This document shows, one piece after another, positions 1 to 36,723 of a stretch of 36,723 nt of DNA. A program made the translations under genes and the position numbers. Every line of letters starts with the position of its first letter. The stretch's first letter is position 1. Origin of the DNA: Chlorobium sp. (lineage in GTDB: Bacteria > Bacteroidota > Chlorobiia > Chlorobiales > Chlorobiaceae); NCBI GenBank assembly GCA_005843815.1, contig SZYA01000063.1, positions 1 through 36,723 of the forward strand. Direction: 5' to 3'. The notes under the pieces are model-generated. The model was given only the letters and a program-made list of their open reading frames with translations. It was not told the DNA's origin and made no database searches.

Positions 1-420
1 ATCCGTCGAGGTGAGGGTGCCGCCAGTACTCAGGTTAGTCGCCAGGTTGCCCTCCGTCACGCTCGCGCTGCTCGTACCGCTGATCACGGCTGCATCATTC
101 GTGCCGGTCATCGTCACCGTCACCACCTGTGTCGTGCCGTCTGCCGCTGCTGCCGTGATGCTGTCGGTGTAGCTCGTGCCGCCGACAAACTCGTTGTGCG
201 CATTGTCTGCTGTGTAGCTCCAGGCTCCTGCCGTGTCGATGCTGAACGTCCCGTAGCCATTACTGCCGGCAACGTTCGTCTGCGCGGTAAAGAGGTTCGC
301 TGTGCCATCAACATCCGTCGAGGTGAGGGTGCCGCTGGCACTGAGGCTGGCAGCCACATTACCCTCCGTCACGCTTGCCGTGCTTGTGCCGCTGATCACC
401 GCAGCATCGTTCGTGCCCGT
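1..420 (-). repeat. VCBS-type coding tandem repeat, period 312 bp (104 aa)
   Basis: ATCCGTCGAGGTGAGGGTGCCGC... at 1 recurs at 313 with high similarity (CCCTCCGTCACGCT, TGATCAC, GTGCC also in register); protein copies AVISGTSSASVTEGNLATNLSTGGTLTSTD and AVISGTSTASVTEGNVAASLSASGTLTSTD. Confidence 0.85.
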
Positions 421-3129
421 GATGCTGAACACTGCGGCAACCGTCTGCGTGGCGCTGCCATCCGTCACCTGTACCGTGAAGCTGTCGCTCACGCTGCTGC
501 TGGCGGTAAGTGCCTGGGTATCCGTATCGCTGTCGTTCAGCGCGTAGCTCACGATGTCTGTCGAGATCGTCAGCGTGGCCGTGCCATAAGTCCCGGTTTT
601 CGTGTAGGTGAGGCCGGTGTCCCTGGTTGCCCAGCCTGCCGTCACCATGGGTGCTGTATCGTAACTCGCCGTACCGTCCACGTCGCCTTTCGTCAGTGTG
701 ATGCTACTCGATGCAGTGCCTGTCGTTGCGTTCGACACGCCGCCTGCCTCCACCAGTGTTGCTGTCGCCGTCCCTGCTGTTATGGTGGGCGCTGCATTTG
801 TGGTAAAATTCAGCGTTATAGCATCGATTATGCCAGCAAACACATTGGGTGTACTCGCTTTGTCGGCGAGAACGCCACTGGCCATCTGCACAGAATAGGT
901 TGTGCCAACATGAAGGTCATTCGTCGGATTAATGGTAACAGTGTTTCCGCTGATTGTTACCTGAGAATCACCTACAGGAATAGTACGTGTATCGCTGGCG
1001 CCATCAGTGATAACTATATTCCCGGTACCAGCCTGAACATCTTCGCTGAACACCAATGCAATGTTACCGCCTGGAGCAATCGCTGTGGCATTATCGGCAG
1101 GAGTGGAGCTGGAGAGCGTCGGAGGAGTGATATCAGGCATACGCAAAACGACATCATTACCCGTGCCTCCTTTGTAGGAAATTTCACGAGATCTCCCACC
1201 TATGACAACCGTTGCCCCTTCTGCCAGACCGGTAAAGGTGCCAACAATTACATCGGTGCCATCATTAGCAATAATGGTAAAGGAATCTGTTGCACCAGGA
1301 ACAAAACTATTGAACGTCGTGATACTGAGCGTTGCTCCTGTCAGAGTGACTGTTCCGTTAACAATGGTTTGATCGTATTGGGTACCAGCAGTCGCACCAC
1401 CAATTTCGACGGAATAGATTGCGCCAGAAGAGAGAACAAGATTGTCGTCAATGGTAAAGGTATTTGCTGCACTCTCTATGCCCAGCTTGCCGCCGCTTTG
1501 TACCGTCGTTGCCCCACCAAATGCGCCACTGCCACCAAAGGCTGCGCCACTGGCAATGGTTGCCGAAGCGGCATTATTGAGAGCACCCGTAATGTTAAAG
1601 GCACCAGCCTCCACGATCAATACACCACTGGCGTAGTTACTGGTGCCGGAAAGGGTTAAAACTCCGGTACCTGTTTTGTATAATTTGGTAGGCACACTGT
1701 TAACTCCACTAATTGTGCCTGACAGGGTGACTGCATAGCTATTTTTGATCGTTCCACCGCCATTATAAGCATTCAGGACAATGTTGTTATCAATGGTAAC
1801 CCCGGAACCAGTGATCTCCAGCACATTGCTTGTACTTACAAGACTCGAGTTACGGCTTAGATAAATAGCGCCAGAGCCAAGGTTGTTATCCCCCGCAATT
1901 ATCAGGGTCGAATCCATCCCGGTAGCGCCAATGTTCGTTGTCGTATAAGTATTATTGGTGCCATTATTGGTGCCCGATAATGTCACGATTCCTCGTTCTA
2001 CACTTAACGCGCCATTACTTATCGCACCGCTCAGCGTAAGTAATGGTCCAGAAACATAAAATACTCCTTTCGAATTAGGTCCTCCCAAATCAACATTACC
2101 ACTCAGGGTGAAATCATTCGAACCACCGACGTACAACCGAGTGTTCGGCTCAAACCGAATGTTATTGGCTATCGTCGGCGCATTATTGTTTTTGTTAATA
2201 CCTATGGAGTAACTACTGGTACTCGTGGCCACTAACGTTGCATTACCAAAGGAGGTACTTGACTCCGCTTCGATAAAGCTGCCAAACATCCTGATATCAC
2301 CAGTGAAACCAGTGTTTGACGTTGAGGTAAATAACAAACTGCTACCACTCAAATTAGCAACTATGGTACCCGAACCCGCCAAAGGCGGCATGAGGTACAA
2401 ACCTTTTCCACTGGCACCTGTAAACGTCATGGTCAAGCCACTGCCCACCGTCAACGTCTTGTTTCCGCCTAAAGCTAATTGACCTTCCTGACGAATCGTC
2501 AGATTCTCTGTCAATGACAGATTGGCAGACAAATTGGATGAAGTATTGGTGAGAGAACTGTCGAATACCAGTGTTTGTGAACCTGTTATATCTGCCGCAG
2601 CAATTGCCACCGCCTCGCTGAAACTCACGCCGTCGTTTACATTTATCGTGGCTGTATCAGTTACATTGGTCACGTAGATGAAGTCGGAGGCAACCGTCAC
2701 ATCCGCTGTGACAGGTGCCCCATCACTCAAAGTAAAGCGAATGCTCGTGTCGCCCGAAGGTTTGGCATTTTTATAGGTGATATGCTTCATCACATCTTCT
2801 ACCAGTGCTTTGGTAGCCACTGTGCCGCCACTGGTAAAATTTACAGACAAGAGTCCGCCTGCATTGGTGAACGTTGCAAAAATACTCCCATTCGAGAGCA
2901 GATTGCCACTACTGACAGTAAAAAGCGCACCTGTGGTATTCAAGGCAAAAATATCGTCGCTCTTGGCGGTGCCCACACGCTGCACCGTCAAGCTCGCACC
3001 GGTCCACGTATCACCATAATCGGCATCGGAAATGGTCAGATCAGATCCCACATCCAGCGTCAGGGCTGTCGCTGCTGCTGTCCAGGTGACAGAACCGCCA
3101 GAAAGGTTATTAATGATTATGTTGGCCAT
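1..3129 (-). CDS. Giant adhesin / repeat-rich extracellular protein, N-terminal part (C-terminus beyond window)
   Basis: Minus-strand frame from ATG at 3129 (MANIIINNLSGGSVTWTAAATALTLDVGSDLTISDADYGDTWTG...) was open wherever I translated it, to base 1. Contains autotransporter-type beta-strand repeat text (YKTGTGVLTLSGTSNYASGVLIVEAGAFNITGAL), an SbsA/Big_5-like Ig domain (TPPTLSSSTPADNATAIAPGGNIALVFSEDV) and VCBS-type repeats (AVISGTSTASVTEGNVAASLSASGTLTSTDVDG). Truncated at the window edge. Confidence 0.88.
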   Translation of the reverse strand, partial: MANIIINNLSGGSVTWTAAATALTLDVGSDLTISDADYGDTWTGASLTVQRVGTAKSDDIFALNTTGALFTVSSGNLLSNGSIFATFTNAGGLLSVNFTSGGTVATKALVEDVMKHITYKNAKPSGDTSIRFTLSDGAPVTADVTVASDFIYVTNVTDTATINVNDGVSFSEAVAIAAADITGSQTLVFDSSLTNTSSNLSANLSLTENLTIRQEGQLALGGNKTLTVGSGLTMTFTGASGKGLYLMPPLAGSGTIVANLSGSSLLFTSTSNTGFTGDIRMFGSFIEAESSTSFGNATLVATSTSSYSIGINKNNNAPTIANNIRFEPNTRLYVGGSNDFTLSGNVDLGGPNSKGVFYVSGPLLTLSGAISNGALSVERGIVTLSGTNNGTNNTYTTTNIGATGMDSTLIIAGDNNLGSGAIYLSRNSSLVSTSNVLEITGSGVTIDNNIVLNAYNGGGTIKNSYAVTLSGTISGVNSVPTKLYKTGTGVLTLSGTSNYASGVLIVEAGAFNITGALNNAASATIASGAAFGGSGAFGGATTVQSGGKLGIESAANTFTIDDNLVLSSGAIYSVEIGGATAGTQYDQTIVNGTVTLTGATLSITTFNSFVPGATDSFTIIANDGTDVIVGTFTGLAEGATVVIGGRSREISYKGGTGNDVVLRMPDITPPTLSSSTPADNATAIAPGGNIALVFSEDVQAGTGNIVITDGASDTRTIPVGDSQVTISGNTVTINPTNDLHVGTTYSVQMASGVLADKASTPNVFAGIIDAITLNFTTNAAPTITAGTATATLVEAGGVSNATTGTASSSITLTKGDVDGTASYDTAPMVTAGWATRDTGLTYTKTGTYGTATLTISTDIVSYALNDSDTDTQALTASSSVSDSFTVQVTDGSATQTVAAVFSITGTNDAAVISGTSTASVTEGNVAASLSASGTLTSTDVDGTANLFTAQTNVAGSNGYGTFSIDTAGAWSYTADNAHNEFVGGTSYTDSITAAAADGTTQVVTVTMTGTNDAAVISGTSSASVTEGNLATNLSTGGTLTSTD

Positions 3130-3230
3130 GGAATATTGTGAGATAATTGTGCATTGAAATCGGTCAGAAACAGCAAAAGCTTATGCTCATGCTCCAGCAG
3201 AACTGAAGTATGGGGATGTGTAAATTCATC

Positions 3231-3258
3231 GCTATATCATAAGCAGCGGAGTGGTCAA
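3231..3258 (-). promoter_or_regulatory. Putative sigma70-like promoter for the adhesin gene
   Basis: Minus strand TTGACC (3253-3258), 16-bp spacer, TATAGC (3231-3236), about 100 bp upstream of the ATG at 3129. Confidence 0.45.
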
Positions 3259-3276
3259 AAAACGAATCGCAAAAAG

Positions 3277-3350
3277 TCACAAAACATCACAAAACATCAC
3301 ATTAAGATGATTTTTTGTGATGTTTTGTGATAGAGATCGTGTGTGATGTT
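3277..3350. promoter_or_regulatory. 10-bp-phased direct and inverted repeats, candidate response-regulator operator
   Basis: TCACAAAACA at 3277-3286 and 3287-3296, TCACA at 3297; inverted TTTTTTGTGA 3311-3320 and TGTTTTGTGA 3321-3330; partial unit GTGTGATGTT 3341-3350. Perfect 16-bp arms ATCACAAAACATCACA (3286-3301) / TGTGATGTTTTGTGAT (3316-3331). Confidence 0.6.
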
Positions 3351-3382
3351 TTTTTGACACAAAAACGACGTATTGCGGAACA

Positions 3383-4099
3383 TCAGATGCTGATAATATC
3401 AGCGGATAAACAGTACCCTTCACCATGGGATGTTTTGACGGGGAACTCACAGCCAGCCTCTTCGATCTTTTTGCGCAGACGGTAGATCATGGATTCAAGG
3501 GCGTGGCTCGCCTGTTCGGTCGAAGGGTAGTCAAGGATTTTCATGATATCCTGGCGGGCTACAATAGTGTTGCTGCGTGAGCTGAGTGAGGCAAGAAACT
3601 CAAACTCCTTGGAGGTCAGTTTAATGGAGTCGCCCTGGGGAGGGGTCAGTCTCCACCCCTTGCGTTCAAGTTTCCACAGCGCCAAAGTATCGGCCTCTCT
3701 CAGCAATTCCTGCTCAACAACCTCAGGCATCTCATCAAGACGCGCAGCAAGATTGGCAATGGTTGCAGCAAGCTCGCTGCAATCGACCGGTTTGACCAGA
3801 TAGAAATCAGCTCCGCATTTCAACCCTGCAAGCTTGTCGTCAAGTGTTGAGCGTGCCGTCAGCATGATAATCCACATACTGGTATTCTTTCGTACATATT
3901 CGGCAAGCACCAGACCGCTCTGGTCAGGAAGCCCGATATCGAGTACAGCAAGCAGGTATGTTTGCTGCGAGAGATGATAGTAAAACTCACCGGCCGAGGC
4001 AGCTCCGGTCACCTCATATCCGAGGAGTGTCAGGTATTCCACCATATTTTCAAGCAGATCCCTGTCATCTTCAACAATAATAATGCGTATTTGTTTCAT
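3383..4099 (-). CDS. OmpR-type DNA-binding response regulator (RR1)
   Basis: Receiver motifs IIIVEDDRDLL, LDIGLPDQSG, MLTA, LVKP; C-terminal winged helix ending RLRKKIEEAGCEFPVKTSHGEGYCLSADIISI. Confidence 0.93.
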   Translation of the reverse strand: MKQIRIIIVEDDRDLLENMVEYLTLLGYEVTGAASAGEFYYHLSQQTYLLAVLDIGLPDQSGLVLAEYVRKNTSMWIIMLTARSTLDDKLAGLKCGADFYLVKPVDCSELAATIANLAARLDEMPEVVEQELLREADTLALWKLERKGWRLTPPQGDSIKLTSKEFEFLASLSSRSNTIVARQDIMKILDYPSTEQASHALESMIYRLRKKIEEAGCEFPVKTSHGEGYCLSADIISI

Positions 4100-4111
4100 T
4101 GAGCATCACTG

Positions 4112-6139
4112 TTAACCTGTTTCATCGTTCGTACTTTTCTCTACCGTATCGGCAAGGGGAAGGCGAACCGTCACCACCATAAGGTCGCCGCTTTTTTCAA
4201 GCCTAACAGAGCCATGATGCCGTTGAATGATCTCCTGCACCAGCCACAAGCCGAGGCCGGAGCCGTTGGTATGACGGCTGTTGCTGCCGCGCTGGTATTT
4301 TTTGAAAAGTTGTTCTGTCTCATTCGTCAAAATGTCGTTGCTTTGATTTTGTACCCTGATAACCACCTCTCCTCCCTCTCCGTGGCAATCAACCTCAATC
4401 GGAGAATCTGGCGGAGAGTATTTCTGCGCATTATCAAGCAGATTAAACAACGCGGTGGCAAGATAGTGTTTTTCAGCATTGATGGCATGGCTGGTGAGCG
4501 ATATGGCAAAGGTAAAGGTACGTTTCGGCCAGAGAGCGCGAACATCCTCAATTTCTGATGCCATGAATGGCGCTAAAAGAGTACGCACGCGTCCCTCCTT
4601 TTCCCGGGAATCAGAAAGCCGGCTTTTTTCAAGCGAAACCTCCATCACCTCAACCAGACGACGAACCGCACGTTTCATTTTATCAAGATCACTACTTTTT
4701 TCAGGGTATTGGCGGTTCACCCTCAGTTCCATGACATCAAGGGAGCTCCGAATAATGGAGAGAGGAGTTCGATATTCGTGCGACACCATAGTCAGAAATC
4801 GCTGCTGCCGTTCCGTTGCCACTCGCTCCATTGCAAGCTCCACACTTTTCAGCTCAGACTCCCTGAGTGCAGCCATTGCCCGTTTTTCCGTTTCCCGAAG
4901 CCTTTCTGCGAGAGCGAGTGTCATGAGTATAACATTGAGCAGAGAGGCATACTGGACATTATTGATGTTCCACAATTCAAGGGGAACCAGGCCAATCAGT
5001 TGCAGGAAACGCATAACAAAACCAAAATTGCTGATGCCGAATGCCAGAAAAAAAATTACGCCTTCGGGTTTATTGTTTTTTACAGCTTTATAACTCAGCC
5101 AACTGACCACAAAAAAGAGAAAAAGCACTCCCAGAGAGGTGAGGGGAGCTATCTCTACAGAAAATCCGAGAGGATTGGCAAGTACCGTAAGAGCGCCAAT
5201 AACCGCCATGAGCCGGAGGTAATGGCTGATTAATGGTGTAAGCTCTTCGGCAAACAGGCGGATTAAAAAAACTGAAAAGAGGAGTATTCCTCCACCCTTT
5301 CCAGTATCAGCGAGATAGTCGGAGATGAGATGGGCTGAGTTTGGCAGGATCAGAGTGAGAATACCACTTATTGAGATATAACTGACACAGACCGCCAAAG
5401 CATAGAGCGCGAAGTAAAGGAAAAGTCTATCCCGAATACGAAGAAAATAGATAAAGTTCAGCAGCGAGATCACGATAAAAATGGCCAGATAGCCGCCCTG
5501 AAACAGCATGTTGGTTTCAGTTTCACGAATCATATCCCTCGGCGTATGAACAGAGACCCCAAAATGCTGGGAACTGGTCGTCTGAACCCTGACGTAAATG
5601 GTGACAGGCGTTTCGAGAGGCAGTGACAAGGGAGCAAAAAAATTGAGTGTTGGCACAGGACGATCAGCGACGGGAATGTGGTCGCCAAGTTGTATCTGGC
5701 GCCAGGATGATGGCCTGGATGGGTCGATGCCTGACTGAATATAAACGGTTACATGATCGAGGTATAACGGGTAAAACCGCAACCATGCCTCTGCGGGAAA
5801 TCGGGAGGTACGAGTCAGCGTAAAGCGCAGCCAGACCGCTTTGTGGCTGTACCCATCGTTGAGATTACCCTTGAGTCGCTTGAAGCCGATGGCATTTTTT
5901 GGATCAAGAATGTCGGCAAGCGTCAATTTTCCTGAGAAATCATCGTACTTGGCAAAGTGTCCGGAAAGTTCAAGAGAGGGTTCACGGTCAAGAATGACGA
6001 CGGTTTGGGCCGCATGGGCCCGGAAACTGAAAAGAGAGAACACAACCATGGCAAGCAACAGCCTGGCTACCAAAATGGTCGTAACAAGTTTTTTTGGCAT
6101 CCCCAAATACATGAGTGCAGTGAGATTCATATTGCACAT
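4112..6139 (-). CDS. 7TMR-DISM-type sensor histidine kinase (HK1)
   Basis: Signal/TM segment, extracellular 7TMR-DISM-like domain, multiple TM helices, H-box SHEYRTPLSIIRSS, N-box LLDNAQKYS, G-box GSGLGLWLV. Confidence 0.92.
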   Translation of the reverse strand: MCNMNLTALMYLGMPKKLVTTILVARLLLAMVVFSLFSFRAHAAQTVVILDREPSLELSGHFAKYDDFSGKLTLADILDPKNAIGFKRLKGNLNDGYSHKAVWLRFTLTRTSRFPAEAWLRFYPLYLDHVTVYIQSGIDPSRPSSWRQIQLGDHIPVADRPVPTLNFFAPLSLPLETPVTIYVRVQTTSSQHFGVSVHTPRDMIRETETNMLFQGGYLAIFIVISLLNFIYFLRIRDRLFLYFALYALAVCVSYISISGILTLILPNSAHLISDYLADTGKGGGILLFSVFLIRLFAEELTPLISHYLRLMAVIGALTVLANPLGFSVEIAPLTSLGVLFLFFVVSWLSYKAVKNNKPEGVIFFLAFGISNFGFVMRFLQLIGLVPLELWNINNVQYASLLNVILMTLALAERLRETEKRAMAALRESELKSVELAMERVATERQQRFLTMVSHEYRTPLSIIRSSLDVMELRVNRQYPEKSSDLDKMKRAVRRLVEVMEVSLEKSRLSDSREKEGRVRTLLAPFMASEIEDVRALWPKRTFTFAISLTSHAINAEKHYLATALFNLLDNAQKYSPPDSPIEVDCHGEGGEVVIRVQNQSNDILTNETEQLFKKYQRGSNSRHTNGSGLGLWLVQEIIQRHHGSVRLEKSGDLMVVTVRLPLADTVEKSTNDETG

Positions 6140-6242
6140 TCTCCTCCTGAACAGAAGAGGAGTTGCCGCTTGAAAAAGTGGTCGTATCGCCCGTAATTTA
6201 TGATAACAAAGAAGAAGTCCCCACTTTTCTGTAACAATTAAC

Positions 6243-6316
6243 TACCCCGCAGCAGAGCTACGGGGTATACATTCATGTATAAGATTTTCTTCCCGAAGCA
6301 AAGCTCCGAGGAATAT
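6243..6316. repeat. Two small palindromic repeat copies between RR2 and HK1
   Basis: TACCCCGCAGCAGAGCTACGGGGTA (6243-6267; 7-bp perfect arms) and related CCCGAAGCAAAGCTCCGAGGAATAT (6292-6316). Confidence 0.5.
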
Positions 6317-6446
6317 GTCCTATAGCCATTTAAAACCATGGCGGGAGCTGCACCTATACCAATATCGATTCTTCGGGCTTCAAAGTACAAAAATCGGGGG
6401 GGGACTACTGATTTCTGTCAGGTAAAGGCTGTATGTGCCGGAAAAA

Positions 6447-7163
6447 TCAAATACTTATAATATCTGCGGATAAACAGTACCCTGTGCCATGGGAGGTTTT
6501 GACGGGAAACTCACAACCTGCCTCTTCAATTTTTTTGCGCAGGCGGGAGACCATCGATTCGAGTGCATGGCTCGCCTGTTCCGTCGAAGGATAATCAAGA
6601 ATTTTCAGGAGATCCCGGCGGGCCACAATGGTTTTTTTTCGGACATCGAGAGATGCAATAAATTCAAACTCTTTTGAGGTCAGTTTAATGGAGTCGCCCT
6701 TGGGAGTGATCAGTATCCACCCGCTACGCTCAAGTTTCCATGGTGCAGATGCCGGTTCCCATCTCTCCTCATCCTCTTCAGGAAACGCAGGCTTCTCATC
6801 AAAACGCGCAAAAACATTGGCAATGGTAGCGGCGAGTTCGCTGCAGTCAATCGGCTTGACCAGATAGAAATCAGCTCCGCATTTCAGCCCTGCAAGTTTG
6901 TCGTCAAGTGTTGAGCGTGCCGTCAGCATGATAATCCACATACTGGTATTTTTTCGTAAATATTCGGCAAGCACCAGACCGCTCTGGTCGGGAAGGCCGA
7001 TATCGAGTACAGCCAGCAGGTATGTTTGCCGCGAGAGATGATAGTAAAATTCACCAGCAGAGGCCGCTCCTGTCACCTCATAGCCGGCAAGCGTCAGGTA
7101 CTTCACCATGTTTTCGAGCAAGTCCCTGTCATCTTCGACAATGATTATTCGTTTCTGTTTCAT
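6447..7163 (-). CDS. OmpR-type DNA-binding response regulator (RR2), paralog of RR1
   Basis: Receiver almost identical to RR1; the same recognition-helix region YPSTEQASHALESM..RLRKKIEEAGCEFPVKTSHG.GYCLSADIISI. Confidence 0.93.
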   Translation of the reverse strand: MKQKRIIIVEDDRDLLENMVKYLTLAGYEVTGAASAGEFYYHLSRQTYLLAVLDIGLPDQSGLVLAEYLRKNTSMWIIMLTARSTLDDKLAGLKCGADFYLVKPIDCSELAATIANVFARFDEKPAFPEEDEERWEPASAPWKLERSGWILITPKGDSIKLTSKEFEFIASLDVRKKTIVARRDLLKILDYPSTEQASHALESMVSRLRKKIEEAGCEFPVKTSHGTGYCLSADIISI

Positions 7164-7175
7164 TGAGCATCTCTG

Positions 7176-9188
7176 TTAACCTGTTTCATCTTTTGTGTAT
7201 TTCTCTACAGTATCGGCAAGGGGGAGGCGAACCGTTACCACGACATGGTGGCCGCTTTTTTCAAGCGTAACAGTGCCATTGTGTCGCTGGATGATCTCCC
7301 GTACCAGCCACAGACCGAGACCGGATCCATTGGTATTATTGCTGTTGCTGCCACGCTGGTATTTCTTGAAAAGCTCTTCTGTCTCATTCGTCAAAATATC
7401 ATTGCTCTGATTTCTTATCCTGATAACGACCTCTTCTCCCTCCCCGTGGCAATCAATCTCAATCGGAGAGTCTGGCAGAGAGTATTTTTGGGCATTATCG
7501 AACAGGTTAAACAAAGCAGTTGTAAGATAATGTTGTTCAGCATCAATTGCATGGTCAGTGAGCAATATGGTAAAGATAAAGGTACGTTTTGGCCAGAGCG
7601 CACGAACCTCTTCAATTTCTGAGGCCATGAATGGCGCTACAAGAGTACGCTCGGCTCCCTCCTTTTCCCTGGAATCAGAGAGACGGCTTTTTTCGAGCGA
7701 AACATCCATCACCTCAACCAGACGACGAACGGAACGCTTCATTTTATCGAGTTCACTCCTGTTCTCAGGGTATTGATCGCTCCTCTGAAGCTCCATAATA
7801 TCAAGGGAGCTTCGGATAATGGAGAGAGGAGTTCGATATTCGTGAGAGATAGTGGCAAGAAAGCGCTTCTGCCGTTCTGTTGCCAACCGCTCTATCTGAA
7901 CCTCCATGAAACGTTGCTCCGATTCACGGAGAGCTTCCCTGGTACGTATTTCGGTTTCGCGCATACGCTCGACAAGTGCCAAGGTTATAAGCAGGATATT
8001 GAGCAGCAAAGAGAACGGGAGGTAATTGATGTTCCACCAGTCGAAGGGCATCAATCCCAGCATTTTGACAAAGTGCAGAAAGTACCCAAGATTGCTGATC
8101 GCGAATGCAACAAAGAGGATTTTTCTCCCCGGTAGTTGCTTTCGGACTGCCTGAATGCTCAACCAGATAACAACAAAAAACAGGCAGAGCACTCCCAGTG
8201 AGGTAATCGGAGCTATCTCGACGTAGTACCCGATTGGATCGGCAAGAGTAGTCAGTATGGCCATGACGGCCATGAACTCCAGATACCATCGGATAGGAGT
8301 TGTCATCACTGGCGCAAAAAGGCGTTGTAAAAATATACAAAACAGAAGTATCGACCCGCTCATACCGATGTCGCCGAAATAATCGGAAACAAGGTGCACC
8401 GAACCAGGCATGATGAGGATCAGAATACCGCTTATGGAGAGGTAGTTGATGAAAAGAGCTATGGCAAAGAGCGAAAAATACAGGAACAATTGATCGCCGA
8501 TACGAAAGAAAAATATGAGGTTCAGCATAGCGATCACCAGAATGATAGTGAGATAGCTACCCTGAGTCAAAATGTTTTTATTAGTAGAGCTTACCTGATC
8601 AGCCTCAGTCTGGACCGTTGCGGTCAGGCTGAGGGGGGTAATGGATTGTACTCGAACATACACCGTGACAGTCCGGCCTTCAGGCAGAAAAACAGGAGCC
8701 AGGAAGTCCGGATCCAAAACAGGACGTTCTGCGGCTGGTATGTGGTCACCAAGGCGAACCCTGCTATACGAAGAGGCCACGGAGGGATTGGGGGCGGTCT
8801 GAATGTATGCGGTAACATAATCCAAATAAGGCGGGCCAAACCGAACCCATGCCTCTGCGGGAAAGCTTAAGGTACGAGTCAGCGTAAAACGGAGCCAGAC
8901 CGCTTTGTGGCTATACCCATCGTTGAGATTGCCCTTGAGTGGCTTGAATGCCACTCTATTTTCAGGATGCAGCATCTCTTCGAAAGTCATCCTCGCCGAC
9001 AGATCGTCAAAGCGCTCTATATGCCCCGCAAGCTCGTATGAGGGGGCTCTGTCGAGAACGAGAGGAACTGCGGCACAAACCACCGGTGAAAACATGCCGG
9101 GCACAAACAACAAAACGTACAACAGCACCGCAACGAATGCGAGAAGCTTTCCGATGTTTCGCTTATGGGGGGCCGATGCTGCATTCAT
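7176..9188 (-). CDS. 7TMR-DISM-type sensor histidine kinase (HK2)
   Basis: Paralog of HK1; H-box SHEYRTPLSIIRSS, N-box LFDNAQKYS, G-box GSGLGLWLV; more divergent sensor half. Confidence 0.92.
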   Translation of the reverse strand: MNAASAPHKRNIGKLLAFVAVLLYVLLFVPGMFSPVVCAAVPLVLDRAPSYELAGHIERFDDLSARMTFEEMLHPENRVAFKPLKGNLNDGYSHKAVWLRFTLTRTLSFPAEAWVRFGPPYLDYVTAYIQTAPNPSVASSYSRVRLGDHIPAAERPVLDPDFLAPVFLPEGRTVTVYVRVQSITPLSLTATVQTEADQVSSTNKNILTQGSYLTIILVIAMLNLIFFFRIGDQLFLYFSLFAIALFINYLSISGILILIMPGSVHLVSDYFGDIGMSGSILLFCIFLQRLFAPVMTTPIRWYLEFMAVMAILTTLADPIGYYVEIAPITSLGVLCLFFVVIWLSIQAVRKQLPGRKILFVAFAISNLGYFLHFVKMLGLMPFDWWNINYLPFSLLLNILLITLALVERMRETEIRTREALRESEQRFMEVQIERLATERQKRFLATISHEYRTPLSIIRSSLDIMELQRSDQYPENRSELDKMKRSVRRLVEVMDVSLEKSRLSDSREKEGAERTLVAPFMASEIEEVRALWPKRTFIFTILLTDHAIDAEQHYLTTALFNLFDNAQKYSLPDSPIEIDCHGEGEEVVIRIRNQSNDILTNETEELFKKYQRGSNSNNTNGSGLGLWLVREIIQRHNGTVTLEKSGHHVVVTVRLPLADTVEKYTKDETG

Positions 9189-9342
9189 GAACTACTCCGT
9201 CATACTCGGTATAAATCGCTTCGTCTACTGTAGTAATCCAGCCGATTAACGTATAAAGCAATCATCGTTCATGCAGAAACAATTACCAACTCAGAACCCA
9301 AAGCCGCGCTCCGCAGATGAGCTCTTTTCAAAGGTAAAACAA

Positions 9343-9407
9343 TTTCAGCTTTTATTGCTAAACAGTATTCACGGCATCCAAGCCGACGAATGAGAGACTC
9401 AATTCAT
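9343..9407 (-). pseudogene. Probable relic of a third response regulator gene downstream of HK3
   Basis: HK2/RR2 junction AAAGATGAAACAGGTTAACAGAGATGCTCAATGAA aligns with HK3 tail AAAGATGAAACACCATTAATAGAGAAGCTCAATGAA up to the RR start codon; about 45 nt further on, SLIRRLGCREYCLAIKAEI loosely resembles the RR C-terminus (SMIYRL...HGEGYCLSADII). Confidence 0.5.
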
Positions 9408-11448
9408 TGAGCTTCTCTATTAATGGTGTTTCATCTTTTGTGGATTTCTCTACCGTATCGGCAAGAGGAAGGCGAACTGTCACCTCGACATGGTCGCCGC
9501 TCTTTTCAAGCGTAACAGTGCCATTGTGTCGCTGGATGATCTCCTGCACCAGCCACAGACCGAGACCAGAGCCATTGGTATTATTGCTGTTGCTGCCACG
9601 CTGGTATTTCTTGAAAAGCTCTTCTGTCTCATTCGTCAAGATGCCATCGCTCTGATTTTTTATCCTGATAACGACCTCATCTCCCTCTCCGTGGCAATCA
9701 ATCTCAATCGGAGAGTCTGGCAGAGAGTATTTTTGGGCATTATCGAACAGGTTAAACAAAGCAGTCGTAAGGTAATGTTTTTCAGCATCAATTGCATGGT
9801 CAGTGAGCGATATGGTAAAGATAAAGGTACGTTTCGGCCAGAGCGCACGAACTTCTTCAATTTCTGAGGCCATGAATGGCGCTACAAGAGTACGCTCGGC
9901 TCCCTCCTTTTCCCTGGAATCAGAGAGACGGCTTTTTTCGAGCGAAACATCCATCACCTCCACCAGACGACGAACCGCACGCTTCATTTTATCAAGCTCA
10001 CTCCTGTTTTCGGGATATTGGTCGCTCATTTGAAGGTTCATGATATCAAGGGAGCTTCGGATAATGGAGAGAGGAGTTCGATATTCGTGAGAGACCATCG
10101 TCAGGAATCGCTGCTGCCGCTCCGTTGCCACTCGTTCCGTTGCCAGTTCCACACTCCTGAGCTCCGACTCCCTGAGTGCAGCCATTGCCCGTTGTTCAGT
10201 CTCCCGAAGACGCTCGGCGAGAGCGAAGGTCATGAGGACAATATTGAGCAGAGAGGCATACTGGATATTGTTGATGTTCCACCATCCAAGGGGAACCAGA
10301 CCGAGTAGTTGCAGAAAATGGATAAAATAACCAAGATTGCTGATGCCGAATGCTATAAAGAAAAGCTGGCCTCCGGGTTTATTGTTTTTTACAGCTTTAT
10401 AGCTCAGCCAACTGACAACAAAAAAGAGAAAAAGCATTCCAAGAGAGGTGACAGGGGCCATCTCAATATAAAAGCCGAGTGGATCAGCAAGTATGGTGAG
10501 AGCACCAATAACCACCATGAGCTTGAGGTATCGGCGGGTAAAGGGGGTAAGCTCTGTAGCAAAAAGGCGGATTAAAAAAACTGAAACGAGGAGTATGCCT
10601 CCACCCTTTCCAATATCAGCGAGATAGTCGGAGACAAGATGGGCCGAGCCAGGCAGAATCAGGCTGAGAATACCGCTTATGGAGAAATAATTGATGGAGA
10701 CAGCCAGGGCGTAGAGCGCAAAGTAGAGGAAAAGTCGATCCTTAATGCGCATAAAATAGATAAAGTTCAGTAGCGAGATAACGATGACAATGGCCAGATA
10801 GCCGCCCTGAAAGAGGATGCTGGTACTCGTTTGGCGGTTCATGTCTGTCGGGGTATGCACAGAAGCCCCAAAATTCAGGGAGCTGATAGCCTGTACCCGA
10901 ACGTAAATGGTGACAGGCGTTTCGAGAGGCAGCAACAAGGGGGCTAAAAAGTCGGCGTTCGGCACCGGACGATCAGCAACGGGAGTGTGGTCGCCGAGGA
11001 GTATCTTGCGCCAGGAAGAGGCGCTGGATTGATCATGGCCTGTCTGAATGAAAACGGTGACGTGATCCAGGTAGGGCGGGTAAAGCCGTAACCATGCCTC
11101 TGCAGGAAACCTGGAGGTGCGAGAGAGGGTAAAGCGCAGCCAGACCGCTTTGTGGCTGTACCCATCGTTGAGGTTCCCCTTGAGCTGCGTGAAGCCAATG
11201 GCATTTTTGGGGTTAATTATGTCGGCAAGCGTCAGTTTTTCAGTGTGGTCGTCATAACGCTCCATAAATCCCGACAGCTCAACGCGGGGGGCGCGGTCGA
11301 GGATAACCGGCATTACAGCGCCTGCCTGCAATGGAGACAAAAGAGATGTCAGGAGAACAAGCAGCATCACTACCACAACGGAGATGGAATGTTTCCCGAA
11401 TCTTCGCCGGTGGGCGGATGCCTTTTCCGCTCTCGCCATGCTTTTCAC
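9358..11448 (-). CDS. 7TMR-DISM-type sensor histidine kinase (HK3), orphan, with extended C-terminus
   Basis: Sensor half like HK1, kinase half like HK2; ends DETPLIEKLNELSLSFVGLDAVNTV where HK1 and HK2 end DETG. Confidence 0.92.
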   Translation of the reverse strand: MKSMARAEKASAHRRRFGKHSISVVVVMLLVLLTSLLSPLQAGAVMPVILDRAPRVELSGFMERYDDHTEKLTLADIINPKNAIGFTQLKGNLNDGYSHKAVWLRFTLSRTSRFPAEAWLRLYPPYLDHVTVFIQTGHDQSSASSWRKILLGDHTPVADRPVPNADFLAPLLLPLETPVTIYVRVQAISSLNFGASVHTPTDMNRQTSTSILFQGGYLAIVIVISLLNFIYFMRIKDRLFLYFALYALAVSINYFSISGILSLILPGSAHLVSDYLADIGKGGGILLVSVFLIRLFATELTPFTRRYLKLMVVIGALTILADPLGFYIEMAPVTSLGMLFLFFVVSWLSYKAVKNNKPGGQLFFIAFGISNLGYFIHFLQLLGLVPLGWWNINNIQYASLLNIVLMTFALAERLRETEQRAMAALRESELRSVELATERVATERQQRFLTMVSHEYRTPLSIIRSSLDIMNLQMSDQYPENRSELDKMKRAVRRLVEVMDVSLEKSRLSDSREKEGAERTLVAPFMASEIEEVRALWPKRTFIFTISLTDHAIDAEKHYLTTALFNLFDNAQKYSLPDSPIEIDCHGEGDEVVIRIKNQSDGILTNETEELFKKYQRGSNSNNTNGSGLGLWLVQEIIQRHNGTVTLEKSGDHVEVTVRLPLADTVEKSTKDETPLIEKLNELSLSFVGLDAVNTV

Positions 11449-11553
11449 AAGTACATTGATCTATCTTGCAAAGAGAATTGTTGTTTTACCCCTAAAAGGT
11501 AATCATCCAGCAAGCAGAACCCAAAAAGAAGCCATCTTTCTGTGGTGAATAGG

Positions 11554-12801
11554 TTAGGGATGCGCGACCGCAAGACTCTTCACCCACTCAAGCTGAAGGG
11601 GCAAACAGACCGTTTTGAGATCATAATGGCTTTGTGCAAAGGCACGGGCGTTGGCTCCCAGCCGTGCCCGACCGGCAGGGTCGTCGAGCAGTGAGCAGAC
11701 CTCATCGGTCAGGGCTGCAACATCAAAAAAATTCACCAATCGTCCGGTCTCATCGTTCAGGACTGCCTCGTGCACCGGCTTTGTATCGCTGGCCACGATG
11801 GCGCACGCGGCGCTCATGGCCTCAAGCAGGCTCCATGAAAGAACAAACGGATAGGTCAGGTAAACGTGAACGGTTGAGAGTTGCAGAAGCAGCATAAACT
11901 GTGGATAAGGAATAGTGCCGAGAAAATGAACCCTCGCCCAGTCCGCATCGCTGATTTGCGGGCGCACTTCGGCGGCAAAAATCTCCTTCCAGGTTCGTTC
12001 TCCCTCAGGTTTTGCCCCATAGCTCACCCTGTCGCCACCAACAATGAGCACCCGAGCCTTTGGCCTGCGCCGCAGCATCTCTGGCAGCGCACGCATGAAA
12101 ATATGGTACCCACGGTATGGCTCAAGGTTACGATTCACAAAGGTGATCACCTCATCCTGCCTTGTCAGCGTCACCTTGCCATTGAGGGTGAGGGTGACCG
12201 TCGAATTTGGCGCAACCATGGCGGTATCAATGCCATCGTGTGCCACCGTAATCTTTGAACGAAATGGCTCCGGGAAGGTGCTTGCCTGCCACTCTGTGGG
12301 CGAAAGTCCGGCATCGGCTATCTGGAAGTGCAAAAGATTATTAAGGTTTTTCAGACGCAGACGACAGGCATCCCCACCCTCGTCCCTTGGAGGAAACTCC
12401 GGATCGAAACCCACATCAGCGCCCTGGGCATGGTAGTAAAACTCGCAGTAGATACCCAGCTTTGCCGTCGGCCAAACATCTTTAAGAAACAGGCTCTCTC
12501 CCCATCCGGGATGGGCAACAATCACCCCAGGAGTAAACCCGCCCGCTTTCAACTGTTGCGCCGCCCGAAAACAGGCCTCTCCCCGAATGGTCTTGGTCTC
12601 CAAATCGCTCACCCACGGATGCACACCCTTTGTTGTGCCACGGGTAGCCGCATAGGAGAGCAGTTTGACACCCTGCCATTCTTTCGCCTGCACCTGCTTC
12701 ATGGTCATGGCCACAACGCTGTTTGCCGGGTCGGCAGCCAAAGCAGGAGCAAGAAACTTGAACTGCCCCGGAAAATTCTGATGAACAAAAAGAATATGCA
12801 C
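11554..12801 (-). CDS. Glycosyltransferase, GT4/group 1-like
   Basis: MHILFVHQNFPGQFKFL start; VTFVNRNLEPYRGYHIFMRALPEML; LLEAMSAACAIVASDTKPVHEAVLNDETGRLV donor-site motif. Confidence 0.85.
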   Translation of the reverse strand: MHILFVHQNFPGQFKFLAPALAADPANSVVAMTMKQVQAKEWQGVKLLSYAATRGTTKGVHPWVSDLETKTIRGEACFRAAQQLKAGGFTPGVIVAHPGWGESLFLKDVWPTAKLGIYCEFYYHAQGADVGFDPEFPPRDEGGDACRLRLKNLNNLLHFQIADAGLSPTEWQASTFPEPFRSKITVAHDGIDTAMVAPNSTVTLTLNGKVTLTRQDEVITFVNRNLEPYRGYHIFMRALPEMLRRRPKARVLIVGGDRVSYGAKPEGERTWKEIFAAEVRPQISDADWARVHFLGTIPYPQFMLLLQLSTVHVYLTYPFVLSWSLLEAMSAACAIVASDTKPVHEAVLNDETGRLVNFFDVAALTDEVCSLLDDPAGRARLGANARAFAQSHYDLKTVCLPLQLEWVKSLAVAHP

Positions 12802-12833
12802 GAATTAAAAAGAGTGAGGTTGTACTTGTACGC

Positions 12834-13946
12834 TTACCGTAACAAAACGGAACAGATCTGCTCAATCTCCTCCTCCTTGAGATACGGATGCATGGGAAGC
12901 GCAAAAATCCTTCCGCTCAGATCCTCCGACACCGGAAAATCGCCTGCGACATACCCGAGGTTGTGATAGGCTTTCTGAAGATGGAGTGGAATTTTGTAAT
13001 AGATCATTGAGGGAATACCCGCCTGCTGTAACGCCTGCATAAGATGGTCACGCTCTTCGGTTGAAGCGGCAAGCACCGAGTATTGCGCCCATGCCGAGCG
13101 ATACCCTTTGGGAATCCGGGGAACCACCAGCCTGCCCTGAAGCCTTTCGCTGTAGGCTTCAGCAATGCGCTGACGAGTGGCGAGCTCCTCCTCAAAAATT
13201 GCAAGCTTTTCGAGAAGCACTGCGGCCTGAAACGAGTCGAGGCGACCATTGATACCGATACGGTCGTTGCTGTATTTATCCTCGCCACTGCCATGCACCC
13301 TTATTGAGCGGAGCAGTGCATAGAGCTCATCATCATCGGTAAATATCGCTCCCCCGTCGCCATAAGCGCCAAGCGGTTTGGCCGGAAAAAATGAGGTTGC
13401 GCCGACCAAACCAAAACTGCCTGCCTTGCGTCCACCAATGCTGCCACCAAAACTCTGCGCCGCATCTTCAAGCATCCAGAGCCGGTAATCGCTGGCAACG
13501 GCATCAAGGAGCTCATAGTCGGCAGGCAGACCAAACAGGTCAACCGGAATAATTGCCTTGGGCTTCAGCCCTTGCTGCACTGCCTGATCAACAGCATGGC
13601 CAACAAGATCGGGATTGATATTAAAGGTGTCGGGAGAGACATCCACAAACACCGGGGTTGCACCAACAAGGCTGATCACTTCGGCCGTAGCGACAAAGGT
13701 AAATGGCGTGGTAAAAACCGCATCACCCGGACCGATCCCCTTTGCCATCAAAGGCATGAGCAGGGCATCCGTTCCTGAAGAGCAGGAGACGCAGTGGCGC
13801 GTGCCGACATACGCTGCAAGACGTGATTCAAGTTCGGTCACCTCAGGCCCCATAATAAACTGGCCACTGTCCAGAATCCGCTCGATACGCTTGAGGAGCG
13901 ATGCACGTATCCGATCTTTTTGTGAAAGCAGGTCGATAAATTGCAT
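12834..13946 (-). CDS. DegT/DnrJ/EryC1/StrS-family PLP aminotransferase
   Basis: MQFIDLLSQKDRIRASLLKRIERILDSGQFIMGPEV; CVSCSSGTDALLMPLMAKGIGPGDAV; LEDAAQSFGG; SFFPAKPLGAYGDGGA PLP-lysine region. Confidence 0.93.
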   Translation of the reverse strand: MQFIDLLSQKDRIRASLLKRIERILDSGQFIMGPEVTELESRLAAYVGTRHCVSCSSGTDALLMPLMAKGIGPGDAVFTTPFTFVATAEVISLVGATPVFVDVSPDTFNINPDLVGHAVDQAVQQGLKPKAIIPVDLFGLPADYELLDAVASDYRLWMLEDAAQSFGGSIGGRKAGSFGLVGATSFFPAKPLGAYGDGGAIFTDDDELYALLRSIRVHGSGEDKYSNDRIGINGRLDSFQAAVLLEKLAIFEEELATRQRIAEAYSERLQGRLVVPRIPKGYRSAWAQYSVLAASTEERDHLMQALQQAGIPSMIYYKIPLHLQKAYHNLGYVAGDFPVSEDLSGRIFALPMHPYLKEEEIEQICSVLLR

Positions 13947-14153
13947 AATTGCGTCACCGTTTTAATCCATAAAAACTGTAACCATCAAAGTACAGATTCA
14001 TTTCATTCTTTTACAGCATCATGCCGATTCTTTTACTCAAAAGAGCAGAGCACCCGCTGAACGCCCCGCTCTTTTGCTCACTCCCCCTTTTTTATGTACT
14101 ATAAGCCTCAACATTCCAGACACACTACTCCTGAAAAAGATAACCACAGCACG

Positions 14154-15617
14154 ATGAGCTCCTTTTACTTTCTTGGTATCGGTGGTACCGCCATGGCCTC
14201 GGTTGCCGTAGCGCTTTCACACGCCGGTCATGCCGTTACCGGCTCTGACAGCCAGCTCTATCCGCCCATGAGCAGCTTTCTTGACGAGCACAATATTCGC
14301 TACTGCAACGGTTTTTCAGAAAAGAATGTAGAGCGTGTTTCGCCCGACACCGCCATCGTGGTCGGCAATGCCATAAGCAGGGGAAATGTTGAACTTGAGT
14401 ACGCCCTTCAGCAGCGCCTTGAGCTGGCGGCTATGCCCGACCTCGTTCGGCACCACCTGATCGGCAAGAACACCTCGATTGTAGTTGCCGGCACCCACGG
14501 CAAAACAACCACTACATCGCTGGTTGCATGGATCCTTGAAGATGGTGGCCTCAAGCCCGGATTTCTGGTTGGCGGCATCCCCGAAAACTTCTCTCTCGGC
14601 TGCCGTGCTTCAGGACGAATCGAAGAGGGGTTCTTTGTGACTGAGGGCGATGAATATGATACCGCCTTTTTTGACAAGCGCAGCAAGTTTCTCCTCTACC
14701 GCCCCGACATTGCCATTATCAATAATATCGAGTTTGACCATGCCGATATTTTCGACTCCCTTGAGGATATCAAACGCAGTTTCCGCCTCTTTGTCAACCT
14801 TCTCCCCCGTAACGGCCTGCTGCTCGTCAACGGTGACGATCCCGTCGCCCTCGACATTGCCTCACGGGCATACTGCAAGGTTGAGCGGTTCGGCCTGAAC
14901 AGTGCGTGCGAATGGAGCGCCACCAACATCCGCTCAGACCGTGAGACCTCAACCTTTGACCTGCTCCGTCACGGTGCCATTATCGGCACTCTCCAGGTTC
15001 CGCTCTTCGGCAACTACAATATCATGAATGCGCTTGCCGCCATTGCCGCAGCAACCCGCAGCGGCCTCTCTCTTGATGCTATCACACACGCCATGCCCCT
15101 GTTCAAACGGCCAAAGCGACGGATGGAGATTATCGGCACCTACGCTCACAATATCACCCTGATTGAAGATTTCGCTCACCACCCGACCGCCATCCGGGTA
15201 ACGCTTGAGGCGCTTGCACAGCGTTACCAGGGACAAAGAGTTATCGCCTGCTTTGAGCCCCGTTCAAATACCACGACCAGGAACATCTTCCAACAAGAGC
15301 TGTCGGAATGTTTCGCCCCAGCCTCCATTGTTGTTATGGGCAAGGTGCACCGCCCTGATCGCTACGCGCCCGACAAATCTCTCAACACGGAACGGCTGAA
15401 AGATGAGCTTGAAAAACAGGGCAAAACCCTCTTTCTTGCCGGTCAAAATGCGCCAGACTACCCTGCTGATATTGTAGAGTTTTTGCAACCCCAACTGCAA
15501 GAGGGCGATGTAATTGCACTGCTCAGCAACGGCAACTTCGGAGGGTTGAAGCAGTTGCTGGTGGAGAGCCTGGGGCGCCTCGATACGCGCTTCGCGCTAC
15601 TCGGCGACCGGCTGTAG
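14154..15617 (+). CDS. mpl: UDP-N-acetylmuramate:L-alanyl-gamma-D-glutamyl-meso-diaminopimelate ligase
   Basis: FLGIGGTAMASVAVALSHAGHAVTGSD; GTHGKTTTTSLVAWILEDGG; EGDEYDTAFFDKRSKF. Start set at ATG 14154 (track ORF begins at 14094). Confidence 0.88.
   Translation: MSSFYFLGIGGTAMASVAVALSHAGHAVTGSDSQLYPPMSSFLDEHNIRYCNGFSEKNVERVSPDTAIVVGNAISRGNVELEYALQQRLELAAMPDLVRHHLIGKNTSIVVAGTHGKTTTTSLVAWILEDGGLKPGFLVGGIPENFSLGCRASGRIEEGFFVTEGDEYDTAFFDKRSKFLLYRPDIAIINNIEFDHADIFDSLEDIKRSFRLFVNLLPRNGLLLVNGDDPVALDIASRAYCKVERFGLNSACEWSATNIRSDRETSTFDLLRHGAIIGTLQVPLFGNYNIMNALAAIAAATRSGLSLDAITHAMPLFKRPKRRMEIIGTYAHNITLIEDFAHHPTAIRVTLEALAQRYQGQRVIACFEPRSNTTTRNIFQQELSECFAPASIVVMGKVHRPDRYAPDKSLNTERLKDELEKQGKTLFLAGQNAPDYPADIVEFLQPQLQEGDVIALLSNGNFGGLKQLLVESLGRLDTRFALLGDRL
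15581..15610 (+). repeat. Dispersed palindromic repeat copy A, inside the mpl 3' end
   Basis: CGATACGCGCTTCGCGCTACTCGGCGACCG; encodes the Mpl C-terminus (LDTRFALLGDRL). Confidence 0.7.
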
Positions 15618-15633
15618 TGGCTTGCCCACGTCG

Positions 15634-15664
15634 CCGGTCGCTGAGTAGGCCGCAGGCCGTATCG
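15634..15664 (-). repeat. Dispersed palindromic repeat copy B, inverted relative to A
   Basis: CCGGTCGCTGAGTAGGCCGCAGGCCGTATCG. Confidence 0.7.
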
Positions 15665-15713
15665 AAGCGTATCGAAGCGCGGGGAGCGGATTTTGTGGAA
15701 TTCTGTCAGATAG

Positions 15714-16835
<1,122 letters not shown>

Positions 16836-16860
16836 AAACCACTCTTCAGAGAGGTTTATC

Positions 16861-16893
16861 AAAAAAGGCGCTCTCACGGGGCGCCTTTTTTTT
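16861..16893 (+). terminator. Rho-independent terminator downstream of gap
   Basis: AAAAAAGGCGCTCTCACGGGGCGCCTTTTTTTT: GGCGC/GCGCC stem extended by an A tract and followed by a T tract. Confidence 0.85.
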
Positions 16894-17076
16894 CTACTTT
16901 TACAACAGAGCAGAATCAGGGAGGTGAGCGATTCGACCTCTTCGATGTTCCGTCGAACAAATCCGCTCGATGTGGACAATGCAGACAATGCGGATAAAAC
17001 GAAAAACAGATTATGATCTTTATTCGTTACTTTGTAACTGTTCCAGCCAGATCTTTTAACACAACTCTTTACTCTT

Positions 17077-17553
17077 ATGACACACTCTGCCACCACACCA
17101 ATGAGAGCAATTATCCTGTTCGACAGCAAAACGTCGGGCGGATCAACCGATAAACTCATCGATTCGATTGGTCGTAAACTTGCCGAATCGGGAGCTTATG
17201 TCGAAAAAGCAAAATGTAAAAGCACAGGAGATTACAGCTTTGTCAAAGATTTTGATGTCGTCATCATGGGTGCCCCGATTTACTATTTGATGGTATCCTC
17301 AGAACTGCTTGGCGCTCTGTTGCAAAGCAACCTGAAAAGCTCCCTTCAGAACAAAAAAATTGCACTTTTCCTCACCTGCGGCAGCCCTGAACTGATGGCC
17401 AACCTGCTCTACCTTCCACAATTGAAACTTAACCTGATCGGCAGCACCATTATCGCAGAAAAGATCTTCGCGCCGGATCAGCTTTCTGACCAATCCGTTA
17501 TTTCGCACTATGTCGATGAGCTGATTACAGCCTGCAAGAGAGGAGAAGAATAA
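17077..17553 (+). CDS. Flavodoxin-like domain protein
   Basis: AIILFDSKTSGGSTDKLIDSIGRKL (FMN phosphate loop-like), FDVVIMGAPIYYLMVS, KIALFLTCGS. Confidence 0.7.
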   Translation: MTHSATTPMRAIILFDSKTSGGSTDKLIDSIGRKLAESGAYVEKAKCKSTGDYSFVKDFDVVIMGAPIYYLMVSSELLGALLQSNLKSSLQNKKIALFLTCGSPELMANLLYLPQLKLNLIGSTIIAEKIFAPDQLSDQSVISHYVDELITACKRGEE

Positions 17554-17580
17554 TCCGGCACCATGGGCAAGCCACCAAAT

Positions 17581-17615
17581 CCGGTTGCCGAGTAGCGAAA
17601 AGCGCGTATCGAGGC
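17581..17615 (-). repeat. Dispersed palindromic repeat copy C
   Basis: CCGGTTGCCGAGTAGCGAAAAGCGCGTATCGAGGC; reverse complement matches copy A, and homology continues into flanking TGGTGGCTTGCCCA versus TAGTGGCTTGCCCA. Confidence 0.7.
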
Positions 17616-17865
17616 ACATTGTCATTAAGCTTTGACCAAATCGCTGACGTAATAATTTCAGCTATGGGATATGTGTCACCAGAAATCTTTTGCTTTTTCA
17701 CACTTATGAACTAAAAAAGCATATATTATGGCGTTCTTACATAACCTTGTCCTGTTGTAAAACCTTTTGGAATCATGAACAATGTCCACCAGGGTATGCC
17801 GCCTGACAAGCTAATTTCATACCTTAACGATCAAGGTCGTTGACAAAAGCATCAGCATTACTTAC

Positions 17866-19068
17866 ATGGATTATTCAAAGCAGTCAATAGAATTACATCG
17901 CAGGACCCGTGGAAAAATTGAGATCAAATCAAAGGTTGAGGTCGCTACAAAAAATGACTTGTCACTGGCATATACGCCCGGAGTCGCTGCAGTCTGCCTG
18001 GAGATCGGCCTCGACAAGCAGCAATCCTACACCCTGACCAATCGGGGAAACCAGGTTGCTATCGTTTCCGATGGAACGGCCATTCTGGGACTCGGTGACC
18101 TTGGCCCCGAAGCAGCAATGCCTGTTATGGAGGGAAAGTCAATAATTTTCAAGGAATTTGCTGATATTGATGCTATTCCCCTCTGCATTAACTCCACCGA
18201 CGTGGAGGATATCATAAAATTCTGCAAAATGATTGAACCAAGTTTTGCCGGAATCAACCTTGAAGATATTTCAGCGCCAAGATGCTTTGAAATTTTTGAG
18301 CGTCTCGAAAATGAGCTCTCCATTCCTGTCTTTCACGACGACCAGGATGGCACCGCCATTGTAACGTTAGCCGCTATCATCAACGCCTGCCGCGTTACAG
18401 GTCGCGACCTGAAAGAGTTAGTTGTTGTTATTAACGGCGCTGGCGCTGCGGGTATCGCCATCGCACGCCTGCTGATTTATGCAAAGGTCAAGGAGGTCAT
18501 CCTGGTTGATACGCAGGGCGCAATCTATGATGGCCGCCCAGGCATGAACCCCATGAAACAAAAGATCGCTGAACTCAGCAACAAAGCGAAGCATAAGGGT
18601 GATTTGGAGAGTACGATGGTCGGCACAGATGTCTTTGTCGGCGTCTCTGTAGGCGATATCGTCACGACCGGGATGATTGAGGCCATGAACCCGTCACCGT
18701 TTATTTTTGCGATGGCCAACCCGACTCCCGAAATCATGCCCGATCTCGCCTATCAAGCTGGTGCAAGTGTGGTAGGCACAGGTCGATCGGATCTGCCGAA
18801 CCAGGTGAACAATGCCCTTGTCTTTCCTGGCCTCTTCAGGGGAATCTTGACAAGTGGTATTAAAAAAGTAACTGCGGAGATCAAAATGGCTGTAGCGGTC
18901 TCCATTGCCTACTCAATTGAACCAACCCGCGACAAGCTCATGCCAACCATGTTCAACAAGGATGTTGTACGCAATATCGTGAACGTGATTGCTCAAACGG
19001 TGAAGGGTGAACACTGTATCGGTGATGAGTGTGAGCTGGAAGAGATGCTGGCTGAAATTGTTGATTAA
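17866..19068 (+). CDS. NAD(P)-dependent malic enzyme, short form without a phosphotransacetylase domain
   Basis: SLAYTPGVAAVCLEI; VFHDDQDGTAIVTLAAIINACR; VVINGAGAAGIAIARLL; FAMANPTPEIMPD. Confidence 0.93.
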   Translation: MDYSKQSIELHRRTRGKIEIKSKVEVATKNDLSLAYTPGVAAVCLEIGLDKQQSYTLTNRGNQVAIVSDGTAILGLGDLGPEAAMPVMEGKSIIFKEFADIDAIPLCINSTDVEDIIKFCKMIEPSFAGINLEDISAPRCFEIFERLENELSIPVFHDDQDGTAIVTLAAIINACRVTGRDLKELVVVINGAGAAGIAIARLLIYAKVKEVILVDTQGAIYDGRPGMNPMKQKIAELSNKAKHKGDLESTMVGTDVFVGVSVGDIVTTGMIEAMNPSPFIFAMANPTPEIMPDLAYQAGASVVGTGRSDLPNQVNNALVFPGLFRGILTSGIKKVTAEIKMAVAVSIAYSIEPTRDKLMPTMFNKDVVRNIVNVIAQTVKGEHCIGDECELEEMLAEIVD

Positions 19069-19090
19069 CAGGTTACCCTCCCTATTTCAA

Positions 19091-19121
19091 AGAGAAGGCT
19101 GGCGATAAAACCGCCTTCTCT
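19091..19121. terminator. Inverted repeat between convergent malic enzyme and dnaJ genes, likely bidirectional terminator
   Basis: AGAGAAGGC (19091-19099) / GCCTTCTCT (19113-19121), 13-nt loop. Confidence 0.6.
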
Positions 19122-19145
19122 CTGTTATCATAAAATCATAAACCG

Positions 19146-20333
19146 TTAACTGAAGATACCACGAGCTTTTTCAAAAAAGCCTTTGGCCTCCTTGTCGTTA
19201 TGGGCTGTTGGTGAAAGCCCTGGAGATTTTTGGATATCCTTCAAAAGCTCCTTGTCGTGGTGCGAAATATCTTTCGGCACATAAACATTGACTTTGACAT
19301 ACTGGTCGCCCTTCCCCGTCCCCTTGAGATGGCCTATGCCAAGACCGGGAATCCTGAGCATGGTCTCCGGCTGTGTGGATGGAGGAATCGTGAGCTTGAC
19401 CGCCCCCTCCAGGGTCGGTACATCAACTTTCGTCCCAAGCACCAGATCGGCAAAACTGACCGCAAGCGCATAAACCACATCGTTGCCATTGCGCGAAAAG
19501 AGCTCATGCGGTATCTCCTCAAGCACAACAATCAGATTTCCTGCAGCGCCCCCTCTTGGACCAGCATTTCCCTGGGAACGAAGAGTGAGATAATTTCCAT
19601 CCTCAACACCGGAGGGAACCGTTATCTTGACCGTCACCTCACCAAGCTTGATACCCTCGCCATAACAGCTCGTGCACCGCTCCTTGATAGTCCTGCCTTC
19701 ACCACCACAGGTTGGACATGCCGCAATATTGACAAACTGACCAAACATTGTTTTGGACACCTGCCGCACCTCACCAGTTCCATGGCAAGTCTGGCAAGTC
19801 TCGGTTGCACCTGTTTTTGAACCGGTGCCATTACACACCGTACAGGTCACCTGTTTTTTAATCTTGAGGGTCTTCTCAACGCCCTTGGCAATCTCCTCAA
19901 GGGTCAATTTGAGACGGATTTTCAGATCGGTTCCAGGAATTCCCACGGGGGTACGACCCCTTCTTGCGCCGCCGCCACCAAAAGCATCTTCAAACCCGAA
20001 AGGTGAGCCCCCTCCCCTTCGATTACCGGAGAACATGTCACTGAATGCGCTGAAAATATCGTTGATATCGGCACCGCCTGCCTGCTGTCCTCCACCAGAG
20101 GCGGCTGACGAGCCAACACCTGCATGGCCAAACTGGTCGTAGCGACGTCGCTTGTCGTCATTACTCAACACCTCATAAGCCTCATTCACCTCCTTGAAGT
20201 GCTCCTCCGCATCCTTGTTGTCAGGATTTTTATCGGGATGAAACTGCAATGCCAGCTTCCTGTATGCCTTTTTGATTTCGTCCTTGGTTGCCGAGCGGCC
20301 AACACCAAGAACCTCATAGTACTCTTTCTTCAT
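19146..20333 (-). CDS. dnaJ: Chaperone DnaJ
   Basis: J domain with HPD (FHPDKNPDN), Gly-rich region, four CxxCxGxG-type zinc repeats ([42 protein letters not shown]). Confidence 0.97.
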
Positions 20334-20370
20334 ATTTGGATATCAGTTCAATAGTATAAAAAGCTTCCTG

Positions 20371-20982
20371 CTACCTGGCAACAATCACCTTCGCGTGCCT
20401 GATAACTTTCTCCCCCAGCAGATAACCGGTCTGGTACTCTTCAATGATGGTCTCCGGCTCCACTTCCGGGTGATCAACCTGCGAAATAGCCTCATGAAAG
20501 TCCACATCAAGCTTGGCACCAAGTGACTCTATGGCACTAACCCCCTTTTCGGCAAACCATTTCTCAAGATTTTTCTTCACCAGCTCCACTCCCTCAATAT
20601 AGGGGCGGGCTTCACTGGAGAGCTCCAAATTTCCGGGGACATGTTGCAGAAGCCGCTTGATATCATCAACAACCGGAAGCAGCTCCCGGATGATATTTTC
20701 AAGAGATCTAGATGATGCCATCATTGCCTCACGCTCTTTCTGCCGACGAAAATTTTCAAAATCTGCTGCTCTGCGCAGCACCTCGTCACGAAACTTGGTA
20801 ACCAGCTCCTTCTGCTCCTCCAGCTCAGCCTGGAGCTCGGCAATTCTGGCCTGAGCCGGATCCACTGCCGGTGATGGGTTGCCTTGAGACAACTCCCCTT
20901 CCAGCGCCGTCATATCAAGAAGATCACCCATATCGAAAACTTCCTCCTGATGCTCCTCTGCTTTCTTTGTCATAACATTCAT
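20371..20982 (-). CDS. grpE: Nucleotide exchange factor GrpE
   Basis: [20 protein letters not shown]...[12 protein letters not shown]...[26 protein letters not shown]. Start set at MNVMTKKA (20982) to avoid overlap with hrcA. Confidence 0.93.
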
Positions 20983-20989
20983 TACTTTA

Positions 20990-22042
20990 TTAGTTAACAC
21001 CCGACAGGGTCGAAGAAAGGCTGTCCGCCATATAGTTGAGAACACGGACTGCATATTCATAATCCATTCTTTTAGGCCCGAGAATTCCCACTTTTCCTAC
21101 CATATTGCCAACATAATAGGGAGCAGAAACAATCGTCAGACCCTCTGCATGACGTTCGCAGTTCTCCTTTCCTATACTGATGGTAATATCCATTCGCGAC
21201 GGGCCACTGTTTTCAACAAGCTTTGCAACACTGAACTTGTCCTCAATCATGGTAATCAGCTCTCGTACCTTGTCAGGCTGCTTGAACTCCGGCTGATCAA
21301 CAATATACTCTGTGCCGGATATATAGAGCCGTTCAAAAAGCGGAGTCTCATCGAAAAGAGTTCCGGCTGAAGCTATAATAAGATTTTTCAGAGCACTGTC
21401 GCAGCCACAGTCTGAAAGACGCTGGCCAATCGAACGGCGAATTTCGGCAAGGGTCAATCCCGAAAGCCGCTGGTTCAGCACATCAACAACCTCATCCAGC
21501 GTCTGACGGGAGACCTCTACGTCGAGCTCCATGACAATGGTCTTGACAAACAACGACTGAATAGAGAGAATAACCATCATCCTTGTTGAGCTCAGCAAGA
21601 CCAGATCAAGCTTCTCAAAAATAGCATTGGAGAGTGTCGGCGAGAGCACAACGCTGAGTTGGCGTGAAATGGTGCCAAGCACCTTCACGGCCGAGAGAAG
21701 GACATCGGAGGAGGTGCCTTTGCGATCGATACTGATTTGACCAACATTCTCCTCGATTTTCTTTTTCTCCCTTTCGTCAAGAGACTGAAAGGTCATAATC
21801 AGGTCAACATAGTAGCGATACCCTTTATCGGTCGGAACTCTGCCCGCTGAGGTATGGGGTTGACTGATATAGCCCTTGTGTTCAAGTTCCGCCATAACGT
21901 TGCGGATCGTGGCATCTGAAAAACCAAGATTATAATTCTGGCCAATATACCTTGAACCCACCGGAGCGGCTGTCACAAGGTACGACTGGATAATGATACC
22001 CAGCACCTGACGCTCCCTTATATTGAGTTCACGAGATTCCAT
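20990..22042 (-). CDS. hrcA: Heat-inducible transcription repressor HrcA
   Basis: [72 protein letters not shown]. Start set at 22042. Confidence 0.95.
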
Positions 22043-22175
22043 CAACGTACAAACCTGAACATAGTGACAATAAACAGTGATGAATGTAAGAAAATCAATC
22101 GCTTTTACACCTTTTAAACAATACAACAATAAAACGCATTAATACCATTCTCACAAGAAAAACGGTACGCCCTTC

Positions 22176-23066
22176 TCACCCGCGAGTACCCGATATAATT
22201 CTGTCAATCGCCGAATAATCCTTCAAAACCTTTATTTCCTTAAACCCTTGAACAGCCATAAACCCCGACACCTCGGCGGCACCATCAGCATGCAGTTCAA
22301 ACATGAGCGCTCCTCCCGAAACAAGAAGTGATGGGGCCAATGATGCAATCGCCCGGTAACACTCGCTCCCCTGGGGGGTGGTGAGCGCCACTTCCGGTTC
22401 AAACTGTCGCACCTCCCGCTGAAGCCCCTCCCATTCAGCACGTGGAATATAGGGCGGATTGGAGATAATCAGCTCATAAGGTGCTGCTGGCAATTTGGCC
22501 GTAAAATAAGGTTCAAAAAGATCAGCCTGGATGAACGTCACCTGCGACAAAACTCCATGCCTTTCAGCATTGATCCGGGCAACAGCAAGGGCATCGGGCG
22601 AACAGTCAACAGCAACCACACGGAGCGACGGGCAGAGCTTCGCCATAGTCACGGCAATGCAGCCACTTCCTGTCCCGATATCAAGCACCGTCGCCGTTAC
22701 ATTACCTCCGCGGGCTGTCATGCCAAGAGATTCAAGGGCATGCTCTACCAGCAGTTCAGTCTCCGGACGAGGAATGAGCACCCGCTCATCCACCAAAAAT
22801 TGCAATCCAAAAAAAAACTGTTCCCCGATAATATACTGTACCGGACACCCCTCCAGCCTCTGGCGACAAAGGCTTCTGAATCGGTCGAGCTCTTCCCCGG
22901 AGACGGGGCAATCATGATGCAGGTAGAGCTGAAGCCTGCTCCGGGAGAGAACATACCCAAGAAGGAGCTCGGAACTGATTCGAGGCTCATCAACCTGTTT
23001 TGAGACAAAATAATCTGTCGTTGCCTTGAGCAGATCAACAACATGCCACTCCTTCAGCTCTCCCAT
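22176..23066 (-). CDS. prmC: Peptide chain release factor N5-glutamine methyltransferase (HemK/PrmC)
   Basis: GTGSGCIAV SAM motif and NPPYIP catalytic motif; FLVDERVLIPRPETELLVE. Confidence 0.94.
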   Translation of the reverse strand: MGELKEWHVVDLLKATTDYFVSKQVDEPRISSELLLGYVLSRSRLQLYLHHDCPVSGEELDRFRSLCRQRLEGCPVQYIIGEQFFFGLQFLVDERVLIPRPETELLVEHALESLGMTARGGNVTATVLDIGTGSGCIAVTMAKLCPSLRVVAVDCSPDALAVARINAERHGVLSQVTFIQADLFEPYFTAKLPAAPYELIISNPPYIPRAEWEGLQREVRQFEPEVALTTPQGSECYRAIASLAPSLLVSGGALMFELHADGAAEVSGFMAVQGFKEIKVLKDYSAIDRIISGTRG

Positions 23067-23255
23067 CCCTCTCCGTTACACAAAAAAATTATACCACAGG
23101 CATCCAGCACAACAAATTGCCCGGCAAAATTTGGTAATATACATCCGATAAACCATTTTTTAAAAGATCATGGACAAGTTACCCGGCAAAGAGTACATTC
23201 CCCTGTAGAGACAAGACTCTGGCGAACGCTCAACAATTACTGACAACCTCTATAC

Positions 23256-24008
23256 ATGACATCTCCAATGAACAAAGTGCTGCTCACTCTTTTTTTGCTG
23301 CTTATCGCTCTCAGCGGTGGGCACACAGCCTCAGCCGCATCAAAATTTACCGGAACCATGGATATGGCCCTTACCATGCCAAACGGCTCCGCCACCGTCA
23401 CCTATTTTTTCGCTGAAAAAACACAGCGCATGGATATGGTCATGCAGATTGAAAAGATACCCGATCCACTCAAAACAACGGTCATAACAAAAGCTGCCCA
23501 GCCAGATATCGCCTGTATCATCAACCATCAGGAGAAAAATTATTCCATCATCAACCTGAGAACTGCTGCCGAAAATGCCCTGCTGCTTGATTTTGACAGT
23601 AACTACACCGTTGCCCGGGCTGGCCGGCAAACCATCAAAGGGTACACCTGCGAACACATTATTGTGACCAGCAGCACCGAAAGACTTGAACTCTGGGTGA
23701 CCCGCGATCTGGGAAATTTCTCCACCTTCAGCATTCTGCAGACACAGAATCCACGCCTCTCCAACACGCAACTTGCCAGGGCACTCAGCGCTGCAGGCAT
23801 TGAGGGGTTCCCCGTCAAGCTTGTACAGCATAACAATAATCATCCCTACGTCATGGAACTCACCCGTATCTCGGAAAAGAAAGTTCCCCCATCGCTCTTT
23901 ATCGTGCCTGCAGGGTACCAGAAAGTAACAAACGACCAGAAACCTCTCGGAAGCCAGCAGAAGGAGCATCTGAAAAGCCTGATGGAGAAGATGAAAAAGT
24001 TTGAGTAG
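23256..24008 (+). CDS. Exported DUF4412-like protein
   Basis: Sec signal (LLTLFLLLIALSGGHTASAA); SKFTGTMDMALTMPNGSATVTYFFAEKTQRMDM and IKGYTCEHIIVTSSTERLELWVTRDLG pattern. Confidence 0.65.
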   Translation: MTSPMNKVLLTLFLLLIALSGGHTASAASKFTGTMDMALTMPNGSATVTYFFAEKTQRMDMVMQIEKIPDPLKTTVITKAAQPDIACIINHQEKNYSIINLRTAAENALLLDFDSNYTVARAGRQTIKGYTCEHIIVTSSTERLELWVTRDLGNFSTFSILQTQNPRLSNTQLARALSAAGIEGFPVKLVQHNNNHPYVMELTRISEKKVPPSLFIVPAGYQKVTNDQKPLGSQQKEHLKSLMEKMKKFE

Positions 24009-24011
24009 TGG

Positions 24012-24251
24012 ATGATGGGGGTGCTGACGAAGTACGAGCGTTGCCCAGAAGCAACAGACCTTGAGATATACCACCATTCGATGTCTATTGAAGCGATTAT
24101 TTATTACGGAGAGGATTACATACGCTTTGCTACAGCCATGGCACTCAATGCCATTCTCGTCACGCGAGATAGAGCGTTGAGTCGAGTCACGGTCGATCAC
24201 TGCAGTCCCAACATTCCCCATGCAAGAGTGAAGTGTATGAATCCTGATTAA
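24012..24251 (+). pseudogene. Probable fragment of a PIN-domain (VapC-like) toxin
   Basis: 79-aa ORF with EDYIRFATAMALNAILVTRDRALSRV, resembling the C-terminal half of PIN domains; N-terminal half and antitoxin not found beside it. Confidence 0.4.
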
Positions 24252-24499
24252 CCGGAGGGTCGCTTTGGTTCCTTGCAATCAGGGTTTTGCTGCTTAAACA
24301 TCAATTCTGAATATGATAGAAGTAACTATAGTGGACCAGAGCAAGGGGGGCTGTGAAGAGTCAGAGCGCATCGTCACAATCATTTGTCTCTGGATTTCAT
24401 GATACGCTGGGTGATTCTTTATTGTCAATCATTCATCACTGTTGTATTTTGCGATTCCAGATCGGTATTGTCACAGAAAGAACAAAACAAGGCACCCCA

Positions 24500-25240
24500 A
24501 TGAAGAAAACCCGATTTTTTCAGGCAAAGAGGCTCACTCTTTTTCTGCTTCTCTCCTGCCTTTTTTCAGCCTGTGCCCTCCAGAGCCCGGCGCTTTATCA
24601 GGCTGACCTGCAGAAGGCCTATCACAGCGCCATCTTTGATGCCGCAACAGCCGATCCTGCGGAGATATCGAACACTCTTGTTGCCATTGTGCCCTCAAAC
24701 GACAACCTGGTGTGGAAGAGCCGTAATGATGCCAAAAATGCCATGCTGTTGGTTGTCACCTGGACAAACTATGATGGTTATGATAATAAAATTGGACAAT
24801 CTGTCGAGCTATCGAGAGAGATTTGGGTAACGACCGCACCGGAAGTGAAGAATTTTTGTAAAAAAACGAATGGCAACCGAGCGCTGCGACTGGAACAGCT
24901 TTTGGGGCTCCCTGCCAATGCCGGAAAAACAAAGTTTGTGGAGATGTGGGTAAAGCCGGGCGATCTCTTCAGGCCAAGTGCAGATCCGGAGATTAGTGAC
25001 AGTGAGGCAGAGACAGAGTTTCGAACAGCCAATAAATTTGTGATGGTGAGCGATGACTATGCCAAATGGTACAATGAGTTGAAGATGAAATCTTATGGCT
25101 CCAATGGATATCCATGGACCAGACTGGGTTATACATACGACTGGGGAGATAACCGTCGTCACATCGGATTAAGTGAATTTGTTATTATGCCAGGCGCTAC
25201 AGTTGAAATTCATTCCATTTCATCTACAGCAGATTATTAA
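24500..25240 (+). CDS. Predicted lipoprotein of unknown function
   Basis: MKKTRFFQAKRLTLFLLLSCLFSACALQS lipobox-type signal; start set at 24500 in the 24353-25240 ORF. Confidence 0.7.
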   Translation: MKKTRFFQAKRLTLFLLLSCLFSACALQSPALYQADLQKAYHSAIFDAATADPAEISNTLVAIVPSNDNLVWKSRNDAKNAMLLVVTWTNYDGYDNKIGQSVELSREIWVTTAPEVKNFCKKTNGNRALRLEQLLGLPANAGKTKFVEMWVKPGDLFRPSADPEISDSEAETEFRTANKFVMVSDDYAKWYNELKMKSYGSNGYPWTRLGYTYDWGDNRRHIGLSEFVIMPGATVEIHSISSTADY

Positions 25241-25497
25241 GCGATTCAAACTGCGTCAACTGTTCATAACGATATCTCCCGATGAAAAAAAGTCCACCGC
25301 AAAGCATCATCATCGTATTACTGAAAATTGCTCCTTCGCACTGCTGCCCCGTGCTTTTTTTGCCTCCATGAACCAGCTTTTTTGTATGTTCACCGACAGG
25401 TATTTCTGCTCATCTTGATCTTTGTACGAACATAAGGGCTATAACCCGTCATGATCCAGAACTCTCTTCTTAACACCTTCTAAATTATACAGGTAAC

Positions 25498-26943
25498 GTG
25501 GCTGAAAAAATAACTTCACGAAGCGAGGACTACTCCCAGTGGTATATTGATCTCGTGCGATCGGCTAAACTGGCCGACTATGCCGATGTCAAGGGGTGTA
25601 TGGTCATACGTCCAAACGGCTATGCAATATGGGAAAAGATGCAGGCCGCCCTTGACCGGATGTTCAAGGAGACGGGGCACGTCAACGCCTACTTTCCGCT
25701 CTTTATTCCCGAAAGTTTTATCGCAAAAGAGGCTCAACATATTGAGGGATTTGCACCGGAGTGCGCTGTGGTCACCCACGGTGGAGGCCAGGAGCTTACC
25801 GAAAAGCTCTATGTCCGCCCGACCTCTGAGACCATTATCTGGTCATCCTATAAAAAGTGGATCCAGTCTTATCGGGATCTTCCCATACTGATCAACCAGT
25901 GGGCCAATGTGGTGCGTTGGGAGATGAGAACCCGTCTCTTTTTGAGAACCACGGAGTTTCTCTGGCAGGAGGGTCATACGGCCCATGAAACCCCTGAAGA
26001 GTCGCAGGAGGAGGTGCTTCGCATGATCAATGTCTACAAGAGCTTCGCTGAAGAGTATATGGCAATGCCGGTCATTATGGGGAAAAAAAGCGACAGTGAA
26101 AAGTTTGCCGGAGCTGTTGAAACCTACTGCATTGAAGCGATGATGCAGGATACCAAAGCGCTGCAGGCTGGCACCTCCCACAACCTCGGCCAGAATTTTG
26201 CCAAGGCGTTCGACTGCCAGTTCCAGACAAAAGAGAGCACCCTCGAATACGTCTGGGCTACAAGCTGGGGGGTATCGACCAGGCTGATTGGTGCCCTCAT
26301 CATGGCTCACTCGGACGATCGCGGGCTGGTTCTTCCACCAAAACTTGCCACCCGTCAGGTGGTGATCATCCCTATTCTCAAGGGAGACAAAACCGCAGTC
26401 ATTGCAAAGGCCAATGCCATTGCCGATACGCTGAACAACGGTGGCATCTCAGCCTTTGTTGACAGCAGCGAACAGAACTCTCCCGGCTGGAAGTTTGCCG
26501 AATATGAGCTGCAGGGCATTCCAATCCGTATAGAAATAGGCCCGAGAGATATCCAGAACAGCATCTGCATTGCTGCACGCCGCGATACCTTTGAGAAAAC
26601 TGAGGTTGCGCTTGACGATTTACTGGCTGTTCATATCAGCGAGATCCTTAACGACATCCAGCAGAGCATGTTCGACAAAGCCTTGCGGTTCCGCAATGAC
26701 AACACTTATGAAGTTCAAAATTATGAGGAGTTCAAGAGCGCTGTTGAGAAGGGATTTGTGATCGCCCACTGGGATGGAACAGCAGAGAGTGAGGCAAAAA
26801 TCAAGGAGGAGACCAAAGCCACCATCAGGGTTCTGCCCCAGGAGGATGACTATATCGCGCAGTATCGCATTGATGAACCCGGCACCTGTATCTATTCAGG
26901 AAAACCCGCTGCCCGTAAAGTGGTGTTTGCAAAAGCCTATTGA
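25498..26943 (+). CDS. proS: Prolyl-tRNA synthetase, archaeal/eukaryotic-like short type
   Basis: GTG start; [75 protein letters not shown]-terminal ...[18 protein letters not shown]. Confidence 0.95.
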
Positions 26944-26952
26944 CAGAAAAAC

Positions 26953-26979
26953 GCAGGGGCGTATTGGAAACGCCCCTGC
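26953..26979. terminator. Bidirectional hairpin terminator between convergent proS and peroxiredoxin genes
   Basis: GCAGGGGCGT (26953-26962) / ACGCCCCTGC (26970-26979), 7-nt loop. Confidence 0.75.
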
Positions 26980-27090
26980 CATACAAAAACGTACATGTCT
27001 GAACAGATCCGATCAAATCATGACCGTCAGGCGAATCTGATGAATCACGGCTCAATGACAAATACCAACGCCGTCGCCCTTGCCTGCCAA

Positions 27091-27681
27091 TCAGGTCTCT
27101 TTGAAAAATTCCTTCAGCCCCTCTTCATTCGGCTTCATCGACTTGTCGCCCTTGTTCCAGTTAGCCGGGCACACCTCGCCATACTCTTCGGTAAACTGAA
27201 GCGCATCTACCATACGGAGCACCTCATCCACATTGCGACCAAGTGCAAGATGGTTCACCACCTGATGCTGCACAACACCCGCTTTATCAATCAGGAACAA
27301 TCCTCTCAGCGCAATTCCTGCGCCCTCAAGCAACACATCGTAATCGGCGGCAACACTTTTGTTAAGATCCGAAAGCAGCGTGTAGGTAACGCCCTCAATA
27401 CCACCCTGGTTTCTTGGCGTGCGGAGCCAGGCATAATGGGAAAACTTGGAATCCACTGAGCAGCCAATCAACTCAACATTTCTGCTGCGGAACTCCTCCA
27501 GCTTCTCCTGAAAGGCATGAAGCTCGGTCGGGCAGACAAAGGTGAAATCAAGCGGATAAAAAAAGAGCACCACATACTTTCCCCTGAAATCGGAAAGCTT
27601 GCAGGAATCAACAAACTGCGAGCCGTTAACAACGGCTGGAAGATCAAAATCCGGAGCCTTGCGGCCGACAAGTACACTCAT
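27091..27681 (-). CDS. 2-Cys peroxiredoxin (AhpC/TSA family)
   Basis: FFYPLDFTFVCPTEL peroxidatic Cys; GEVCPANW resolving Cys. Confidence 0.96.
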   Translation of the reverse strand: MSVLVGRKAPDFDLPAVVNGSQFVDSCKLSDFRGKYVVLFFYPLDFTFVCPTELHAFQEKLEEFRSRNVELIGCSVDSKFSHYAWLRTPRNQGGIEGVTYTLLSDLNKSVAADYDVLLEGAGIALRGLFLIDKAGVVQHQVVNHLALGRNVDEVLRMVDALQFTEEYGEVCPANWNKGDKSMKPNEEGLKEFFKET

Positions 27682-27778
27682 GGTATTTTTTTGGTTTTGG
27701 TTACGGAAGAGTAGTGAAAAAAACAGGACAATTTTTATCCATTATAACAAATTTTCATACATTTCGCAAACGCTTTCC

Positions 27779-29932
27779 TCACTTTCGGCTGTACAGCCTC
27801 TCCAGCATTTTTTTTACTCCTTCAAAACTTCCCATCATTTTCTTGACAGGCTGCACCGGGACATCATCGCAGGTGTCGTCGGGAATGCCGGTCTGCACAG
27901 GATAGATAAGAATAAAACTGTTTTTCTGAAAATACCTGTTGAGATATGATGGAATCCTGGCCATCTTGGGATGGTAGGAGTGGTGATGTTTGCGGCTCAT
28001 CACAAGAATGAGATTATCATCATTTTTTATCTCGCTCGAAAGCACGAGAAAATCATCCCACCCCCTGAACACCTTGTACTCAGCATTGGAAATAACTTTG
28101 GCATAGCTCTCCTTCAGGCACCAAATGGTCTGCTTTGAGGCGTAAACCACCAGCTTGCTGCCGGTGTTTATTATCAAACTGACCACGCGTTGCAGCCAGA
28201 GCGCAAACCCAACCTCATTTTCTGCACCCTCAGGAATAACCATAATCGTTCGCCTGATCGTGGAAAGCGGCTGAAACGACTTGTAGATAAAGGTTGTGAT
28301 GTTACTCCGGCCAAGAATACTCTCCGGCGAACTGCTGAGCAAACTCTCCGTAAGGGATAGTTTGTGATGCAGTCCCAAAATAAGGTCAGTTATTTTTTGC
28401 TCTCTGATAACACTGGAGATACCATTGGCTATATCGCTGTCGTAACGAAGCAGCCCCTTGAGAACATTATCGGTCGAAGAGGCTGCGATTGCAGCTTTTT
28501 CAAGAATTTTGCCTGCATTCCTCTCTGCAGTTTCATCGGGCAAGATGTTATCCGCAACATGCATGGCATAAATACCATTACGGCTCTTCCCTGATTTCAC
28601 GGTCATACTGAGATTGACCAATTCGTCAACCGTGGCTATATCATCAGTATGAATCAATATGCGCTCTTCTGTTACCATAACTCCAGGTGCAGCAACATCA
28701 TCAGCCACTTCGGCAAGGGCAATATTGTGCGCCCCCTTCTCCCCGATAACGGTTGCCAGTGTGCAGGTGACCAGAATAAACAGAATGGTTCCATTCAGCA
28801 CGCTCTCGTCAAGCAATCTGACTGGAGCGCCAGTGAGGGTATAACCAGTGACCGTATTATAACCAATAAGCACTGTGGCCAGTGCCACAGCCGCATGGGC
28901 GCTGATAAGCCCGAAGATCAGCCGCCTCTGGTCGAGGGAAAAACCATATATTTTCTGGGTTATCCACGCTGATAGATATTTTGCCACCGTTGCAGCCACC
29001 GTAATAATCACAGCAACCTTTATAGTTTCGAAATCCTTGAAAAGTGCACGAATATCGATAAGCATACCAACACCGATCAGAAAAAAGGGAATAAAGATAG
29101 CGTTGCCAACAAACTTTATCCTGTTCATGAGCGGCGATGTCCGTGGAATCTGGCGGTTCAGGGCCAGCCCTCCAAGGAATGCGCCAATAATAGCCTCAAC
29201 ACCTGCCGCTTCCGCAAGAAAGCCACTGAAAAAGACCATGGCCAATACAAAAAGGTATTGCAGCACACTGTCATCAAAGCGCTTGAAAAACCATCGGGCT
29301 ATAAGCGGAAAGAGCAGAAGAACAACCAGACTGAAGAGCGTGAGACCAACAACAAGCCTGATCCAGAAACCACTCATCACCTCTCCTGTCGAAATCCCGG
29401 CAACAATCGCCAGCACCAGAAGTGCAAGGGTGTCGGTAATAATGGTTCCGCCAATAGCAATATTCACCGCCTTGTTCTTTGCAATACCAAGCTTGCTGAC
29501 AACGGGATAGATGATAAGCGTGTGAGAGGCAAAAATACTGCCGACAAGAATTGAGGAAAGTAGTGGAAACTGGAGAATATAGATGCCCACAAGAATACCG
29601 AGTGAAATTGATAACACAAAGGTATAGAGCCCAAAAAGAATACTTTTTGAACTGTTTTTGCGAAAATCGGCAACATCAATCTCCAAACCCGCAAGAAACA
29701 TGATGTAGAGAAGCCCCACTGTTCCAAAAAGAATAATACTGCTGTCGCGCAGCATCATATTCAATCCATAAGGGCCAATCACCGCTCCGGCAATAATCAG
29801 ACTGACCAGACTGGGGATTTTTAGCCGGCCAAGCAGAACTGGAGCAAACAGAATGATGAGGAGTAACAGGGAAAACTGTAACACCGGATTTTTCAGAGGT
29901 AAAGAGAGATCAAGCAGGCTCATCAACAGCAT
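27779..29932 (-). CDS. CPA2-type cation:proton antiporter with C-terminal cytoplasmic domain
   Basis: Multiple TM helices, LGRLKIPSLVSLIIAGAVIGPYGL, GLLYIMFLAGLEIDVADFR, AAGVEAIIGAFLGGLALNRQIP; hydrophilic C-terminal ~300 aa. Confidence 0.9.
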   Translation of the reverse strand: MLLMSLLDLSLPLKNPVLQFSLLLLIILFAPVLLGRLKIPSLVSLIIAGAVIGPYGLNMMLRDSSIILFGTVGLLYIMFLAGLEIDVADFRKNSSKSILFGLYTFVLSISLGILVGIYILQFPLLSSILVGSIFASHTLIIYPVVSKLGIAKNKAVNIAIGGTIITDTLALLVLAIVAGISTGEVMSGFWIRLVVGLTLFSLVVLLLFPLIARWFFKRFDDSVLQYLFVLAMVFFSGFLAEAAGVEAIIGAFLGGLALNRQIPRTSPLMNRIKFVGNAIFIPFFLIGVGMLIDIRALFKDFETIKVAVIITVAATVAKYLSAWITQKIYGFSLDQRRLIFGLISAHAAVALATVLIGYNTVTGYTLTGAPVRLLDESVLNGTILFILVTCTLATVIGEKGAHNIALAEVADDVAAPGVMVTEERILIHTDDIATVDELVNLSMTVKSGKSRNGIYAMHVADNILPDETAERNAGKILEKAAIAASSTDNVLKGLLRYDSDIANGISSVIREQKITDLILGLHHKLSLTESLLSSSPESILGRSNITTFIYKSFQPLSTIRRTIMVIPEGAENEVGFALWLQRVVSLIINTGSKLVVYASKQTIWCLKESYAKVISNAEYKVFRGWDDFLVLSSEIKNDDNLILVMSRKHHHSYHPKMARIPSYLNRYFQKNSFILIYPVQTGIPDDTCDDVPVQPVKKMMGSFEGVKKMLERLYSRK

Positions 29933-30059
29933 CGCGCACAGTATTTTATTTCGCCAGATACCTTTAAGTAAAAAAAGCCAGCCAAGGAAACACTCAGGGC
30001 ATTATTCCCGCAAATATGCATATCTTTTCAGTGGAACACAAACCGGGGGAATTCAGGTA

Positions 30060-30321
30060 TCATAACTGGTACCGTTTCTGAAAAAGCTGATAGATATACC
30101 GGCTCCATTGTACGAACAGTGCTTCTGGCTCAAGGCTGAAGCGAATGTTTCCGGGACGGCCATGCAGCAGATGAACACGGGAATGTCTCTCCAGCAGTGC
30201 CGTATTCGAAAAAAAACCCTGAAAAGCAACGCAGTTCGAGATCTACATCTTTGCTTTGGATGCTGCCTGCTTCCATGAAGCCACACACTTTCAGAAAACC
30301 GGCAGGCATGCTCCTTTTCAT
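30060..30321 (-). pseudogene. Small ORF disrupted by a +1 frameshift at a homopolymer (T8 on the coding strand)
   Basis: ATG at 30321 overlaps the rhodanese stop (ATGA). Read through A8 (30209-30216, + strand) with one base skipped: MKRSMPAGFLKVCGFMEAGSIQSKDVDLELRCFSGFFSNTALLERHSRVHLLHGRPGNIRFSLEPEALFVQWSRYIYQLFQKRYQL*. Confidence 0.55.
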
Positions 30322-30692
30322 GCCTTGCTGTTGAACATCTGCTTGAGCCACGATCCGGTTTTTTGGCCAGCCTCTCTTTTGAGTGGCAGCCCATCCCGTT
30401 CCCATCCAACAATCCCGTGCTGCATATTAACCGCTTTGCTGTACCCGTGATCTGTCAGAAAACGAGTCGCAATCCCGCTGCGACCACCACTGCGACACGC
30501 AAGAACAACCTTTCGGTTTACAGGAATTTCCTGGTAGCGTTGCTCAAGTTGGCGCAAAGGAATCATCATAATATCGGGAACATCGAATGATTTTTTGGCT
30601 ATTTCAGAGGGTTCACGAACATCGACCAACAATGCCCCCTTTTGCATGAGTGCAAAAGATGCTGTAGGACTAACTTCACGAATATTGCTCAT
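30318..30692 (-). CDS. Rhodanese-like domain protein
   Basis: GALLVDVREPSEIAKKSFDVPDIMMIPLRQLE; active-site loop VVLACRSGGRSGIA. Confidence 0.92.
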   Translation of the reverse strand: MSNIREVSPTASFALMQKGALLVDVREPSEIAKKSFDVPDIMMIPLRQLEQRYQEIPVNRKVVLACRSGGRSGIATRFLTDHGYSKAVNMQHGIVGWERDGLPLKREAGQKTGSWLKQMFNSKA

Positions 30693-30847
30693 AGTCTCTT
30701 TTTATCTGCTTATTTCTGTTTGTCATGCCCGGGTGCGATAACAGGGCATTATCACGATATCATCAATGACCAAGCGGGGATTGAATGGGTAGAGTTTGCT
30801 TAATGCGCTCCAGCTTGAACCGAAAAGATAAATCCGTAACCGATACC

Positions 30848-30866
30848 TATACCCGGTATGGGTATA
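30848..30866. promoter_or_regulatory. Palindromic operator-like site upstream of the rhodanese gene
   Basis: TATACCC-GGTAT-GGGTATA, perfect 7-bp arms, about 155 bp upstream of the ATG at 30692. Confidence 0.4.
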
Positions 30867-30998
30867 TATACAAAATATCAGAATAAAGAACAAGCAATGA
30901 TCTTCCGTTAGCATTGCCGTACAGCATATTCTATGCAATTTGGTTCAGTCCAGGAGGTGGGGGGAGCGCATCGTGCAATACGCAACAGTAGCGGACCT

Positions 30999-32750
30999 CT
31001 ACGCCATCAGCCCCGCCAGCCGCTCCAACCCGGTAGGTTCATCCTTCAATAACGGCACAACAGCGTATCGCTTTGCATGGTGGTGAGCCACAGCCTCAAT
31101 CTCTTTGAGTTCATTCTGTGCCCGTTGGCGCAACAGCGTGGAGGTGGTCGAGGCTGCCGCAACGCTGTTATTGATAATCCATGCCCAGGGTTCAATGGCT
31201 GCCCGCCGCAGCTCCTGCTGGAGATTGGCTGCCTCCAGCACCGGCGTTGTTTCGGCGAGCGTGACCAGCAGCACCTTGGTCAGTGCCGGATTCTGCATCT
31301 GCATCATCGGCGTTACCTCAGTCAATCCATCACTCCGCGTCTGGCGGGCAAATTCGCGATGATAGGCTCCGGTGGCATCAAGCAGCAGAAGCGTATGGCC
31401 GGTTGGTGCTGTGTCCATCACCACAAACTTTTGATCGGCCTCACTGATAATGCGGGAAAAGGCCTGAAACACAGCGATCTCTTCGGTGCAGGGCGAACGC
31501 AAATCCTCTTCGAGCAGGGCACGCCCTTCGGCATCAAGCGCCATCCCCTTGCTCTTCAGCACCTCCGTGCGGTAGCGTTCAGTCTCGGCCTCTGGGTCAA
31601 TACGGCTCACGGTAAGATTCTCCACGGATTCCGTTAAGGTCTCGGCAAGATGCGCCGCCGGGTCAGAGGTGCTGAGATGAACCGGCAGACCCCGACGCGC
31701 CAGTTCAACAGCAAATGCAGCCGCAAGTGTTGTTTTGCCAACACCACCCTTTCCCATAAACATCACCAGACCACGCCCCTCAGCAGCAAGAGCATCAACC
31801 AGTGATAAAAGTGGTGGCGCATGACAAGAGACCGCCTCCGTTCTCTCTTGAGACAATGAGGAGGTTACGCCAGAAAAAAGTTGGTGCAAAGCATCCAGCC
31901 CGACAAGGTTAAAGGGTTTGAGCAAAACCTCATCGGTTGGCAACCGCTTGAGCTGAAGAGGTAGTGCAGCCAAAACAGCCTGTTCACGGGCCAGAATGGC
32001 TGATGCCAGCGGATCAGAGGCAGCCTCAGTATCGGGAAAAACTCCGTTAATCACCAGATACTGCCGGGCAATGCCGATAGCCGCAAGCTCCTCACTGGTT
32101 CGGGCAACCTCATGCAGGGCTGCCTGCTGGGCACGAGCTACAAGCACCAGACGGGTACGCTCCGGGTCAGCCAGCGCATCAACCGCAGCCTTGTACTGGT
32201 CGCGCTGCTTCTGCAGACCTGCCAACGGGCCAAGGCAGGAGCTGTCACCTTTTCCAGTTTCAAGAAAGCCGCTCCAGGCACCAGGCAATTGCAGCATCCG
32301 TATGGTGTGGCCGGTGGGCGCCGTATCAAAAATGATGTGGTCGAAATCTGCGGTGAGCGCTGTATCAGTCAGCAGTGAGGTGAACTCGTCAAAGGCTGCA
32401 ATCTCGGTGGTACATGCTCCCGAGAGCTGCTCCTCAATACTTCGAACAACCGCATCGGGCAGGAGGCCGCGCACCGGTTCGACAAGACGATCACGATATT
32501 TCCGGGCGGCATCCTGCGGATCAATCTCAAGGGCCGAAAGAGAAGGTACCGAAGGGAGAGCTGTTATCTGATTGCCAATGGTAACACTAAAAACCTGGCC
32601 AACATTGGAGGCCGGATCAGTACTGACAAGCAGCACCCGCCTCCCCGACTCAGCAAGGGAGATCGCGGTGGCACAGGCAATTGAGGTCTTTCCAACGCCG
32701 CCTTTTCCGGTGAAAAAGAGAAAGCGCGGTGGCTCTGCAAGAAATTTCAT
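30999..32750 (-). CDS. arsA: Arsenite-activated ATPase ArsA, two-domain form
   Basis: Two P-loops FFTGKGGVGKTSIACA and MFMGKGGVGKTTLAAA; two DTAPTGHT motifs. Confidence 0.95.
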   Translation of the reverse strand: MKFLAEPPRFLFFTGKGGVGKTSIACATAISLAESGRRVLLVSTDPASNVGQVFSVTIGNQITALPSVPSLSALEIDPQDAARKYRDRLVEPVRGLLPDAVVRSIEEQLSGACTTEIAAFDEFTSLLTDTALTADFDHIIFDTAPTGHTIRMLQLPGAWSGFLETGKGDSSCLGPLAGLQKQRDQYKAAVDALADPERTRLVLVARAQQAALHEVARTSEELAAIGIARQYLVINGVFPDTEAASDPLASAILAREQAVLAALPLQLKRLPTDEVLLKPFNLVGLDALHQLFSGVTSSLSQERTEAVSCHAPPLLSLVDALAAEGRGLVMFMGKGGVGKTTLAAAFAVELARRGLPVHLSTSDPAAHLAETLTESVENLTVSRIDPEAETERYRTEVLKSKGMALDAEGRALLEEDLRSPCTEEIAVFQAFSRIISEADQKFVVMDTAPTGHTLLLLDATGAYHREFARQTRSDGLTEVTPMMQMQNPALTKVLLVTLAETTPVLEAANLQQELRRAAIEPWAWIINNSVAAASTTSTLLRQRAQNELKEIEAVAHHHAKRYAVVPLLKDEPTGLERLAGLMA

Positions 32751-32768
32751 GATTCTGTTGTGTAGAGA

Positions 32769-33131
32769 TTAGCAGCAGCAACCGGTTGAACAGCAGCTCT
32801 TTGAAGGTTTTGAACCATCACTTGCGGCATCAATGCCTGACCAGCGGATCAGCTCATCGCGGGTTGGATAGCGGCCCGTCAAGATGACTGCGCCATCAAG
32901 AAGAATCAACGGCAACCCCTCCTGCCCGGCATGTTCGAGAAATGTTTTCACCTCAGAATTTTCAGCGAAAGCCATAGGCTGATGAGCAAGATTAAAACGA
33001 TCAATCGCAACACCATTCTGCCTGGCCCAATCGACATCAGCCGCAAAAGTGACCAGCGCCTGATCAACCTCAACACCACACACTCCTGTAGAGCAACAGA
33101 GTGCAGGATCAAAAACTTGAATCTGTTTCAT
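32769..33131 (-). CDS. arsD: Arsenic metallochaperone / trans-acting repressor ArsD
   Basis: MKQIQVFDPALCCSTGVCGVEVDQALVTFAADVDWA; Cys-rich tail SCCSTGCCC; adjacent to arsA. Confidence 0.93.
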   Translation of the reverse strand: MKQIQVFDPALCCSTGVCGVEVDQALVTFAADVDWARQNGVAIDRFNLAHQPMAFAENSEVKTFLEHAGQEGLPLILLDGAVILTGRYPTRDELIRWSGIDAASDGSKPSKSCCSTGCCC

Positions 33132-33206
33132 GGTACATCTCCTTTAATTGTAAATAATTAAAAAATCACACTGCGGCTTCACCCGAACCCGGAGAGAGAC
33201 CGTTTT

Positions 33207-33509
33207 TCAGGAGCAGCAACCACCATGACTCTTCTCCTTGCTGCCATGAGTTCCGCAGCAACAGCCCGATGATGAGGCGGTAAGCAACTCTTTGAGCTCA
33301 TCATAGGAGGGAATACGCCCTTTGCAGACCACTTTTTCATCAACCACAAGCGCCGGAGTGGTCATCACATTGTAGGCCATGATCTTCTGCAGATCCTCAA
33401 CCTTTTCCACAACAGCATTAAGACCCTCTTTTGAGATGACAGATTTGACAGCATCAACAAGCTGATTGCAGGTTGAACAACCACTGCCAAGAACTTTTAT
33501 CTTTTTCAT
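33207..33509 (-). CDS. Thioredoxin-fold small redox protein with Cys-rich C-terminal tail
   Basis: MKKIKVLGSGCSTCNQLVDAV CxxC motif, MTTPALVVDEKVVCKGRIPSYDEL; tail SGCCCGTHGSKEKSHGGCCS. Start set at 33509. Confidence 0.9.
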   Translation of the reverse strand: MKKIKVLGSGCSTCNQLVDAVKSVISKEGLNAVVEKVEDLQKIMAYNVMTTPALVVDEKVVCKGRIPSYDELKELLTASSSGCCCGTHGSKEKSHGGCCS

Positions 33510-33571
33510 TGTATTACTATTTATAGTGTTATAGACAACAGACAACAATCAGGAACAGACTCAACAACTAC

Positions 33572-33940
33572 TCAACGGCACATATCTTCCTGTGCTCCCT
33601 CTGAAATCGGGCAACCACACTCAAAGACTCGCTCCGGGGCAAAAAAAACTGCAAAAACAGTGTTAGCCTTCAGCCAGCTCTCCTGATTGATGCAGTAACG
33701 AACTTTGGGAGGATTTATCTCACCCTGTATCAACCCTGCTTCAAGAAGAGCCTTCAGATGCTGTGAAATGGTTGACTGAGCCATAGGTATAAGTTCCGTC
33801 AACTCCCCGGTAAAACAGCATTGCTGACTGGCAAGAAGCTGTAAAATTTTTACCCTCACCGGATGGCTCAGGGCCTTTGCAAACACGGCAACAGCCGACT
33901 CCTCACCGCTATACTCTACTGCCAACAGGGTTCTTTTCAT
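33572..33940 (-). CDS. arsR: ArsR/SmtB-family winged-helix repressor
   Basis: FAKALSHPVRVKILQLLASQQCCFTGELTELIPMAQSTISQHLKALLEAGLI; terminal Cys cluster ECGCPISEGAQEDMCR. Confidence 0.92.
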   Translation of the reverse strand: MKRTLLAVEYSGEESAVAVFAKALSHPVRVKILQLLASQQCCFTGELTELIPMAQSTISQHLKALLEAGLIQGEINPPKVRYCINQESWLKANTVFAVFFAPERVFECGCPISEGAQEDMCR

Positions 33941-33973
33941 AACTCAGCATCTTTGTTTATCGCAAATATACGA

Positions 33974-34816
33974 TTAATTCAACAAGATCAAAACAGGGAG
34001 AGTGAAACGTCCGGCAATCCTCTCCATCACCCCGCACGACGACTCAAAATCCGCTTCCGAAAAGATCTCCATGGTAAAAACACGGCTGACCAGTGGCTGA
34101 AGGGCAAGTTCACCCATCAGCAGCTCAAGCGCCTCCGGTTTCAGATAGCTCAGAGAGTTGTGATCCTTCCCGTCAACAGTGCCGTGAACGTGCAGCACCT
34201 TTGCTTTGGGCAGATAGCGTTTGAGATAGTCGGCCGTCGGGAATCCGTAGTATTCGAGGTGGCCAACATCAAGTGCCACGGAGAGGCCGAACTCCTCGAC
34301 GACCGGCCAGACAAGCTCAAAGGGGTAGTTGAGATTTTCGGCACAGAAAGATGACGCTGGTTCATCAGTACCTTTCAGCAGCATCGCCAGAGAATCGCGC
34401 AGGGCATCGGTAAAGCGCTGTTGCTCATCCGCAGAAAATCCGTTGATATCCACACCCGGCCCTGCCTCAAAGTGCATGACGTAGGCAGATTTCGGCAGGT
34501 CACGGGTCAACTCAATAATCCGCAGGCATTTACCGACGGATCGCTCCCGCTCTGCGCGGTCGGGATGGCCAAGATAGACGTCAAGTGGCAGGTGAACGGA
34601 ATAGGTGAGCGACCACTCATTGGCCAAATCCATGAGCCTCTGAATGTCCGCTGGTGAGGGCAAGTTGCTGAATTCGTCGGATTCAAAGAGTACCAGTTCA
34701 ATGTCATCAATCTTCTCCTTGAGATACTCCACATTGGGAATGATGTCGGCAGGGATGATGTAGGAACTTGTCCCGAAGCGAAAAGGAAAGCGCTGCTTGA
34801 GGGTCATGGTGGTCAT
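33974..34816 (-). CDS. Sugar-phosphate-isomerase-like TIM-barrel protein, possibly cobamide-remodeling phosphodiesterase CbiR
   Basis: FGTSSYIIPADIIPNVEYLKEKIDDIELVLFES; metal-site-like YSVHLPLD, CAENLNYP, VALDVGHLEYYG, VLHVHGTVDGKDHNSL. CbiR assignment is from memory of the family N-terminus. Confidence 0.6.
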   Translation of the reverse strand: MTTMTLKQRFPFRFGTSSYIIPADIIPNVEYLKEKIDDIELVLFESDEFSNLPSPADIQRLMDLANEWSLTYSVHLPLDVYLGHPDRAERERSVGKCLRIIELTRDLPKSAYVMHFEAGPGVDINGFSADEQQRFTDALRDSLAMLLKGTDEPASSFCAENLNYPFELVWPVVEEFGLSVALDVGHLEYYGFPTADYLKRYLPKAKVLHVHGTVDGKDHNSLSYLKPEALELLMGELALQPLVSRVFTMEIFSEADFESSCGVMERIAGRFTLPVLILLN

Positions 34817-34990
34817 CGGTTTATGGTTATCAACGTGCTCCCGAATGTAAGCATTACTGATGTTAATTGCTGAGAACTGTGTTTGCGTCTACAATCAAAA
34901 AGCAACCGCCAGATGACGTTCGCTCAGTATGACTCTTGCTGTTGTCGGTGGTTACCGAAACATTTTGGCACGCAGCTCGTCGGCATCGGA

Positions 34991-35020
34991 CGCTGAGTAG
35001 GCCGAAGGCCGTATCGAAGC
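34991..35020 (-). repeat. Dispersed palindromic repeat copy D
   Basis: CGCTGAGTAGGCCGAAGGCCGTATCGAAGC; shares CGCTGAGTAGGCCG.AGGCCGTATCGAAGCG with copy B. Confidence 0.7.
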
Positions 35021-35111
35021 GTGCTTTCCATGAACAAGTTCAAGGTCCGTGTGCGGTAACCGGTCGGATACGGAAGGCTCAAAAGGAAAAGCGGAAGGAG
35101 CTGCCAACCGA

Positions 35112-36723
35112 CTACGGGACAAACGCCAGGCGGAAGCCAACATCTTTCTGACAATAGTTGGAAGGTGGAAATAAAAGAATCGCTGATCTGCAATCACCCG
35201 CACCCATCCTCCAACTCCCGCCACGAAGCACACGGCCCGGACTCACCGAGGCACTGCACCATTCCCAGACATTACCAGCCATATCGTAAAGTCCCCACTC
35301 ATTCGGCTTTTTCTGACCTACAGGATGAATCTTGCCCGCCGAGTTGCTATTATACCAGGCATACTCTCCCAAACGGGTTTGATCATCACCAAAGTAGTAT
35401 GGTGAAATGGAACCTGCCCGGCACGCATATTCCCATTCATCCTCTGTTGGCAAACGGTATAACTGCTTGCTTGAAAGAGTATTTAGCGTTTTAATAAAGG
35501 TGTGACAATCATCATAAGAAACGGTTTCGACCGGCAGACGCTCACCCTTGAAATGGCTTGGGTTATTTCCCATGACTGCCTCCCACTGCTGCTGTGTCAC
35601 CGGGTACCTTCCCAGATAGAAATCTTTTTCATTTGTTCCCATCATGAAAGAGCCCGCAGAAACAGGACAAAACTCAAAGAGTATCTCTATGACTGACGAA
35701 CTTTTCGTGACACTCCTTGTTTTCGTGACCATACGCGTTTTCTGTTGTTTCTCGGTAACAGACTTTTTAAAGAAGCCGCCTGGTTTGACCACCACATCTT
35801 CGTAATAGCTCTCTTGTTCTGTATAGGTTTCCCTGTCATCGAATGACCGGCATGGTGCCTTGATTCTCATAACAATCGGAAGGCTTTTGAAGCTATCGAG
35901 AAACACATCACGAGTGTTGTCGAGATTATGCACCACGTTCAACATATCTAAAAGCGGCCAATTCGCACCTTCAGACAAAAAAGCTCGCATCAATCGCAGC
36001 TCATTATTATCTGCGACATCAGGAGCAAGCTCAAATTTGGTGAGTTTATCAAGAACGGCTTTCACTTTTTGCACGGACTGGCTGTATTTCTCTTTACGCA
36101 ATGCTTCAACAAAACCCCGCAACTTTTCATTATATGGCTGAAAATCGCCGTCTCCGGCGGCTTTTAGTGCGTAAAAGCTGTCGCGATCTATCGCTTTGGC
36201 AAGCATGGGAAGCGCACTCTCCACGTCACCAAGAGCCATTTGTATTTTGGATGCCTGAAAGAATCCTTCACCCATTGCCGGATGTAATATTTTAGCCTTC
36301 TTTGTATGGGCAAGAGCTTCTTTCATCTTGCCCTGACAGTAAGCCGCCCAGCCTGCGGAGAGAAAAGCAAGACCTGCGTCGTGAGGATAATCGGTCTTGC
36401 CATAGCGAGCGGCAGTGAGGAATGATTCTTCAGCTTTTGCAAGGTCGTACAACGACGTATCGCAGTCAGCAAAGCCAAGCTGAAGGATACCCTTAAGCTG
36501 ATGAAAGCGCCATTCGCGCTTATACCCGGCGGAAGTATGATCCCCCGAAATCGCCCTGTCGAGCTCTTCAAGACTTTCGCGATACCGCCCTTGGTGAAAT
36601 GCGTTGCGTGCTATCTCGAAATGGTTAAACGCAGCCGTCTGTACTGGAGTTTTGGCAATTTTAACCAGTTCTGACAGCATGTCATTGATATGGCCAATCG
36701 AGGCCAGAACAGCACCGAAACCC
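35112..36723 (-). CDS. TPR-repeat protein with C-terminal formylglycine-generating-enzyme (FGE-sulfatase/C-type-lectin) domain; 5' end beyond window
   Basis: FGE motifs AGSFMMGTNEKDFYLGRYPVTQQQWEAVMGNNPSHFKG, LYRLPTEDEWEYACRAG, YDMAGNVWEWC, RVLRGGSW...CRSA...VGFRLAFVP. Frame stays open from the ATG at 36680 to the window edge (GFGAVLASIGHIND-MLSEL). Confidence 0.88.
   Translation of the reverse strand, partial: GFGAVLASIGHINDMLSELVKIAKTPVQTAAFNHFEIARNAFHQGRYRESLEELDRAISGDHTSAGYKREWRFHQLKGILQLGFADCDTSLYDLAKAEESFLTAARYGKTDYPHDAGLAFLSAGWAAYCQGKMKEALAHTKKAKILHPAMGEGFFQASKIQMALGDVESALPMLAKAIDRDSFYALKAAGDGDFQPYNEKLRGFVEALRKEKYSQSVQKVKAVLDKLTKFELAPDVADNNELRLMRAFLSEGANWPLLDMLNVVHNLDNTRDVFLDSFKSLPIVMRIKAPCRSFDDRETYTEQESYYEDVVVKPGGFFKKSVTEKQQKTRMVTKTRSVTKSSSVIEILFEFCPVSAGSFMMGTNEKDFYLGRYPVTQQQWEAVMGNNPSHFKGERLPVETVSYDDCHTFIKTLNTLSSKQLYRLPTEDEWEYACRAGSISPYYFGDDQTRLGEYAWYNSNSAGKIHPVGQKKPNEWGLYDMAGNVWEWCSASVSPGRVLRGGSWRMGAGDCRSAILLFPPSNYCQKDVGFRLAFVP

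Follow-up and report, generated by a model that had tools for sequence, protein, structure and literature searches.

Three 7TMR-DISM histidine kinases and two near-twin OmpR-type response regulators (RRs), encoded on one strand of a Chlorobium contig and leading into a surface adhesin gene, appear with fair probability to constitute a many-to-one two-component network that converges at the RRs or at their operator and sets adhesin expression. Such an arrangement suggests that the cell may weigh several signals before turning sticky. The window, i.e., the whole stretch of DNA analysed (36,723 nucleotides), is the entire 36.7-kb contig of a metagenome-assembled genome (MAG; 1.9 Mb in 128 contigs; G000 in the following), in which the genes are transcribed from the minus strand in the order HKa, HKb, RRb, HKc, RRc, adhesin. 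The sequence-only reading had described three 7TMR-DISM kinases and two RRs on one strand running into an adhesin open reading frame (ORF), and its coordinates and domains check out:

9358..11448, minus strand: HKa, 7TMR-DISM histidine kinase with a type A sensor (assigned by the sensor tree); its frame runs about 21 codons beyond the usual end
9495..9990, minus strand: HKa part of the homogenised core tract, a putative gene conversion tract with tree incongruence, nearly identical to HKb 7250-7745
9403..9412 (approximate), minus strand: end of homology behind HKa; the kinase–RR spacer and the first RR bases (CTCAATGAA) are kept, the remaining RR is absent
7176..9188, minus strand: HKb, 7TMR-DISM histidine kinase with a type B sensor (type B clade 100/100)
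7250..7745, minus strand: HKb part of the homogenised core tract, partner of HKa 9495..9990
6447..7163, minus strand: RRb, OmpR-type response regulator
4112..6139, minus strand: HKc, 7TMR-DISM histidine kinase with a type A sensor, sister to that of a kinase in genome G083
3383..4099, minus strand: RRc, OmpR-type response regulator
3308..3330, plus strand: iterons in inverted orientation that precede the operator and make up an inverted repeat together with it
3254..3304, minus strand: iteron operator comprising some four 10-bp units (TGTGAtGTtT...) and conserved across 9 genomes
3232..3241, minus strand: putative -10 element (TATGATATAG) downstream of the operator, at a similar position in relatives
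1..3129, minus strand: N-terminal 1043 aa of the adhesin (Big_5, cadherin-like, and VCBS repeats), which runs off the contig

All three kinases combine 7TMR-DISMED2, 7TMR-DISM_7TM, HisKA, and HATPase_c domains above the Pfam cut-offs and contain the H, N, and G boxes. HKa is without an RR of its own, a point absent from the sequence-only reading. RRb and RRc consist of Response_reg and Trans_reg_C domains (Pfam), with BasR/PmrA and PrrA as the nearest solved structures, and display the receiver with a conserved Asp and the winged-helix output typical of OmpR/PhoB-type regulators. No other close relatives of HKa, HKb, or HKc were found in the same genome, and the named matching relatives are all Chlorobiaceae MAGs. 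A dispersed repeat of about 100 bp with two hairpins lies between RRb and HKc (window 6235-6335); four further copies (79-92% identity) occur on contigs C94, C46, C11, and C61. Farther along, window 30999-33940 holds a probable arsenic-resistance cluster encoding, as judged from sequence, a two-domain ArsA-like ATPase as well as ArsD-like and ArsR-like proteins.

The stretch between RRc and the adhesin (AATGTGATGTTTTGTGATGTTTTGTGACTTTTTGCGATTCG) consists of 10-bp direct repeats preceded by inverted copies and shows a lag-10 periodicity (P 5e-5). In 9/9 Chlorobiaceae genomes with close kinase orthologs, the RR is followed by a related array. Identity within the array is 80%; the corresponding values are 59% and 51% for its two flanks and 71% for third codon positions of the RRs. 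OmpR/PhoB-type regulators bind tandem direct repeats spaced by roughly one turn of the helix; the 10-bp iterons are present and conserved. A model of the operator, searched over 86 family genomes, scored 40-62 bits only behind those RRs; it was built from the very loci later found, so that these matches arise by construction, and what is informative is that other strong sites are lacking and that one extra match turned up in G083. The latter, the next in rank (26.9 bits, contig C10, position 103262), lies outside the model-building set and constitutes a partial operator with a SapC gene and a large protein with an LEPR-type start downstream; all other scored candidates remained below 17 bits, with a limited number of first-look candidates scored per genome, such that weak sites may escape. 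RR 3′-flank-like sequence stands before the G083 partial operator. Further operators in the window's own genome amounted to weak partial matches, and none was found before HKa, HKb, or HKc; there is therefore no sign that the kinase operon is autoregulated. Binding of tandem repeats is a known habit of OmpR-type regulators, and we infer from this habit and from the co-occurrence of RR and operator that the iterons are the probable RR binding site.

The sequence-only reading held that the DNA target had stayed fixed, and a single conserved iteron operator before the adhesin and a shared recognition helix both point that way. Operator-bearing RRs share QASHALESMxxRLRKKIE and VKTSHG, a motif essentially restricted to them in a tblastn comparison; other RRs of the family, 46-56% identical, differ in recognition helix and wing. 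The recognition region, reported as identical, is nearly but not fully so: the letters elided there are IY in RRc and VS in RRb, and the wing reads HGEGY versus HGTGY. The residue preceding RLR in the recognition helix is accordingly Y in one RR and S in the other. Taking this Y/S difference as a sign of different DNA targets was rejected, since the position varies (Y, H, C, or S) among orthologs that share the operator. The receivers are near-identical, as had been noted, with 89% DNA identity. Substitution rates were also taken domain by domain. At the winged-helix (wHTH) end (codons 201-225), a pS of 0.53 versus a pN of 0.03 is indicative of real purifying selection. In receiver codons 51-100, pS is only 0.12-0.17, and the likeness of the receivers therefore partly reflects recent exchange or local DNA constraint rather than protein selection alone.

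Sensor DNA identity is 82% between HKa and HKc and 63-65% between HKb and either of them, which bears out the proposed split of HKb versus HKa and HKc. The kinase cores of HKa and HKb are about 95% identical; over most of the core (~500 bp) pS is near 0.1, as compared to roughly 0.5-0.9 in their sensors, a pattern that marks exchange among the copies. HKb clusters in the sensor tree with the type B kinases of genomes G055, G066, and G074 (100/100) and HKc with the G083 kinase (99/98), while HKa falls among other type A kinases in an unresolved branching order. The core tree makes HKa the sister of HKb (99/99) and places the type B cores from other genomes next to the type A core of G074 (100/99). 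Keeping type B as one clade in the core tree was rejected (p-AU 1.3e-6), as was keeping HKa and HKb together in the sensor tree (p-AU 4e-5), values to be taken as guides since the groups were named after the identity tables had been seen. Gene conversion of the cores and replacement of the sensors both fit, and such an event seems to have occurred at least twice. The three sensors belong to lineages that predate the species split, attached to cores that were homogenised or recombined. Given the disagreement between core and sensor trees, the earlier notion of inputs diversifying in place is only half right: the sensors are indeed distinct, but as old sensor lineages on shared cores they did not simply diversify where they stand. 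An ORF at a contig end in G066 (C72, 3482-3943) fuses a 25-aa conserved sensor stretch straight to a kinase core, by deletion or an assembly join.

Kinases without an adjacent RR recur in this family. The 3′ region of HKa retains a 118-nt match (88%) to the HKb–RRb junction that ends in RR codon 2, and in G082, between the same glycosyltransferase and aminotransferase flanks, an RR and the operator come after an HKa-like kinase. This homology and the G082 arrangement point to either the deletion of an RR or the insertion of a block behind HKa. In the second cassette of G074, the RR is reduced to its two ends. The G074 locus (contig C173) holds the cassette twice, with two operators. No RR stands behind the type B kinases of G055, G066, and G074; as these genes are nearly identical, their RR-less state may go back to one event. 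Kinases outnumber RRs in several genomes, as counted by genes rather than by events on a tree. More distant kinase–RR pairs, at loci L059, L061, L062, and L063, have behind them a conserved receiver protein of some 140 aa that stands alone.

The genes behind the operator differ among genomes. In G000 and G083, the next gene encodes a giant repeat protein (VCBS, Ig-like, DUF4347). The window's adhesin combines large size with VCBS/Ig-like repeats (TIGR01965, Big_5, cadherin-like), and its relative in G083 comprises at least 4582 aa. In G055, G053, G066, G074, and G010, a ShlB-type exporter and a TPS/ESPR haemagglutinin are found where the contig is long enough, with a 290-aa ORF and a second RR intervening in G010. 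This ORF (L057, 11721-12593), without a Pfam match, lies directly behind the operator and between the two RRs. In G054, an adhesin-like start is visible for its opening codons only, and in G082, where the RR is frameshifted, a transposase behind the operator precedes an ORF with YDG/MBG surface-protein domains. One and the same sensor–regulator–operator unit is thus tied to different surface proteins. PrtD-type exporters are present in the window's genome, and a search for an LssB-type exporter gave no match above the cut-off; type I export is the predicted route for the adhesin, whose C-terminal secretion signal would lie beyond the contig end. We propose, tentatively, a regulatory cassette of uncultured Chlorobiaceae—7TMR-DISM kinases, an OmpR-type RR, and the iteron operator—that would evolve by recombination within the kinases, with sensors kept apart, cores homogenised, RRs beside extra kinases lost, and the adhesin behind the operator exchanged for one of another secretion type. 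If so, sensing and payload would both be swappable around a fixed core.

The phosphotransfer, operator binding, and activation steps of the proposed circuit are predictions. Ligands would govern the balance between kinase and phosphatase activity in the three membrane kinases, which, by way of different periplasmic sensors and nearly interchangeable cores, would phosphorylate the two RRs and, given their HExxT motif, probably also dephosphorylate them. HKa, sharing its core with HKb and lacking an RR of its own, would most likely address RRb, and HKc would address RRc and possibly RRb as well. Both RRs are predicted to bind the same iterons, immediately ahead of the adhesin promoter, and to act as activators, recruiting polymerase to the nearby -10 element. 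The signals would converge on the RRs, and at the latest on the shared operator. HKc and RRc carry unusual charges at or near the interface that would match, so that this pair may be partly insulated; HKa and HKb would then share RRb, with convergence at the operator. RRc could be sufficient alone, with RRb redundant.

It is unlikely, in our view, that HKb-RRb and HKc-RRc constitute two insulated pairs meeting only at the operator, with HKa as a degenerating orphan. Such a view can draw on a Glu in receiver helix 1, found among operator-bearing RRs only in RRc (Lys in RRb and all operator-bearing orthologs), at what we take from our own alignment to be an OmpR specificity position, and on an RVNR stretch close to where DHp helix 1 ends, confined to HKc (Q(M/R)SD in HKa and HKb). 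These charges suggest some HKc-RRc insulation. The altered C-terminus of HKa and its missing RR likewise fit an orphan in decay. Against this, HKa retains all catalytic motifs, an open frame, and a core hardly different from that of HKb; RR-less kinases recur in other genomes with intact frames; and the main DHp specificity positions, equivalent to those that decide partner choice in EnvZ (T250/L254/A255; PMC2991266), are identical (S/S/S) in 3/3 kinases. Tandem duplication with no special role, leaving copies that drift and share a target as any duplicates do, agrees with the tandem order, the 3064-bp repeat spacing, and an RR tree so poorly resolved that RRb and RRc may be sisters, a relationship that was not rejected. 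However, the sensors are not recent copies—type B is shared with G055, G066, and G074 and was rejected as sister to HKa—and neither the low wHTH pN/pS nor the excess of kinases over RRs in several genomes would be expected, which renders this reading decidedly unlikely.

The iteron array might instead serve as a terminator, an RNA hairpin, or a site for another regulator, and the inverted repeat in the window does fold strongly as RNA (z -7). An RNA structure was nonetheless rejected, as the fold is strong in the window alone: ten sequences yielded no conserved structure (-0.09 kcal/mol, no compensatory pairs), and there is no Rfam match. Conservation resides in the 10-bp direct repeats, and the array co-occurs with this RR clade, so that a role apart from the RRs is very unlikely. 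An artefact of metagenome assembly from long repeats, affecting the array order or the near-identical core tract, would be conceivable for a locus at a contig end, seen in one assembly of a fragmented MAG; yet the copies differ at scattered sites inside the core tract, and a core/sensor mismatch occurs independently in G074, making this highly improbable. The many-to-one network remains our preferred reading, and with it green sulfur bacteria would gain a candidate control circuit for the decision to adhere.

The usual expectation is that two-component pairs turn insulated once they have been duplicated. The comparative data on this locus point in the opposite direction: the cores look as if kept alike by recombination while the sensors stay distinct, and RRs beside extra kinases are lost. 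The specific operator makes it possible to test at one promoter if evolution can favour cross-talk.

Several sensors feeding one output are known from the sporulation kinases acting on Spo0F and the quorum-sensing kinases acting on LuxU/LuxO. These systems pass the signal through an additional phosphotransfer protein, and most of them are not linked, whereas the present locus is a local array with direct RRs. In Bordetella, the two-component system BvgAS lies beside, and controls, a two-partner-secreted filamentous haemagglutinin, much as proposed here for the adhesin; BvgAS, however, relies on a single hybrid phosphorelay kinase and a NarL-type regulator, without multiple sensors. The suggestion that the arrangement might be undescribed was too strong, since many-to-one kinase networks are known, some of them with 7TMR-DISMED2 kinases governing adhesion (PMC7695008). 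In Pseudomonas, LadS and RetS, acting with GacS, are 7TMR-DISMED2 orphan kinases whose output includes adhesion and biofilm formation; calcium is sensed by the LadS DISMED2, and a carbohydrate-binding module is part of the one in RetS (PMC7695008). HKa resembles them in having a DISMED2 domain and no RR, and the convergence of orphan kinases on one output would be a further likeness. In contrast, the Pseudomonas orphans reach a distant regulator through GacS, a hybrid kinase, and an Hpt relay, whereas HKa, HKb, and HKc, in which Pfam detects no receiver or Hpt domain, are simple HisKA kinases with a shared core that lie in one cluster with the target gene and OmpR-type RRs. Chlorobium chlorochromatii, of the same family, is known to have RTX-type surface proteins of very large size (PMC4053972), although the parts of that source describing them report no linked sensor array or operator. 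Among the publications listed by literature searches, none matched on kinase paralogs with gene conversion or on tandem kinases beside adhesins. The interpretation of the sequence-only reading is in part supported, and the operator and the recombination history sharpen it.
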